A stretch of 64,000 nucleotides of DNA from Luteibacter flocculans (GTDB lineage: Bacteria; Pseudomonadota; Gammaproteobacteria; Xanthomonadales; Rhodanobacteraceae): positions 3,962,501-4,026,500 of the forward strand of contig NZ_CP063231.1 in the NCBI RefSeq assembly GCF_023612255.1, written 5' to 3'. The translations under genes and the position numbers were made by a program. A model generated the notes under the pieces. That model searched no databases, was not told the DNA's origin, and saw only the letters and a list, made by a program, of their open reading frames with translations. Position 1 is the stretch's first letter. Each line of letters opens with the position of its first letter. This document shows, one piece after another, positions 1 through 64,000 of the stretch.

Positions 1-1337
1 ACGTCAAGGCCGGTGAATCCATCGAAGCCCTCTCGGCCTTCGCCACGGCCTATGGCTCCGCCGTGCTCCTCGCACACCCCTTCCGCTCACCGCGCTCCAT
101 CGGCGGCTCCTACGTGCGCAATGCCTTCCAAGCCAAGGGTTTCGTCCATAGCGGTCGAACCCTGATGGCCCCCGATGCCGTGTTCGAGAAGCGCTTCATC
201 GCCAAGGGCGTGAGTGCCCCTGCCGGCCCCGCGCCCGCCTCGGGCGTCTACACCATCGGCGTCGATCGCTTCATCCATCAGGGCGGCAAGTTCTATCAGG
301 TGCGCTTCGATTCCAACATCAATGGCTGGCGGTTGACCTACAAAGGCACGCCGGATTCCACCTTCACCGGCCCGGCCATCGAACGCCTCCCCGGCGGGCA
401 ATGGTACTACCGACGCGTCGGATTGCTCGGCGGTATGGACAATGTCTCGATGGATCAGCTCACCACATTGAGCACGACCCTCCGCAATACCGCGACGCTC
501 GCCCCTGAATTGCAGCCGCTATCGCAATACCAGCGAAGCGTGGTGCTGGGCAAACTGCTCGATCAATTGGGCTTCGATGACGCGCTGCAGGTCTCTCGCG
601 CGATGAATGTGCAACCGGCTGCTGTGTATGCATCGCATCTTCATGCCTGGGACGTCGCTGTCGCTGCCGGCCGACAGGCGCCCTTGCAGAATCCGCGCCC
701 AGTCACGCTGCAACCCTCCTCCGGGTCATCGAGTGCAAGCACCAGTAGCGCAAGCCAGGTCCCGGGCCCATCGCGCTCAGTGGGTTCGCCCATTGCCGGC
801 ACACAGACGCAGCTGTGGGAGACGATTGCGACGCGGTTTCACAACGCCCCTGTCCGTGGAAAGGGTTTTTATTGGCCAAAGACCGTCTACGTCTTTATGT
901 CGCGGCGCGAACTCGCCGCAGCGTTCAAACCGCCGGGCCTCGTCATCCCGCAAGCCCAAGTGAACGGCCAGACCATGGGCGTACTCGCATTCAGGGTACC
1001 GAGGTCGTCGCACTACCTGCAGGCTCCTTACGAGGTCAGCCGACAGCCTTCGGTAGCGCAGCTGGGCATCAATACCGAGGCATGGGTACGGATCAGGCTC
1101 GATCCGCTTGGCGCCCGAGTGAGGCAAGGTGGAGGAACACCCCCACAGCTTCTCTTGGTGCCGAGATCGAACAACAACACCTTCGTCCTGCGCCAACAGC
1201 CGCTAGATGGCACAACGTCAGCCGGCGCCGCCGCCAGCGCGGACATGACCTTGCTCCCTGGCGAGTTCACATGGGGGTACACCGACCTGATGTCGACGTC
1301 TGCCCCACCGACCAGTGGCGTATCACTGCCCCGATAG
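1..1337 (+). CDS. Large toxin-like protein, C-terminal part (cut by window edge)
   Basis: The frame (codons in register from base 3) is open at the left edge, so only the last ~444 residues are seen. The GTG at 63 is in-frame but there is no reason to use it as the start. The nucleotides at about 261-434 encode a module (IHQGGKFYQVRFDS ... RVGLLGG) that recurs in the next gene at about 3817-4011. After it come a Ser/Pro/Gly-rich linker and a different C-terminal domain of about 180 residues that I do not recognise. Conserved body plus variable tip is the layout of polymorphic or effector toxins, and the shared module recalls the long dermonecrotic-toxin-like proteins of pseudomonads (from memory of the family). 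Function is inferred. No secretion signal can be judged because the N-terminus is missing. Confidence 0.6.
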   Translation, partial: VKAGESIEALSAFATAYGSAVLLAHPFRSPRSIGGSYVRNAFQAKGFVHSGRTLMAPDAVFEKRFIAKGVSAPAGPAPASGVYTIGVDRFIHQGGKFYQVRFDSNINGWRLTYKGTPDSTFTGPAIERLPGGQWYYRRVGLLGGMDNVSMDQLTTLSTTLRNTATLAPELQPLSQYQRSVVLGKLLDQLGFDDALQVSRAMNVQPAAVYASHLHAWDVAVAAGRQAPLQNPRPVTLQPSSGSSSASTSSASQVPGPSRSVGSPIAGTQTQLWETIATRFHNAPVRGKGFYWPKTVYVFMSRRELAAAFKPPGLVIPQAQVNGQTMGVLAFRVPRSSHYLQAPYEVSRQPSVAQLGINTEAWVRIRLDPLGARVRQGGGTPPQLLLVPRSNNNTFVLRQQPLDGTTSAGAAASADMTLLPGEFTWGYTDLMSTSAPPTSGVSLPR

Positions 1338-1349
1338 GACTGACCCGCG

Positions 1350-1373
1350 GTCGTTGCGCTCCGGCGCAACGAC
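1350..1373 (+). terminator. Perfect 10-bp hairpin after the first toxin gene
   Basis: GTCGTTGCGC and its exact reverse complement GCGCAACGAC are separated by the 4-nt loop TCCG. It lies 13 bases after the stop codon at 1337. No T-run follows, so intrinsic termination is uncertain; it may act as a 3'-end stabiliser. Confidence 0.5.
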
Positions 1374-1457
1374 TCGCTCCGACCCTCTCCGCCTTCACCC
1401 CACGAGCGGCTGGTCCAACCACTGCCGGCCCGCATCGTATTCCCAACGGTAGCTCAT

Positions 1458-4400
1458 ATGGACATGCTTCCCCCGCAGGCGCCCCCTGCCATCACGCAAG
1501 GAACGAACCAGGAGTCGATCGACGCCGTATCTCGGCTGGTCGACACACATGCATGGCTGCTCGATCAGCAGACCGCTGTTCCCGTCACTCCGGAATTGCG
1601 CAGCGCTGACGCGTTGGCGACTTACTTAACCACCTTGGACGCTTTCTGGGCGGCATCGGTGGCGAACGCCGATGGCGGTCCCGATGTGCCGCGATCGGCT
1701 GCTCTGGCGTCACGATTGGCTTCGCTCATGCGGGACGAGGCCGTATTGCGTGTCGCCGATGGCACGCTGACACCCGAGGCCGGCGAACTTGCCCTGCGTT
1801 TTGCGCGTTCGCGTGGCGGCTCGCTGCCTCCCGGTCTGCACGCCGCGGAGTTGCTGCTCGACGGCGCTCCGGACATCGGTGCGGTCGTCGTTACTGATGA
1901 ACGCATGCAGGACCTCGCACTGCTGTTCACGCCGGCGCGCGGGTGGGATGCCTTCGGCTCGCTCGCCGAGCTCCACGAGGAAACCGAGTATCGGGTCAAT
2001 CTCGACATCGCACAGGGTACGCCTCCCCCGGTCGTCCCGGTCGAAGACCGCCACGTGTTCGACGACATCCTGCGAGTGGATTCTCGCGAAATCGTTGGCG
2101 ATCCGTTCGACGCCATGACGGCTCGTCTCCTCGAAGTACAACAGGAACGCCTGCGCAACCTCGTGGCCGATGTCGAAGAGGGCATTGTCGATGCCGGCGG
2201 CGACGGCCAACATGCACTGACCATCCCCCAACTGAGCGAATGGCTCGATACCGCCTCGCTGCTCCGAACACGCAATGCGCGACTTGCCGCGACCCTTCTC
2301 GAAGAGCGGATGGCGTCCGTACCCGTGCATGTGCAGAACGAATGGCTGGACGCCGTAGAGAAGCATCAGGCCGAGTTGGAGAACAGCCAGGGGTTCGATG
2401 AGGATGGGGCGTCCAATCTCGTGACATTGCGCGATTTCGCGCATCGGGCTGTGAAAGCGAGCCTTGCCATAATGGGGCTGTCCCTCGACCCGGACGATGT
2501 GACCATATCTGCATACAAATGGCCGAAGGACGCGTTCTACGTCGAGCAGGACCTGACGAAAGCGACACCTCTGGAAACCGTCTCTCTGACTGATCTGGCC
2601 CTCAAGAACATCAGCATCCTGGACAGTCGATTTCTGGTGGCGACCGGCCCGAACGGGCAGAACCTGTCGCGACCGCTCACGCACGGCGCCATCATGCACC
2701 TGGTTCGCGATCTCGACATAGCGCTGAAGTACCACGATTACCTGCTCGCAACCCTAAAAACCTCGTCCCGAGGCCAGCTCATCCGCGCACGCTCCGTCGA
2801 ACTGCAGCGCGCACGCATGCGTCTCGACCTTGCCGAGGCCCACGTATCTCAGCATCTACCGGACGAGTCCGATCAATTCCTGCCGGATCGTCTGAACCGG
2901 GGCTATAGCTGGGTGAAGGCCATCGTCGATTCGCCTTCGCCGCAACTGCGTGCGCAGGTGGAGCGACACACGATCGTTGCCAGTCAAATCACCTACAACG
3001 GCGCCGTGGTGAATGACGTGCTGATGATAAGCGCGGAGCAGGAGCTTGCCGTGCCCAACGTGGTGTTCTACACGCCTGACGCCCCCGACGGCCTTGCGTT
3101 TCGCGAGTTTCGCTCGCGCGCGGAGGCCAATGCCGCGTTCTCCAACTCCTCGGCCTTCGACGAATATCTTCTGGATCGACTGCCTAACGATGCCGCGGTC
3201 GTGGAGGCGGGCCGGCGAGGCCGCAAGTTCGCGCGAAGCGCCGCTAGCGAACGGTTCCGCTGGGTATTTGCACAGCCGTCGGACTCGCCGTCACGGCCTC
3301 GCAGGGCGTATCTGTTCGGCGAAAGGGCGATCGAAGGAAATGTGTTCGAGGCGCAATACGATGCCGCCCTGTCGGTCATGACGCGGAATATCCAACCCTT
3401 TGCGCGCACGAGTTCCGCGGCGCTCGCCGACGAGTTTCCCGACATTGACGTGGAACGCGTTCAAAGACGGTTCTCCGCATTCATAGGAAGACCGTTCAAT
3501 GCCGCCTGGCGAGGCTATGACAGGATCAAAGAGGGCGACTACTCAGAAGGCTTCCTCGAATTCACCGAAGCCTACGTCGCCGCGCTCGACTACGTTCCTA
3601 TTCCCGCACTCAAGTCATTGCCCGCACTCAATTCATTGTCCGCACTCAAGTCACTTCCCGCGCTCAAGTCATTGAAGGGCCCCGCGATCATGGTGCGCAC
3701 CGCGAACCAGTCACGGAACGTGAGCGCGACCGGCAAGCGGCTTCGCGATGCGGATACGGTATTCCCCGCCGCCTATCGTTCGACGGCCGATGCATCGAAG
3801 GCGCACTCGGTGGAACGCGGCATCCATTACATCGATGGGAAGCCCTATATCCAACAGAATCGCGAGATGTACGCTGCGCGCTTCGATAGCGCCAACGGGA
3901 CGTGGCGAATTATGCGGCCTGGTGCCCCGATCACTGCGTATGCCATCCCTGTCGTCAGGGATTCGAGCGGTATCTGGCGCTTCAACCGCAACGTGGGTCT
4001 GCTCGGTGGGAGCCCATCCGCCCGGCCGCCGGACCTATCCGCGATCCTGCGCAAGACCACGCGGCACGATCCCACCACGCGCGGCATGACGGGCCAGCAA
4101 CTCGCGACCATGGAGCGGCAACTGATCCAGAAGACAGGCAGTTACGAGGGGGCGCAGGCGCTGGCCCTGCGGCGCTCGCAGCTGCTTCCGATGCGCGAAA
4201 GCGAAAGCGGATACTGGAAAGCCGCCAGCGACGCTGCCCGGACCACCACCACGGCCCGACCGGCCGCATCGCGTTCGATGCAAGCGGCTCTGCCTGGACG
4301 CCTCCCTGGCCGCACCCACGACCTCATCCCGGTCGATCGCTCCCTTTGGCCCGCGACGGTTCGCCACTTCACACGAGCGGATTCCCTCGCCAGCATCCGG

Positions 4401-4775
4401 ACGGACTATTTCCTGAATCAATCGCTCAGGCGTCGCAACTATCCTGCCGGCGTCTACGTGACCACGATGGACCCCGCGACCGCCACCCGGGAGCAGATTG
4501 CCCGCGCCATATCGGGCCACAACCGGTGGCGGAGAGGCGGCAATTTTCAGAAGAAAATGGACACCTGGCTGGAACTCGACACCAGCAAATTGCCCCCAGG
4601 AACCACGATCTACAGAGTCTCCAACACAGCCGAGGGTACTTATGTGGTTCGGCCGCCGACGCTGACATCGGGTGCGCACGCTGCGAAGACCGGCGGACCT
4701 GTGCTACCCGCCCTTAATGTCCGTGGTGCGATTACCTCCACAAGACAGTGGAGCAGCAGGCCGGCACTCGATTAG
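1458..4775 (+). CDS. Large toxin-like protein with C-terminal HYD1-like ADP-ribosyltransferase domain
   Basis: 1105 residues, ATG start. Long helical N-terminal body resembling dermonecrotic-toxin-type (DUF6543-like) effectors of pseudomonads, then a four-fold KSLPAL-type repeat near residues 716-740, then the IHYIDGKPY ... NVGLLGG module shared with the upstream gene. The C-terminus from about residue 965 reads RHFTRADSL (His970), then AGVYVTTMDPATATREQIA, then a WLELDTSKLP strand. This order (H-[YF]-[DT], G-V-Y-[LV]-T-x-x-D-P, then an E-[IL]-D strand) fits HYD1-type ADP-ribosyltransferase toxin tips. No N-terminal signal peptide is visible, so export would need a dedicated secretion system. 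The downstream gene is an unrelated aminopeptidase and there is no small immunity-like gene. The ADP-ribosylation role is inference from motif. Confidence 0.6.
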   Translation: MDMLPPQAPPAITQGTNQESIDAVSRLVDTHAWLLDQQTAVPVTPELRSADALATYLTTLDAFWAASVANADGGPDVPRSAALASRLASLMRDEAVLRVADGTLTPEAGELALRFARSRGGSLPPGLHAAELLLDGAPDIGAVVVTDERMQDLALLFTPARGWDAFGSLAELHEETEYRVNLDIAQGTPPPVVPVEDRHVFDDILRVDSREIVGDPFDAMTARLLEVQQERLRNLVADVEEGIVDAGGDGQHALTIPQLSEWLDTASLLRTRNARLAATLLEERMASVPVHVQNEWLDAVEKHQAELENSQGFDEDGASNLVTLRDFAHRAVKASLAIMGLSLDPDDVTISAYKWPKDAFYVEQDLTKATPLETVSLTDLALKNISILDSRFLVATGPNGQNLSRPLTHGAIMHLVRDLDIALKYHDYLLATLKTSSRGQLIRARSVELQRARMRLDLAEAHVSQHLPDESDQFLPDRLNRGYSWVKAIVDSPSPQLRAQVERHTIVASQITYNGAVVNDVLMISAEQELAVPNVVFYTPDAPDGLAFREFRSRAEANAAFSNSSAFDEYLLDRLPNDAAVVEAGRRGRKFARSAASERFRWVFAQPSDSPSRPRRAYLFGERAIEGNVFEAQYDAALSVMTRNIQPFARTSSAALADEFPDIDVERVQRRFSAFIGRPFNAAWRGYDRIKEGDYSEGFLEFTEAYVAALDYVPIPALKSLPALNSLSALKSLPALKSLKGPAIMVRTANQSRNVSATGKRLRDADTVFPAAYRSTADASKAHSVERGIHYIDGKPYIQQNREMYAARFDSANGTWRIMRPGAPITAYAIPVVRDSSGIWRFNRNVGLLGGSPSARPPDLSAILRKTTRHDPTTRGMTGQQLATMERQLIQKTGSYEGAQALALRRSQLLPMRESESGYWKAASDAARTTTTARPAASRSMQAALPGRLPGRTHDLIPVDRSLWPATVRHFTRADSLASIRTDYFLNQSLRRRNYPAGVYVTTMDPATATREQIARAISGHNRWRRGGNFQKKMDTWLELDTSKLPPGTTIYRVSNTAEGTYVVRPPTLTSGAHAAKTGGPVLPALNVRGAITSTRQWSSRPALD
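3603..3674 (+). repeat. Four tandem 18-bp repeats inside the toxin gene
   Basis: Units begin at 3603, 3621, 3639 and 3657 and follow the pattern CCCGCACTCAAGTCATTG with one to three changes. They encode a PALKSL-like hexapeptide four times. The length is in-frame, so copy number could vary without a frameshift. They sit between the helical body and the conserved VGLLGG module, as a linker would. Confidence 0.85.
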
Positions 4776-4850
4776 GGACTCGTGAGGGAGCTTGGAGGGC
4801 GGCACGGCGATGGCATACTGGGCCTTTCTCAACCCGGATGATCCCCTGCG

Positions 4851-6701
4851 ATGCGTCTGCTTCCCGTGTTTGCCCTCACCATGGCGTTCCCCGTCGTGGC
4901 CTTCGCCGCCGATCCCCACTCCTATGCTCAGCCGGAGGCGGTCCGCGTCACTCACCTGGACCTCGACCTCAAACTGGACTTCGGCAAGCGCGAACTGGCA
5001 GGCAACGCCACCCTCAAGCTCGACTGGAAGGATTCGCACGCAAAAGATCTTGTGCTCGACACACGCGATCTGAAGATCGCACGCGTGGAGTCGCTCGACA
5101 CCTCGGGCAAGGCGTCTCCGCTGAAGTTCGCACTGGCGCCGCGCGACAAGGAACTGGGCTCCAAACTGACCATTGAAGCCCCTGCGCATCCGGCCAGCGT
5201 ACGCATTACCTACGCCACCGTGCCGGAAGCCTCCGGACTGCAATGGCTCACGCCGGAGCAGACGGCGGACAAGAAGCAACCCTTCATGTTCTCGCAGTCC
5301 GAATCGATCCATGCGCGTTCGTGGGTGCCGCTGCAGGATTCCCCCGCCATTCGCTTCACCTACGATGCGCACGTCAGCGCGCCGAAGGACGTACGCGTCG
5401 TGATGAGCGCCATCAACGATGCGAAGCATCCGCTCAATGGCGACTTCACCTTCGACCAACCCCATCCGATTCCGTCCTACCTTCTGGCGATCGCTGCCGG
5501 CGATCTGGCGGTGAAGGAAACCGGCCCGCGCAGCGCGGTGTATGCCGAACCGAGCGTCGTCGGCAAGGCGGCCCACGAGTTCGAGGACACCGAGAAGCTG
5601 ATCGCCACGACCGAGCAGCTTTATGGCCCGTACGCCTGGGGTCGCTACGACATCCTGGTGTTGCCGCCCTCGTTCCCGTTCGGCGGCATGGAAAACCCGA
5701 ACATGACTTTTGCGACGCCGACCGTGTTGGTGGGCGACAAGAGTCTTGTGTCGCTGGTGTCGCACGAGCTGGCGCATTCCTGGTCGGGTAATCTCGTGAC
5801 CAGCGCGGCATGGCGCGACATCTGGTTGAACGAGGGCTTTACCACCTACGTGCAGGGCCGCATCACGGAAGCGGTCTACGGCAAGCCGCTCGCCGACGAG
5901 GAAGCGCTGCTTTCGGCGCGCGAACTGCAGAAGACCATCGGCGATATGCCCGCCAATTCGCAAAAACTCACGCCCGATCCGCGTGGTGTCAGCGCGGACG
6001 ATGCGTTGTCCGCCGTGGCATACGACAAGGGCTCCTGGTTTCTGCGTACGCTCGAGCAGCGCTTCGGTCGCGAGAACTTCGACGCCTATCTGAAAGGCTA
6101 CTTCGCGCACTTCGCCTTTCAGAGCATCGACACCGACACGATGTTCGCGTACCTGAAGGCCAATCTGCTCGACAAGTATCCGGGCAAGATGAGCGAGGCC
6201 GAGGCGCGCGCGTGGATCTGGCAGCCCGGCATCCCGAAGGACGCGCCGCTGCCGTCTTCGCCACGCTTCGATAGCATCGATCACCAGCGCGACGACTTCC
6301 TTGCCGGCAAGCTCTCCGCCGACAAGCTGGATGCCAAGACCTGGAACACCCAGGAATGGATGTACTTCCTCGATCGCCTGCCGGACGTCACGCCGCTGGC
6401 AAAGATCAAGGAGATCGATACGGCCTGGCATCTCACCGGCACCCCGAACGCTGAGATCGGCATGCGCTGGTACGCCCATGCGATCGCAGCGGGCGACAAG
6501 GATGTCTGGACGGCTGCTGCCGAACACATGACGCGGATTGGTCGCCTGTATCTGACGACCCCCGTCTATCGCGCGTTCGCCCGCACGCCTGAAGGCCTGG
6601 CTTTCGCCAAGGCGACCTACGCCAAGGCGAAGAGCGGTTACCACCCCATGACTCAGCAGGCCGTGGAACGCATCCTCGCCGGCACGCCCAAGAAGAAATA
6701 A
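4851..6701 (+). CDS. M1 family zinc aminopeptidase (leukotriene A4 hydrolase-like)
   Basis: 616 residues with a clear signal peptide (hydrophobic residues 2-18, then AFA). The M1 exopeptidase motif GGMENP is at 278-283 and the zinc site HELAH at 305-309, with the third ligand Glu328 in LNEGF, exactly the HExxH-x18-E spacing. Length and the C-terminal helical (ARM-like) part fit the LTA4H/aminopeptidase-B branch rather than the longer PepN type. It probably removes N-terminal residues from peptides in the periplasm. It is transcribed alone: a strong terminator hairpin follows, and the toxin gene upstream is unrelated. The physiological substrate cannot be read from sequence. Confidence 0.92.
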   Translation: MRLLPVFALTMAFPVVAFAADPHSYAQPEAVRVTHLDLDLKLDFGKRELAGNATLKLDWKDSHAKDLVLDTRDLKIARVESLDTSGKASPLKFALAPRDKELGSKLTIEAPAHPASVRITYATVPEASGLQWLTPEQTADKKQPFMFSQSESIHARSWVPLQDSPAIRFTYDAHVSAPKDVRVVMSAINDAKHPLNGDFTFDQPHPIPSYLLAIAAGDLAVKETGPRSAVYAEPSVVGKAAHEFEDTEKLIATTEQLYGPYAWGRYDILVLPPSFPFGGMENPNMTFATPTVLVGDKSLVSLVSHELAHSWSGNLVTSAAWRDIWLNEGFTTYVQGRITEAVYGKPLADEEALLSARELQKTIGDMPANSQKLTPDPRGVSADDALSAVAYDKGSWFLRTLEQRFGRENFDAYLKGYFAHFAFQSIDTDTMFAYLKANLLDKYPGKMSEAEARAWIWQPGIPKDAPLPSSPRFDSIDHQRDDFLAGKLSADKLDAKTWNTQEWMYFLDRLPDVTPLAKIKEIDTAWHLTGTPNAEIGMRWYAHAIAAGDKDVWTAAAEHMTRIGRLYLTTPVYRAFARTPEGLAFAKATYAKAKSGYHPMTQQAVERILAGTPKKK

Positions 6702-6749
6702 CGCAGTCTGCGGCAACGCCGCCGCGAAAGAACGCTTGCATCCCACCGC

Positions 6750-6774
6750 GACGCCCCGCATCTTGCGGGGCGTC
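6750..6774 (+). terminator. Intrinsic terminator after the M1 aminopeptidase gene
   Basis: A perfect 11-bp stem GACGCCCCGCA / TGCGGGGCGTC with a 3-nt TCT loop, followed by CTTCC. It lies 48 bases after the stop codon and before the next start at 6797. The T-run is weak. Confidence 0.75.
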
Positions 6775-6796
6775 CTTCCGCCCAGGCTCCGTCCCC

Positions 6797-7795
6797 ATGG
6801 CCAATACCCCATCCCCCGTCACCTCGACCACTCGGCCACTCTGGCAGCGGCTGCTGTTGCGTCGATTGAAGTTTCTCGTGGTGGTGGTGCTCGTGCTGGG
6901 AGTCGGCGCGGGCCTGGTCTATCTCTTCACACCCTCCCTGCTGCTCAAGGCGGATGCCGCGCGCCTCGCGATGTCGGCGCACGTGCAGAAGAAAACGATG
7001 ATCGCGGGGGATACCACGTGGTCGTATTACGAGGGCGGCGACGGCCCGACCATCGTGCTGTTGCACGGCTTCGCGGCGAACAAGGAAGTCTGGCTGGAGA
7101 CAGCCAAGGGCCTGACCGATCATTTCCATGTGGTGATCCCGGATCTCGCTGGCTGGGGCGAGTCATCGCGCAACGACAACGGCGACTACGGCATCCCCGC
7201 CCAGGCGACGCGCCTGGAGGCCTTCGTTGCTGCCGTCGGGGCCCAGCGTTTCATGCTGGTCGGTCATTCGATGGGGGGCGCGATAGCAGGCGTCTACGCC
7301 GAGCAACATCCGGAGCGCGTCGCCAGCCTGATGCTGGTCAGCTCAGCGGGACTCAGCTTCAAGGAAAACGACTTCGTGCGTGACGTGAAAGCCGGTCGCG
7401 ATCCGTTTCTTCTCCACGACCGGGCCGATCTCGATGCGCTGCTCTCGCGCATCTACCTCACGCCGCCGTCCATCCCGGGCCGCCTGAAAGATGCACTCGT
7501 CGAGCGCAACGAGAAGGACCATGCGTTCATCGAGCACACGTTCGCGGAACTGACCCAGCCCGCACAGGCCTATGCGCTCGATCCGGTGATCGGGAAGCTC
7601 GCCATGCCCGTGCTGGGCCTGTGGTGCCGCGAGGACAAGATCATCGACGAGTCCGCGCTCGACACCCTGCGTAACGGCCTCAAGAGCTCGCCCTCCATCG
7701 GCGCCACGGTGCTCAACGGCTGCAACCACATGCCGATGCTGGAAAAGCCGGACGAAACGGCGCGGATCATCACCAGCTTCGCATTGGCGCACTGA
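6797..7795 (+). CDS. Membrane-anchored alpha/beta hydrolase
   Basis: 332 residues. A basic N-terminus is followed by one hydrophobic segment (about residues 30-52, VVVVLVLGVGAGLVYL), consistent with a signal anchor that places the enzyme outside the inner membrane. The oxyanion-hole motif HGFAANK is followed by the nucleophile elbow GHSMGG with Ser158, a likely acid Asp280 (CREDK) and catalytic His311 (CNHMP). This is a standard alpha/beta-hydrolase triad of the lipase/esterase type. It has its own short leader after a terminator, so it is probably monocistronic. The exact substrate (lipid ester or polyester) is unknown. Confidence 0.85.
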   Translation: MANTPSPVTSTTRPLWQRLLLRRLKFLVVVVLVLGVGAGLVYLFTPSLLLKADAARLAMSAHVQKKTMIAGDTTWSYYEGGDGPTIVLLHGFAANKEVWLETAKGLTDHFHVVIPDLAGWGESSRNDNGDYGIPAQATRLEAFVAAVGAQRFMLVGHSMGGAIAGVYAEQHPERVASLMLVSSAGLSFKENDFVRDVKAGRDPFLLHDRADLDALLSRIYLTPPSIPGRLKDALVERNEKDHAFIEHTFAELTQPAQAYALDPVIGKLAMPVLGLWCREDKIIDESALDTLRNGLKSSPSIGATVLNGCNHMPMLEKPDETARIITSFALAH

Positions 7796-7814
7796 GGCTG
7801 CCGCGTTAGCGCGG

Positions 7815-8582
7815 TCAGTCGGCGACATCGGCAATCAGGCGATCCAATTGTCGCTTCAATGCGCTGCCGTTGGTCCGCAGCCAGGCACGCTGTTCCTTGT
7901 AGTCAGGCGAGAGCGCTTCCACCCAGTGCCAGAACTTCGGCGAGTGATTGCGCACCTTGAGGTGACACAACTCGTGCACCAGCACATAGCGAAGCGCCGC
8001 GGGCGGCGCCAGCGCGAGCGCAAGGTCAAGGTTGATCCTGTCGCGCGTGTCGAGGCTTCCCCACAGGCTCTTCAAGGGTCGAATGCGTAACGCGGTGGGC
8101 GCGGCGCTGATCTGCGGAATGTAGGCCGGCAGCCAGCGTGATACGTCACGACGGATCTGCATCTCGAAATGCGTGGCAAGCAGCCCACGCGCGACGAGCA
8201 GGGCACGGGTATGCGGCCGGGGAATCTGCAGCACGATCTGGCCCGGCTCTTGCTCGACGCGGGGATACGGTCCTTCCGCCCAGTCGAGCACGACGTCCTC
8301 GCCGCGGAACGGAAACGTGGTCGGCACACCGACGCGCAACGGCGGCAGCGGTTCGGCATCGAGGTTGAATTCGCCGAGCTTCTGCTCGAGCCAATCGACG
8401 TGATGACGGAGGAAGGCCGTCATCTGCGCCACGTGCGTACCGTTGGGATAGGTAAGCCGGGCGCCCTTGGGCGTGACCGTCAGGCGCAAACGACGAGCGC
8501 GTGGATGCGCCGCTTTCAGCACACGGATAGTGCTGCCCCCTGGGGCAGTCAGTTCAAGCCACTCACCGTCTTCCGATGCCAT
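7815..8582 (-). CDS. YgjP-like (DUF45/M48-like) metal-dependent hydrolase
   Basis: 255 residues. The C-terminal half carries the zinc-protease signature HELCH at 203-207, followed by LKVRNHSPKFW, which matches the YgjP/DUF45 branch of SprT-like and M48-like metallopeptidases. The N-terminal half is a beta-rich region (RRLRLTVTPKGARLTYP) typical of the same family. No signal peptide is seen, so it is probably cytoplasmic. Family members are often annotated as M48 metallopeptidases but their substrates are not established. It is co-directional with the rdgC-aspartate aminotransferase group, 67 bases away. Confidence 0.85.
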   Translation of the reverse strand: MASEDGEWLELTAPGGSTIRVLKAAHPRARRLRLTVTPKGARLTYPNGTHVAQMTAFLRHHVDWLEQKLGEFNLDAEPLPPLRVGVPTTFPFRGEDVVLDWAEGPYPRVEQEPGQIVLQIPRPHTRALLVARGLLATHFEMQIRRDVSRWLPAYIPQISAAPTALRIRPLKSLWGSLDTRDRINLDLALALAPPAALRYVLVHELCHLKVRNHSPKFWHWVEALSPDYKEQRAWLRTNGSALKRQLDRLIADVAD

Positions 8583-8649
8583 GTCGCGATTCTCTTGCTG
8601 ATCCCGACGAACATCCCACGAACGCGTGTCACGCCTTGCGACTGTCGCC

Positions 8650-9558
8650 TCACTCCGGCCGGGGCAGCTTGAACCACTCTTCCAGCTTGCTCAGCAGGCG
8701 ACCGTATTCCAGGGTCATCAAGGCGAAATTGGCGTCCATCTCGGCCGCCGCCGATTCGGGGCTGTCTGCCTGTTCATCGAGCACGACGTCCGTGAACTTG
8801 ATTTTACGCAGGATCAGGTCTTCGCCAAGTACAAAGGAAATGCGGTCGTCGAAGACCAGACCCAACTGAAAGACCTGTTTACCCGTGCGCAGGTGCTCCC
8901 GAATCTCATCGGTATCGAGATCTTGCCGACGGCACCGGGCAATGGCGCCGGTGGCTGTGGCAGGGTCGCGCAGTTCGCACTCGTCCCCCAAGGCCAGGCC
9001 GGCCGGCAACTCGCCCGTCGCCACCCAGTGAGTCATCAGCACCCGGGGCGACTCCTCCGGCGCCAGCGGCACCGCGGGGAAGCTGCCAAGGGCCTCGCGA
9101 ATCTGGCTCAGGGTGTTTTCGGCCGACTTGCGGCTGGACGTATCCAGCACGAGCCAGCCGGCTTTCTTGTCTGCATAGGCTTTCATGCGCGAGCTGCGCA
9201 CGAAGGCGCGCGGCAGCAGCTCGTTCATGACATCGTCCTTGATCTTCTTGCGCTCGCGCCCACTGATCTTGCGTCCTTCCTCCTCGGCGATCTTCTGCAC
9301 GCGGTTGGCCAGCTCGTCGTTCACCACGGCGGCCGGCAGGAGCTTATCTTCGCTGCCCACCGTGACCATCGTATGGCGACCCACGCTATGCGTGAGCGCT
9401 TCCTCGTTGCGACCGAGCGGCGAGACGAAGCCGCGTGTGGACATCTCCATCGGACCGACCGGCCGCAGCCGGTGCTCGGGCAGCGCCTCGTCGAGGCGTT
9501 CCAGGTCGGCGGCGACAGGCTCGGAAAAACGGAACAGCGTCAGATTGCGAAAGAACAT
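8650..9558 (-). CDS. rdgC: Recombination-associated protein RdgC
   Basis: 302 residues from the ATG at 9558. The N-terminus MFFRNLTLFRF matches the RdgC family, whose E. coli member is about 303 residues. An in-frame ATG 11 codons upstream (9591) overlaps the hairpin downstream of the aminotransferase gene and gives a non-homologous extension, so I reject it. RdgC forms a ring-shaped dimer around DNA and restrains RecA loading. The conserved block WVLDTSSRKSAE-like near the middle and LEYGRLLSKLEEWFKLP at the C-terminus are family-typical. Confidence 0.93.
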   Translation of the reverse strand: MFFRNLTLFRFSEPVAADLERLDEALPEHRLRPVGPMEMSTRGFVSPLGRNEEALTHSVGRHTMVTVGSEDKLLPAAVVNDELANRVQKIAEEEGRKISGRERKKIKDDVMNELLPRAFVRSSRMKAYADKKAGWLVLDTSSRKSAENTLSQIREALGSFPAVPLAPEESPRVLMTHWVATGELPAGLALGDECELRDPATATGAIARCRRQDLDTDEIREHLRTGKQVFQLGLVFDDRISFVLGEDLILRKIKFTDVVLDEQADSPESAAAEMDANFALMTLEYGRLLSKLEEWFKLPRPE

Positions 9559-9591
9559 GGATCGACAAATCTCGTGCGAAGGAGAAGCCAT

Positions 9592-9613
9592 GACGGGCGC
9601 CGTGGCGCCCGTC
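9592..9613 (-). terminator. Hairpin between the aminotransferase gene and rdgC
   Basis: GACGGGCGCC and GGCGCCCGTC form a perfect 10-bp stem with a 2-nt loop, 26 bases beyond the aminotransferase stop codon (at 9639) in the direction of transcription. No T-run follows on the minus strand. It may attenuate transcription into rdgC. Confidence 0.5.
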
Positions 9614-9638
9614 GGCGAAGAATGCGGTAGAGCGGAAG

Positions 9639-10826
9639 CTAGACGACGCTGGCGATGGCTTTCGCCACGCGGTCGAGGTTGCCCTGGTTGAGGGCGGCGA
9701 CGCAGATACGGCCAGTGCCCACGGCATAGATGCCGTATTCCGTGCGCAGGCGTTCCACCTGCGCGGCCGACAGGCCGGAATACGAGAACATGCCGCGCTG
9801 CCGCTCGATGAAGGCGAAGTCGCCCGCATCGGCGAGGCGCTCGACCAACCCGCGGCGCATCGCGCGAATACGCTCACGCATCTGGCCCAGTTCGGTTTCC
9901 CAGGTCGCACGCAGGTCGTCGTGGTTGAGCACCGCCGAAACCACGGCGGCACCGTGCGTCGGCGGGTTGGAGTAGTTCGTGCGGATCACGCGCTTGACCT
10001 GCGATTGCACGCGCAGCGCCTCATCGTGCGAGGCGGTGACGATCGACAGCGCGCCGACACGCTCGCCGTACAACGAGAACGACTTGGAGAACGAGCTGGC
10101 GACGAAGAAAGACAATTGCGCGTCGGCGAACAGGCGGACTGCGACCGCGTCTTCTTCGATGCCGTCACCGAAGCCCTGGTAGGCGATATCGAGGAACGGT
10201 ACAAGGCTGCGTTCGCGCACGGTGTCGATCACGCGCTTCCAGTCGTCGACGCCGAGATCGACGCCCGTCGGGTTGTGACAGCACGCGTGCAAAACAACGA
10301 CGGCACCCTGAGGGAGCTTCGCGAGTCCGGCCAGCATCGCGTCGACGTCGACATCGTGCGTGGCAGCGTCGTAGTACGGGTATTCCACGACGGAGAAGCC
10401 GGCACCCTCGAACAGCGCGCGGTGGTTCTCCCAACTCGGGTTGCTGATGGCGACCGGCACCGAAGGATTGAGGCGCTTCAGGAAATCCGCACCGACCTTG
10501 AGCGCACCGGTGCCACCGAGCGCCTGCGCCGTGACGACGCGGCGGTCGGCCAGCAGCGGCGACGAGGCGCCAAAGAGCAGCTTCTGCACCGCGCTGTCAT
10601 AAAGCGCAATGCCGTCGATCGGCAGATAGCCGCGCGGCAGTTGCGCTTCCAGGCGCGCCTTTTCGGCTTCGCGCACCGCGCGCAGCAGGGGCACGTGACC
10701 GTTTTCGTCGTAGTACACGCCAACGCCGAGGTTGACCTTGTCGGCACGCGTGTCGGCACCAAACGCTTCGTTGAGGCCGAGAATCGGGTCGCGCGGAGCG
10801 AGTTCGACGGAAGAGAACAGGGTCAT
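9639..10826 (-). CDS. Aspartate/aromatic amino acid aminotransferase (class I, PLP)
   Basis: 395 residues from the ATG at 10826, where the family N-terminus MTLFSSVELAP begins. A longer in-frame reading from 10937 adds a non-homologous 37 residues. The PLP-binding lysine is Lys248 in SSFSKSFSLYGERVG, and the substrate-binding motifs CCHNPTGVDL and YFNPTHG-like NYSNPPTHG are present. This is the AspC/TyrB type, which transfers amino groups between glutamate and oxaloacetate or aromatic keto acids. AspC and TyrB cannot be told apart here. The ttcA stop codon lies 34 bases upstream. Confidence 0.92.
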   Translation of the reverse strand: MTLFSSVELAPRDPILGLNEAFGADTRADKVNLGVGVYYDENGHVPLLRAVREAEKARLEAQLPRGYLPIDGIALYDSAVQKLLFGASSPLLADRRVVTAQALGGTGALKVGADFLKRLNPSVPVAISNPSWENHRALFEGAGFSVVEYPYYDAATHDVDVDAMLAGLAKLPQGAVVVLHACCHNPTGVDLGVDDWKRVIDTVRERSLVPFLDIAYQGFGDGIEEDAVAVRLFADAQLSFFVASSFSKSFSLYGERVGALSIVTASHDEALRVQSQVKRVIRTNYSNPPTHGAAVVSAVLNHDDLRATWETELGQMRERIRAMRRGLVERLADAGDFAFIERQRGMFSYSGLSAAQVERLRTEYGIYAVGTGRICVAALNQGNLDRVAKAIASVV

Positions 10827-10860
10827 GGTCGGAAAGCCTTGAAACGGGTGGGCAGAAGAA

Positions 10861-11733
10861 TCATTCGTTGGCATCGTCGGTCGGGCCACCAGCAAGCCAT
10901 GCATGGGCATCGGCACGCTTTGCACCTTCCCGCGCACCGAGGCTCGCGAAATCGAACAGGTTACGGTCGGTCAATTGCGACGGCGCGACATTGCCCATCG
11001 CGCGGAAGATCGTCTCGCTACGGCCGGGATGGGATTTTTCCCAATCCTGCAGCATGCGCTTCACGACCTTGCGCTGCATGTTCTCCTGCGAACCGCAAAG
11101 ATTGCAGGGAATGATGGGGAAAGCACGCGCTTCCGCATAGGCGGCGATGTCGTCCTCGCGGCAATAGGCCAGCGGACGGATGACCACGTGGCGGCCATCG
11201 TCGGAGCGCAGCTTCGGCGGCATCGCCTTGAGGCTGCCCTGGTAGAACATGTTCAGGAAGAACGTGCCGAGGATGTCGTCGCGGTGATGGCCCAGCGCGA
11301 TCTTGGTGATGCCATTGGCAGCCGCCCAGTCGTACAGCGCCCCGCGGCGCATACGCGAACACAGGCTGCACATCGTCTTGCCCTGCGGAATGACCCGAGT
11401 GACGACGCTGTACGTGTCCTGCTCGATGATGTGGAACGGCACACCGCGCGCCGTGAGGTATTCGGGCAGCACGTGGGCCGGGAAGTCCGGCTGCTTCTGG
11501 TCGAGGTTGACCGCGATGAGATCGAAACGCACCGGCGCCTTGGCCTGCAACGACAGCAGCATATCCAGCAGGGTGTACGAGTCCTTGCCGCCGGACAGGC
11601 ACACCATCACCTTGTCGCCGTCCTCGATCATGCCGAAGTCGGCAATGGCCTGCCCGACCTGATGACGCAGGCGCTTGGCGAGCTTGCCGGCTTCGTAGGT
11701 CTGCTTGCGGAGGGCTTCGGGGGTGGCGGACAT
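10861..11733 (-). CDS. ttcA: tRNA 2-thiocytidine(32) synthetase TtcA
   Basis: 290 residues from the ATG at 11733 ([10 protein letters not shown]). A 12-residue upstream extension lacks homology. The PP-loop motif SGGKDS is at 47-52. The iron-sulfur cysteines are the pair C122/C125 (CSLC) and the pair C210/C213 (CNLC), the TtcA signature. It thiolates cytidine 32 of certain tRNAs using ATP and a [4Fe-4S] cluster. A TACAAT sequence at 11769-11774 (read on the minus strand) is a plausible -10 box. Confidence 0.95.
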
Positions 11734-11799
11734 GTGGCGATCGGGGCACCGGCCTGGGGAAGGGCCCATTGTAGCCGCTGCGGCCGCGTTCGCTGGCGT

Positions 11800-11805
11800 T
11801 ACAAT
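11800..11805 (+). promoter_or_regulatory. Candidate -10 box (TACAAT) for the YdcH-like gene
   Basis: TACAAT lies 30 bases before the ATG at 11836, in the divergent region shared with ttcA. No convincing -35 box is seen. Confidence 0.4.
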
Positions 11806-11835
11806 GGCGGAACCCCCGCCGCCCGGCCGAACGCC

Positions 11836-12042
11836 ATGCAGGTCCAGGATCCCGCTCAGCTAACCCAGCGCCTCGCCGAACTGAAGGTGGAGCATCGCGA
11901 CCTCGATTCCGCCATCGAACACCTGGCCACCTCGATCAGCCGCGACGAACTGCAGCTCACCCGCCTGAAGAAGCGCAAGCTGCTGCTGAAGGACACCATC
12001 GCCCGCATCGAGAGCAGTCTCATCCCGGACCTGGACGCCTGA
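11836..12042 (+). CDS. YdcH/DUF465-like small coiled-coil protein
   Basis: 68 residues, ATG start at 11836. Almost entirely helical and charged, with the DUF465 pattern [15 protein letters not shown], then a short break, then [13 protein letters not shown] near the C-terminus. Proteins of this family are small SlyX-like helical hairpins of unknown function. It ends 6 bases before the acetyltransferase start at 12049, so the two are probably co-transcribed. It diverges from ttcA. Confidence 0.85.
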
Positions 12043-12048
12043 CCCGCC

Positions 12049-12639
12049 ATGACCCCCGATCGCCTGGAAAGCACGTACGTCACGCTGGAACCGCTGTCAC
12101 TGGACCACGTCGGGGCGCTGGAGCAGGCCGCGGCGGACGGCGAACTGTGGGATCTATGGTTCACCTCGGTGCCCCGGCCCGGCCTGATGACGGCGTACGT
12201 GGAAGCGGCCTTGCGCGGCCAGGAAGAAGGGCGGATGTGCCCGTGGGTCGTACGCGAGAACGGCAGCGGCGAGATCGTCGGATCGACGCGCTACTACGAC
12301 ATCGTCAGCGACCCGTCCCGTGTCGCCATCGGCTACACCTGGTACGCGCGCCGCTGGCAGCGCAGCCACGTGAATACCGCCTGCAAGCATCTGCTCCTGG
12401 CAAACGCCTTTCAGCAGGTGGGTGCGGTGGCCGTCGAGTTCCACACCGACGCCTATAACCAGGATTCCCAGCGCGCCATCGAGCGACTGGGCGCCAAGCG
12501 CGAGGGCGTGCTCCGCGCACACAAACGCCGCAACGACGGTTCGCTGCGCGACACCGTCTGCTACAGCATCCTCGCCACCGAATGGCCGGATGTAGACAAG
12601 TGGCTCCAGTCGCGCCTGCGTCGCCTGGCGCCGCGCTGA
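12049..12639 (+). CDS. GNAT family N-acetyltransferase (RimJ/RimL type)
   Basis: 196 residues. The N-terminal strand LESTYVTLEPLSLDHV, the central REnGsgEIVGSTRYYDI strand and the acetyl-CoA site region RRWQRSHVNTACKHLLL are characteristic of the RimJ/RimL branch of GNAT enzymes, as is the C-terminal ERLGAKREGVLRAHKRRNDG segment. It transfers an acetyl group from acetyl-CoA to an amine, possibly a protein N-terminus. The substrate is unknown. It follows the DUF465 gene by 6 bases. Confidence 0.9.
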   Translation: MTPDRLESTYVTLEPLSLDHVGALEQAAADGELWDLWFTSVPRPGLMTAYVEAALRGQEEGRMCPWVVRENGSGEIVGSTRYYDIVSDPSRVAIGYTWYARRWQRSHVNTACKHLLLANAFQQVGAVAVEFHTDAYNQDSQRAIERLGAKREGVLRAHKRRNDGSLRDTVCYSILATEWPDVDKWLQSRLRRLAPR

Positions 12640-12655
12640 CGGATCACGCGGCGCC
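12627..12655. terminator. Hairpin between convergent genes
   Basis: GGCGCCGCG and CGCGGCGCC pair perfectly (9 bp, 11-nt loop). The stem overlaps the 3' end of the acetyltransferase gene and sits just outside the stop codon of the HlyD-like gene on the other strand, so it could serve both. Confidence 0.5.
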
Positions 12656-12672
12656 CCAGCGATGGCCATGGC

Positions 12673-13692
12673 TCAACGCATGGCGACCGCGTCAGGATGG
12701 GAAGGCTTCACCACCAGCGTCGCCGTCATGCCTGCGGCCAGCACCGTACCCGGCGGCATGTGGGCGGTATCGATCTTCACCCGGACCGGCACACGCTGCG
12801 CCAGGCGCACCCAGTTGAAGGTGGGGTTCACGTCGGCGAGCAGGTCGCTTCCGGTGGGATTCTCGGCATCGGTGATGCCGTGTGCGACGCTTTCCACCGT
12901 GCCCTTGAGGTGCACGCCACCGCTCATCAGGCGGATATCGACCGGATCGCCCACGCGAAGGCCCGGCAGCTTGGTTTCCTCGAAGTAGCCGTAGACCCAG
13001 TACGAGTGGCTGTCGATCAGCGCGAGACGCGCCGCACCCGCGTTGGCGTAGTCGCCCACGCGCACGTCGAGATTGGTGATATAGCCATCCACCGGGGCGC
13101 GCACTTCCGTGCGATCCAGATTCAATTGCGCGGACGCCAGTTCCACCTGGGCCTGCGCCACCGCAGCGAGTGCCTGCTGCTGCGCGGCGCTGGCCTGCTT
13201 GGTGCTGGCTTGCGCCTGCTGCCAACCGGCACGCGCTGCATTCGCCGCAGCCGCAGCATTCGCCTTGTCTTCAGCCGAAATCACGTTGTTGATGAGTCGC
13301 TGCCGCCGCTCCGACTGGGCTGCGTACATCTCGAAGTTCGCGCGGCTCTGCTGCGCACCGGCCGATGCCGCATTGATGCTCGCGCCGGCCGCCCGCGCGG
13401 CCGCCTCGGCGGCGTGGAGATTCGCCTCCGCCTGGGCCACGGCATTCTGGTAGCGCGCCTTGTCCACGACGAAGAGCAGATCGCCCTTCTTCACCGTCTG
13501 GTTGTCCACCACGCGTACGTCGGTCACCAGGCCCGCGACGTCGGGAGCGACACGCACGATTTCCGCGCGGACGCGGCCATCGCGGGTCCACGGCGAATAC
13601 ATGTAGTGCTTCCACAAGGCGTGGCCGACGAAGGCCGCCACAACCACGATGGCGGCAGTGATGGTGAAGCGGATGAGGGAGGCAAGTTTCAT
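12673..13692 (-). CDS. HlyD/AaeA-like membrane fusion protein
   Basis: 339 residues from the ATG at 13692 (MKLASLIRF). One N-terminal membrane segment is followed by a biotinyl-lipoyl-like domain (VRVVDNQTVKKGDLLFVVDKARYQ spans its core). Next come an Ala/Gln-rich coiled coil and a beta-barrel part (RTEVRAPVDGYI, then DVRVGDYANAG). It is the periplasmic adaptor of the operon marR, FUSC pump, DUF1656 protein, HlyD. This is the same gene set as the AaeXAB aromatic-acid efflux system of enterobacteria and the fusaric-acid pumps. The substrate here is inferred to be an aromatic or weak acid. Confidence 0.88.
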   Translation of the reverse strand: MKLASLIRFTITAAIVVVAAFVGHALWKHYMYSPWTRDGRVRAEIVRVAPDVAGLVTDVRVVDNQTVKKGDLLFVVDKARYQNAVAQAEANLHAAEAAARAAGASINAASAGAQQSRANFEMYAAQSERRQRLINNVISAEDKANAAAAANAARAGWQQAQASTKQASAAQQQALAAVAQAQVELASAQLNLDRTEVRAPVDGYITNLDVRVGDYANAGAARLALIDSHSYWVYGYFEETKLPGLRVGDPVDIRLMSGGVHLKGTVESVAHGITDAENPTGSDLLADVNPTFNWVRLAQRVPVRVKIDTAHMPPGTVLAAGMTATLVVKPSHPDAVAMR

Positions 13693-13703
13693 GACGACAT
13701 CAC

Positions 13704-13901
13704 TCAATGCAGGAACAGCGCGAAAGCGCCGAAGACACAGACGAACACGGCAAACCGGAACAGCGGCGGATGCCAAACGAGTCGGTAGAAACCGAGGCGG
13801 CCAGCCAGTCCGTCGAGCAACCAGAGCACCAGAAGCGCAAGCACGAACAGAACGAGCAAGCCCGGAACCAGGGCGTCGCCGAGTGCGATTTCACGGGGCA
13901 T
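13704..13901 (-). CDS. AaeX-like DUF1656 small membrane protein
   Basis: 65 residues from the ATG at 13901, preceded by a GAGGAG ribosome-binding site. Starts MPREIALGDALV and has two hydrophobic segments (LLVLFVLALLVLWLLDG, then FAVFVCVFGAFALFL). The size, topology and position between the FUSC pump and the HlyD adaptor identify it as the AaeX-type third component. Its start overlaps the end of the pump gene by 11 bases, so translation is probably coupled. Confidence 0.85.
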   Translation of the reverse strand: MPREIALGDALVPGLLVLFVLALLVLWLLDGLAGRLGFYRLVWHPPLFRFAVFVCVFGAFALFLH

Positions 13902-16017
13902 GGGCGATCTCCTCGCTGAGAGGCGTGTCGGGCATGTACGCCGCCAGGACGGACTCGCCGTCGAGCAGCGCCATGCGGATGAGATGGAGGTGTTCGAGCA
14001 GCGACGCCATACTGGTGTGCTCGCCAACGCCCGCGATAGCCGTGGCGACGGCATCGCGGGCGAGCAGATAACCTTGCGCATCCGGGCGTTCGTAGAAGCG
14101 CGCCAGCGTGCGCAACGACGCTTCGAGGTGAGGCCGCAGCATCGCAGGGATCTCCTGTTGCGCCATATCGTGGCGCAGTTCGATCAGCGCCCTGCCCGTC
14201 TCGTGCACGGCAAGCGCCCAGGCGATCAGGCTGCGCGAATCCGCGCTGCCCGGCTCGGTCTGCGCGACGACCTGGCTGAAGAGATCGTGGTTCACGCTCT
14301 CGAAGCGATGGCGCAGCCCCGGCAAGGGCGCCTCCGCGGCCAACGCAACCTGTGCGCGCAGGCGGGCCAACTGGCGACGGCGTAGCCACACGCTGCCGAT
14401 GGCGGGCGGAATCACCACGAAAGACATCGCCGCGGCACCCAGGCCCACTGCCTGCGCCACGGCATCGTTGATGAAGTGAGCAGGATCGTAGGTCTGCCCA
14501 TTCTTCAACGCGAGGATGTACGCGAAGCCCATGGCCCAGCCGAGCCCATGCGAGGCGTAGCGGGGGCTCATCATCATGACCAGGCCCACGGCAAGAAACG
14601 GGGCCACGCCGATCACCAGCAAACCGTAGCCGTCCAGTTGCGTCAGCACGAAGAACTCGCAGACGAAGCCCGCCAGCATGCCGCCGATGTAACCGAGCGT
14701 GACGTACCAGGTCACCCGCGTCGGATTGGGCGTCGTCGCGAACAGACCGGCGAAGACGGTAGCGAGCAACATGGCGCTGGCGCCTGAGGGCCACGCACTC
14801 TCGATCCAGTAAGCGCCGAGCACCAGCATGGTCAACGTCGTGCGGATCGTGGCAATGCCCGCGCCGAGGAAGTCATTGCTTCGGTCGAAGCGCACCCGTT
14901 CGGCAGCGCCGCCAATGACGTGCGGCGCCTGCAGCATCGCTGCGGCGTCGACGTAGTCATGCAGTTCTGCCGCGAAACGGTGTAGCAGGGATGCACCGGT
15001 ATCGAAGTCGCGCAGGTCCTGTTCCCCGTCGAGCCCAGCGCGAAGACGCGTCGCGTTGGCGTGCATGGCGTCGCGTGCCATCGTCAGGCGTGGCAACAAC
15101 ACGCGTGCCGCCGCGCCGGCCTCGATAGGCGCATCCAATGCCTCCCCCAGCGGCGCGTATAGTCGAATCAGGGCCTGCGCGGCTGCGTCACGCCGCGCGC
15201 GCTCAAGGCGATTGATGAGGTGATGCAGCGACTGAAAGCTCGTGGAGGCGGCCATGAAGCGTTGGTTGAACAAGCGCAGATGGTTACTCCGCGAGCGCGC
15301 TTCCGCATCCTCGAAGATCACCGAGCTGCGCAGGTCTTCCAGCGCGACGGCGGCACGCACGAAGCGCAGATGCGCGCGTTCCATGGAATCGCGCGGAATC
15401 GCACCGCCGACGCTGTCGCGGACGAAGCCGACAAAGTGAGCGAACTGCTCGCGCGCCGTACGGCGCAATACGTCGCGCATGCGGCTGGGGAACACCACGT
15501 CGCTCACCACGCCGCTCACCAGCAGGCCCAACAGCACTTCGCTGATGCGCGCCGTCGCCGAATCGAACACGGCCGGCGGATTGTCGATCACGGGAATGGC
15601 GATGATGGCGGCCGTATAGCCACCGAGCACGAAGGCATAGGACTTGAAGTTGCGGTAAAGCGTGGCGCCACCCGCGCAAAGACCGATCCACAACGAAAGC
15701 GACACCAGGAACAGGTCACGCTGCTGGGGGAACATGGCAACGATGGTCACGCCCGCCACGGCACCGGCCAACGTGCCGAGCGCACGATAGAAACTCTTCG
15801 CCAGCACCATACCCGCCTGGCGGTTGGCAACGATGATGGTCGTCAGCATGGCGGTGGACGGCGCCGGCAGCGCCAGCCGCATCGCGATCCAGCCGGTCAC
15901 GAAGAACGCCAGCAGCGTCTTTGCCACAAACAGCCAGGTCGAGGCCTGCTCGCGCAGGGTGTCGGCGATGACCGATGAGACGGCTGGTGCCGGAGTGGAA
16001 AGTCGGGTAGCGGACAT
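13891..16017 (-). CDS. FUSC/AaeB family efflux pump
   Basis: 708 residues with two hydrophobic blocks, each of about six membrane helices: one near the N-terminus (from about residue 25 to 170) and one in the middle (about 380-520). Each block is followed by a soluble helical region, as in AaeB and fusaric-acid-resistance pumps. It probably exports aromatic carboxylic acids with the AaeX- and HlyD-like partners. The marR gene ends 13 bases upstream, so all four genes form one unit. Substrate is inferred from family. Confidence 0.88.
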   Translation of the reverse strand: MSATRLSTPAPAVSSVIADTLREQASTWLFVAKTLLAFFVTGWIAMRLALPAPSTAMLTTIIVANRQAGMVLAKSFYRALGTLAGAVAGVTIVAMFPQQRDLFLVSLSLWIGLCAGGATLYRNFKSYAFVLGGYTAAIIAIPVIDNPPAVFDSATARISEVLLGLLVSGVVSDVVFPSRMRDVLRRTAREQFAHFVGFVRDSVGGAIPRDSMERAHLRFVRAAVALEDLRSSVIFEDAEARSRSNHLRLFNQRFMAASTSFQSLHHLINRLERARRDAAAQALIRLYAPLGEALDAPIEAGAAARVLLPRLTMARDAMHANATRLRAGLDGEQDLRDFDTGASLLHRFAAELHDYVDAAAMLQAPHVIGGAAERVRFDRSNDFLGAGIATIRTTLTMLVLGAYWIESAWPSGASAMLLATVFAGLFATTPNPTRVTWYVTLGYIGGMLAGFVCEFFVLTQLDGYGLLVIGVAPFLAVGLVMMMSPRYASHGLGWAMGFAYILALKNGQTYDPAHFINDAVAQAVGLGAAAMSFVVIPPAIGSVWLRRRQLARLRAQVALAAEAPLPGLRHRFESVNHDLFSQVVAQTEPGSADSRSLIAWALAVHETGRALIELRHDMAQQEIPAMLRPHLEASLRTLARFYERPDAQGYLLARDAVATAIAGVGEHTSMASLLEHLHLIRMALLDGESVLAAYMPDTPLSEEIAHAP

Positions 16018-16030
16018 GACGCGCGCGCTC

Positions 16031-16522
16031 TTAGTCCCCGAACCCAGCCAGCATCTTCTTCAGCAGGGTTTCCAGTTGACCCTGCTCGCTAGGCGTGAGG
16101 TTACGCGTCTGACGGTGAAGCAACGTGACGATGTCGGGAAGAAAGCCCTCGATCAGCGCGACGCCCTCGGGAGTCAGGGTCAAGGTGACCTTGCGACGAT
16201 CCTCGTCGCTGCCGGCGCGCGCGACGTACCCCTTCTCGCACAGGCTCGTCGTAAGGCGCGTGACGTTGGCGGACTTCTCGCCCGCCGCCTCGGCCAGTGC
16301 CGAAGGGTGCATCTGATTGTCGGGCGAGCCGTACAGCATCATCAGGATGTTGTACTCGGCGTGGTTCAGTCCATAGGGCCGCATCACGACGTTGGCCTCG
16401 TCGTGGATCTCCTTGAACAGGTGCTTCACCAGCCGCACCAGCACCGCCGGCGACCGCGGAAAGTCGGGGTACTTGGCCCGGGTAACGTCCAAACGGGCTT
16501 CGGTCGGGGCGAAATCGCTCAT
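16031..16522 (-). CDS. MarR family transcriptional regulator
   Basis: 163 residues. The winged-helix core is visible: NHAEYNILMMLYG, then the recognition part HPSALAEAAGEKSANVTRLTTSLCEKGYV, then the wing DEDRRKVTLTLTPEG. It is the first gene of the efflux operon and very likely represses it, releasing DNA when an aromatic ligand binds. This is the usual arrangement for MarR-linked FUSC pumps. Ligand is unknown. Confidence 0.92.
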   Translation of the reverse strand: MSDFAPTEARLDVTRAKYPDFPRSPAVLVRLVKHLFKEIHDEANVVMRPYGLNHAEYNILMMLYGSPDNQMHPSALAEAAGEKSANVTRLTTSLCEKGYVARAGSDEDRRKVTLTLTPEGVALIEGFLPDIVTLLHRQTRNLTPSEQGQLETLLKKMLAGFGD

Positions 16523-16534
16523 CGTGAGGTTCCA

Positions 16535-16592
16535 GCAAGTGGTTACCTCATAAGTATATAGTTCATTTATGTATATTCAATAGGGGTATTAC
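16535..16592 (-). promoter_or_regulatory. AT-rich promoter/operator region of the MarR efflux operon
   Basis: This stretch just upstream of marR is strikingly AT-rich for the window and contains GTATAT twice in direct orientation (in AAGTATATAG and ATGTATATTC), about 18 bases apart. It probably holds the promoter and the MarR binding site. No perfect palindrome is visible, so the operator is not precisely placed. The rest of the gap up to 16814 shows no other clear signal. Confidence 0.45.
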
Positions 16593-16814
16593 TTTTCTTC
16601 GCGCCACCTGGGCGAAGACAGATGTCGCTAACCCTTTAGGTCAACACTGGGCCTTAAAGGCGCCATGACCCTTAAGACTCGCCGGGCGGATGGCGACACC
16701 GAGGGACTCGGGGGCAGGCATCTTCGTGAAAAATCGTGCTGGCGGCGTGTGAGATTTCGTGCGCTCGCTCGAATCATGGGTTGAAAGGGGCGCGACGATC
16801 GCGCTGGTGAACTA

Positions 16815-17339
16815 ATGGATACCATCGCAACCGCCATGACCGCGAACGACGCCCGACAGGCCTTCAGCGCGCTGCTTCAGCGTCATTCCGGCATTGTGTT
16901 CAAGATCGCCGGCAGCTACGCGCACGGCGCCGAGGACCGCGCCGATCTGGCCCAGGAAATCGCAGCACAGCTCTGGCACGCCTGGCCGAAGTACGACCCG
17001 GCGCGCAGCGTCACCACCTGGATGTACCGGATCGCGCTGAACGTGGCGATCAGCCATATGCGCAATCGCCAATTGCGGCAACGGCACGACGCTTTGCCAC
17101 TGGACGAAACCCTGCACGACGTGGCCGACGGAAACCCTGTCGATCCGGAGAACGAACAGGCGCTTCGCCTGCTGCACGAGTTCATAGCCCGCCAGCCGCC
17201 GCTGGACTGCGCGCTGTTGCTGCTTTATCTCGAAGACCGCTCGCAACGCGAGATCGCCGAGATTCTCGGTATCACCGAAAACAACGTCTCCACCAAGATC
17301 GGGCGCCTGAAACAGCGCATCCGCGACGAATTCCGATAA
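16815..17339 (+). CDS. ECF-type RNA polymerase sigma factor
   Basis: 174 residues. Region 2 is seen in AEDRADLAQEIAAQLWHAWPKYDP followed by VTTWMYRIALNVAISHMR, and region 4 in LEDRSQREIAEILGITENNVSTKIGRLKQRIR, the typical sigma-70-family -35 recognition helix-turn-helix. An alternative start (MTANDAR) is 7 codons downstream. The adjacent gene, 19 bases on, encodes a membrane protein that is probably its regulator or partner. No matching autoregulated promoter could be identified upstream. Confidence 0.93.
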   Translation: MDTIATAMTANDARQAFSALLQRHSGIVFKIAGSYAHGAEDRADLAQEIAAQLWHAWPKYDPARSVTTWMYRIALNVAISHMRNRQLRQRHDALPLDETLHDVADGNPVDPENEQALRLLHEFIARQPPLDCALLLLYLEDRSQREIAEILGITENNVSTKIGRLKQRIRDEFR

Positions 17340-17358
17340 CACCGACAGGGATACCTCA

Positions 17359-18015
17359 ATGGAACTCGATGACTTCAAGTCCGCCTGGCAATCGCTCGAC
17401 CACCGGCTGCAACTGGACAACACGCTGAAACTTCTCGAACTGCGCGAGCGCAGGCTGGACAAGGCTCGCGGCAGCCTGCGCCCGCTGTTCTGGGGTCAGG
17501 TGGCACAGATCCTGTTCGGTATTCCCTTCATCCTGCTCGCGTCGCTGCTGTGGATGAGTCAGCCTGCGCATGCCTCGTCCATCGTCGCCGGCGTGGTCGT
17601 GCAGGCTTACGGCGTGCTGACGATCGTCGCCGCGGGCATCGTACTGGGGCAGCTCGGCAACATCGACTACTCGCAGCCGGTGCTCGTCATCCAGAAGCAA
17701 CTGCTGCACGCACGCACGCTGTACGTCCGCAGCGGCATGATCGCCGGTCTGCCGTGGTGGTTCCTGTGGGTCGCGGTCGTGCAGACCCTGGCGGGCCTGG
17801 GCGATGTCGATCTGCTGGTCAAGGCGCCCGCGTTCGTGTGGAGCGGATACGGCATTGGCATCGCCGGCCTGCTGGCGACGGGGTGGTTCCATCGCTGGGC
17901 GCGCCGCCCGCAACGCGCCGAGTTCGGCCGGAAAATGGACGATTCCTTAAGCGGTCGCAGCCTGCGCAACGCGCAGGCGCAACTGGACGAACTGCAGCGC
18001 TTCGAACGTGACTAA
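17359..18015 (+). CDS. Membrane protein paired with the ECF sigma factor
   Basis: 218 residues. A soluble helical N-terminus of about 45 residues (MELDDFKSAWQSLDHRL) is followed by about four hydrophobic segments (near residues 47-68, 73-98, 128-150 and 155-178) and a basic C-terminal helix ending in AQLDELQRFERD. It lies 19 bases after the sigma gene, so co-transcription is likely. The position suggests an anti-sigma or sensor role, but I see no zinc-binding anti-sigma motif (HxxxCxxC). Function is not established. Confidence 0.7.
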   Translation: MELDDFKSAWQSLDHRLQLDNTLKLLELRERRLDKARGSLRPLFWGQVAQILFGIPFILLASLLWMSQPAHASSIVAGVVVQAYGVLTIVAAGIVLGQLGNIDYSQPVLVIQKQLLHARTLYVRSGMIAGLPWWFLWVAVVQTLAGLGDVDLLVKAPAFVWSGYGIGIAGLLATGWFHRWARRPQRAEFGRKMDDSLSGRSLRNAQAQLDELQRFERD

Positions 18016-18169
18016 ATCCTTAATGCAGGCCTCATGTGGGAGTACGAGAAAGTTTCGGCGGGTAATGGCAGCCTGCCATCGACAGGTCCATGAGTACGAT
18101 CACAGGGGCGCCTCCGAGACGGATATCGTGTGGCGCGGCGTGCAGCAATCCAGATAACAGCAGCCACCC

Positions 18170-19726
18170 CTATGCGGCCTCGACGCGAAACACATCAACC
18201 GCCGTGCGCAGCAACGCCGCCTGTTCGGCAAGCGACCGCGACGCGGCGGCGCATTGCTCGACCAACGCAGCGTTCTCCTGGGTGACCTGATCCATTTGCG
18301 TGACTGCGCGATTGACTTGCTCGATGCCGGCAGATTGCTCCTGGGACGCGGCGGAAATTCCGCCCATCACGCCAGAGACTTCGTGAACCGCGCTCACGAC
18401 GCCCTGGATCGTGGATCCGGCCTCGTGAACCATCGAAGAGCCTTCCTGAACACGCTCGATGGAGACGTCGATCAACGAGCGGATGTCCTTGGCTGCCACC
18501 GCGCTTCGCTGCGCCAGCGATCGGACTTCGCTTGCCACCACCGCGAACCCTCTCCCGTGCTCGCCCGCGCGGGCCGCCTCGACGGCGGCGTTCAGCGAAA
18601 GAATATTGGTCTGGAAGGCCAGCCCGTCGATGATGCCGACGATGTCGGCCACCTGCGCCGAGCTGGCGGCAATACCGTTCATGGTCTCGACGACGCGGCT
18701 GACCGCTTCGCCACCGCGCCCGGCAGCCAACGACGCGGTGTTCGCGATGTTCGTGCCGAGCAGGGCGCTGTTGGTGTTCTCGCGGACCGTGGCCGTGAGT
18801 TGTTCCATGCTCGCTGCGGTCTCTTCGAGCGAGGCCGCCTGTTCTTCGGTGCGTTGCGACAGGTTCGCATTGCCTTGAGAAATTTGATCGGCGGCCGTGG
18901 CAATGGAATGGCTCGAACGCTTGATGCCGGAAACGATGGTCGACAGGTGATCGCGCATGCCGACGATCGAATACAGCAGGCTCGACGAGTCCCGTCGCTT
19001 CAGATCCACGGTCACCGTAAGGTCGCCATCGGCGATGCGACGGACCACCTCGGCGGCATAGAGCGGCTCCCCACCCAATGCGGCGTAGAGGCGCCGTCCC
19101 GTCCAGACTGCGACGCACGTACCGAGCGCGAGGCCCGCACTGGCGATGCCGATGAGTACGCGCAATAGCAAGTCGTACCGCTCACGTGACGCGTGATACT
19201 CGCTGGCGGCGACATCGACCTGAAGCTTGCGCAGGCGGTCCAGTCGAGCGAGGGTTTCGGGCAGCAGCGTATCCACGCGCCCGTGCAGGGTCTTGCCCGC
19301 GCTCGCGATGTCGCCAGCAAGCAACGCCTCGCGTGCCGGGGCGAGGCCTTCGCGCTCCAGCGTCAGATACGCATCGTGAAATCCGTCGGCCAGGATTTTC
19401 TCGTCGGGCGTCCAGTAGGTGGCGGCATAGGTCTTCCACTCGTGATCCAACGCCGAACGACGCTGAAGGCTCTGGTCGGCAGCGGATTTGCCCGGGAATT
19501 GCGCCGGATCGAGGGTGGCTCGCGACAGCAGCATGGCTTCGTCACGCAGGGCGTCGCTCACCACGGACAGCTGCTGGATACAGACGGTGCGATCTTCATA
19601 GACGGTTCGCAGCGCTTCGCCCGTCGTCGACAGGGCATATAGCCCTGAGGCACAGGTGGCCAACATGGCCACGGCAAGGCCACTGGCCAGAAGAGCGAGC
19701 TGAGCCCGCACGCTTAAATTTGCCAT
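18170..19726 (-). CDS. Methyl-accepting chemotaxis protein
   Basis: 518 residues. TM1 is at about 10-30. A four-helix-bundle-type periplasmic sensor follows (residues 31-185), then TM2 ([19 protein letters not shown]), a HAMP domain (about 212-265) and a long signalling domain with the conserved tip [19 protein letters not shown] and adjacent [13 protein letters not shown]. There is no C-terminal NWETF-type pentapeptide for CheR/CheB docking; it ends FRVEAA. The ligand is unknown. A sigma-28-like promoter lies just upstream, as expected for a chemoreceptor expressed with flagella. Confidence 0.93.
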
Positions 19727-19756
19727 TTTTGTGCATTTCCCCTCGGTTGGACGAGA

Positions 19757-19783
19757 GCAACGGCTGCGATGGCTCGAACTTAA
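19757..19783 (-). promoter_or_regulatory. Sigma-28 (FliA)-type promoter of the chemoreceptor gene
   Basis: On the minus strand this reads TTAAGTTC, 11 bases, GCCGTTGC, against the FliA consensus TAAAGTTT-N11-GCCGATAA. It matches 6 of 8 and 5 of 8 positions with exact spacing, and lies about 30 bases upstream of the ATG at 19726. Confidence 0.6.
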
Positions 19784-19901
19784 GGCTCACGGACGCAATT
19801 AGGTAAGAATTAACGGAATTGGTTCATCAACGTGAAATACACGTGACGCGCAACCGTGGGGCGGGGGCCAAAGAACATCCCGCTCGTGCTGCCGCGAGGC
19901 G

Positions 19902-21989
19902 CTACCTCTTGGTCTTCGCCGTAGCGTCATCCGCTAACGCGCCACCACTCACCCGCAGGTTTGCCCTCAAGTACTGGCTCAATACGGGGTCGGGCGGCGT
20001 TTCGGCGGGACCGCCGAGGACGGTGCGCAGGGCTTCGGCCGTCAGGTACAGGCCGGCTTCCTTGGCGACGACGCGGTCGTTCTGGTGTCCCGCGGCGGGG
20101 TCCACCAGGAGCGTCACGTTCTTGTCCAGCAGCGTCAGCCGCGCCACGTAGCCGAGCACGCCGCGCAAGGCCACGCGCTGATCGTCGCCGCCGGCAAGGA
20201 TCGTCAGCGGGCGGTTCATGCGCTCCGCATTCGCGAGGGGCGATTGCGCATGCAGCGGACCCATGCGTGCGGGATCGTTCAGATCGAGCGCGACAAGCGA
20301 CATCCATCGTTCGAACGGCAAGACGGCGGACAGCACCTGCGCTTCGCGCGTCCGCGTGATCCAGGTGAGATCCCAGGCGAAATCCGCAGGTGGCACGAAG
20401 GCCACGCCGACGCGGAACAATTCGGGCTGCCAGGTGAGTCCGAGCAAGGTGGCGTAGCCGCCGAACGACGCACCGACGATGCCGACGCGGTCCCGGTCGC
20501 CGACACCTGCCGCAAGCAGCGCTTGCGTGCCTTCCACGATGTCGCGCTGCACCCGACCATTACCGAAGTCGCCGTTCGCGGCGAGCATGTAGTCGCGCCC
20601 GAAGCCCGTGGACCCGCGGAAGTTCGGCTCGAATACGGCATAGCCCCGGTTCACCAGGAACTGCGCATAGCCCGTACCGAATTCTTCTGCGGCCACCTGA
20701 CCCCACGGTCCGCCGTGGACCATGGCAACGAGCGGCACGTGGGCGGGATCGCGCCCAGGCGGCACGCGTACGAACCCATGCAGACGCATGCCATCGGAGG
20801 CCGTCCAAGAGAACGGCAGTTGCCGCGCCATGGCGGATTCCGGCAGCCACGATGCGGCGCCGTCGTCGCGTGCGCGACGCGGCGGATCGTCGAGGATGTC
20901 GCTGACCTGTCCGTTCGTCGGGTTATAGAGGTGATAGCGGACGCCCTGCAGCGCACCGCCTCGCTCCACCACCAGCCAGCGGGAACGTCCCGGTTGCAGC
21001 GTCAACGCGCGCCCTCGGTAGCGCTGCTCAATCGCGTCGATATGCGCCTGCATTGCGCGGTCGATACCTCGAACGGTGACTACAGTTCCACGAAAATACG
21101 CGAGTCCTGGCGCACCCGACACCGGGTCCGCCATGAAGTCGTCCAGATCGGCCTCGCCGCGCGGATCGGCAAGCACGGCGCTCACCGAGCCATCGGGTTC
21201 GAGCCGCTGCAGGCGGCGCAGGCTTCCACCGATGTCGCCAGCGAACAGCATCCGCCCCGCGTCATCGGTGCGCGGCCACAACCCGCAGCGATGCATGCGC
21301 TCGCAATGGAGCACGTCCTGCCTTGTGCCGTCGGCGGCAATCCGCCATGTGAGCAGACGGTCGTCCTGCATCACCTGCAGATAGGCAAGTCGCCCGCTCG
21401 GGTCGAGCGCATAGCCGGTGACGCGATCCCGCGTTTCCGCCAGCACCTGACGACGACCGTCGACGTAAACGCGTACGAGTCGCCATGACTTCGTTGACCC
21501 GGTGGGCGCCAGCGTCCGCTCGCGCACGATCGCCGCAGCGTCTCTGACGGGATCGGCATCCATGAAGTTTCGCTCCTCCGCGCCACCGAGTTCGGCGAGC
21601 AGACGCGAACCGCCCTGCCCCACAGCAGCAACGGCGAAAAGGCGTCGCGAGGAAATCACCAACAACCAGCGGCCGTCGCGCGTCCACGCCAACGCCGTGG
21701 CATCCGTGGACGCAAGCACCTGTCGTTCGGACCCATCGACGGACGATGCCAACCAGAGCCCCCGCGCATCGTCCACACCGCGAACGAAGGCGTATTGCTC
21801 GCCGTCTGGCGACAAGGTCACGTCGGCAGTGGAAGCCCGGACAAGAAACGCATCGCGCTCGAAGCGAACCGCTTGCGGCCGTCCGCGCTCGATCGCCAAA
21901 GCGCGCTCGAATGCATTGTCTGCCGCGAAACACGGTGACGCGAAGACGAGCGCGCCGAGCGCCCCGAGCCATACCCGGAACGGTGTCAT
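19902..21989 (-). CDS. S9 family (prolyl oligopeptidase-type) secreted peptidase
   Basis: 695 residues from the ATG at 21989. That start is preferred over the one four codons upstream because GGAG sits 6 bases before it. A signal peptide follows (WLGALGALVFASPCFA). The N-terminal half is a beta-propeller-like region. The C-terminal half is an alpha/beta hydrolase with PLVAMVHGGPWGQ, nucleophile elbow GASFGGYAT and C-terminal acid and His regions (AGGDDQRV, DPAAGHQND). It probably cleaves peptides in the periplasm. It is the last gene of the GntR-ABC-permease operon (6-base gap in the longer reading), suggesting a role in handling a peptide that the transporter senses or exports. Confidence 0.88.
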   Translation of the reverse strand: MTPFRVWLGALGALVFASPCFAADNAFERALAIERGRPQAVRFERDAFLVRASTADVTLSPDGEQYAFVRGVDDARGLWLASSVDGSERQVLASTDATALAWTRDGRWLLVISSRRLFAVAAVGQGGSRLLAELGGAEERNFMDADPVRDAAAIVRERTLAPTGSTKSWRLVRVYVDGRRQVLAETRDRVTGYALDPSGRLAYLQVMQDDRLLTWRIAADGTRQDVLHCERMHRCGLWPRTDDAGRMLFAGDIGGSLRRLQRLEPDGSVSAVLADPRGEADLDDFMADPVSGAPGLAYFRGTVVTVRGIDRAMQAHIDAIEQRYRGRALTLQPGRSRWLVVERGGALQGVRYHLYNPTNGQVSDILDDPPRRARDDGAASWLPESAMARQLPFSWTASDGMRLHGFVRVPPGRDPAHVPLVAMVHGGPWGQVAAEEFGTGYAQFLVNRGYAVFEPNFRGSTGFGRDYMLAANGDFGNGRVQRDIVEGTQALLAAGVGDRDRVGIVGASFGGYATLLGLTWQPELFRVGVAFVPPADFAWDLTWITRTREAQVLSAVLPFERWMSLVALDLNDPARMGPLHAQSPLANAERMNRPLTILAGGDDQRVALRGVLGYVARLTLLDKNVTLLVDPAAGHQNDRVVAKEAGLYLTAEALRTVLGGPAETPPDPVLSQYLRANLRVSGGALADDATAKTKR

Positions 21990-22007
21990 CTTCTTCTCCA
22001 TGGCGCG

Positions 22008-23852
22008 TTAGCTGGCGGGAACGGAACGGAGCGACGCGTCGACCAGACCTTCGCGCCGCGGCACGACGAGCAGGAGGCTGACCAGTGCGGGCACGCTGAT
22101 GCATCCGCATGCGAGCGTCCAGACGATGCGGGACGAGAGGGACGACAGCCGATGTGCGGCGAACCATCCGCCGATCACCAGCGAAAGCAGCGCAAGTGCA
22201 GCGGCCAGCGTTCGCACGGCATCGGGAATGGGCGGCACCGCGGTCTCGCTCAAGGGGTCTTGCGGTGCGAGCCACCGGGTTGCCGCCTGGCGCACGGTGT
22301 ACAACGCAGGCGACGACCACCATGCTCTGTAGCGGTAGAGGGCCGGGAAATCCTGTTGAATGAGGCGCGTGGCTACCGGCGTGACGCGGCCCTTGTCATT
22401 CACCCACAGAATCGTCTGGTAGGGCGGTGCGCCGAGCATGGTGTGCGCGTACTCGGTAAAGGTGAACGATAGGAGGTAGCCGTCTACCAGTTCCACCAGG
22501 TCTGCCGCATGGAGGTCGCCGGGCTTGCCTGGGATGTCGACGCGGTAGCGCGGAGACGACGGCGTGTCGCCATCGAGAAGATGTCGCCCGTCGAACAGAT
22601 AGACGGCTCGATCAGTCAGCGCGGCGAGACTGCCACCGACCGGTGTCGTGCCCAGCAGCCATTCGCCTGCGGGCACACTCGTCCGCGGCACGATGATTCG
22701 CGTGGCCGAGAGGTATTGGTATAGCGTGTTTCCCGCGACGATCGCCATGTCGCCTTTCGCCATACCGGGAAGCACGCCGGCAGGCGACGCGATGGCCCCG
22801 AAGGCGGTGTTTTCTGTACCCACGCCCAGCTCGCCGCTACGCCGTCCATCCACAACACCGGTTCCCTCGAAACGCATGCGCGCATGACTGAACGTCCATT
22901 GCGTTCGCGTTTCCGCATCGTCGAAGGCGAGCGGCCCGGTATTGTTCACTTCGCCACGCGTGGGGATACCACGCATCTGCCGCTGCAGCGCATGCACGTC
23001 AGACAAAACGACCTGCTCACGCCACAGCGCCGCATCCGTCGATGTCGCAGTCGCCAGGCCCGCGATCAGGCGCTCGCGCCCCGACATGCGCTCAGCTTCG
23101 ACCACGCCGCCACGGGGCGGCGTGCCCATGTTGTTCGGATGCGTGCCCAGCATGATCCACGACAATTCGCCAACGAAGCCCAGGAGAAGCAGCCCGGCGT
23201 AGACCGCCAGCTGCACCGGCACGACTGTCACCACCATGCCGACCGCCGTCCGCGGCGGCTCGCCAAGATCAGGACGAAACACTATGGACACCATCGCCAG
23301 CAGCGTCACGCAGGCGAGCACCTGAACCACCAGTGCCGCGAGGCCCGTGGCATCCGATACCGCCATCCAGGCGAGCGGCACCAACCCAGCGATGGCATAG
23401 CGACGATTGGCGAGCACACCGTAGGCTCCCGCCAGATAGCCGCCCATGGCGATAAGCATTGCCGCAACCGGCAGAATCGCTTGGCGCATTTCAACGATGC
23501 GCGCCGTACCCGACACCTGCCATGCCACGACGATCGCGATCGGAAGCGCCACCGCCACCAGCATGGCCATCGTGCCGGCGCCAAGCAGGCCGGCACCGAT
23601 GCGCCACGGTGCCACCGGACGATGCAGAAGATTGATCCACTGGTTCGGTCGGCGCCATGTGCCCATCTGATGCAAACCGAGCAGGATGCCGGTAAGCGCA
23701 TAGACCGCACCGAACAGGCGGCGAACGTTGATCGGCTGCTGGCCGAGATCTGCCAATCGGTTGAAGAACACCAGCACCAGCAGGTGAACCGCCGCGAAGG
23801 CGAGGATCCAGAGTTGGTAACGCAGCCATTCGGCCTTGACGATGTCGCGCAT
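22008..23852 (-). CDS. ABC transporter permease-like protein with large extracytoplasmic insert
   Basis: 614 residues from the ATG at 23852 (MRDIVKAEWLRYQ). The N-terminal third has about six hydrophobic segments like ABC-2 permeases. It is followed by a soluble region of roughly 300 residues with propeller-like strands (FDDAETRTQWTFSHARMRF, LTDRAVYLFDGRHLL, QTILWVNDKGRV), then a C-terminal membrane pair. Its partner ATPase gene is immediately upstream and the S9 peptidase gene downstream. Such permeases accompany YtrA-type GntR regulators in xanthomonads (family knowledge). Substrate is unknown. Confidence 0.72.
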   Translation of the reverse strand: MRDIVKAEWLRYQLWILAFAAVHLLVLVFFNRLADLGQQPINVRRLFGAVYALTGILLGLHQMGTWRRPNQWINLLHRPVAPWRIGAGLLGAGTMAMLVAVALPIAIVVAWQVSGTARIVEMRQAILPVAAMLIAMGGYLAGAYGVLANRRYAIAGLVPLAWMAVSDATGLAALVVQVLACVTLLAMVSIVFRPDLGEPPRTAVGMVVTVVPVQLAVYAGLLLLGFVGELSWIMLGTHPNNMGTPPRGGVVEAERMSGRERLIAGLATATSTDAALWREQVVLSDVHALQRQMRGIPTRGEVNNTGPLAFDDAETRTQWTFSHARMRFEGTGVVDGRRSGELGVGTENTAFGAIASPAGVLPGMAKGDMAIVAGNTLYQYLSATRIIVPRTSVPAGEWLLGTTPVGGSLAALTDRAVYLFDGRHLLDGDTPSSPRYRVDIPGKPGDLHAADLVELVDGYLLSFTFTEYAHTMLGAPPYQTILWVNDKGRVTPVATRLIQQDFPALYRYRAWWSSPALYTVRQAATRWLAPQDPLSETAVPPIPDAVRTLAAALALLSLVIGGWFAAHRLSSLSSRIVWTLACGCISVPALVSLLLVVPRREGLVDASLRSVPAS

Positions 23853-23878
23853 GAGGAACCCCCTGGACGAATGAGCGA

Positions 23879-24799
23879 TCAGGCGGCCGCGGGGGCTGCG
23901 TGCTGCTTGGAAAGAAAGCCGTTGACGGCGCGGTCGAGGCTTACCGGCAGGCAATGGATGTCGCGGGCGCCGCACGCGCGAAGGAAGTCCGCGAAGTCTT
24001 CGCCTTGATCGAGCACCAGGTAGTGATGGATGCCATCGATGCGCTGCGCATCGAGCAGGCCCGGTACTGTGCGCGGGTCCGGCCCACGAAACGGGATGTC
24101 GGCCACCCAGTGCGATACACGCGCGCGGAAATCATCGGGCGGCGAGACGTTCCGCAGCATGCCGCACTCCATGATGATGAGGTTGTCCGCCACGCGTTCC
24201 ACTTCTTCCATCTGGTGCGAGCAGTAGATGACCGTGCAACCTTCCACGGCATTGGAGTGAAGCAAGGTCTCGAGAAAGGCGCGCTTGGCGACGACGTCGA
24301 GGCCGAGCGTCGGCTCGTCGAGCACAAGCAGTTCGGGGCGTTGCGCGAGACTGAGCGCGAGGTTGAAGCCCGCGCGCTCGCCGCGCGAAAGCTGGCTCAC
24401 CTTCTGCGTCGTCTGCACGTTGTAGTGCCCTACCACTTCGTCGAAAGCGGATTGGCTCCAGCGGGGGTACTGGCGCCGCTGCATGGCGGTGACGGCAGCA
24501 ACGGTCATCCAGCCCTGCAGCGTGTGCTCTTCGTTGACGAAGCCGATCCGTTCGCGGTCGGACGGGGTCAGCCGGCGACTGTCGCGCCCGAGGATGCGCG
24601 CCTCCCCCGAGGTGGCCGGAAGAAAGCCGAGCAGGATGCGAAACAACGTCGATTTGCCCGCGCCATTCGCACCGACGATGGCATGCACGCAGCCGCTCTC
24701 GATCGCGAGGTCCAGATGGTCGATGGCGATCTTCTTCCCGTAGCGCTTGGTCAGACCGCGCGTCTCGATCACATACCCGGTGGGTGTCGTCTCGTTCAT
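23879..24799 (-). CDS. ABC transporter ATP-binding protein
   Basis: 306 residues. Walker A GANGAGKST is at 43-51. The signature is LSRGER and Walker B with the D-loop is LLVLDEPTLGLD, followed by an H-loop in YCSHQMEEVE. The C-terminal ~90 residues are a variable accessory region. It belongs to the one-domain exporter ATPases of the YtrB/CcmA-like type and should energise the permease encoded next. The GntR regulator gene ends about 20 bases upstream. Confidence 0.92.
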   Translation of the reverse strand: MNETTPTGYVIETRGLTKRYGKKIAIDHLDLAIESGCVHAIVGANGAGKSTLFRILLGFLPATSGEARILGRDSRRLTPSDRERIGFVNEEHTLQGWMTVAAVTAMQRRQYPRWSQSAFDEVVGHYNVQTTQKVSQLSRGERAGFNLALSLAQRPELLVLDEPTLGLDVVAKRAFLETLLHSNAVEGCTVIYCSHQMEEVERVADNLIIMECGMLRNVSPPDDFRARVSHWVADIPFRGPDPRTVPGLLDAQRIDGIHHYLVLDQGEDFADFLRACGARDIHCLPVSLDRAVNGFLSKQHAAPAAA

Positions 24800-24818
24800 G
24801 GGCGTTCCTTGGCGGGAC

Positions 24819-25229
24819 TCAGGCGGACTTCTTCGCGAGCACGCTCAACGCCTTGTCGAGGCGGGCGATGGCGCGGTCGGGCGGGTAGTCGAGGGCGGCC
24901 ACCTCGTAGACGAACGCCTGGATCGCCTCGTCCATGCGGCGGTCGCGTTCCGCCGCACTGAGCCGCTGACGGGGGGGCGCAACGTACAGGCCGAGCCCCT
25001 GGCGAGATTCCAGCCACCCTTCGGCGGTCAGCTCCGCGTAAGCCTTGGCGACGGTGTTGGGATTGATGGTCAATTGCTGCGCGAGGCCGCGTACGCTCGG
25101 AAGCCGCGCCCCGGGCTCAAGGTCGCCCGTGGCGATACGCATGCGCACGGCGTCGACGATCTGCTTGCCGATGGGACGGGGATCGCCGGTGGCGATCTGG
25201 ATGGGCAATGCCTGGATACGGGTCATCAT
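24819..25229 (-). CDS. GntR family regulator, YtrA subfamily
   Basis: 136 residues, the short length typical of YtrA-type GntR proteins. The winged helix covers residues 15-80, with DLEPGARLPSVRGLAQQL and NPNTVAKAYAELTAEGWLE as the classic GntR motif. A short helical dimerisation tail follows instead of an effector domain. First gene of the operon with the ATPase, permease and S9 peptidase. A perfect palindrome 12 bases upstream is its probable operator, so it likely autorepresses and is released by cell-envelope stress or a peptide signal (inference). Confidence 0.92.
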   Translation of the reverse strand: MMTRIQALPIQIATGDPRPIGKQIVDAVRMRIATGDLEPGARLPSVRGLAQQLTINPNTVAKAYAELTAEGWLESRQGLGLYVAPPRQRLSAAERDRRMDEAIQAFVYEVAALDYPPDRAIARLDKALSVLAKKSA

Positions 25230-25240
25230 GGTGAACCATG

Positions 25241-25261
25241 TGTACTAGTGCAAATAGTACA
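25241..25261 (-). promoter_or_regulatory. Palindromic operator for the GntR regulator
   Basis: TGTACTA and TAGTACA form a perfect 7-bp inverted repeat separated by 7 bases, directly upstream of the gntR start at 25229. Dyads containing GTAC or GTGTA half-sites are typical of YtrA-type regulators. Position and symmetry make it the likely autoregulatory site. Confidence 0.7.
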
Positions 25262-25338
25262 GCAGGATTCACTGCGCCCCGTCAACAGGTTCGCCGCAGG
25301 CCAATCGCCCGCGGCGAACGATGGCCGCCGTCACCCGC

Positions 25339-26232
25339 TCAGACGTTCGGCGCCAGCAGGTCTTCGATGCCCGCGCGCCAGAACAGCTCGCGGCGGACGC
25401 GATCGGCGACGCCGTTGACGATCTCCGCGCCGTCCTGCGAGGGGTCCACGTGCACGCGGAACGGGCGCTTGCCGAAGGGCAGGTTCACCACGTCCACGAT
25501 CTTGCGCGCTACTTCGGTGGCATCGGCGTCGGCCGGTTCGAGGCTCGCGAGGCCCTTCAGTATCTTCTCCGGCATGCCGGCATACGGGCCCTGCATGTAT
25601 TCCGCTTCGCGCGCTCCATCCGCCGGCTTTCCCGCATGCGCGAAATGGTTGGTGCCCTTGGTGAACGCGCCCGGCACCATGATGGACGTCTCGATGCCCC
25701 AGCGGGTCAGCTCGCCCGAGTAGCTCACCGCCAGTGAATCCATGGCCGCCTTGGCCGCAAAATACGGTGCGAGGAACGGCGGCGTACCACCGCGCGTGCT
25801 GCTCGAGGAGACCCAAAGCACCAGCCCCTTGCGCTGGCGGCGCATGGCCGGCAAGGCCGCGCGATTGACGCGCTGCGTGCCGAGCACATTCACGTCGTAA
25901 AGCTGCGCGTACTGTTCTGCAGTGAAGGCCTCCGCCGGTCCGAAAACCATATGCCCGGCATTGTGGACGAGCACGTCCAGGCGACCGTCGTTGCGCAGGA
26001 TGGTGTCGATGGCGTCCTGGGCCGAGTCGTCGGACGTCACGTCCAGCTCGACCACACGCAGGTCGACGTTGCGCTCTGCCGCTTCTTTGCGCACGGCGTC
26101 GGCCTGCGCAGCGTTGCGTCCGGCGATGTCGCGCATGCTGGCGTAGACGGCGTGTCCGGCGTCGGCGAGGGCACGGGCGGTCAGCAGGCCGAAGCCACTC
26201 GATGCGCCTGTGATGAGGATGATCTGCTTCAT
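25339..26232 (-). CDS. Short-chain dehydrogenase/reductase (SDR)
   Basis: 297 residues from the ATG at 26232 (MKQIILITGASSGFG). The NAD(P)-binding motif TGASSGFG is at 8-15, the NAG motif is in LVHNAGHMVFG, and the catalytic Tyr/Lys pair is in APYFAAKAAMD (YxxxK). The catalytic Ser is within SSSSTRGG. It lies 40 bases after a second SDR gene in the same direction, so the pair is probably an operon. The substrate cannot be read from sequence. Confidence 0.88.
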   Translation of the reverse strand: MKQIILITGASSGFGLLTARALADAGHAVYASMRDIAGRNAAQADAVRKEAAERNVDLRVVELDVTSDDSAQDAIDTILRNDGRLDVLVHNAGHMVFGPAEAFTAEQYAQLYDVNVLGTQRVNRAALPAMRRQRKGLVLWVSSSSTRGGTPPFLAPYFAAKAAMDSLAVSYSGELTRWGIETSIMVPGAFTKGTNHFAHAGKPADGAREAEYMQGPYAGMPEKILKGLASLEPADADATEVARKIVDVVNLPFGKRPFRVHVDPSQDGAEIVNGVADRVRRELFWRAGIEDLLAPNV

Positions 26233-26272
26233 GAAAGTCTCTCCGCGGGACAAGGCGTAAAGAAAAGTGGGC

Positions 26273-27016
26273 TCAGACGACGCCGCCGTTGGCGCGCAAA
26301 ACCTGGCCGTTGATCCAGCCGCCATCGGGGCCGACGAGGAAGGCGACGGCAGAGGCGATGTCTTCGGGCGTGCCGAGACGCTCCAACGGGGAAAGCTTTG
26401 CGAGGCGGTCCACCAGTTCCGGTGATTTGCCGTCGAGGAACAGGTCCGTGCCGGTCGGCCCTGGCGCGATGGCGTTCACCGTGATGCCGCGACCGCGCAG
26501 TTCGCGCGCAAGGACCATGGTGGTGGCATCGATGGCCGCCTTCGTTGCGGCATAAGCGGCGTAGGTCGGTTGCAGCAGGCTGACCACGCTGGACGAGAAG
26601 TTGACGATCCGACCGCCGACGCGGAGACGCCGGGCCGCTTCACGCATGGTGTTGTAGCTGCCCTTCACGTTGACGTCGAAGAGCCGGTCGAAATCGTCGT
26701 CCTTCAGCTCGGCGACGCTGGACAGGATCATCAGCCCTGCGTTGTTGACCAGCACGTCCACGCCGCCAAAGACTTCCTCGGCCTTGTCGAACAGGCGGCG
26801 CGCGTCGGTCACCTTGGACACGTCCGCCTGCGCGCTGATCGCACGGCCGCCTGCCGCTTCGATCTCGTGCACCACGGCTTCGGCCGCCTGGGCGTTGCCG
26901 GCGTAGTTCACGACCACCGTGTAGCCCTCGCGTGCCAGACGCTTCGCCACGGCGGCACCGATACCGCGCGAGGCCCCGGTCACGATGGCGACCTTCTCGT
27001 TCGAGTTCACGTTCAT
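26273..27016 (-). CDS. SDR family oxidoreductase (FabG-like)
   Basis: 247 residues from the ATG at 27016 (MNVNSNEKVAIVTG). Coenzyme motif TGASRGIG, LVNNAGLM, catalytic FSSSV and YAATK (YxxxK), and the C-terminal GGWINGQVLRANGG are all typical of FabG-like classical SDRs. It is unlikely to be the housekeeping FabG because no fatty-acid genes adjoin it. Its gene and the next SDR gene diverge from a LysR regulator that probably controls them. Confidence 0.88.
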   Translation of the reverse strand: MNVNSNEKVAIVTGASRGIGAAVAKRLAREGYTVVVNYAGNAQAAEAVVHEIEAAGGRAISAQADVSKVTDARRLFDKAEEVFGGVDVLVNNAGLMILSSVAELKDDDFDRLFDVNVKGSYNTMREAARRLRVGGRIVNFSSSVVSLLQPTYAAYAATKAAIDATTMVLARELRGRGITVNAIAPGPTGTDLFLDGKSPELVDRLAKLSPLERLGTPEDIASAVAFLVGPDGGWINGQVLRANGGVV

Positions 27017-27104
27017 GTCGGTTCTCCTCCCGGCGGGATTGCCGGGTGGAGAAAGCATGAGCGTTGATTCACCGCGGATAATCGCTCACGATACGACATC
27101 ACCA

Positions 27105-27119
27105 TTCCATCGAATGGAA
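27105..27119. promoter_or_regulatory. Palindrome at the start of the LysR gene
   Basis: TTCCAT-CGA-ATGGAA is a perfect inverted repeat lying in the 109-base region between the divergent SDR and LysR genes, just before the preferred LysR start at 27126. It is a candidate LysR autoregulatory site. Confidence 0.45.
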
Positions 27120-27125
27120 CAATCC

Positions 27126-28043
27126 ATGGCTCTCGACCGGTTCGAAACGATGCGGCTCTTCGTCCGCATCGTGGAGCGACGCAGCTTCACCCTGGCGGCC
27201 ACGGACCTCGACCTGCCGCGCTCGACGGCCACCCAGGCCATCAAACGGCTGGAAACCCGGCTGGGCGTTCGGCTGCTGCAACGGACCACGCGGCAGGTGA
27301 GTCCGACGCTCGATGGCGAGGCCTACTACCGCCGCTGCGTGACGATCCTGGCGGACATCGAGGATGCCGAGGCGGCGTTTGGCGAGGCTCGCCCGAGCGG
27401 GCTGCTACGCGTGGACCTGCACGGCACCTTGGCGCGTACGTTCGTGCTTCCGCTGCTGCCGGATTTTCTCGCGCGCTATCCGGCATTGCGCGTCCACATC
27501 GGCGAAGGCGATCGCTGGGTGGACCTCGTGCGCGAAGGCGTGGATTGCGTGCTGCGCGTGGGCGAATTGAGCGACAGCACCATGGTAGGCCGGCGCATTG
27601 CCCTGCTCGACGAAGTGACCTGCGCCAGTCCCGCGTATCTCGAACGCCACGGGACGCCGACATCGCTCGACGATCTGGAAGGTCACGTCGCGATCGGATT
27701 TCTCTCGACCGCCACGGGCAGCACGCTGCCGCTGGAATTCGTCGACGGCCATGACGTCCGCCACGTGTCGCTACCGTCGGTCGTGACCGTGACGGGTGCG
27801 GAAACCAACCTCGTGATCGCGCGACTGGGGCTCGGCCTCATCCAGGTACCGCGATACCACGTGGCCGAGGATCTTGCGGCCGGCACGCTGGTGGAGGTAT
27901 TGCCCGAGCATCCCCCCACGCCTTCGCCCGTCTCGCTGCTGTATCCGCACAACCGCCAGCTATCGCCGCGCGTTCGGGTATTCATCGACTGGCTGACAGG
28001 CGCCTTCGCCACCCGGGCGAGCGAAGGCGTGACCATGCTCTGA
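27126..28043 (+). CDS. LysR family transcriptional regulator
   Basis: 305 residues from the ATG at 27126 (MALDRFETMRLFVRIVE); an ATG at 27114 is the alternative and overlaps the palindrome. The N-terminal helix-turn-helix is seen in SFTLAATDLDLPRSTATQAIKRLETRLGVRLLQRTTR, broken here by no gaps. A two-lobed effector-binding domain follows (residues 90-290). It is divergent from two SDR genes, the usual LysR-target arrangement. The inducer is unknown. Confidence 0.9.
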   Translation: MALDRFETMRLFVRIVERRSFTLAATDLDLPRSTATQAIKRLETRLGVRLLQRTTRQVSPTLDGEAYYRRCVTILADIEDAEAAFGEARPSGLLRVDLHGTLARTFVLPLLPDFLARYPALRVHIGEGDRWVDLVREGVDCVLRVGELSDSTMVGRRIALLDEVTCASPAYLERHGTPTSLDDLEGHVAIGFLSTATGSTLPLEFVDGHDVRHVSLPSVVTVTGAETNLVIARLGLGLIQVPRYHVAEDLAAGTLVEVLPEHPPTPSPVSLLYPHNRQLSPRVRVFIDWLTGAFATRASEGVTML

Positions 28044-28052
28044 CCTACGCGA

Positions 28053-30893
28053 TCAGTCGATGGCCCGCCCATCGGCGTCGAGCAGGCGAAGGCTGGGAAA
28101 GCGCTGTCTGAGCGGGCCTTCCACCACGCTACGATCGCCCATGATCAACCAGGTCATGCGTGCGTTGCTGAGAACCGATTGAATGGCTGAATTCGCCGCT
28201 GCCGCATTGGTCTGGCGGAGCAGCGTCGGGAGGCGTTGCCAGAAATCGTCGGACCGACCGAGAACCCGTTGCGCGGACACGTTCGCCAGCATGGCGTCTC
28301 CCGATTCGAGCATCCCCACGATCGAGCGTGCGACGCCCATGCGCGTCGCATCGACGGCTTCTTCGGCGAGCGGAGTGCGATTATCGACGAGAGCGGCAAC
28401 CTCGCTCCGAACCGCATCGATGGCGTCGCCCGTTCGATCGGTCTGCACGGGCACCTGAAACAACAGCGGCCGCGGTCCACGTTGCTGCGCCAGCGTGCTC
28501 TCGACACCGTAGCTCCAGCCCTTCGTATCACGCAGAAGGTTGTCCAGACGCGATCCCGACGCGCCCCAGAAGACCATGTTCGCGACGCCCAGGGCCACGT
28601 CGTCGCCCGCGGGCGGCGCAAACATGCCGATGGCGATATGCGATTGCCCCGCACCCGGCCTGTCGATCAGATAAGCCACCTCGCCTGGCTCGGGAACGGC
28701 TACCGCTGTGCTTGGCAACGGCACAGGACCCGGCGGTGCCGTCCAGTCGCCAAGCACGGCCGCCAGCGTGTCGATGCACGCGGCCAGCGATACGTCGCCG
28801 ACCACCACCACGCGAACGTTGTCCGGGCGAATGAAGGCGCCGTGGTAGGCGTGCAGCACGGCACTGTCGAATGGCGCCATGGACGGGTGCGCGTCGATCG
28901 ACGGAGCCAACGCCGCATACGGATGACCTTCGCCGTACAACAGGCGCGACATGACGTCTGCCGCGAACTGATACGCGTCGGTTTCTTGCGAGGTCGACTC
29001 CGACAACCAGGCCGCATGCCGCCGCGCGATGTCGGCCGAAAGGAACGTGGGGTGGCGCAGCGTATCGGCCGCAAGAGCGACTGCGTCGGCGAAGCGTCGA
29101 CGGGGCACGGCAAGATCGAGGAAACATGTGTCGGTGTCGCAACCGTCGCTGACCTCGACGCCCAGCCAGTTCTCCCTTTCCTGGACCTCGCGGCTGTCCG
29201 TCGTGGTCGCACCCTCGCGCAGCATGCTCATGGCGAAAGGTGCCGTGCCCGGTGGATACCGCTGCTCGGCGGCGGTGCCACCATCGAAGAGAAAGCGTAC
29301 ATGGACGAGATCGGTGCCGCGTCGCGGAGCCAGAATCACTTCGGCGCCGTTCGGCAGTCGTGCCCGTTCCAGAGCGGGAAGCCGCGGCTCGGGAAACGCC
29401 TCGCCAACGGCCGGCAGCTGCCGGCGATCTGCCGACCAACCCGTAACTGGACGTAGCTCGTCGGTGGAAACGCGCACAGACGCGGGCTTGGCATCGGACG
29501 CCACGCGGCCTTCGTCGGCGAGATCTTCGGCCTCGCCATCGAAGCCCTCTTCCGCGGGAAGCACGTGCAACGTATGCGCGGGTCGAAGCAACCAGACGGC
29601 TTCGCGCGCCACGTGAGCCGGCGTCAGTTGTACGGCGAGTTGGCGTTGCCGAAGACTGGCCCACGGGTCGTCGTGCTGCAGCAAGCCACGGGCAAGCACC
29701 TCACCGCGCGCACTCAGCGACTCGGTGTGCAATGCCATCTCGGTTTCAGCGTGTGCGAGCGCGCGATGTAGATCGTCAACGGAAGGCCCCCTGTCGACGA
29801 AACGGCGTAGTTCGTCGTCCAGCACGCGTTCCACGGCAGCGACATCCGCGTCGTCGCTGATCGCGACCGAAATGACGAATACGCCAGCCAGGCCCATCGG
29901 GGTCAACTCCGCGCTCACCTCGCTGGCGAGGTGTTCGGTCTCGACGAGACGCCGATGCAGCAACGAGCGCCTGTCGCCGCCGAGGACGTCCGCAACGAGC
30001 GCGAGGGCCGCACCGGATGGCGATCCGGCCTCCGGTGCCGGCCACGCCCTGACAACACGACGCTGCGCCACGTGGTCGTGCATCACACTGCGCGATGGCG
30101 CATCCAACGGCGCGAACCACGGTTGTTGGCGATCCTGCTCCGGGCCCGGCGCCACGTCCGCGAAGTAGGTCATCGCCTTGTTGCGCGCCTCGTCGGGCGT
30201 GATGTCGCCCGCCAGCACGAGCACCGCGTTGGCGGCGCCATAGTGGTCTCGGAACCAGGTCTTGACGTCGTCCAGCGATGCTTTAGCCAGGTCTGCCGAC
30301 AGCCCGAGGGGATCGCGGTGATAGGGATGATTCGCGGGAAAGACGTGACGCAGCAGCCTCGACCAGGTTCTCCCGAGCGGCATGTCGTAACGCTGCCGCC
30401 GCTCGTTCTCCACGACGCCACGCTGGGTATCCAGACGCTGCTGGGTCAAGGCGCCGAGCAGGTGCCCCATGCGATCGGATTCCAGCCACAGGGCGCGATC
30501 GACGGCCTCGGTGGGAACCGTCTCGTAATACACCGTGTGGTCGAGCGAAGTGGTGCCGTTGACGCCGCTGCCGCCCAGGGCATGCATGGCGTCGATGAAC
30601 GAACCGTCGTAATGCTCGGACCCGTAGAACATGAGGTGTTCGAACAGGTGCGCGAATCCGGAACGCCCAGTGGGTTCGTCGGCCGAACCGACGCGGTACC
30701 AGACGCCGATAGAAACGAGCGGCACGGCGTGGTCCTCATGAACCAGGACCGTAAGACCGTTGGGCAAGCGGAACTGCTTGAACGGCAGTTCCGCCGCGGG
30801 CGTCGACCATGCGGGCCCGATCATGGCAGAGAACACGACTGGTAAGGACAGCGCGAGCCGCCTGAGTCGTGCGCCGATGGCTGTCCGTTCCAT
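28053..30893 (-). CDS. M16 family zinc metalloprotease (first of a tandem pair)
   Basis: 946 residues from the ATG at 30893, with a signal peptide (ALSLPVVFSAMIGPAWS). The inverted zinc motif HLFEH is at 82-86, and the downstream third-ligand region GVVENERRQ is present. Two M16 halves follow, the second catalytically inactive as usual. This resembles the long periplasmic or outer-membrane-linked M16 peptidases of gammaproteobacteria. A second, longer paralogue is encoded at 31475-34378 with a lipoprotein gene between them. The pair may form a heterodimer, as in mitochondrial processing peptidase-like bacterial systems, but both copies retain HxxEH. Confidence 0.92.
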   Translation of the reverse strand: MERTAIGARLRRLALSLPVVFSAMIGPAWSTPAAELPFKQFRLPNGLTVLVHEDHAVPLVSIGVWYRVGSADEPTGRSGFAHLFEHLMFYGSEHYDGSFIDAMHALGGSGVNGTTSLDHTVYYETVPTEAVDRALWLESDRMGHLLGALTQQRLDTQRGVVENERRQRYDMPLGRTWSRLLRHVFPANHPYHRDPLGLSADLAKASLDDVKTWFRDHYGAANAVLVLAGDITPDEARNKAMTYFADVAPGPEQDRQQPWFAPLDAPSRSVMHDHVAQRRVVRAWPAPEAGSPSGAALALVADVLGGDRRSLLHRRLVETEHLASEVSAELTPMGLAGVFVISVAISDDADVAAVERVLDDELRRFVDRGPSVDDLHRALAHAETEMALHTESLSARGEVLARGLLQHDDPWASLRQRQLAVQLTPAHVAREAVWLLRPAHTLHVLPAEEGFDGEAEDLADEGRVASDAKPASVRVSTDELRPVTGWSADRRQLPAVGEAFPEPRLPALERARLPNGAEVILAPRRGTDLVHVRFLFDGGTAAEQRYPPGTAPFAMSMLREGATTTDSREVQERENWLGVEVSDGCDTDTCFLDLAVPRRRFADAVALAADTLRHPTFLSADIARRHAAWLSESTSQETDAYQFAADVMSRLLYGEGHPYAALAPSIDAHPSMAPFDSAVLHAYHGAFIRPDNVRVVVVGDVSLAACIDTLAAVLGDWTAPPGPVPLPSTAVAVPEPGEVAYLIDRPGAGQSHIAIGMFAPPAGDDVALGVANMVFWGASGSRLDNLLRDTKGWSYGVESTLAQQRGPRPLLFQVPVQTDRTGDAIDAVRSEVAALVDNRTPLAEEAVDATRMGVARSIVGMLESGDAMLANVSAQRVLGRSDDFWQRLPTLLRQTNAAAANSAIQSVLSNARMTWLIMGDRSVVEGPLRQRFPSLRLLDADGRAID

Positions 30894-30986
30894 GGAAACG
30901 TCCTTCGTGAGAGGAGCCACGAAGGTAGAAGCCTGGGACAAGGCGAGCTATCGGCACATCGCCCGCCTCATCGTGCGTGTGACGCG

Positions 30987-31394
30987 TCAGTTCTTGAGCG
31001 GTACCGTCTCGAAACCGCCTTGCGGCGTGGTGGCGGCCGGCGGAGGCGGCGTGTCGGCATTGCGTGCCGGCGCGACCGACCGGCTACCGCAGCTATAGGC
31101 GCCCCAGTCCTGCGAGCCTTCGTTCGGCTCGCCCAACGGCTTGATGGTGTCCGCGCCCATCTTGGCGGCCTCGTTGCGTGCCAACACTTCGAGTTCGTCA
31201 CGAACCTTGAGGTCGTTGCGATCGACGGGGCCGACGCGGTTCATGACCGAAACGGTGACCTTGCCCTGCTCATGGCAACTGCCCACGTCGCCGTTCCAGG
31301 CGGTGCGCACGTTGCGGGCGGCATCGTCCAGCTTGATCCCCCAGGTACATGCCGAGAGAGCGAAGGGAATGGCGAGTATCAGGATCTTGCGCAT
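30987..31394 (-). CDS. DUF4156-like lipoprotein
   Basis: 135 residues from the ATG at 31394. A lipoprotein signal (MRKILILAIPFALSAC) has the lipobox LSAC and acylated Cys16. The mature part contains GSCHEQGKVTVSV and LEVLARNEAAKMGADTI, the pattern of DUF4156 proteins, then a Pro/Ala-rich tail. It lies between two M16 protease genes in the same direction, 80 bases after one and 93 before the other. Function is unknown. Asp is absent after Cys, so outer-membrane sorting is likely. Confidence 0.8.
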   Translation of the reverse strand: MRKILILAIPFALSACTWGIKLDDAARNVRTAWNGDVGSCHEQGKVTVSVMNRVGPVDRNDLKVRDELEVLARNEAAKMGADTIKPLGEPNEGSQDWGAYSCGSRSVAPARNADTPPPPAATTPQGGFETVPLKN

Positions 31395-31474
31395 GGGGAA
31401 CTCCGGTGGAACGTGGATGGCTATGCTAGCCGGACGAGCGATGGGGCGCGACGATCGATCGCGCCCCATCGTCC

Positions 31475-34378
31475 TCAGGGCTTCGAAGGTTCCGCTGCCG
31501 GTGCCTTCTTGCGTGCACCACCGGACGCGGCCGCTTGCTTGACCGGATGCCCGTCGGCGTCGATCACCTGTACCTCACCGAGATGCAAGGCGCGCACCGG
31601 CGCCTCGATCTTGCGCAGGTCGCCCACGATCACCCAGGTGATCGCATCCGGACGTACGACGGCACTGAGCGCCGCTTCCGCAGCCTTGCGATCCACAGCT
31701 TCGATACGCGGCTTGAGCGTCTGCACGTAGTCGTCGGGACGGTCGTAGACGACGATGCCGCTCATGGCGCCCAGTACGGATCCGGTGGTCTCGAAGCTGC
31801 CCGGCAGGGCACGGATACGCTGCGCGCGGATCTTTGCGATCTCATCGTCCGTCAGCGGCTTGGCACCGACGACCGCCTTGGCTTCCTTGAGAATTTCCGC
31901 CGCCGATTCCGCCGTCTTGTCGGTCTGCACCGGCGCGTAGATCAACATTGGGCGCTGCCCCTGGGCTTCGGCGAGCAAGCTGCTGGCACCGTAGGCCCAG
32001 CGTTTTTCCTCGCGCAGGTTCATGTTGAGACGCGACGTGAACGTGCCGCCGAACGCGCCGTTGGCGATGCCAAGATCGATGGCGTTCTTCGCTTTCGTGG
32101 ACGGCGCGAGCAAGCCCGCGAGGATCAGCGATTGCGGTGCGTCCGTGCGATTGATGAGGAACACGCGCGGCTTCGTCTGCACGGCGACCTCGCCGATGCG
32201 CTTCTTCGGGATAGGCGTGGTCGGCGGGGTCCAGTCGCCAAACACTGCATCGAGCTGCGGAAGGATCGTCGCCAGCGTGGTATCGCCCGCCACCAGGATG
32301 CGTGCGTTGTCGGGGCGCAGGAAGTCGCGCTGGAAGCCCTTGAAGTCGTCCACGGTCAGCGACGAGATCGCGTCGGCGGTGCCACTGCCTGTGAACGGGA
32401 TGCCGTAGGCGTGGTCCGGACCGTAGAGCAACGGCGGCAAGGTGCGCATGGCAAGACCGGTGGGCTCGGTCTTCTCCTGCGCGATGCCCGCAAGCCACTG
32501 CCCACGGATGCGCTCGACATCCTCGGTCTTGAAGGCCGGATGACGCACGATGTCCGCGAACAGCGCCAGCGACGGAGCCAGTTCGGCGTTGAGCGCGTTG
32601 AGGCCAACCGCGCAGGTGTCGAGCGAGCAATCCGCGTTCACGGCGGCGCCGAGGCGCTCCTTGCGCCGCGCGACCTCGACCGAATCGAGCGACGTGGTGC
32701 TTTCCTCCAGCAAGGCGGAGGTGAAGCTGGCCGTGCCGAGCTTGCGCCCTTGGTCGGCCGCGTAGCCCGCATCGAACAGCAACTGAATCTGGGTCACGGG
32801 TACCGTGTGGCGTTCGGCCAGCACGACCTCGATGCCGTTCTTCAGGCGCCCGCGCTGAAGAGCCGGAAAGATCAGATCGGGGAAGGCATCGACCGATGGC
32901 ACGCCCTTGGCGCGATCCACCGCCGGGGCCGCGACTGTGTAGGTCTTGGCCGGGGGTTCGGCCACTGCGGGACGCTGGCTCGACGGCCCGAGCCCCACCA
33001 CCGCCTTGTCTTCTGCCGCCGGATCGAAGCCCGGCTTTGCCGGCAGCACGGTCAAGGTGTAGTTGCCCTTGCCCAGCCACGTCTTCGAGGCTGCCAGCAC
33101 CGACGCGGCCGTCGCCGCATCCGAACGGGCGAGGTCTTTCTTGTAGGCCTCCGGATCGTTCCGGTAGACCTGACCCTCGGCGAGGATCGCGGCCTTGCCG
33201 CCCGAGCCGCCGACCTTCTCGAGACCGCGGATGAACCCAGCGCGGTTGAGCACTTTCGCACGGGCAAGCTCGTCGTCGGTCGGACCGTTGGCGAGGAAGG
33301 TCTTCCACACGTCCGCGATCGCCGCCTCGACCTTGGCAGGATCGACACCATTCGTCACGGCGACGGTCAACTGCACCTGGCCGGCCAGGGCGAACGGCGA
33401 GATGCCGAGACTCACGTCGTCGGCCAGTTTGTCCTGGTAGACCAGCCGCTGATAGAGCCGCGAGGTCTTGCCGCCGCCGAGCACCGTGGTGGCGAGATCC
33501 AGCAGGATCGCGTCGTCGGTGCCGAGCTGCGGCACGACCCACGTGCGGATGATGCGAACCTGCGCGACCTGATCGTGCTGTACGCCGCGAGTGGCCTTTT
33601 CCACGGGCGTGATCCATGGCTGCTGACGCGGCACCGGCGGCCCGGCGGGGATATCGCCGAAGTACTTCTCCGCCTTCGCCTTCGCCTGTGCGACCGTGAT
33701 GTCGCCGGCCAGCACGAGCGTGGTGTTGGCGGCGCCGTAATAGTCGTGGAACCACTTCTTGACGTCGGCGAGCGAGGCCGCGTCCAGGTCGGCCATGGAG
33801 CCAATCGTGTCGTGGTGATACGGATGATTGGCGGGATAGGTGTTGACCAGCACGTTCTCATCGACGCGCCCGTAAGGGCGGTTCTCGTCCTGGCGCTTCT
33901 CGTTCTGCACCACGCCGCGCTGCGTATCCAGTTCCTTCTGCCCGATGGCGCCCAGCAGATGACCCATGCGGTCGGACTCCATCCACAGCGCCATGTCGAG
34001 CGCGGTGGTCGGCACGGTCTCGAAATAGTTCGTGCGGTCGAACCAGGTCGTGCCGTTCATGTCGGTGGCACCGGCCATCTCGAACGGCTGGAAGAAGGTG
34101 CCCTTGTGGTTCTCCGAACCGGAGAACATGAGGTGCTCGAAGAGATGGGCGAAGCCCGTCTTGCCTGCAGGCTCGTCTGCCGAGCCGACGTGGTACCAGA
34201 TGCTGACCGCGACGACAGGCGCCTTGTGATCCTCGTGCACGACGACGGTCAGTCCATTGGGCAACTGGAAGCGTTGGTAGGGAATATCGGGAATGGCGTC
34301 TGACGGCACAGGGGCGGCCGACGCGGCACCGATAAAAAACGACAGCCCGGCAACCAGCAGGGCGCGGAATGGCTTCAT
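31475..34378 (-). CDS. M16 family zinc metalloprotease (second of the pair)
   Basis: 967 residues with a signal peptide (ALLVAGLSFFIGAASA). The zinc motif HLFEH is at 78-82 and the third-ligand region GVVQNEKRQDENRPYG follows. The same two-half M16 layout as the paralogue, with an Ala/Lys-rich C-terminal tail (GGARKKAPAAEPSKP). It is transcribed away from the sigma-54-controlled mini-gene region. Probably degrades peptides in the periplasm; specific substrates are unknown. Confidence 0.92.
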   Translation of the reverse strand: MKPFRALLVAGLSFFIGAASAAPVPSDAIPDIPYQRFQLPNGLTVVVHEDHKAPVVAVSIWYHVGSADEPAGKTGFAHLFEHLMFSGSENHKGTFFQPFEMAGATDMNGTTWFDRTNYFETVPTTALDMALWMESDRMGHLLGAIGQKELDTQRGVVQNEKRQDENRPYGRVDENVLVNTYPANHPYHHDTIGSMADLDAASLADVKKWFHDYYGAANTTLVLAGDITVAQAKAKAEKYFGDIPAGPPVPRQQPWITPVEKATRGVQHDQVAQVRIIRTWVVPQLGTDDAILLDLATTVLGGGKTSRLYQRLVYQDKLADDVSLGISPFALAGQVQLTVAVTNGVDPAKVEAAIADVWKTFLANGPTDDELARAKVLNRAGFIRGLEKVGGSGGKAAILAEGQVYRNDPEAYKKDLARSDAATAASVLAASKTWLGKGNYTLTVLPAKPGFDPAAEDKAVVGLGPSSQRPAVAEPPAKTYTVAAPAVDRAKGVPSVDAFPDLIFPALQRGRLKNGIEVVLAERHTVPVTQIQLLFDAGYAADQGRKLGTASFTSALLEESTTSLDSVEVARRKERLGAAVNADCSLDTCAVGLNALNAELAPSLALFADIVRHPAFKTEDVERIRGQWLAGIAQEKTEPTGLAMRTLPPLLYGPDHAYGIPFTGSGTADAISSLTVDDFKGFQRDFLRPDNARILVAGDTTLATILPQLDAVFGDWTPPTTPIPKKRIGEVAVQTKPRVFLINRTDAPQSLILAGLLAPSTKAKNAIDLGIANGAFGGTFTSRLNMNLREEKRWAYGASSLLAEAQGQRPMLIYAPVQTDKTAESAAEILKEAKAVVGAKPLTDDEIAKIRAQRIRALPGSFETTGSVLGAMSGIVVYDRPDDYVQTLKPRIEAVDRKAAEAALSAVVRPDAITWVIVGDLRKIEAPVRALHLGEVQVIDADGHPVKQAAASGGARKKAPAAEPSKP

Positions 34379-34467
34379 GTACGACTCCTCAGTGGGCCTT
34401 CGTGGCCTCTGGTCACGCAGGCTAGCCCGCGTCGTCTGTCAGGCGCAATCGGGCGCCACTTACAGCC

Positions 34468-34509
34468 CCGGACGGTGTCCGGTGCGGCGCGGGCAGTGTC
34501 CGCGGACAC
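34468..34509. promoter_or_regulatory. Two palindromes, candidate enhancer sites for a sigma-54 activator
   Basis: CCGGAC-GGT-GTCCGG (34468-34482) and GTGTCCG-CGGACAC (34496-34509) are both perfect and share the half-site GTGTCCG. They lie about 65-105 bases upstream of the sigma-54 -24 element, the usual distance for bacterial enhancer-binding protein sites. No such activator gene is in the window. Confidence 0.55.
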
Positions 34510-34573
34510 GGTCGCCCTCTGAGCGGACCTGACAAACCTCATACGAATCAGCTCATTGCTGGCAATCGAAAGC

Positions 34574-34589
34574 TGGCACGGCGTTTGCG
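34574..34589 (+). promoter_or_regulatory. Sigma-54 (-24/-12) promoter
   Basis: CTGGCACG-GCGT-TTGCG matches the consensus YTGGCACGrNNNTTGCW at all conserved positions except the last base, with exact GG to GC spacing. Predicted transcription start is near 34600, about 46 bases before the first mini-gene. Confidence 0.8.
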
Positions 34590-34645
34590 TTACTAGTCCT
34601 GCCAAGCCGGAGGACATTCCCCCGGTACGCCCTGAGGAGAACGCC

Positions 34646-34729
34646 ATGAAATACGAAATGTTGATGCTGCGCAGCCTGCTCGTGACCTCGATGCTGATCT
34701 GCGGCCTCACCCTCGGCCAGATGTTCTGA
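34646..34729 (+). CDS. 27-residue membrane mini-protein, first of a tandem pair
   Basis: ATG at 34646 with an AGGAG ribosome-binding site 6 bases upstream; stop at 34727-34729. The product MKYEMLMLRSLLVTSMLICG plus LTLGQMF is essentially a single membrane helix. It is strikingly similar to the start of the next small gene (pattern MK-x-E-x-LMLRSLLV-x-S-x-L-x-CGL-x-LG-x-M), so the two are tandem paralogues. Coding conservation with synonymous differences supports real translation. It sits directly behind a sigma-54 promoter. Function is unknown; by analogy with other stress-induced single-helix peptides it may bind a membrane protein (inference). Confidence 0.75.
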   Translation: MKYEMLMLRSLLVTSMLICGLTLGQMF

Positions 34730-34760
34730 CCCCCTCGTTCGAACCTGAGGAACCGACACC

Positions 34761-34955
34761 ATGAAACACGAACTCCTGATGTTGCGCAGCCTGCTGGTGG
34801 CGTCGCTGCTGGTTTGCGGCCTGATCCTGGGCAACATGCTCACCTACGCTGGCGAGCCCATCCAATTGGCGACGCTGAGCGCTTCGACAAGCCTCACGGC
34901 GGCAAGCTGCGCCCTGCCCCCGGATGGCGTCGTCTGCCCGCGCGCGGCCTCATAA
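34761..34955 (+). CDS. 64-residue membrane mini-protein, second of a tandem pair
   Basis: ATG at 34761 with a TGAGGAA ribosome-binding site, 31 bases after the first mini-gene. Residues 1-27 mirror the first product (MKHELLMLRSLLVASLLVCG). An additional tail of 37 residues has a Cys pair (CALPPDGVVC), which could form a disulfide if the tail is periplasmic. The same sigma-54 promoter should drive both. The 3' end carries the CATAAT box that may serve as the trmL -10 element. I do not recognise the family. Confidence 0.75.
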   Translation: MKHELLMLRSLLVASLLVCGLILGNMLTYAGEPIQLATLSASTSLTAASCALPPDGVVCPRAAS

Positions 34956-34956
34956 T
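34951..34956 (+). promoter_or_regulatory. Candidate -10 box of trmL
   Basis: CATAAT lies 6 bases before the trmL ATG and overlaps the stop codon of the mini-protein gene. No Shine-Dalgarno sequence precedes trmL, so a leaderless transcript is possible. Confidence 0.4.
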
Positions 34957-34962
34957 GGGGGC

Positions 34963-35430
34963 ATGCCCCACGTCATCCTTTTCCGACCCGAGATCCCGCC
35001 CAATACGGGCAACGTGATTCGCCTCTGCGCCAATACCGGCGCGGACCTGCACCTCGTACGACCGCTCGGTTTCGAGCTGGACGACGCCCGCCTCCGCCGC
35101 GCGGGGCTGGATTACCACGAGTTCGCCCGCGTCGCGGTCCATGACGACCTCGATGCCTGCCTCGACGCCATCGGCCATCCGCGCGTGTTCGCCTTCTCGA
35201 CCCGCGGCCGCCGGCTGCATACCGACGTGCCCTTCGCCAACGGCGACGCCCTGCTGTTCGGCTGCGAAACGGCAGGCCTGCCCGACGACGTGATCGACGC
35301 GCTGCCCGAGCCACAGCGCATCCGCCTGCCCATGCGACCCGGGAACCGAAGCCTCAACCTGTCGAACGCCGTGGCAGTCGCCGTGTTCGAAGTGTGGAGG
35401 CAGGCCGGGTTCGAGGGTGCGGCACCGTAG
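34963..35430 (+). CDS. trmL: tRNA (cytidine/uridine-34-2'-O)-methyltransferase TrmL
   Basis: 155 residues from the ATG at 34963 (MPHVILFRPEIPPNTGNVIR); E. coli TrmL is 157. SPOUT-fold knot signatures are present: NVIRLCANTGADLHLV near the N-terminus, LLFGCETAGLPDDVI in the middle and MRPGNRSLNLSNAVAVAVFE at the C-terminus. It methylates the wobble ribose of certain tRNAs for leucine using S-adenosylmethionine. In-frame sequence upstream of this ATG is not family-like. Confidence 0.95.
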   Translation: MPHVILFRPEIPPNTGNVIRLCANTGADLHLVRPLGFELDDARLRRAGLDYHEFARVAVHDDLDACLDAIGHPRVFAFSTRGRRLHTDVPFANGDALLFGCETAGLPDDVIDALPEPQRIRLPMRPGNRSLNLSNAVAVAVFEVWRQAGFEGAAP

Positions 35431-35468
35431 ACACGTGGCGCTCACGCGTGGCTGCGGACCCGCCAAGC

Positions 35469-35474
35469 TACAAT
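35469..35474 (+). promoter_or_regulatory. Candidate -10 box of ubiJ
   Basis: TACAAT ends 7 bases before the ubiJ ATG at 35482 and no ribosome-binding site is visible, suggesting a leaderless or near-leaderless transcript. Confidence 0.45.
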
Positions 35475-35481
35475 CGGCCGC

Positions 35482-36150
35482 ATGACTCCCGATCGCCCCG
35501 CGGCCGACGCCGGCCCCAACCGCTTCCTGCCCCGCCCCTTGCGCGCCCTCGCTGGTCGCGCCATGGAGGCGGCGCTCAACCGCGTCGTGGACCTCGATCC
35601 CGATACGCGCGCACGCTTCGACGTACTCGATGGCCGCAGCATCCAGGTGCACCTGGATGGTCCGGACCTGGCCCTGCGTGTTTCCGTGGCAAAGGGGCGG
35701 CTTCGCGTGGGCCCGCCGGAAGACAACGGCACACTCCGCGTCAAGGCGACGCCGGGCAGCCTGCTCGCCATGGCGTTGCGTCGCGATGACGACGGCGTGG
35801 CACCCGGAAAGGTGGACATCGCTGGCGATGCCGAACTCGCTCGCCGGCTGGAACGGCTTGCGCGGCAGTATGCGCCCGACATCGAGGAAGCCTTCGCAAA
35901 GACCTTTGGCGACGTCATCGGCGTGCCGCTGGCCAAAGCATTGCGCGACGCCTTGGGTCACGCCCGCGAAAGCGCCGCGCATCTGACCGAGGACACGGCG
36001 GACTGGCTGCGCGACGAGGCGCGCTTAGCGGTCTCGCCAAGCGAAATGGACGGGTTCCTCGACGGCGTCGATGCCGTGCGCGAACGCGCCGAACGCGCCG
36101 AGGCGCGGTTCGCCCGGCTGGAACGGATGATCAAGGGGACCGGCGCATGA
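35482..36150 (+). CDS. ubiJ: Ubiquinone biosynthesis accessory factor UbiJ
   Basis: 222 residues. An SCP2-like lipid-binding N-terminal domain (residues 20-120, with [20 protein letters not shown]) is followed by a helical C-terminal region ending in a coiled coil ([17 protein letters not shown]). UbiJ scaffolds the Ubi enzyme complex with UbiK and binds lipid intermediates. It overlaps the ubiB start by 4 bases, the classic ubiJ-ubiB arrangement. UbiK is encoded separately at 49459-49713. Confidence 0.92.
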
Positions 36151-37796
36151 CGCCGCTGCGTCTACTGCCCCGCCTGCTGCGCGTGGCCGCCGTCCTACTC
36201 AAGTACCAGCTCGACGATCTCGTGGATGGCGCGCACCTGATCCGTCCACTGAATATCGTGCGGCCGTTTTTCCCGAAGGCGACCGCCGAGGTGCGCGCGC
36301 TGCCTCGCGGTGCGCGTCTGCGCCTCGCCCTCACCGAGCTGGGGCCCATCTTCGTCAAAGCCGGTCAGGTGCTTTCGACGCGCCGCGACCTCGTTCCAGC
36401 GGATGTCGCCGACGAACTCGCCTTGCTGCAGGATCAGGTGCCGCCGTTCCCCGGCGCCGAAGCCCGTGCGATCGTCGAGCGGGAACTGAAAGCGCCCGTC
36501 GGCGTGCTCTTCGCATCGTTCCAGGAGACCGCGCTGGCCTCCGCGTCCATCGCGCAGGTTCACGCAGCGACCTTGCATGACGGCCGCGAGGTGGTGATCA
36601 AGGTGCTGCGGCCGGGCATCGATACCCGCATCGCTGCCGATGTCGACCTGCTGCACGCGCTGGGTCAGCTCGCCCAGCGCTGGCACCCCAATGCCGACAA
36701 GATCCGACCGCTGGAAGTGGTGGCCGAAGTCGAGAAGATGCTTTCCAACGAACTCGACCTGCAGCGCGAAGGCGCCAGCGCAAGCCTCCTTCGCCGCAAT
36801 TTCGCCAGCGGCATCGATCTGTACGTGCCGGAAGTGCATTGGGACTTCAGCACCGAGCGCGTGCTTACCCTGGAGCGCGTGCGCGGCGTGAGCGCAGACG
36901 ACGTCGCGGCGATCGACGCTGCGGGACTCGACCGCAAGCGCCTCGCCGCGAAGGGCGTACGACTCTTCTACGAGCAGGTCTTCCGCGACAACTTCTTCCA
37001 CGCCGATGCACACCCGGGAAATATCTGGGTCGACACGTCGCGATTGGACGAGCCGCGTTTCATCGCGCTGGACTTCGGCATCATGGGTTCCTTACCCGAA
37101 GCCGACCAATACTGGCTCGCCGAGAATTTCATCGCCCTGTTCGAACGCGACTACGCACGCATCGCGCAACTGCATGTCGCGGCGGGCTGGATGCCCACGA
37201 CCATTCGCCTGGACGAACTGGAAGCGGCCGTACGCACGGTGTGCGAGCCGTACTTCACCCGCCCGCTCGCGCAGATTTCGATCGCTGAGCTGGTGGTGAA
37301 GCTGTTCCAGACTGCGCGTCGTTTCGAACTGACCCTGCAGCCGCAGCTGATCCTGCTGCAGAAGACGCTGCTCAACATCGAGGGCGTGGGGCGTACGCTC
37401 GATCCCGACATCGACATCTGGGCGGTGGCGCATCCCGTGCTGAAGCGCATCCTCCGCGAGCGCTACAGCATGCGTGCGACGCTGCGTGACGTGCGCCGCC
37501 GATTGCCGGAATGGATTCACAGTGCGCCACGCATGCCCGAACTGGTACGTGATGCCTTGCGCCAGGTCGCCAGCGGCGAACGCCGCGAGGTCGCCGATCC
37601 CCTAGCGCTTGCGCTGGCGCGCGATGACGCACGCCGGATGCGCCGTCTGGTCGCGTGTGGGTTGCTCGGTGCGTCGTTGCTGCTGTGCGCCGCGCTGGTC
37701 GGCACACTGGCGCCTCAAGGCGTCTGGCCCGCGATCGGCATGGCATTTGCCGGATTGGTTGCGTTCGCCGTCGGCTGGCCGCGTCGCGCGTCCTGA
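36147..37796 (+). CDS. ubiB: Ubiquinone biosynthesis regulatory kinase-like UbiB
   Basis: 549 residues. The ABC1/ADCK family motif KAGQ is at 71-74 ([13 protein letters not shown]), and atypical kinase motifs appear later ([43 protein letters not shown]). Two hydrophobic helices close the C-terminus ([29 protein letters not shown]), as in UbiB. It is required for coenzyme Q synthesis through an ATPase activity. Translation is probably coupled to ubiJ. Confidence 0.96.
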
Positions 37797-37798
37797 TC

Positions 37799-38521
37799 GT
37801 GCTGGAGATCCTGTACCAGGACGACGACATCGTCGCCGTCAACAAGCCGGCCAACCTCGCGGTGCATCGCTCGACCTTCGTCGGACCGGACGATGCCTTC
37901 CTGGTCGATCTGCTGCGCGAACAGGTGGAGGGGCGTCTGCACCTCGCCCACCGGCTCGATCGCGCCACCTCGGGCGTGTTGCTCGTGGCTCGCTCGGCGG
38001 ACGTAGCGGCACGACTGGGCGAGCAGTTCATGGGGCGCAGCGTTTGCAAGCGCTACCTCGCTGTCGTGCGCGGCTGGCCCGAACCCGAAGAAGGCACGGT
38101 GGACTATCCCCTGCCCGGCTCGCGGGAAACCGGTCCGCGAAAGGACGCCCGCACCGACTACCGCCGCCTAGCCACCGTCGAAGTGGACATCGCGCTCGGC
38201 CGCTACGAGAAGCAGCGGTACGCCTTGGTGGCTGCCGAACCGCAGACCGGACGCTTCCGCCAGATCCGCAAGCACTTCGCGCATATCCACCATCCCATCG
38301 TGGGCGACAGCCAGCACGGCCGCGGCGACCACAATCGCCTGTTCAAGCAACACTTCGGCTCGCACCGCCTGCTTCTTCACGCAGATGCCCTGTCGTTTTC
38401 GCATCCTCTGAGCGGACAACCGTTGACGCTGCAAGCGAGCCTCGACGACACCTGGAATCGCATGCTCGACCGGTTCGAGTGGCGTGCTGCATACGCAGCA
38501 TGGCGTGACGCAGCGGGCTGA
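37799..38521 (+). CDS. truC: tRNA pseudouridine(65) synthase TruC-like
   Basis: 240 residues from GTG at 37799, 2 bases after the ubiB stop. The sequence starts MLEILYQDDDIVAVNKPANL, the RluA-family N-terminus. The catalytic motif is HRLDRATSGVLL with the conserved Asp, and GRFRQIRKHFAHIHHPIVGD follows. The short size without an S4 domain and the C-terminal arrangement fit TruC (260 residues in E. coli). RluA-type 23S enzymes are the alternative. It isomerises a uridine in tRNA. Confidence 0.85.
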   Translation: MLEILYQDDDIVAVNKPANLAVHRSTFVGPDDAFLVDLLREQVEGRLHLAHRLDRATSGVLLVARSADVAARLGEQFMGRSVCKRYLAVVRGWPEPEEGTVDYPLPGSRETGPRKDARTDYRRLATVEVDIALGRYEKQRYALVAAEPQTGRFRQIRKHFAHIHHPIVGDSQHGRGDHNRLFKQHFGSHRLLLHADALSFSHPLSGQPLTLQASLDDTWNRMLDRFEWRAAYAAWRDAAG

Positions 38522-38572
38522 GCGCGCGTTGGCGGCCACTCCGCCGCCTGTTTAACCTAGAATCCGTCCGCC

Positions 38573-38995
38573 ATGCTCACCGTGACCGGAACCATCGCCA
38601 TTCCCGACGCCGAACTCGTCGAACGCTTCATGCGTGCGGATGGGCCGGGAGGTCAGCACGTCAATCGCACTGAGAGTGCTGTGGAATTGCGCTTCGACGT
38701 AGCCGGGTCACCCTCGCTGCCTGACGACGTGCGACAGCGCCTTCTCGCTCGTCGCGACCGCCGCATGACGGATGCCGGCGTGCTTGTGATCCAGGCGCGC
38801 CGTTTCCGCGATCAGGCACGCAATCGCGATGACGCGCGCGATCGGCTCGTCGCGATCATCCTCGAAGGCACGCGCGTGGAGAAAAAGCGTCTCGCGACCA
38901 AGCCTACGCGAGCGTCGAAAGAGCGCCGTCTCGCCGGCAAGGCACAACGCGGCCAGACTAAGCGCACGCGCTCGCGCGACTGGAGCCGCGAGTGA
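38573..38995 (+). CDS. arfB: Alternative ribosome-rescue factor ArfB (YaeJ)
   Basis: 140 residues. The catalytic GGQ motif is in DGPGGQHVNRTESAVEL, followed by the conserved release-factor domain 3 fold. A long basic C-terminal tail (THRASKERRLAGKAQRGQTKRTRSR-like, rich in Lys/Arg) inserts into the empty mRNA channel in ArfB. The absence of codon-recognition domains separates it from RF1/RF2. A TAGAAT box 9 bases upstream of the ATG may be its -10 element. It releases peptide on stalled ribosomes without a stop codon. Confidence 0.92.
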   Translation: MLTVTGTIAIPDAELVERFMRADGPGGQHVNRTESAVELRFDVAGSPSLPDDVRQRLLARRDRRMTDAGVLVIQARRFRDQARNRDDARDRLVAIILEGTRVEKKRLATKPTRASKERRLAGKAQRGQTKRTRSRDWSRE

Positions 38996-39579
38996 AGGGT
39001 GTACCCACGCTTCTTCCTGCGCAGGCGCCTTCACTGCCGGACTCGCGCTGGAAGCGTCTCTGTCGCTGGGCCATCCTGCGCAGCGGCTGGCGCATCGTGG
39101 GCGAACTGCCGAACCTGCCCAAGCTGATTCTCATCGGCGCGCCGCATTCGTCCTACTGGGATGGGGTCTGGGGTCTGCTGATGAAGTCGGCGATCGGGCT
39201 CGACCTCAGCGTCATGATCAAGCGCGAAGTGTTGAACGGCCCGTTTGGACCGGTCGTGCGTCGCCTGGGCATGATTCCCATCGATCGCTCGGCCGCCACG
39301 AACGTCGTCGATCAGATGGTCGCGCGCTTCGCCAGTCACGAGACGATGTGGCTGGGCATCACACCGGAAGGCACGCGCAAACCCGTCAAGCAATGGAAGT
39401 CCGGCTTCCTGCGTATCGCCCGCGCCTCCGGCGTGCCGATCCAGCCGATCTTCATCGACTATCCAACGAAAACCTTCACCATCGGTCCGCTGGTCCAAGC
39501 CACCGATGACCTCGATGCCGACATGGCGCGCATCCGCGCACTGTTCGTCGGGTATCACGGCAAGCATCGCGACGCTTGA
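38992..39579 (+). CDS. 1-acylglycerol-3-phosphate acyltransferase-like protein
   Basis: 195 residues starting with GTG at 38992, overlapping the arfB stop by 4 bases (GTGA). The acyltransferase motif I is HSSYWD (HxxxxD), and motif III-like sequences are PEGTRKPVKQWKSGF. The short length and the PlsC-like motifs fit the small bacterial lysophospholipid acyltransferase-like proteins. Substrate is unknown. Translation is coupled to arfB. Confidence 0.85.
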   Translation: MKGVPTLLPAQAPSLPDSRWKRLCRWAILRSGWRIVGELPNLPKLILIGAPHSSYWDGVWGLLMKSAIGLDLSVMIKREVLNGPFGPVVRRLGMIPIDRSAATNVVDQMVARFASHETMWLGITPEGTRKPVKQWKSGFLRIARASGVPIQPIFIDYPTKTFTIGPLVQATDDLDADMARIRALFVGYHGKHRDA

Positions 39580-39617
39580 GAGAAAGGCGCCGTGGAAGAG
39601 CCACGACGCCCTATCGA

Positions 39618-40016
39618 TCAGCCCAGGCCGCGGCGATGGCGGATCTGGTAGTCCGCGGCCCTTGCCCACTCATTCTTCGCGACGATTCGATACGTGCCGG
39701 GACCGAGGTCTGGCACATATGACGGGAACCCACTCGTCATGTCGACCCAACCACTCCCACTAAGCCGCTGAAGGACGACGGTCGCACCGGAAGCCGACGC
39801 CGAGAACGAACTGTGGCACGTCGTCCTCCAGGTGAACACCACTTCCGAGTCGCCCCCATTCAACCTTCCTGCCAACGTCAGCGGCGGCAGGTAGGCAATA
39901 CAACGTCCCCAGTCACCATGCCCCTGGTTGATGACGTCACGGGAGAACTGCGCTTGCGCCGATGGCGCGCCGGCGATGAGCGCACTCACCGCAGCAACGC
40001 AAATCAAAGCCTTCAT
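39618..40016 (-). CDS. Small secreted protein of unknown function
   Basis: 132 residues with a clear signal peptide (MKALICVAAVSALIAGAPSAQA, cut after AQA). The mature part is Ser/Gly rich with two cysteines (GRCIAY, TTCHSS) that could form a disulfide, and beta-strand-like repeats. I do not recognise the family. It is monocistronic and convergent with the acyltransferase gene, 38 bases away. An imperfect hairpin GGCGCCGTGG/CCACGACGCC lies between them. Confidence 0.6.
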   Translation of the reverse strand: MKALICVAAVSALIAGAPSAQAQFSRDVINQGHGDWGRCIAYLPPLTLAGRLNGGDSEVVFTWRTTCHSSFSASASGATVVLQRLSGSGWVDMTSGFPSYVPDLGPGTYRIVAKNEWARAADYQIRHRRGLG

Positions 40017-40241
40017 GAAACACCCCTTGAACGCGCACGACTGCGCTTCGAAACCTTATGAAACAGGTCTCCGGGCAACCATCGGTTGTCGGCCATCCTA
40101 CGTGTAGGTTTGCGCACGGGCACGTGCTGAGACTTCCCTACGCTTTGCGAGAACACGCGAGGTCCCTATGCCGCGTCCCACCGACTGTCGCGCTTCGCCG
40201 TTGCCGCGATGCTTGACGCTCGCAACCACGAGGGGATACGC

Positions 40242-40703
40242 ATGGAATATACGATTGGCATGAGGGCGCCGCGCAGTTTCACGCTGGGGGAACGACTGGC
40301 AAAAGAACGGCCCAATCAATTTGGTTATCGGGACCAGCCCGTAGAGAAGGGCGATCCATCCCGGGTCGCGGAGGATATGCCGAAGGACATCCAAGATAGC
40401 CTGTTGCGCCTGGATCTTCATTCAATCGATTCGCGAGATCTCAGCGAGCTAGCCAACGAACTCATGTGGGAGGGCTACATCTCTCAAAGGGCAGCCCTGA
40501 AATTCTCTCTTTATCAACTTGACCACCCCGGCAAGCTCGACCTCACCCAATGGATCGACGCAGCACGAGCGGACATCAAGAAAGGCACGTTCCACGGTTA
40601 TCCCGTGGCGCTACAAGGCCAGGAAGCCGGCATCGATGCAGCCGAAGGCATCCTCAAGCTGGTGGATTACTTGAATGGCCGGCTTGTGGATGTCCACGCG
40701 TAG
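40242..40703 (+). CDS. Small cytoplasmic protein of unknown function
   Basis: 153 residues from the ATG at 40242 (MEYTIGMRAPRSF), preceded by a good GAGGGG ribosome-binding site. Mostly helical (LDLHSIDSRDLSELANELMW, IDAARADIKKGTF). No signal peptide or membrane helix. Its GC content looks lower than that of its neighbours. It stops at 40703, the base before the LysR gene's stop on the other strand begins, so the two genes abut tail to tail. A CCTAC-GT-GTAGG dyad at 40097-40108 lies upstream. I cannot assign a family. Confidence 0.55.
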   Translation: MEYTIGMRAPRSFTLGERLAKERPNQFGYRDQPVEKGDPSRVAEDMPKDIQDSLLRLDLHSIDSRDLSELANELMWEGYISQRAALKFSLYQLDHPGKLDLTQWIDAARADIKKGTFHGYPVALQGQEAGIDAAEGILKLVDYLNGRLVDVHA

Positions 40704-41735
40704 TTACCGCTCGGAGTGCCCCGATTCGTCGTAGTCGCGATGCGTCAGCAGGCCGGGGCGGATGAGATCGATGAAGGCTCGCGCTTCCGGGCTGAGGAAC
40801 TTGCCCTTGCGCATCACCACGCCGTAGCTGCGCTGCGGGAAGTAGCGACGCAGGTTGCGTACGACGAGACGTTGTTTGTCCGCTTCCGTGATGCATATGC
40901 CGGTGACGATCGAAATGCCGAGGCCCATCGCGACGTATTGCTTGATGACGTCCCAGCCGCCGACTTCGATCGCGACGGTGTACGGCACATGGCGCTGCTG
41001 GAACACCATGTCGACCAGGCGGAACGTCGTCAGCCGTTGAGGCGGCAGGATCAGGCCATAGGGCGACAGGTCCTCGAGGGTAATGTCCTCCTTGGTGGCC
41101 AACGGATGGTCGGGAGGCATGATGAGCATGGGGTCGTAGTGGTACACAGGGGCCCACGCGATGTCCTGCGGTACGTCGAGCATGGAGCCGATGGCGATAT
41201 CCGCCTCGTCGGCGCGCAGCAGTGCGAGGCCGTCCTTCCCTGTGACGTTCGCCAGTTGTAGATGGACGTCTGGATGGCGCTCGCGATACGCCTTCACGAG
41301 TTCCGGCAGCAGGTACTGGATCGTGGAAGACCCGGCTGCGACGGTGAGCTTGCCGCCCGGCCTGCCTCGCGTCTTGAGATGAAATTCGCGGTCGAGGTTC
41401 TCGAACCCTTCGACCAGTGGCCGCGCTATCTCGTAGAGCGCCTCGCCGGCATCGGTCAGGGTGATGCGGCGGCGCGTGCGTTCGACCAGTGGTGCGCCCA
41501 TTTCCCGCTCAAGCGCCTTGAGCTGCAGACTCACGGAAGGCTGAGACAGGAACAAGGCCTCCGCGGCCCGGCTCAGCGTTCCCATACGGGTGATGTAAAC
41601 GAAGGCCCGGAGCTGCTTTAGCCGGTTGCCCTTGTAGTAAAAGCGCGCGGCTCCGTCGGCCTCTGCCGGCTTGGAAGTCCCAACGCGACGGGTCGACTTG
41701 GCGCCAGTAACGCGGACATTCAGCTTCTTCGGCAC
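40704..41735 (-). CDS. LysR family regulator, probable control of the glyoxylate shunt
   Basis: 343 residues. A basic N-terminal extension of about 35 residues precedes the helix-turn-helix (SRAAEALFLSQPSVSLQLKALEREMGAPL spans it). The two-lobed CysB/CbbR-like effector domain follows (VAAGSSTIQYLLPELVKAYRE onwards). It is divergent from aceB-aceA, with two perfect palindromes in the shared region. It is therefore the likely regulator of acetate/glyoxylate metabolism here. The role is inferred from position. Confidence 0.9.
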   Translation of the reverse strand: MPKKLNVRVTGAKSTRRVGTSKPAEADGAARFYYKGNRLKQLRAFVYITRMGTLSRAAEALFLSQPSVSLQLKALEREMGAPLVERTRRRITLTDAGEALYEIARPLVEGFENLDREFHLKTRGRPGGKLTVAAGSSTIQYLLPELVKAYRERHPDVHLQLANVTGKDGLALLRADEADIAIGSMLDVPQDIAWAPVYHYDPMLIMPPDHPLATKEDITLEDLSPYGLILPPQRLTTFRLVDMVFQQRHVPYTVAIEVGGWDVIKQYVAMGLGISIVTGICITEADKQRLVVRNLRRYFPQRSYGVVMRKGKFLSPEARAFIDLIRPGLLTHRDYDESGHSER

Positions 41736-41745
41736 CTTTTACTCC

Positions 41746-41760
41746 ATCACTTTCAGTGAT
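41746..41760. promoter_or_regulatory. Palindrome in the LysR-aceB intergenic region
   Basis: ATCACT-TTC-AGTGAT is a perfect inverted repeat only 10 bases upstream of the LysR start, consistent with an autoregulatory LysR site. Confidence 0.5.
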
Positions 41761-41803
41761 TTATAAGGATCATTAGTTTTATTAATACTAGTCTTTGAAA
41801 CAT

Positions 41804-41821
41804 ATGCTTTGTCAAAAGCAT
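41804..41821. promoter_or_regulatory. Palindrome upstream of aceB
   Basis: ATGCTTT-GTCA-AAAGCAT is a perfect inverted repeat about 46 bases before the aceB start. The surrounding 60 bases are AT-rich (ATTAGTTTTATTAATACTAG), as a promoter would be. It is a candidate LysR activation site. Confidence 0.5.
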
Positions 41822-41867
41822 GCCTCCGGACCTAGCGTGAATCAACACCGCAGCGGAGGACGGTTTC

Positions 41868-43466
<1,599 letters not shown>

Positions 43467-43488
43467 TCACGCGCCTAGGAGCCCGACC

Positions 43489-44778
43489 ATGAAGACGCAT
43501 ACCGCTGAACAGATCACGCTCGACTGGAAGAACAACGACCGCTGGCAGGGCATCGAACGGCCTTACACCGCCGAGGACGTGCTGCGCCTACGTGGCAGCA
43601 TCCAGGTCGAATACACCCTGGCCCGACGTGGCGCGGAACGCCTGTGGCGTTCGCTCAACGAGCAGCCTTATGTGAACGCCCTGGGCGCGCTCACAGGTAA
43701 CCAGGCCATGCAGCAGGTCAAGGCCGGCCTTCAAGCCATCTATCTGTCGGGGTGGCAGGTCGCCGCCGATGCCAACACTGCAGGCACGATGTATCCGGAC
43801 CAGTCGCTGTATCCGGTGGACTCGGTGCCGAACGTGGTTCGTCGCATCAATAAGACGCTGCTGCGCGCCGACCAGATTCATCACGCCGAAGGCAAGAACG
43901 GTATTGATTGGCTGGTGCCGATCGTCGCCGATGCGGAAGCCGGTTTCGGCGGCGTCCTCAATGCGTATGAACTCATGTCGCACATGATCGAGGCCGGCGC
44001 GGCAGGCGTGCATTTCGAAGACCAGCTCGCAAGCGCCAAGAAGTGCGGACACATGGGCGGCAAGGTGCTGGTGCCGACTCAGGAAGCGGTGCAGAAACTC
44101 GTCGCCGCCCGTCTCGCCGCCGACGTGGCGGGCGTGCCGACGCTTATCGTCGCGCGTACCGACGCCATGGGTGCCGCGCTGGTGACGTCCGACGTCGACG
44201 ATTACGACAAGCCCTTCCTTACTGGCAAGCGCACGGTCGAGGGATTCCACGAGAGCCGCCAGGGCATCGAGCAGGCCATCAGTCGCGGGCTTGCCTATGC
44301 ACCGTATGCCGACCTGATCTGGTGCGAAACGTCCACGCCGGATATGACCCAGGCGCAGCAGTTCGCGGACGCGATCCACGCCAAGTTCCCTGGAAAGAAG
44401 CTCGCGTACAACTGTTCGCCCAGCTTCAACTGGAAGAAGAATCTCGACGAGAAGACCATCGCGGACTTCCAGAAGCGCCTGGGCGAGATGGGCTACGCGT
44501 TCCAGTTCATTACGCTGGCGGGCTTCCACGCGCTCAACTACTCGATGTTCCAGTTGGCGCGTGGTTATCGCGATCGGCAGATGGCCGCGTATGTGGAGCT
44601 GCAGGAAGCGGAATTCGCCGCCGAAAAGGATGGCTACACCGCTGCCAAGCATCAGCGCGAAGTCGGCACGGGCTACTTCGATACCGTGAACCAGGTCATC
44701 GCCGGCTCGCTCAGCTCGCTCTCGGCACTCAGCGGTTCGACGGAGGAAGAACAGTTCCATCCGGCTTCCGCTGCCTGA
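43489..44778 (+). CDS. aceA: Isocitrate lyase
   Basis: 429 residues. The catalytic motif [13 protein letters not shown] contains Cys186. The metal-binding [12 protein letters not shown] and [12 protein letters not shown] regions and [13 protein letters not shown] are family signatures. It splits isocitrate to glyoxylate and succinate. Two strong hairpins follow it. Confidence 0.97.
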
Positions 44779-44790
44779 GAGATGGCCCCT

Positions 44791-44821
44791 GGCCTTGCCG
44801 GGTCGGTGATCCGGCAAGGCC
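44791..44821 (+). terminator. Hairpin after aceA
   Basis: GGCCTTGCCGG and CCGGCAAGGCC form a perfect 11-bp stem with a 9-nt loop, 12 bases after the aceA stop. No T-run follows. Confidence 0.55.
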
Positions 44822-44903
44822 AGCACGCATAAGAACATCGGCCTGCGCCTGGAAGGCGGGCCGATGTGCGGACAAAAGGGTGGTCCCGCGAAGAAAAGGC
44901 CGG

Positions 44904-44950
44904 GTCCCGGTGCTGGAGCGGGGGGAGGGAGGGGTATCCAGCACCGGGAC
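44904..44950. other. Long hairpin with a G-rich (opposite strand C-rich) loop
   Basis: GTCCCGGTGCTGGA and TCCAGCACCGGGAC pair perfectly over 14 bp around a 19-nt loop, GCGGGGGGAGGGAGGGGTA. The loop has four G-tracts on the plus strand and CUCCC/CCCC motifs on the minus strand. It lies in a 308-base gap (44779-45086) with no gene. It may be part of a small RNA or a structured 3' end. Confidence 0.55.
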
Positions 44951-45086
44951 AGGGCGGGCAGCCATTAAGAGAACCGCCTGGTACAGAATTCTCCCCGCGC
45001 ACCCCCTATTTGTCAACCCATCGGTACATGAAATAAGTATTAACTCTCCAGGGTGGGCTCTGCGACTCTCTGCGGCTCGGCGAAGG

Positions 45087-46631
45087 TCAGGCCTTCGGTT
45101 GGCAGTGAACGGTTGAAAGCGCCTCGGCCTTGACCCCGTCCGCGTCAGTGAAGGTGACGTTCCATTTCATCGTCATCGGCTGCGAAGAGGAACAGCTATG
45201 CGTGATGGTCCTCGGCGTTTCCGCGGTGGCGAAGCGCCCTCCCAACGACACGCACAAAATCCCGGAAGGGCACTCGGCCACCGTCGACGTGTACTTGACC
45301 GGGAACCGCGGGAACCCTCCGAAGACGATCTCCGCATCACGGGTCGAGTCGGACACCACGGTCACTTCGGAATAAGTGGCACTGAATGTCTCGCACCCAT
45401 TGCCTTCCTTGAACATGCGGTAGGCTTTTTCGAGACCGCGCATTGCGAGGTCTTGAAAGACATAACTCTGAATGGCCACCGCATCCTTGGGATTCGTATG
45501 AAATCCCATCTCAGCAATAATGCTTGGCATCTCTGCCAAGCGGTTCTCACCGTGATTCTTCGGACTGCTCACCAGTGCCACCGGGAAGTCTGCATAAGCG
45601 CTGTTCGTTCTTAGGCTCTCCCGCATGTAGCACAACGCCAGGTCGCCTAAACGTTTGCTATCGGAGCTATTGGGTTGATGGAAAACTTCGACTCCGCGTC
45701 GACTTGCGCTGGCTGCATTCGTATGCAGGTGGATGAGCGCATCCACACCGAGATGGTTTGCATATAAAGGGCGACTTCTGATGTCTTGCTCGCGCTCGCC
45801 CGTGCTCGTCGCTCCGGCGCTTCCCGCACTATTCCAAATCTCTGCATGTTCGGGCAGTACGTTTTTGATGTGGTAGCGGGCAGCCATGAGAGACCAAGGT
45901 TGGGCACTATCGGGATGCGCAGATATATCGGTTGAGCGTGCGCGATGTACGGTGGAATTGCTGCGGCCCCGTAAATAGTCCTGCAGAAGACGGGCAAATG
46001 CCGGCGTTATGAAATCCTCGACAATCCCGTTCGTGCGATCTCTTTGCGCGCGCCAGTCCTTATATTTCGAGTTGTAGTAGATGCCGTGACCAGCCGCCAC
46101 GAGAACCTTGCTTTCTCCAATGTCACGCTTGGATCGGCTTCTCGCCTGCGGATTGACTTCAAGTACACGACGCTCGGTCGGACCGCGCTCCTCCGGAAAG
46201 TAATCGAAGATGTCTTTGCCATCGAACCAGACGCTCACCCGAAAGATTTCAGTCGGCTTCTCGGTGTAGTAGAGAATGTCGGCGATCTCGTTGACACGCT
46301 CCTCCAGGGATATCGAGTAATGCGGCGGAAGAAATCCCTTACCAAGGTCAATGTTGATCGTGTCGCCTTCGTCGCTGTACCAAACTTTGGGGACGATCAT
46401 CGCTTGCTGACCCTCAAGGGGTTCCTTTTTGGTCAAATACTGCTGAACAAGCGCAGTAAGTATCTGCTCGAACTCGATACGTTCTGAGATAGGCGCCTTT
46501 GGCAAATCATTCGATTGCCTTGAAGGTCCTACCTGCTCCGCTGCGGACACACCATCGGACGAGACGCATGTAGTCGCCACGATGGCAACAAGCGCGAGGC
46601 ACCGCGTGATTGACAGTCTTAAATTTCTCAT
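45087..46631 (-). CDS. N-acetylmuramoyl-L-alanine amidase-like protein
   Basis: 514 residues with a signal peptide (CLALVAIVATTCVSSDGVSA) and a GGAGG ribosome-binding site 5 bases before the ATG. The amidase_3 zinc-amidase motifs are VLVAAGHG, ALIHLHTNAASA and IIAEMGFHTNPKDA, giving the expected His, Glu and His ligands. An N-terminal region of about 150 residues resembles GerMN-like beta domains and a C-terminal beta-rich tail follows. It should cleave peptidoglycan stem peptides in the periplasm. It has visibly lower GC than its neighbours and no adjacent cell-division genes, hinting at horizontal acquisition. Confidence 0.78.
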   Translation of the reverse strand: MRNLRLSITRCLALVAIVATTCVSSDGVSAAEQVGPSRQSNDLPKAPISERIEFEQILTALVQQYLTKKEPLEGQQAMIVPKVWYSDEGDTINIDLGKGFLPPHYSISLEERVNEIADILYYTEKPTEIFRVSVWFDGKDIFDYFPEERGPTERRVLEVNPQARSRSKRDIGESKVLVAAGHGIYYNSKYKDWRAQRDRTNGIVEDFITPAFARLLQDYLRGRSNSTVHRARSTDISAHPDSAQPWSLMAARYHIKNVLPEHAEIWNSAGSAGATSTGEREQDIRSRPLYANHLGVDALIHLHTNAASASRRGVEVFHQPNSSDSKRLGDLALCYMRESLRTNSAYADFPVALVSSPKNHGENRLAEMPSIIAEMGFHTNPKDAVAIQSYVFQDLAMRGLEKAYRMFKEGNGCETFSATYSEVTVVSDSTRDAEIVFGGFPRFPVKYTSTVAECPSGILCVSLGGRFATAETPRTITHSCSSSQPMTMKWNVTFTDADGVKAEALSTVHCQPKA

Positions 46632-46932
46632 AGAGGCCTCCGTAGACGGCAGCGATGCAAGTGAGACGTTCGCTGCACCCCTAGACTCATCGCTTCATCG
46701 CTCCCAACGTAGCGGCTCGTGCCTGCATTGCCGTGCAAGTCGTTGCCTCGACGAAAGACGGACGACGCCCCGCGAAACCCTCGTACTGGACTGCATTTCC
46801 GACCCGCGATGCCGTCAGCACTCGCTGCCTCGTCGCATCGCCTAGAATCAGCAGGTCTGCCGTAACCGAATTCCGCCGCCGCGCGAACAACCCTTCGCCG
46901 ATGTCGGATCGGCGCCAGGGATCGAGGGGCTC
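46632..46932. other. 301-base intergenic region between divergent genes
   Basis: Lies between the amidase gene and the Cys-cluster gene. A TAGAAT-like -10 box is present near 46843, but I see no other structured element and no supported small gene. It probably holds the promoters of both flanking genes. Confidence 0.5.
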
Positions 46933-47712
46933 ATGACCATCAACTTCTCTTGCACCATGTGCGGCCGCTGTTGCCACGGCTTGCGATTACCCGTCGGCGT
47001 GGACGAGGCGGTGGCATGGCTGCGCGACGGCGTCCAGGTGCAGCTTTTCTGCGAAGCGATTCCCTGGCCAGCGGAGCCGCCGGCCGACAACCTGTTGGCC
47101 TGGTACAAACGACGCCGGGCATTCGCGGCGACCAGCGGACAGCTTCCCTTGCGGGTCATCGTCTCGCTGATGGCGACGTTTACGGATGCCTGCCCGAACC
47201 TCCTGCCAGACTTCCGCTGCGGCATCTATGAGCGGCGGCCTCGTGCCTGTCGGGTGTATCCCGCCGAGGTAAACCCCTTCGTCGTGCTGGAACGGGATGC
47301 CAAGCTATGTCCGCCTGAGGCTTGGGAATCCACACAGGTATTGAAGAGCGACGATGGAACGTGGGCCGATCCGGAGGTGGCTGCGTCGGTGGTCGGCATG
47401 CAGGAAGCCGACGCACGGGACGCCGACGTCAAGGCACGCCTGTGCGCCATCCTCGGCGTCGCGCGCAGCGGATTGTCGAACGAGGGTGTCGTGATCCATG
47501 TTCCCGATGGTCAACGATTGCTTGCGGCCCTGGAGCTGGCGACCGCTGGCGGGGATCATGCGAAGCAGCCCGGCGCGCCCTGGGAGATCGTCTCCCACCG
47601 GCAGGCCACACTCGATTTGCTTCACTCGGCCGGGTGCGCGTCGCTGCCCGCCTCGGCTCTCGTGGGACAGGGCGTCAGCTTCCTTGGGTTCGTTCCGGGC
47701 GATGCCGCCTGA
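46933..47712 (+). CDS. YkgJ-like cysteine-cluster protein
   Basis: 259 residues with a GAGGGG ribosome-binding site. The N-terminal motif CTMCGRCC (residues 7-14, CxxCxxCC) and the later FRCGIYERRPRACRVYP are the signature of the YkgJ/UPF0153 family, whose cysteines probably bind zinc or an iron-sulfur cluster. The C-terminal part is variable. Function is not established. Confidence 0.85.
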   Translation: MTINFSCTMCGRCCHGLRLPVGVDEAVAWLRDGVQVQLFCEAIPWPAEPPADNLLAWYKRRRAFAATSGQLPLRVIVSLMATFTDACPNLLPDFRCGIYERRPRACRVYPAEVNPFVVLERDAKLCPPEAWESTQVLKSDDGTWADPEVAASVVGMQEADARDADVKARLCAILGVARSGLSNEGVVIHVPDGQRLLAALELATAGGDHAKQPGAPWEIVSHRQATLDLLHSAGCASLPASALVGQGVSFLGFVPGDAA

Positions 47713-47784
47713 CGTTCCGCTGCGTGATGGACGGGCCGTATACCCGCCATGTGACCGCGCGGCTTTCGTTGGACTGTGCCCGAA

Positions 47785-49284
47785 TCAGAACCGCCGGTAG
47801 TGCATCGCTTCCGCCAGGTGCACCTTCTCCACGCAACCCGTTCCGCCTTCGAGATCGGCGATCGTGCGCGCCACGCGGAGAATGCGGTGGTATGCACGCG
47901 CAGAGGCACCGAGCTTGTCCAGCGCCGTCTCCAGCCATTCGCGGTCGGAGCTCTGCAAGGCGCAGTCGCGTTCGAGGTTCACGACACTGAGTTCGGCGTT
48001 GGCCTGGCCGGCCCGCAGCAGCGCCTTCTCACGCGCGGCGATCACGCGCGCACGCACGGTGGCGCTGTCATCGTCGCGCGGACCACGCACGGATGCGACT
48101 TCCGCAAGCGGTACGCGCGGCACCTCCACACAGAGGTCGATGCGGTCGAGCAGCGGCCCGGAGATCCGGCCGCGATAGCGCTGCACCTGATCGGGCGTGC
48201 AGCGACATTCATGAAAGGAGTCACCCGCGTACCCGCAGGGACAAGGATTCATCGCGGCGACGAGTTGGAACTCGGCAGGGAACGTCGATTGCCGTGCGGC
48301 CCGCGAGATCACGATCTGCCCGGATTCCAACGGTTCCCGAAGCACTTCCAGGACGTGGCGACTGAACTCGGGCAGCTCGTCGAGGAACAGTACGCCGTTA
48401 TGGGCCAAGGAAATCTCGCCCGGTCGCGGCGACGACCCGCCACCCACGAGCGCGACACCGGACGCCGTGTGATGAGGTGCGCGGAAGGGGCGGCGACGCC
48501 AGCAGCTCGGATCGATGTCCTCACCCGACAGCGAACGAATGGCGCAGCTCTCCAGCGCTTCGGACTCGATCATGGGCGGAAGGATGCCGGGAAGCCGCTC
48601 CGCCAGCATGGTTTTGCCGGTACCGGGCGGACCGATCAGCAGCAGGTGATGACCACCGGCCGCAGCGATCTCCAACGCGCGGCGCGCTTGATGCTGGCCG
48701 CGGACATCACGCATGTCCGGGCCACAGGTCGGCATGTCGTAAAAGTCGGCTGCCTCGGGAGCCGTCAGTTCCGCTTGGCCGCGAAGCCAGGCACAGACTT
48801 CGGCAAGGCTATCGGCAAGCAGGACATCGCCTTCGCCGATCAGCGCGGCTTCGGCAGCGTTCGCGCGTGGCACCACGATACGCCGGCCGCTGCGGCGGGC
48901 ACGGATCAGCGCAGGGAGGATTCCGGTCACCGCCCGCAACTCGCCGGACAGCGCCAGCTCGCCGAGGAACTCGCAATCGTCGAGTCGCTCGCGCGGCACC
49001 TGCGAACCCGCAGCCAGGATGCCCAGCGCAATGGCAAGGTCGAATCGGCCGCCGTCCTTCGGCAACTCCGCAGGTGCGAGGTTTACCGTCACCCGTCGGT
49101 TGGGATACTCGAAGGCGGTGTTCTGGATGGCAACGCGTACCCGGTCACGCGCTTCGCGGACCGCCGCCTCGGGCAGCCCGACGATGGACGTGGATGGCAG
49201 ACCGCCGGAAAGATGAACTTCGACGACGACTTGCGGCGCCGCGACACCTTCCTGCGCGCGCGAAAGGGTGACGGCGAGGCTCAT
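47785..49284 (-). CDS. comM: YifB/ComM family AAA ATPase
   Basis: 499 residues. The N-terminal Lon-like domain (VVVEVHLSGGLPSTSIVGLPEAAVREARDRV spans its core) is followed by an AAA+ Mg-chelatase-like module with Walker A GPPGTGKTM and Walker B VLFLDELPEF, and a C-terminal helical domain. ComM is a helicase that promotes branch migration during natural transformation. It converges with the YkgJ-like gene. Natural competence is not otherwise shown here. Confidence 0.92.
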   Translation of the reverse strand: MSLAVTLSRAQEGVAAPQVVVEVHLSGGLPSTSIVGLPEAAVREARDRVRVAIQNTAFEYPNRRVTVNLAPAELPKDGGRFDLAIALGILAAGSQVPRERLDDCEFLGELALSGELRAVTGILPALIRARRSGRRIVVPRANAAEAALIGEGDVLLADSLAEVCAWLRGQAELTAPEAADFYDMPTCGPDMRDVRGQHQARRALEIAAAGGHHLLLIGPPGTGKTMLAERLPGILPPMIESEALESCAIRSLSGEDIDPSCWRRRPFRAPHHTASGVALVGGGSSPRPGEISLAHNGVLFLDELPEFSRHVLEVLREPLESGQIVISRAARQSTFPAEFQLVAAMNPCPCGYAGDSFHECRCTPDQVQRYRGRISGPLLDRIDLCVEVPRVPLAEVASVRGPRDDDSATVRARVIAAREKALLRAGQANAELSVVNLERDCALQSSDREWLETALDKLGASARAYHRILRVARTIADLEGGTGCVEKVHLAEAMHYRRF

Positions 49285-49382
49285 GGCGACGAATATCGTA
49301 AACGGTAACGGACCGTCACGAGCAGCGAACCTTCGTGATCCAAGTGGGACCGGGTTCGCATGCGCACTCCTTTGCGATCACA

Positions 49383-49438
49383 GGAAAAATAACCGCCCCC
49401 GACCGCTCTCGGGGTGAGGGTGACGGATCGGGGGCGGT
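49383..49438 (-). terminator. Intrinsic terminator of ubiK
   Basis: ACCGCCCCCGA (49392-49402) and TCGGGGGCGGT (49428-49438) form an 11-bp stem. On the minus strand it is followed by TTATTTTTCC, a good T-run. It lies 20 bases after the ubiK stop. Confidence 0.85.
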
Positions 49439-49458
49439 CCCGGGACGTGCGGCCGTCC

Positions 49459-49713
49459 TTACTGGCCGCGGTTTGCCGCGCTGACTTCTAGGTCGGCAAG
49501 GCGCTTTTCCAAAAGCTCGAGTCGCTCGCGCGTACGCGCCAGAACCTGACTCTGAACATCGAATTCTTCGCGAGTTACGAGATCGAGGCGGCGTAGTCCT
49601 TGCGCCAGAATGTCTTTGAAGTTGGCCTGCATGTCCTCACGCGCTTGCGCCAACCCTGGCGGAACCAACGATGCCAACCGCTGTGCGAGTTGATCGATAC
49701 CCTGCACATCCAT
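49459..49713 (-). CDS. ubiK: Ubiquinone biosynthesis accessory factor UbiK
   Basis: 84 residues from the ATG at 49713, preceded by GAGG at a good distance; a GTG three codons upstream is less likely. BMFP-type protein: amphipathic helix (MDVQGIDQLAQRLASLVP), then FKDILAQGLRRLDLVTREEFDVQ, then the C-terminal coiled coil LERLEKRLADLE-like. UbiK partners UbiJ (encoded at 35482-36150) in the Ubi metabolon. A strong terminator follows. Confidence 0.9.
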   Translation of the reverse strand: MDVQGIDQLAQRLASLVPPGLAQAREDMQANFKDILAQGLRRLDLVTREEFDVQSQVLARTRERLELLEKRLADLEVSAANRGQ

Positions 49714-49757
49714 CTTGCGCACCTCGATGTCGTGGAATGAAGTTTAAGTGATGGGTT

Positions 49758-50233
<476 letters not shown>

Positions 50234-50252
50234 TCCTGGACGTCGCTACCGG

Positions 50253-50777
50253 TCAGACGACCTGCAAGGCGCGCTTGTGCCGACGGTGGTGTACGAGGAT
50301 GCCGGCGTAGTAGGTCAGGTAGTAACCCACGGTCAGTCCGACAATCGCCATGGTCAGCGGGCTGTTGCCCGGTGCCGGTCCCTGGACGACGCCGTCTCCC
50401 GTCAGGGCAGGCATCAGGGCGAGAAAGCGCCAGGCGAGGCGCCCCACCAGCAGCGCCGTGAGTACGCCGCCCATCCAGGGGTTGGGAACGTAGAAGTCCG
50501 CGCCATCCGCGCCTGACTCGAAACGGGTCAGGCGCAGGCCAAGCAGAAGCGCCAGCGTGGCACCACCGACCGCACCCTCTAGCGCGCCTTCGGCGAGGCG
50601 CACGTCCTGCAGCCCCGACGTCATCATCAGGCACACGACGATCGCGAACATCACCACGCGAGCCGTCATTCGACGGGTGCGGATGAGCTGCCGACCGAAG
50701 CTGCCGCGCACACGGCGATATACGGCAAACACCATCACGGGAGCGACGAACAGCGGGAGGACGGACGGAGCCAGCAT
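50253..50777 (-). CDS. Predicted membrane protein (CcdC/DUF1453-like)
   Basis: 174 residues from the ATG at 50777 (MLAPSVLPLFVAPVMVFAVY). About five hydrophobic segments are seen (near residues 5-22, 38-55, 65-85, 105-125 and 140-160). A conserved-looking short basic loop RRVRGSFGRQ follows TM1. The layout recalls CcdC/DUF1453-type proteins, but I cannot confirm it. Convergent with the P-II gene, 19 bases away. Function is unknown. Confidence 0.6.
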   Translation of the reverse strand: MLAPSVLPLFVAPVMVFAVYRRVRGSFGRQLIRTRRMTARVVMFAIVVCLMMTSGLQDVRLAEGALEGAVGGATLALLLGLRLTRFESGADGADFYVPNPWMGGVLTALLVGRLAWRFLALMPALTGDGVVQGPAPGNSPLTMAIVGLTVGYYLTYYAGILVHHRRHKRALQVV

Positions 50778-50918
50778 GGCGGAAACCTCGGTGGGATCGT
50801 GTAAGGCCAGCTTAGCGACCCACGGTTTTCGTTCGAGGGGCGATTGTGACCCGTCGCAGGTGACGGCTGTCATCCCGGCAGCGACCGCGGCCGGTGATGA
50901 CAGCTAGGGTCCCCAGGC

Positions 50919-51653
50919 CTACTTGGCCTTACCCTGATTCGCCACGGCGGCCATCTTGGCCTCGATCTCCGCCTGATCGCCCAGGTAATAGTGCTTCACG
51001 GGCTTGAGGTCGGCGTCGAATTCGTAGACGAGCGGGATGCCGTTGGGGATGTTCAGCTCGGCGATGTCGTCATCGGAAATGTTGTCGAAGAACTTCACCA
51101 GCGCACGCATGGAATTACCGTGGGCCGCCATCAGCACGTTGTGACCTGCGCGGATGGCCGGGGCGAGCACTTCGTGCCAATAGGGCAGCACGCGGGCCAC
51201 CGTATCTTTCAGGCACTCGGTCAGCGGCACGTCGATGCCTTTGTACCGGTCATCGTCCGCGAACGAGGTGGCGCCCGGCTCCAGGGCCGGCGGCGGGGTG
51301 TCGTAGCTGCGCCGCCAGACGTGGACCTGCTCGTTGCCATACTTGGCCGCCGTTTCGGCCTTGTTGAGGCCGGTCAGCGCGCCGTAGTGCCGCTCGTTGA
51401 GGCGCCAGTCGGTCACGACCGGCACCCACATCAGGTCCATTTCGTCCTGCACGTGCCAGAGGGTCCGGACAGCGCGCTTGAGGTACGAGGTATGGGCCAC
51501 ATCGAAGGTGAAACCGGCCTCCTTCAGCAGGCGACCGGCTTCACGCGCCTCCGCCACGCCCTGTTCGCTGAGGTCGACGTCGGCCCAGCCGCTGAAACGG
51601 TTCTCGAGGTTCCAGGCCGACTGGCCGTGGCGAATCATGACGAGCTTGTACAT
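50919..51653 (-). CDS. gpmA: 2,3-bisphosphoglycerate-dependent phosphoglycerate mutase
   Basis: 244 residues from the ATG at 51653 ([12 protein letters not shown]); the in-frame upstream TTG is not needed. The phosphohistidine motif is RHG (His9), and the conserved [14 protein letters not shown] and [11 protein letters not shown] regions contain the second catalytic His. It interconverts 3- and 2-phosphoglycerate in glycolysis. Confidence 0.97.
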
Positions 51654-51839
51654 GGCATCCAACGATGGGGAGGAAAAATCCGATGGTGGAACCTGCGCCG
51701 GAGGCCGTCAACTTCGGGGCGCCCTTCCCTTCGCCGAGCCAGCGAGCGCCGGGCCGCCTGGGCCGCCCCTGCCGTGAGTCACGCTAAACCCTGGGCGCCC
51801 CGGATGCATCCTAGGGGTCCATGCCACCGGAGTTCCGCC

Positions 51840-52487
51840 ATGCGCCGTACCCTTCTCTCGCTTCTCATTGCGCTGTCCGTCTCAGGCGCCGTCATGGCCG
51901 ACGACGACATCAGCAAGGTCAATGGCACTGCCTCGGTAGAGGATGGGCAGCATGCCGGGGACGTCCACACGGTCAACGGTTCCGTGCGAATTGGCGCCCG
52001 CGCCGTGGTGCAACGAGCCACCACGGTGAACGGTTCCGTCGAACTGGGCGACGCGGCAGCGGCGTCCACAGTCAAGACAGTGAACGGCGCAGTACGACTG
52101 CACGAGAAGTCGCGAGCCAATGAGGTCGAGACGGTGAATGGACGGGTCGAACTCGCGCGAGGCGCCGAGGTGACCGGGCACCTTTCGAACGTCAACGGGG
52201 ACATCAATCTCGACGGCGCCCATGTCGGCGGTGGCATCGAAACGGTGAATGCCGACATCACGGTGGGAGATGGTTCCCGAATCGAAGGCGGCATCCTGGT
52301 GAAGAAGCCTTCCTCGAGCTGGTTCCACGAGAACAACCGGCTGCCCAAGATCGTCATCGGCCCGCATGCCGTCGTGCAGGGATCGCTGACCTTCGAGCGC
52401 CCGGTCGAACTCTACGTCAGCGATTCGGCCACCGTCGGCAAGATCGAAGGCGCCACGGCGAAGACGTTCGCCGGCGCCTCGCCCTGA
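51840..52487 (+). CDS. Secreted 18-residue-repeat beta-solenoid protein
   Basis: 215 residues from the ATG at 51840, with GGAG upstream. A signal peptide (LLSLLIALSVSGAVMA) is followed by seven consecutive repeats of 18-19 residues, each opening with [KTN]VNG (KVNGTASVE, TVNGSVRIG, TVNGSVELG, TVNGAVRLH, TVNGRVELA, NVNGDINLD, TVNADITVG). The period and the alternating strand pattern indicate a parallel beta-helix, like the DUF4097 or bactofilin-like polymer-forming folds. The last ~55 residues continue the strands without the VNG motif. Function is unknown. It is transcribed alone between gpmA and hemF. Confidence 0.7.
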   Translation: MRRTLLSLLIALSVSGAVMADDDISKVNGTASVEDGQHAGDVHTVNGSVRIGARAVVQRATTVNGSVELGDAAAASTVKTVNGAVRLHEKSRANEVETVNGRVELARGAEVTGHLSNVNGDINLDGAHVGGGIETVNADITVGDGSRIEGGILVKKPSSSWFHENNRLPKIVIGPHAVVQGSLTFERPVELYVSDSATVGKIEGATAKTFAGASP

Positions 52488-52502
52488 GGTCGTGCGTCAT
52501 GC

Positions 52503-52527
52503 GACGCGGCGCGCACGGCGCCGCGTC
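52503..52527. terminator. Hairpin between convergent solenoid gene and hemF
   Basis: GACGCGGCGC and GCGCCGCGTC form a perfect 10-bp stem with a 5-nt loop, 16 bases after one stop and just outside the other. No T-run. Confidence 0.5.
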
Positions 52528-52529
52528 GA

Positions 52530-53453
<924 letters not shown>

Positions 53454-53531
53454 CTAGCCCCAGAGCTTAGCAAGGTGCCGCATGACATCGCTGTGACATG
53501 CCGCCGCGCACGACGCCCCTGGCATATGTGC

Positions 53532-54242
53532 TCAGGAAATGCGCGCCGCCATGCGACGGTTCCCGCTCACGGCGGCCCAGCGCATGCCGGTGTCGATCCA
53601 CATGAGGTAACCCGCTTCCATCATCAGGCGGATGACGTAGCGCCGCCCCCACGGAAGACGCTCTTCCGCGGCAACCGGCGCGGCATCGAAACCCAGTCGG
53701 CGTGCGAGATAGAGACAGCGCGCCAGATGGTAGCGACTGGTGACGAGCCAGACCGGCGGCAGCGACGCGTCAGCCGCTTCACGCAACAACTCGCGAGCGT
53801 GGCGCAGGTTTTCCAGCGAGTCGATGGATGCCTGTTCCAATTCCATGCGTACGGTGGCCGGCCAGCCCTGCTCCACCAGCCAGCGGCGCCCCGCCTCGGC
53901 CTCGCTGACTTCGCCGCCGCTCTGTCCACCCAGTACGAGGACGCGGTCGGTGCGGCCTGCCCATGCGCCTTGCCGTCCCCGGGCAAGGCGCGCGACGAAA
54001 TCCGCTTCAGGGCGGTCATCGACCAATCGGCGGCCGAAGATCAGCATCGTGCGACGCTCCGACGGTCGCGTGGTACTCCGGCCCGCATGCCAGCAGACGC
54101 GGGCGAGATGGGCGACGTAGAGCAGGCCCAGCGTTGCCGTGAACGCCAAGGCGGTCATCAGCGCCGCGACGAGAATGTCCCGGTCGCTGAGATAGCGCCA
54201 GACGCCGCGGCGGAGGATTTTCGGAGCGTGGATGCCGGACAT
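53532..54242 (-). CDS. YdcF/ElyC-like DUF218 protein
   Basis: 236 residues from the ATG at 54242 (MSGIHAPKILRRG). One N-terminal membrane helix (about residues 22-45, AALMTALAFTATLGLLYVA) is followed by the DUF218 core: RVLVLGGQSGGEVSEAEAG, EQASIDSLENLRHARELL and VWLVTSRYHLARCLYLAR. Family members such as ElyC act in envelope or peptidoglycan metabolism. A longer in-frame reading to 54404 is rejected as it overlaps the pigment gene promoter. Confidence 0.82.
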   Translation of the reverse strand: MSGIHAPKILRRGVWRYLSDRDILVAALMTALAFTATLGLLYVAHLARVCWHAGRSTTRPSERRTMLIFGRRLVDDRPEADFVARLARGRQGAWAGRTDRVLVLGGQSGGEVSEAEAGRRWLVEQGWPATVRMELEQASIDSLENLRHARELLREAADASLPPVWLVTSRYHLARCLYLARRLGFDAAPVAAEERLPWGRRYVIRLMMEAGYLMWIDTGMRWAAVSGNRRMAARIS

Positions 54243-54357
54243 GCGACCGTCCCGGGGGAGAAGCAAAGTCTTGCGGATTCGGCACGTCCCATGCAATCGG
54301 CTGAACGCCTCCGCGCGTTCACGCGACGCAAGAGAGCAAAAAGGATAGGCTCCCCGC

Positions 54358-55560
54358 ATGCCGCATCCCATGCCTCCGCTCGCCATCCGCGCGTACACCG
54401 CCACCTCCGCTCTCGGCCGTGGTCTTCAGGCCCACGCCGACGCTCTCGCCGCCTCGCGCGGCGGTCTTGCTCCCAACGATTTCAGCTTCGCGCCACTGGC
54501 GTGCTGGATCGGCCGCGTTGCCGGCGTGGAGGACGCACCGTTACCGCCGGAACTCACGGAATGGGACTGCCGCAACAACCGACTCGCATGGATGGCGCTG
54601 CAACAGGACGGCTTCGCCGACGCCGTACGTGCGACACGCGAGCGTTACGGCGCCCATCGCGTTGCCGTGCTCCTGGGTACATCGACGGCAAGCATCGGCG
54701 CCACCGAAGAAGGCTACCGGCGCCTCGATAACGGCAACATGCCGGCCGACCTCCATCGCCCGGTGCTGCACACGCCCCACTCGCTCGCTGGTTTTGTCGC
54801 CGCGGCGTTCGAACTGGAAGGCCCCTGCCTCACCGTGGCCACGGCGTGCTCGTCCAGCGCCAAGGTCTTTGCGAATGCCGAGCGGATGATCCGCCTCGGG
54901 CTGATCGACGCGGCCGTGGTCGGCGGTACCGACACGCTGTGCGACAGCGTTCTTTTCGGATTCAACTCGCTGGAGCTGGTGTCGCCGGAACCGTGCCGGC
55001 CGTTCGACGCACGGCGCAACGGGATATCCATTGGCGAGGCCGCCGGCTTTGCCATCGTGGAGCGTATCGCTGGCGTGGCCGATGCGCCGCTGCTCATCGG
55101 TTACGGCGAGGCAAGCGACGCCCACCATATGTCGACGCCGCATCCCGAAGGCCTCGGTGCGGAACTCGCCTTGCGCGACGCGCTCGAGCGCGCCGGCATC
55201 GAACCCGCCGACGTCGACTACATCAACCTGCACGGCACCGCGAGCCAGAAGAACGACGAAGTCGAGGCCGCGCTGGTCGCGCGGACCTTCCCGGCCTCGA
55301 CGCGTGCCAGCTCGACCAAGGGCTTCACCGGTCACACGCTCGGTGCGGCCGGCATATTGGAAGCCGCGATCACGCTGCTTGCCATGCGCGACGGCCGCGT
55401 ACCCGCCAACCTCGGCGCGACGCAGCCCGACCCGCTGTGCGGACCGCAGATGGCATGGCACGAGGAATCCAAGCCAATCCGCATCGCGCTCAGCAATTCA
55501 TTCGGCTTCGGTGGCAACAACGCATGCCTTGCCTTCGCTCACGCGGAGCACGCAGCATGA
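54358..55560 (+). CDS. Beta-ketoacyl-ACP synthase of the aryl-polyene cluster
   Basis: 400 residues, FabF-like ketosynthase. The active-site Cys164 is in ATACSSSAK, the histidines are His292 (NLHGTAS) and His326 (GFTGHTLGAAG), and Lys321 is in STKGF. The Cys-His-His triad is complete, so it should be an active condensing enzyme. The next gene, overlapping by 4 bases, encodes a ketosynthase-like partner, the heterodimer arrangement of aryl-polyene and type II polyketide synthesis. It is the first gene of the plus-strand pigment arm. Confidence 0.9.
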   Translation: MPHPMPPLAIRAYTATSALGRGLQAHADALAASRGGLAPNDFSFAPLACWIGRVAGVEDAPLPPELTEWDCRNNRLAWMALQQDGFADAVRATRERYGAHRVAVLLGTSTASIGATEEGYRRLDNGNMPADLHRPVLHTPHSLAGFVAAAFELEGPCLTVATACSSSAKVFANAERMIRLGLIDAAVVGGTDTLCDSVLFGFNSLELVSPEPCRPFDARRNGISIGEAAGFAIVERIAGVADAPLLIGYGEASDAHHMSTPHPEGLGAELALRDALERAGIEPADVDYINLHGTASQKNDEVEAALVARTFPASTRASSTKGFTGHTLGAAGILEAAITLLAMRDGRVPANLGATQPDPLCGPQMAWHEESKPIRIALSNSFGFGGNNACLAFAHAEHAA

Positions 55561-56357
55561 GCGCAGCGCTTTCGGTCTGGGTAAGCGGTATCGGTCTGTG
55601 GGCGCCGGGGGCGTCGACCTGGGATGCCTTCCGTGACGTCGTGAGTGGCGGTGCGCCATCTGGCGCCAGCGAGCGGCCCGTGGCCGACGTGCTACCGCCC
55701 AACGAGCGTCGTCGCGCACCGGAGAGCGTTCTGCTCGCGGCGGCCGCCGCAGGTCAGGCGGTGCGGATGAGTGGTCGCGATGCCGCCACCCTGCCCTGCG
55801 TCTTCGCCTCGGCGCACGGCGACCAGGTCATCACCGACTACATGTGCCAGACCCTCGCCACCGCGCCCCTCGAACTCTCGCCGACGAAGTTCCATAACTC
55901 CGTGCATAACGCGCCCGCTGGTTACTGGACGATCGCCACGCACTGCCACGCGAGTTCCAGCGCCGTGTCGGGCGGCGAACAGGCCTTCGGTGCCGGGCTG
56001 CTGGAAGCAGCGAGCCTCGCCGTCGCCGACGACCGCGACGTACTCCTGGCCAGCTACGACATCGCGGGTTCGGGCCCGCTCGGCGCCATGACCAGCACCA
56101 CCGGCCCGTTTGCCGTGGCCATGGTCCTGTCGCCGCGCGCCGGTGGCGCCGCCACGCGACTCGACATCACGCCCGAGCGCGGCAACGTCGGCGCCGAGCC
56201 GATCGGCGATCCGTGGCTCGACGGCCTTGTGGCAAGCAACCCGGCGGCCCATTCGGTGCCGTTGATGCATGCCCTGGCACTGATGCGTCCCACGGCGCTG
56301 CGTGTGCCTGCCGCGCGCGGTCTCGACCTGCACATCGACATCGGGGTGGCCGCATGA
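55557..56357 (+). CDS. Ketosynthase-like chain length factor
   Basis: 266 residues from the ATG at 55557, overlapping the ketosynthase stop (ATGA). A short N-terminal ketosynthase-2-type domain (SVWVSGIGLWAPG, VFASAHGDQVITDYM, SPTKFHNSVHNAPAGYW, THCHASSSAVSGGEQAF) lacks the active-site Cys of the TACSS type. This matches the chain-length-factor partner (ApeC-like) of aryl-polyene ketosynthases. It pairs with the preceding enzyme to set polyene length. Confidence 0.85.
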   Translation: MSAALSVWVSGIGLWAPGASTWDAFRDVVSGGAPSGASERPVADVLPPNERRRAPESVLLAAAAAGQAVRMSGRDAATLPCVFASAHGDQVITDYMCQTLATAPLELSPTKFHNSVHNAPAGYWTIATHCHASSSAVSGGEQAFGAGLLEAASLAVADDRDVLLASYDIAGSGPLGAMTSTTGPFAVAMVLSPRAGGAATRLDITPERGNVGAEPIGDPWLDGLVASNPAAHSVPLMHALALMRPTALRVPAARGLDLHIDIGVAA

Positions 56358-57127
56358 ATACCACCGCGGGGCGCTACTGCATCCTGATTCCCTGCCTCAA
56401 TGAGGAAAAGGCCATCGGCCGCGTGGTCAGCGAGGCGCTGGCGCTCGGCCTGCCGGTGATCGTCGTGGACGACGGCTCGGACGACCGCACGCCCGACATC
56501 GTTGGCGCCATGCCGGTCACGCTGTTGCGGCATCCGACCCGGCGCGGCAAAGGCGAGGCGCTGCGTACCGGCTTTCGCGAAGTGCTGCGTCACGACTACG
56601 ACGGCGTGGTCACCATGGACGGCGACGGCCAGCACCTGGCCGCCGACGTGCCTGCGATCATCGCAGCCGGCGAGCGCTACCCCGGCAGTATCGTGATAGG
56701 CGCCCGCCTGCTCGAACGCGAACAGCAACCCCCCGGCCGACGCCGTGCCAACGCCGTGGCCGACTGGGGAATCTCGCTGGCATGCGGCTGGCCCATCGCC
56801 GATACGCAAAGCGGTCAGCGTCTGTATCCGCGCTCGGTGCTCGATCTGGTCGACCTGCCTGCGGAACACTTCGTGTTCGAGGCGGCCATGCTCATCACCG
56901 CCTGTCGCGAGCGCGGCGTGCGCGTCGTATCGGTGCCGATCGCGTCGCGCTATCAGGGCGAGTTCCGTCTCAGTCACTTCAGCCCCGTGCGCGACGTGAC
57001 GCGGATCACCACCTATACGATCGGCCGGGTGTTCCATTATGGAAACTTCCTGGCCTGCTATCGCCAAGCCAAGGCGCGGCCGACCATTGTCACCCCCGAT
57101 ATCGGCGCCGCCAAAGAGTCGCACTGA
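56354..57127 (+). CDS. Family 2 glycosyltransferase
   Basis: 257 residues from the ATG at 56354, overlapping the preceding stop by 4 bases. The GT2 signature is ILIPCLNEEKAIGRV, then VVDDGSDDRT and VTMDGDGQH (DxD-type metal site). It resembles dolichol-phosphate-mannose synthase-like enzymes without C-terminal membrane helices. It probably glycosylates the pigment or a lipid carrier in the locus. Acceptor and donor are unknown. Confidence 0.9.
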   Translation: MNTTAGRYCILIPCLNEEKAIGRVVSEALALGLPVIVVDDGSDDRTPDIVGAMPVTLLRHPTRRGKGEALRTGFREVLRHDYDGVVTMDGDGQHLAADVPAIIAAGERYPGSIVIGARLLEREQQPPGRRRANAVADWGISLACGWPIADTQSGQRLYPRSVLDLVDLPAEHFVFEAAMLITACRERGVRVVSVPIASRYQGEFRLSHFSPVRDVTRITTYTIGRVFHYGNFLACYRQAKARPTIVTPDIGAAKESH

Positions 57128-57146
57128 CACCACGAGGAAGAGATCG

Positions 57147-58733
57147 ATGGACCGCACGCCACACAACGCTGTCATCCTCGGGGGAGGCCTGGCCGGGCTG
57201 ACGCTCGCCATGCAACTCAAGGGCAGCTACCCGGACATGGACATCGTCGTGCTCGAACGGCAGGTCCATCCGCTGCCGGAAGCGGCGCACAAGGTCGGCG
57301 AATCCACCGTCGAGATCGCCGCGCACTACTTCGCCGACACCCTCGGCCTGCGCGCGCATCTCGATGAGGCGCACATCCGCAAATTCGGTTTCCGTTTCTT
57401 CTTTTCCGAAGGGAAGGACGATCTCGCCGACGTCGCGGAACTGGGCGTCAGCGCTGTGCTGCCGACCCCGAGCTATCAGATCGATCGCGGCATTCTCGAG
57501 AACTTCCTCGGCGAGGAGGCCCGGCGACGCGGCATCGACTTCCGCGAGGGCGTCACCGTGCGCGGCTTCGACATCGGCTCGGGCGAGGCGCCGCACAGCG
57601 TACGTTTCGCCACCCGCGATGGCGACGGCGAGCTGCAGGCCCGGTGGTTGCTTGATGCGTCTGGGCGTGCAGGACTCATGCGGCGCAAGCTCGATCTGAC
57701 CCGTGACAACGGCCATCACGCCAACGCCGTGTGGTTCCGTATCGACGATCGCATCGCTATCGACGACTGGTGCGACGATCCGGAGTGGAAAGACCGCTGC
57801 CATCCGGCCGAGCGCTGGCGATCGACCAACCATCTGTGCGGCCCCGGCTACTGGGTGTGGCTGATCCCGTTGTCGTCGGGTGCGCATTCCGTCGGCATCG
57901 TGGCCGATGCTGCGATGCACCCGCTCGAACGCATGAAGACGTTCGATCTGGCGCTCGCCTGGCTGGAAGAGCATCAGCCCATGGTGGCCCGCCACGTCGC
58001 CAGCCGGCGCGACAAGCTGATGGACTTCGCCTTCTTCCGTCACTTCTCCTATGGATGCGCGCGGATGTTCTCGTCCGACCGCTGGGCGCTGACCGGAGAG
58101 GCGGGAGCCTTTCTCGATCCGTTCTATTCGCCCGGCAGCGATTTCATCGCGATCGCCAATACCTACATCACCCTGCTGGTCGGCCTCGATCGCCACGGCG
58201 AGAACCTCGCGTCGCACGCGCGGCACTACGAGCGACTGTTCTTCTCGTTCTACGACGGCACGCTGCGGATGTACCGCGACCAGTACAACCTGTTCGGCGA
58301 CCCCGAGGTTCTGCCGATCAAGGTGATCTGGGACTACGCCTATTACTGGGGCGTGCTCTGCCAGCTCGTCTTTCAGAACCGCCTCGGCGATGCCGCATTC
58401 ATCACGCGCATGGGCTCGGAACTGGTGGCCGCTGCGGATCTGAATACGGCCATGCAGGGCTTCTTCCAGCGCTGGCATGCGGTGTCGGAACGGCGCAACC
58501 GCAAGACGATGATGGACCAGCGCGAACTCACCTGGTTCGCAGACATGAACGCTACGCTGCACGACAAGCTCGACGATGAAGCCCTGGCAGCGCGCCTGCG
58601 CAACAACGTCGGAATGATGCGCTCTCTCGCCGCCACCATCGTGGAACGTGCCGCCGAGGACCATCCGACCGTCCGTGAGGGCTATGACGAACTCGCGAAC
58701 GGCGGCACGGCACGGATGAAGCTGTTCGCGTAG
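57147..58733 (+). CDS. FAD-dependent halogenase-like oxidoreductase
   Basis: 528 residues from the ATG at 57147 with a GAGGAAG ribosome-binding site. The FAD motif is GGGLAG (near residue 12), with HKVGES at 48-53, Lys79 in RKFGF and the halogenase motif WVWLIP (WxWxIP) at 236-241. The WxWxIP motif blocks monooxygenase chemistry in flavin halogenases, and the Lys is the usual halogenating residue. The region LDPFYSPGSDF replaces the tryptophan-halogenase substrate pocket, so a non-tryptophan (phenolic) substrate is likely. In xanthomonads a similar gene sits in the brominated xanthomonadin locus. Activity is inferred. Confidence 0.8.
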   Translation: MDRTPHNAVILGGGLAGLTLAMQLKGSYPDMDIVVLERQVHPLPEAAHKVGESTVEIAAHYFADTLGLRAHLDEAHIRKFGFRFFFSEGKDDLADVAELGVSAVLPTPSYQIDRGILENFLGEEARRRGIDFREGVTVRGFDIGSGEAPHSVRFATRDGDGELQARWLLDASGRAGLMRRKLDLTRDNGHHANAVWFRIDDRIAIDDWCDDPEWKDRCHPAERWRSTNHLCGPGYWVWLIPLSSGAHSVGIVADAAMHPLERMKTFDLALAWLEEHQPMVARHVASRRDKLMDFAFFRHFSYGCARMFSSDRWALTGEAGAFLDPFYSPGSDFIAIANTYITLLVGLDRHGENLASHARHYERLFFSFYDGTLRMYRDQYNLFGDPEVLPIKVIWDYAYYWGVLCQLVFQNRLGDAAFITRMGSELVAAADLNTAMQGFFQRWHAVSERRNRKTMMDQRELTWFADMNATLHDKLDDEALAARLRNNVGMMRSLAATIVERAAEDHPTVREGYDELANGGTARMKLFA

Positions 58734-58786
58734 CGCGCTGTCGGCGCGTCGCGAACGGTGAGACAGACGGCGAGCACACTGATCTG

Positions 58787-58849
58787 GTCGACCCGGAGGG
58801 TGGCGGTCAGGCTCCTCATCAGTCCCCTTTCAAGCCTCTCCGGGTCGAC
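58787..58849. other. Long inverted repeat between the two convergent pigment arms
   Basis: GTCGACCCGGAG and CTCCGGGTCGAC pair perfectly over 12 bp around a 39-nt spacer. It lies between the halogenase-like stop (58733) and the dehydratase stop (58865). Probably a bidirectional transcription-end structure. Confidence 0.5.
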
Positions 58850-58864
58850 GATCAATCCCGGCGA

Positions 58865-59299
58865 TTACACCGGCGGGTGAATCACCGCCGCACGGCCCGA
58901 GGCGATCTCGGCGCCGTCATGGACGATACGGAACGCGTACTGTGCGCCGCTATCGTCCGCCAGCAGGCAGTCGGCATGCACGTGCAGCGTGCCTTCCAGC
59001 GTATCCACGCGCTCCACGGCCAAGGTCACGCCACGCAGGCTCACCAGCATGCCGGGGCGGGGTTCGGCACGGTCTTCCGCCTGCGCGCGCAACGCGCCAT
59101 GCACGGCCATCGCTTGGGCGCCGTATTCCGCAAGATGCACCGCATGCAATCCGTTCGCCCCACGCAGCGGGTGCGTGACCAGCACGTGGCTGGTGCTTAC
59201 CGCATGGATGGATGACGCTTCCCACGCGAGCACGCCGTCCAACAGGCACATATCGCCCGCATGCGGCACGAGGTCGATGAAGTCAGTCTTGGCGAGCAT
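58865..59299 (-). CDS. ApeP-like 3-hydroxyacyl-ACP dehydratase
   Basis: 144 residues. Hotdog-fold features: LVPHAGDMCLLDGVLAW, then a central helix-like HLAEYGAQAMAVHGAL, then beta strands ending in SGRAAVIHP. This matches the ApeP-type dehydratase of aryl-polyene clusters, which works with an ApeI-like partner. The FabZ-like protein encoded at 63104-63418 is that likely partner. Its start overlaps the MMPL gene end by 17 bases, so translation is probably coupled. Confidence 0.82.
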   Translation of the reverse strand: MLAKTDFIDLVPHAGDMCLLDGVLAWEASSIHAVSTSHVLVTHPLRGANGLHAVHLAEYGAQAMAVHGALRAQAEDRAEPRPGMLVSLRGVTLAVERVDTLEGTLHVHADCLLADDSGAQYAFRIVHDGAEIASGRAAVIHPPV

Positions 59300-61613
59300 G
59301 CGGAGCCATCAGGATCGAAAGACAGAAGTGGAACGCGACACCCAGCGCCACGGTAAGACCGATCGCACGAAGTACCGGAATCGACGACCACGCCAGCATG
59401 CCGAACACGAGCAATGCCGCGAGCACGCAGACCACCGTGGCGTGCAGCGTACGCCGCTGCTCCGCCGGGTCGCCGGTATCGCGTTCGAAGAACAGCGCGT
59501 AGTGCAGACCCAGCCCCGCCGCGAGAATCAGCGCCACCAGATGGAACAGCGACACAGGAATGCCCAGCACGCGTTCGACCGCCAGCACCAGGAAGGTCGC
59601 GAGCGTCATCGGCGCCAGCACGTGCCACGCGCGACGCAGGCTGCGCAGGGCGAGCGTGATGGTGATGAACAGCAACGCGCCCGCCGCCAGCACGGCGTGC
59701 AGGATACGCGTGCGGTAGGCCGCAACGAGCGATTCCGAGGCGTCCTTCAAGTCGAGCAATCGGGCATTCGGCGCCGCTGACGATACCGCCGCCGCGAGCG
59801 CCGACGCATCGCGAACACCGCTGAGCGTGGACAGCCCCACCCAGTGATCGCCGCGCTGCACCAGCATTGCCGCAAGCCGCTGCCCGAGCGCCGAGCGCGA
59901 GAACGTCTCGGGCGTCAGCAGAGGTGCCGTACGTGCTGCCTCCACGTCCGCTTCGAACGGGGCAAAGAGATCCCTGCGGAACGGCAGCCCTTCCAACGCA
60001 CCGTCGAGGGCCGCGTCGAGCGCAGGGCGATCGGGCAGCTTCGCCTGGCGGGCGCGCTGGGTCGCCAGGTCCGGCAGGTAGATCGAGGGCAGCTCGAAGC
60101 CGTCCAGGTTTTTTGCCGTGACCTGCGCGCGCAAGGCCGGCTCGAGTTTCGCGGACGCGGTGAGCACGCCGTCGGCCGTCGGCGCCTGCACCACGAGCAG
60201 GTAGCGCACGTCGGGCGCACCAAGCTCGCCGCGAAGGCGTGCGTCGGTCATCAGCATGTCGCGCGGCAGCGGCGTGAGCGCGGAGAGATCGTTCTGCCAG
60301 AACGATCCCGGGGCGAAGGCGAGCATCGCCACCACCGCCGCCAAGATGGGCAACGGCAGCCACCGCGGACGTGGCAGGTTGTCGAGCCAGGTGCGGAAGG
60401 CAGCGAGGCCCGGCATGTCGGCGACGTCTCGCGCCTTTTCCGGCAGCAGATAAGGCAACGCATAGCGGGTGGAGAAGCCCGCGGCGAGCAGACCGACGAT
60501 GGTGAACACCGCCAGTTGCTTCAAGCCACCCACGCCCGACGCATAGAACGCGAGGTAGGCGATGCATGCGGAGCCGATCGCGGTCAGCAGCAACGGCCAG
60601 AGGCCACGCACACTCGCCAGCGCGGATTCCCCGGCACGTCGATGGCTGAGCAGGCGGATCGGGTACTCCTGCGCCACGCCCAGCAGCGTAAAGCCGAAGG
60701 CGAGCGTGATGCCGTGCACCTCGGGGAACCACAGGCTCAATGCCACGATGCCCGCGAGCGCGCCGGTGGCGACCGGCAGCGCCCCGAGCAGCAGGGCGCC
60801 GATGCTGCGATACGCCGCGAGCATCAGCACGATGAACCCGATCGTGGAAATCCGGCCGATCCAATCCGCCTGATCGCGGGTCTGCGCATTCACCACGACC
60901 GTGAAATAACCCGGGCCGCTGATGGTCAGATGCGACTGCCCGCTTCCGGGCAGTGCAGCGAATGCCGCACGCAGGCGGCCAATGGCGTCGTCCTGAGCGC
61001 CGGGATCGAAACCGGCACCGCGTGTCTGCGCGAGCAGCAGCGCTTCGCCGCGGGAGGAGAACCACACGCCCTCGCGCACCTCCGGCGAGTGCGCCGGTGT
61101 CCAGCGTTCGGCCACCTTGAGCGTTTCGAGCGTGGGATCACGCGGCAACAGTCCCTTCAACAGTGTGGCCGCGGGCGAGCTCAGGTCATCGAGACGTTGC
61201 TGCAGCTGGTCGGCCAGATAGGCCTCATCCAGGCGCTGGGTATCGAGCGTCGGCGACAGCAGGAAGCGATACGGCAGCAACGAGCTGTCGAGCATGCCGA
61301 GGTCGAAATCGCCGTTCACCACCTGAGTGAAGGCAGCATCCTTGCGCAGCGCCGCGGCCAGACCGCGGCTCAGCGCAGCCTTGGTCGTGTCGTCTCCGCC
61401 ATCGATGGCGACCAGCAGCAAGCGCGAACCTGGGCCCTCGCCCACTTGCTCCATGAGCAGCTTCTGGTCCGGCGTGGTCGGTGCCGGCATGAAGCTACGC
61501 AGATCGGTACCCACCTTCAGATGGGTGGCGACCACGACGCCGAGCAGCGCGAGCGTGGCGATCCAGGCGATGAGGAGCCCGAGACGAGCGCCCTTCACAT
61601 CGCCCCGCCGCAC
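59283..61613 (-). CDS. MMPL/RND-like exporter of the pigment cluster
   Basis: 776 residues. Two repeats of one membrane helix, a large periplasmic loop and five more helices (about 12 in all), typical of MMPL/RND-type exporters. Examples are GARLGLLIAWIATLALLGVVV near residue 10 and FHLVALILAAGLGLHYALFF in the second half. It resembles the predicted exporters in aryl-polyene and xanthomonadin loci and probably moves the pigment-lipid towards the outer membrane. It overlaps the LolA-like gene by 19 bases. Confidence 0.85.
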   Translation of the reverse strand: MRRGDVKGARLGLLIAWIATLALLGVVVATHLKVGTDLRSFMPAPTTPDQKLLMEQVGEGPGSRLLLVAIDGGDDTTKAALSRGLAAALRKDAAFTQVVNGDFDLGMLDSSLLPYRFLLSPTLDTQRLDEAYLADQLQQRLDDLSSPAATLLKGLLPRDPTLETLKVAERWTPAHSPEVREGVWFSSRGEALLLAQTRGAGFDPGAQDDAIGRLRAAFAALPGSGQSHLTISGPGYFTVVVNAQTRDQADWIGRISTIGFIVLMLAAYRSIGALLLGALPVATGALAGIVALSLWFPEVHGITLAFGFTLLGVAQEYPIRLLSHRRAGESALASVRGLWPLLLTAIGSACIAYLAFYASGVGGLKQLAVFTIVGLLAAGFSTRYALPYLLPEKARDVADMPGLAAFRTWLDNLPRPRWLPLPILAAVVAMLAFAPGSFWQNDLSALTPLPRDMLMTDARLRGELGAPDVRYLLVVQAPTADGVLTASAKLEPALRAQVTAKNLDGFELPSIYLPDLATQRARQAKLPDRPALDAALDGALEGLPFRRDLFAPFEADVEAARTAPLLTPETFSRSALGQRLAAMLVQRGDHWVGLSTLSGVRDASALAAAVSSAAPNARLLDLKDASESLVAAYRTRILHAVLAAGALLFITITLALRSLRRAWHVLAPMTLATFLVLAVERVLGIPVSLFHLVALILAAGLGLHYALFFERDTGDPAEQRRTLHATVVCVLAALLVFGMLAWSSIPVLRAIGLTVALGVAFHFCLSILMAPHARQD

Positions 61614-62236
61614 TGCGCGATGAGACCTTCGCGGGTGGGATCCGCCGGCATCTGCGTGGCGAGATCACCGAGCAGGTCGATGGAGGTGTCGCCGTCGCTT
61701 TCTTCCATGCGCATGCAGCGCGCCAGGGCGCCGGCACCGTACACGTGGATGCTGGCGATCTGCTTCGCCACGCGCGCATCGCGCGGCGTGAGCGTCAGTT
61801 GCCAGCGGTCGGCGTCACGGCCGAGCGACACGTCGAAGGAATCCGCCAGGCGCGACGGATCGCCCGCCAGCAAGGCCACGAAGCTGTCCAGCAACACCTG
61901 CAACTGCGGAGCGCGCTTCAACGAGAAGCTGCGCGGCGACTTGCCTTCGCGCTGCTGGGTCACTTCGCCGTCCGCGATGGTGGCGGTTTCCTTGGTCGGC
62001 TTTTCTACCTTGCGCTCAAGGCGGTCCCCACCTAGCCACGCCAGTTCGCCGGATACCAGCAGCGGCTTGTCGAGCACGCGCATGAAGCGCGCTTCGGCAA
62101 ACGACGTGCGTGCCGGTGCAGGACGATGCAGGCTGGAGATCAGCGCGTTGGCGTCGTCCGCATCAGGCGTCGGAGTGGCGAGGCACGTGAACGGCAGCAG
62201 GCTCGTCAGCAGGACCAGTTTCTTGCCAGAAATCAT
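61595..62236 (-). CDS. LolA-like outer-membrane carrier protein
   Basis: 213 residues from the ATG at 62236 (MISGKKLVLLTSLLPFTCLA), which begins a signal peptide. The mature part has LolA-like strands (FAEARFMRVLDKPLLVSGELAWLG spans several). Such periplasmic carriers are standard members of aryl-polyene loci and may ferry the pigment-lipid. Its start lies 74 bases inside the end of the upstream acyltransferase gene, an unusually long overlap. Confidence 0.85.
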   Translation of the reverse strand: MISGKKLVLLTSLLPFTCLATPTPDADDANALISSLHRPAPARTSFAEARFMRVLDKPLLVSGELAWLGGDRLERKVEKPTKETATIADGEVTQQREGKSPRSFSLKRAPQLQVLLDSFVALLAGDPSRLADSFDVSLGRDADRWQLTLTPRDARVAKQIASIHVYGAGALARCMRMEESDGDTSIDLLGDLATQMPADPTREGLIAQCGGAM

Positions 62237-63107
62237 AGAAATTGAACCAGTTGAAGGGATGGACGCGGGCGTAATGCTCCAACCGCGAAGCGTAACGGGC
62301 AATGATGTCGTCCAGCACGGCAGCACGCTGGGCGCGTGGAATGTCGATGCCTTCGGAGAAGGCTTCGAAGATCAGGCGGTATCGGTTACCGCCCAGGTAG
62401 ATACCCATGCACAGGATGACCGGCACCTTGAGTGCCGACGCCAGCAACCACGGGCCGACGGGAAACGGCGCAGGCGTGCCGAGGAACGGCACGCGCCGGA
62501 CCGCCTCGTTGCGATGCCCGCGGTCGGCAAGCAAGGCCACCATGGCACCCTCTGCCGCGCCTTCCGCCATGGCGAGCGCCACCGAGGCGCCACCCCGCGA
62601 GGCGTCGATGACTGCAGCGCCGACGTCCGGCGCCAGCGCCTCAAGCACCGCCGTCAAGGCGGGCGTCTTCTGCTTGTCGAGCACCACACGCAGCGGCACC
62701 TCCGGTCGCCGTGCGCCGAGCGCGCGCAGGGCCTCGAAGCTGCCCTGATGCGATCCGATCAGCAACACGCCACGACCGGCATCGATGCAACGATCCAGCT
62801 CGGCCAGACCTTCCACGTCCACGTCGAAGTCGCGCTCGCCGCGCGCCAGGAAGAACAAGCGATCCAGCAGGGTCGCCGCGAACATGTGGATGTGATGGAA
62901 CACATCGCGCTGAGTGACCGGCCGATGCAACACGCGCGACAGGTACGCGCGCGATGCGGCGCGCTCATCGGCGCGACGCAGAAAAAAGTACAGCGCGATG
63001 GGATAAAGCAGCAGACGCGCGACAGTGCGACCAAGCCGCAGGGCGATCGTGCGGATCAGCCAGATCGCGAACCAGCCGCCACCTTCGCGCTGCTGCCAGT
63101 GACTCAT
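62163..63107 (-). CDS. LpxL-like acyltransferase of the pigment cluster
   Basis: 314 residues. An N-terminal membrane helix (near residue 30) precedes the HTrB/LpxL-type motif HQGSFEALRAL (HxxxxE) and LLADRGHRNEAV further on. It probably attaches the polyene acyl chain, or another acyl chain, to the lipid anchor, as proposed for acyltransferases in aryl-polyene clusters. It overlaps the dehydratase gene by 4 bases upstream and LolA-like by 74 bases downstream. Confidence 0.87.
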   Translation of the reverse strand: MSHWQQREGGGWFAIWLIRTIALRLGRTVARLLLYPIALYFFLRRADERAASRAYLSRVLHRPVTQRDVFHHIHMFAATLLDRLFFLARGERDFDVDVEGLAELDRCIDAGRGVLLIGSHQGSFEALRALGARRPEVPLRVVLDKQKTPALTAVLEALAPDVGAAVIDASRGGASVALAMAEGAAEGAMVALLADRGHRNEAVRRVPFLGTPAPFPVGPWLLASALKVPVILCMGIYLGGNRYRLIFEAFSEGIDIPRAQRAAVLDDIIARYASRLEHYARVHPFNWFNFYDFWQETGPADEPAAVHVPRHSDA

Positions 63108-63418
63108 GCACTCGCCTCGAGCGTGCCGCGGAGCAAGGTCGCATCGCCGCGGCGCACGGTGAAGCGGAAGCGACGTTCATCGACGGCCATCAGCGTCAGC
63201 TCGGCGTCTTCGTCAGGCAGTAACGGCGCGAGAAACTTCGCGTCTACCACCTGACGCACCGAAAGCCCGCGCCATGCATGCAACGCCTGCGCGGCGGCTT
63301 CAAGAAGAAGCACGCCCGCGACGATCGGGCGCCCCGGAAAATGCCCGGCGAAACTCGGATGCCCCGCGTCGAAACGCAGGGCATGCACGAACGCGGCGGT
63401 ATCGGCGGATTCGCTCAT
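63104..63418 (-). CDS. FabZ-like hydroxyacyl-ACP dehydratase
   Basis: 104 residues from the ATG at 63418, chosen because GGAG lies 6 bases upstream; an ATG two codons earlier is the alternative. The hotdog catalytic motif AGHFPGRPIVAGVLLLEAAAQ has His26. It is short and matches the ApeI-like partner that pairs with ApeP. It overlaps the acyltransferase start by 4 bases (ATGA). Confidence 0.82.
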   Translation of the reverse strand: MSESADTAAFVHALRFDAGHPSFAGHFPGRPIVAGVLLLEAAAQALHAWRGLSVRQVVDAKFLAPLLPDEDAELTLMAVDERRFRFTVRRGDATLLRGTLEASA

Positions 63419-63498
63419 CGACATCTCCGGACCTCGGTCGGCGCCAGCAGGGCAGGCACATTGCGCTGAGGCGAAAGCAAAGCACGCCCCGGGCAAGT

Positions 63499-63522
63499 GC
63501 GGCCTGAACGGCGTCAGGCCGC
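63499..63522 (-). terminator. Hairpin spanning the ACP stop codon
   Basis: GCGGCCTGA and TCAGGCCGC form a perfect 9-bp stem with a 6-nt loop, and one arm contains the ACP stop codon. It may reduce transcription into the downstream genes so that ACP is made in excess. Confidence 0.45.
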
Positions 63523-63786
63523 GGCGCGGTGCTGCTCGATATGCTCGGACAGCGTGCGCAGACTCGTGAAGATCGCGCGGTTGTTCTCGTTGTCGGACTT
63601 GAGCTGGAAACCGTAGTGCTTGGACACGGCCAGCGCGATTTCGAGGGCGTCGATGGAATCGAGCCCCAGGTCTCCGCCGAACAGCGGAGCATCCGGGTCG
63701 ATGTCGGCCGGCTTCGTCGATTCGAGGTTGAGGCTCTTGACGATGAGTTCGGCCAGTTCTTGCTGTTCTGCGGTCTGCGTTGCCAT
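63514..63786 (-). CDS. Acyl carrier protein of the aryl-polyene cluster
   Basis: 90 residues. The phosphopantetheine site is Ser44 in LGLDSIDALE, the standard ACP motif, in a helical acidic protein. It carries the growing polyene for the ketosynthase pair. A second ACP, normally present in such clusters, is not in the window. Confidence 0.92.
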   Translation of the reverse strand: MATQTAEQQELAELIVKSLNLESTKPADIDPDAPLFGGDLGLDSIDALEIALAVSKHYGFQLKSDNENNRAIFTSLRTLSEHIEQHRAAA

Positions 63787-63930
63787 TGATCTTTCCAGGT
63801 CCTGGATGTGCCTGCCTCCCCCCGGATGGCAGCGGCCGCGGAGTTTAACACAGGGGTATCTCGGCCATGCCTGACGCGTTCAGGCTCGTGAATCCGCGGC
63901 ATTCACGCTACGGGCTGGCGAGGGAACGAT

Positions 63931-64000
63931 ATGATGGCCGGGACACGTTGGACGGACCACTTGATGCTCCCAGGAAGTGATATGCGCGAGCACGCGCCGC
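63931..64000 (+). CDS. Start of a gene running off the right edge
   Basis: Frame open from ATG at 63931 to the window end; in-frame ATGs also occur at 63934, 63964 and 63982. AGGAAG before 63982 makes that start plausible (MREHAP). It is divergent from the ACP operon. Too little is seen to assign a function; other aryl-polyene genes are expected beyond the edge. Confidence 0.35.
   Translation, partial: MMAGTRWTDHLMLPGSDMREHAP

Follow-up and report, generated by a model that had tools for sequence, protein, structure and literature searches.

The peptide locus

The window analysed here is the whole 64,000-nt stretch of the Luteibacter flocculans genome in which the locus lies. The source genome is 4.30 Mb in one contig, and its nearest relatives in the genome collection were Luteibacter, then Dyella, Rhodanobacter and Frateuria. 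An intergenic stretch between a divergent peptidase gene and trmL holds TGTCCG elements, a -24/-12 element and two short ORFs. This region had been singled out by a sequence-only reading, whose coordinates were correct when the window was re-read. The features are as follows, in window positions.

31475-34378, - strand: M16-like peptidase of 967 aa, the divergent neighbour, from the ORF list
34468-34482, + strand: inverted repeat CCGGAC-GGT-GTCCGG, candidate upstream enhancer element, with a TGTCCG half-site at 34476-34481
34496-34509, + strand: dyad GTGTCCGCGGACAC, candidate enhancer and proposed site of the exporter-linked response regulator
34546-34558, + strand: IHF-like site AATCAGCTCATTG (WATCAR-N4-TTR), between enhancer and promoter
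34574-34588, + strand: predicted sigma-54 -24/-12 promoter TGGCACGGCGTTTGC
34647-34730, + strand, from ATG: 27-aa one-helix peptide MKYEMLMLRSLLVTSMLICGLTLGQMF, present in 18 of 23 Luteibacter genomes
34761-34955, + strand, from ATG: 64-aa peptide, a helix and a tail with a C-x8-C loop, putatively N-in
34963-35430, + strand: trmL (tRNA 2'-O-methyltransferase), 7 bp downstream of the 64-aa gene

The promoter had been called near-perfect and is even exact (TGGCAC-N5-TTGC). Two perfect palindromes had also been reported upstream. Both are perfect inverted repeats, but they are of different kinds and their registers differ: the dyad GTGTCCGCGGACAC is a gap-free palindrome, unlike the repeat at 34468-34482, whose arms lie 3 bp apart. 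A better reading of the latter is an additional TGTCCG half-site that precedes the half-site of the dyad by 21 bp, and CGGACGGTGTCCG was found at this element in 10 of 13 correctly oriented aligned rows (the other 7 of 20 rows were reversed and left out). Both small genes, of 27 and 64 codons, were present as described, with the ribosome-binding sites AGGAG and GAGGA, respectively, upstream. The gene behind them was named trmL by its best match because both scores, obtained without the first codon, were below cut-off (NF007683, 206.5 bits for a cut-off of 282; TIGR00185, 181.6 for 190.6), and it is possibly co-transcribed with the peptide genes. The divergent neighbour, presumably an M16-like peptidase from its HLFEH motif, showed no sign of regulon membership. 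No sigma-70-like promoter on either strand and no terminator were found in 34300-35500, and there was no Rfam match across the window.

The two ORFs had been proposed to encode paralogous membrane-helix peptides, and they are indeed paralogous, with a hydrophobic helix in both. The best 18-residue hydrophobic window was residues 6-23, with a mean hydropathy of 2.39 in the 64-aa peptide and 1.87 in the 27-aa peptide, and AlphaFold predicted a helix at residues 2-29 with high confidence and a tail with pLDDT below 50 at 35-53 and 60-64. Residues E4, L8, L11, M26, C50 and C59 were invariant across 29 orthologs; the invariance of E4 is taken from this set, since the rule for the 80 peptide loci itself requires E or D at residue 4. 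Some species are counted twice among these 80 loci, which come from two collections, and five loci lie outside the rule: L010, L015, L016 and L259 solely for a V at residue 7, and L031, which has no matching promoter. The C-x8-C motif was found in 74 of 76 long ORFs, the two exceptions (L029 and L287) being out-of-frame ORFs, and the loop was mostly CALPPDGVVC (32 of 62 distinct sequences). In L019 and L021 the loop is nearly wholly changed (CVSGEDAAAC and CDAMIAHATC) and the cysteine spacing is kept, which suggests a disulfide loop. A distant member, L243, has C-x9-C among the sites listed. The 27-aa copy consists of the helix alone, and the cysteine tail is absent from the upstream copy in four other loci (L025, L028, L032 and L297). 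Genomes G223 and G233 each hold two adjacent matches that span nearly the whole peptide profile, and some tandem pairs may carry tails on both members.

Polymorphism within Luteibacter was compared at 18 loci per ORF (18 and 17 distinct sequences). The pN/pS was 0.19 for codons 1-28 of the 64-aa ORF; the other two sense frames gave 1.09 and 8.97 and the antisense frames 2.36, 0.34 and 34.7, of which the 0.34 frame was also low. The 27-aa ORF gave 0.53, with 0.97 and 1.29 in the other sense frames and 0.95, 0.94 and 1.63 in the antisense frames. Both peptide genes are real, and the coding case is weaker for the 27-aa ORF. The 64-aa gene was present in all 23 Luteibacter genomes searched, the source included, and the five without the 27-aa gene have the promoter directly before the long gene.

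A peptide profile had matches in 148 of 233 Rhodanobacteraceae genomes, covering 20 of 26 genera. In an order-wide search, 86 of 348 genomes matched, namely 83 of 100 Rhodanobacteraceae and 3 of 248 outside the family, and the three outside matches were weak (E 0.001-0.005). By this comparison, the family recognised by the profile is shown to be nearly restricted to Rhodanobacteraceae. Searches of Pfam, NCBIfam and PHROGs up to E 1 placed neither window peptide in a family; the one PHROGs match of a class-2 peptide was weak (E 0.11), and a weak PDB match (E 0.84) was taken as noise. When 20 regions with further peptide copies were inspected, 19 combined the peptide with TGTCCG/CGGACA and 11 of the 20 also had a -24/-12 element by the rule used. 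One genome, G003, had ten profile matches. This Luteibacter contains six dispersed near-identical copies (L351-L356), alike over most of 701 bp, with TGTCCG sites, a 43-aa peptide and a -24/-12-like element (TGGCACGGCGGATGC in five).

A predicted composite regulatory site

The -24/-12 element alone is at chance level. With up to one mismatch it was found 3 times in the window, with 3.5 expected, which is not significant; genome-wide there were 16 exact matches and, with one mismatch, 302 versus 408 for the reversed pattern. The composite of dyad and -24/-12 is, in contrast, above chance. This composite site was defined as the dyad, a gap of 50-80 bp and a -24/-12 element, with the reversed pattern as control, and it was found three times in the source genome and never for the control. 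An exact GTGTCCGCGGACA occurs at just two places in the 4.3-Mb genome, each upstream of an exact -24/-12. When the source and 60 relatives were searched, 35 of the 61 genomes had the composite site, all 35 belonging to the 37 Rhodanobacteraceae in the set, and the control gave 0. An even order-wide sample gave the composite site in 90 of 100 Rhodanobacteraceae and 4 of 248 genomes from other families (split by family counted by hand from the result rows), with 0 of 348 for the reversed pattern; related genomes are not independent, so these and all other counts overstate the number of events.

The dyad-to-promoter gaps of 105 sites from the 61 genomes formed three classes spaced by roughly one turn of the DNA, 55-59 bp (24 sites), 64-70 bp (77) and 77-80 bp (4), and gaps of 50-54, 60-63 or 71-76 bp were absent. 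Because sites at one locus have a common origin, the gap classes partly mirror loci, and unrelated loci agree nonetheless. The promoter in the window is exact, recurs at this locus in relatives and stands downstream of helically phased dyads. The conservation check proposed with the original observation turned out in its favour: comparison across relatives shows that the promoter, the dyads and the peptide family are all kept in Rhodanobacteraceae. The predicted arrangement, in which a sigma-54 promoter of the activator-dependent type and its enhancer dyads precede paralogous membrane peptides in tandem, is supported by this conservation and by the shared regulon described below. A search of the source genome for half-sites gave one extra place, 3130048, which has only the half-site and is not counted as regulon; the same search misses the site at 3392185 because its gap limits are different.

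The motif WATCAR-N4-TTR, which we take to be the IHF consensus, occurred exactly in 42 of 66 distinct peptide-locus spacers, with a mean of 0.12 and a maximum of 2 in mononucleotide shuffles; the peptide loci are related by descent, so this count overstates independence. In the rows listed, the IHF-like site lies 28-30 bp before the promoter element. None of the 32 exporter spacers and none of the 42 other spacers contains it. At the peptide locus, bending of the DNA by IHF is probable. In spacers of class-2 peptides (for example L211, L215 and L229; G132 and G133), a recurring inverted repeat seen by eye, GAAATGGC...GCGGTTTTC, replaces the IHF-like site and is perhaps the site of another regulator.

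The predicted regulon and its candidate activator

The peptide genes had been thought to form a dedicated unit, but the source genome has the same site before a MacA/MacB-like exporter operon as well, and relatives have it before TolC, MacB-like permeases and peptidases. The second source-genome site (3026834) precedes an operon of a periplasmic adaptor, an ABC ATPase, two MacB/FtsX permeases, a sigma-54 response regulator and a histidine kinase. Adaptor, ABC ATPase and MacB_PCD/FtsX permease domains are encoded in this operon, and the proteins score lower than the curated MacA, MacB and Dar models require. At the third site (3392185, L222), the ORF that follows has a GTG start and 75 codons and lacks any strongly hydrophobic stretch.

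The sites outside peptide and exporter loci, 42 with this third one included, were then read. Among the sites listed, family scans found TolC proteins (L216, L236 and L245), MacB-like permeases (L217 and L234), S33 or proline-iminopeptidase-like hydrolases (L207 and L246), an S10 carboxypeptidase-like protein (L221), DUF885 (L247), a trypsin-like protease (L225) and an AraC-type regulator (L220) behind the site, and in L213 a peptide gene followed by a beta-lactamase-family protein. Judged solely by likeness of the protein start, further permeases follow the site at L210, L224, L235, L239 and L244, again among the sites listed, and at least 11 one-helix peptides of 28-52 aa follow it in relatives. 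Directly after the exporter operon in L098 (4897-6340, - strand) are what we take to be Band-7/stomatin-like and NfeD-like genes.

A search for a genome-encoded activator with shared dyads had been proposed, and the best candidate was the response regulator whose own operon has the dyads. This regulator is likely the activator of the dyad sites; eight other activators with a strong sigma-54 domain are encoded in the source genome and are also potential dyad binders. Its orthologs at 71% identity or more were found in 36 of 37 sampled Rhodanobacteraceae genomes, the exception (G007) being 80% complete, and orthologs at 65-70% identity in 11 of 24 genomes from other families. Before the orthologous operon in those other families, 6 of 8 loci had at least two exact TGTCCG/CGGACA elements (overlapping in L307), L302 had one and L308 had none, which points to autoregulation. 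A TGGCA(C/T)-like element also stands there, with a -12 part that is not TTGC. Taken together, we consider the regulatory half, a chain of sigma-54, dyad and response regulator, to be very probable. The adaptor gene of L305 (family f4) is separated from the TGTCCG/TGGCAT promoter by a 42-codon ORF with a hydrophobic stretch, seen by eye; at this place, the other family has a small peptide of a different kind.

By eye, the kinase has two helices, a joining loop of about 28 residues that varies between species, and almost no sensor domain. Because only this short, variable loop joins the two helices, the protein's layout suggests that it senses its signal within or at the membrane. The peptides showed no sequence relation to the source kinase. 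Two resemblances were considered and rejected: the peptide loop as a mimic of the kinase loop (LPPDGVVCP and LPVSGVVEP) matched the source kinase only, among the kinases listed, and the peptide as a permease mimic found no support when compared with one permease of a relative.

Proposed mechanism, alternatives and known systems

The explanation that we favour as a whole, leading from the kinase through the peptides to a membrane partner, has a probability of about 0.45. A membrane or peptide insult would activate the membrane-embedded histidine kinase, which would phosphorylate the sigma-54 response regulator. The regulator would bind the TGTCCG(CGGACA) enhancers at helically phased distances, and sigma-54 polymerase would transcribe the two peptide genes, IHF probably bending the DNA, as well as the exporter operon and, in relatives, the genes of TolC, MacB-like permeases and peptidases. 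The peptides would insert as single helices, N-in/C-out, and residues E4, L8, L11 and M26 of the helix would dock on a membrane partner and stabilise or tune it, much as AcrZ does with AcrB; the exporter permeases are the most likely partner. The longer peptide would act in the periplasm through its C-x8-C loop, probably a disulfide, and the short copy would be a helix-only version. Conservation, coding, the shared site and the near-restriction to Rhodanobacteraceae come from direct comparison of genomes, from which we infer the identity of the binding regulator, the topology, the disulfide, the role of IHF, the partner and the effect.

A membrane partner is favoured because the regulon is shared and the helix is conserved. 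We give even odds that the peptides are partners of the exporter or the kinase, and regard the exporter in particular as a tentative choice with roughly one chance in three or somewhat less. The exporter and regulator are also found in genomes that lack a peptide match, both in other families and, within Rhodanobacteraceae, in G028, G030 and G035 (G026 has only a match at E 0.0097), so neither of the two has the peptides as an essential part. The ten profile matches in G003 would be unexpected for a stoichiometric subunit and for a feedback inhibitor. It is conceivable, if rather unlikely, that a sigma-54 regulon for membrane stress commonly has such one-helix peptides among its outputs, and that they serve as interchangeable membrane modulators by which a MacB-type exporter and its extra permeases are fitted to different substrates. 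Such modulators would form a so far undescribed family with and without the C-x8-C periplasmic loop, with about ten copies in one genome, and almost confined to Rhodanobacteraceae.

The peptides could instead be feedback regulators that bind the two helices of the kinase and damp or prime it, as MgrB does with PhoQ, the C-x8-C loop being the redox- or ligand-sensitive part. Probable control by the same two-component system, a kinase with just a short loop between its helices and the conserved peptide helix would fit this model, but the ten matches in one genome, the contrast between a kinase loop that varies among species and a nearly constant peptide loop, and the absence of any Pfam or NCBIfam match at E up to 1 speak against it, and we put it at about one chance in five. 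Slightly less probable is that the helix is a Sec signal and that the C-x8-C tail is released and then exported via the co-regulated MacA/MacB-TolC machinery as a signal or antimicrobial. MacB-type pumps export periplasmic peptides, an exporter lies behind the same site (in relatives TolC and peptidases too), and the loop is disulfide-like. However, a strict AxA was found at residues 24-45 in just 26 of 62 distinct sequences, so that conservation of a signal-peptidase site seems doubtful, helix-only copies would have nothing to release, and the loop is conserved rather than diversified. The size, the hydrophobicity and the multiple dispersed copies in one genome would also suit a membrane-depolarising small toxin or dormancy peptide induced by a stress system; this is improbable, as 34300-35500 has no sigma-70-like promoter on either strand, the window has no Rfam match, and the conserved polar E4 and periplasmic loop fit poorly. 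Chance motifs with spurious ORFs could account for the -24/-12 element alone, but have a negligible probability given the composite-site counts versus the reversed control, the pN/pS values, the gap classes, the order-wide sample and the conservation in relatives.

Under the favoured reading, a family of small proteins that has had no name would gain a probable regulator, a regulon and a candidate partner. In a family common in soil, a tripartite-type exporter, peptidases and very small membrane proteins would also become connected with sigma-54 control. A literature search, judged by titles and the starts of abstracts among the matches listed and with most subscription papers outside its reach, did not find the peptide family or regulon described. 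In the part of a Luteibacter transcriptome study that was available, the sigma-54 passage concerns flagella (PMC9040847).

Several known systems resemble parts of this one. The ABC pump SmaCDEF of Stenotrophomonas maltophilia (Smlt1651-4) is likened as an ABC pump with locus tags that span four genes, and the term sigma-54 is absent from the available portions of the two texts (PMC11356428, PMC8277102). The best NCBIfam match of the response regulator was TIGR02915, of the PrsK/PrsR system of PEP-CTERM bacteria, but the regulator scored 343.9 bits with a cut-off of 502.6 and the kinase 63.1 with a cut-off of 300. An adaptor, a LolD/MacB-like ATPase and MacB_PCD/FtsX permeases in the regulon recall MacA-MacB-TolC and the darobactin exporter DarBCD; unlike these, the present system has a separate ATPase and two permeases and its own sigma-54 two-component system, and its proteins are below the model cut-offs. 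MgrB has periplasmic cysteines. As far as the part of the source used here goes, it is a small membrane protein that represses PhoQ via transmembrane and periplasmic contacts (PMC10576120). The peptides differ from it in having no sequence family match, sigma-54 control, a tandem helix-only copy and several copies in some genomes, and share with it the small one-helix form, the link to a two-component system and cysteines on the presumed periplasmic side. AcrZ is a small helix bound to the AcrB pump and co-regulated with this efflux pump. The peptides have no sequence family match to it either, their pump is of the MacB/FtsX rather than the RND type and they carry a C-x8-C tail, but they too are single-helix and co-regulated with a predicted efflux pump. 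If they tune the exporter or the kinase, they would be an independent case of small membrane proteins shaping responses to antimicrobial peptides.
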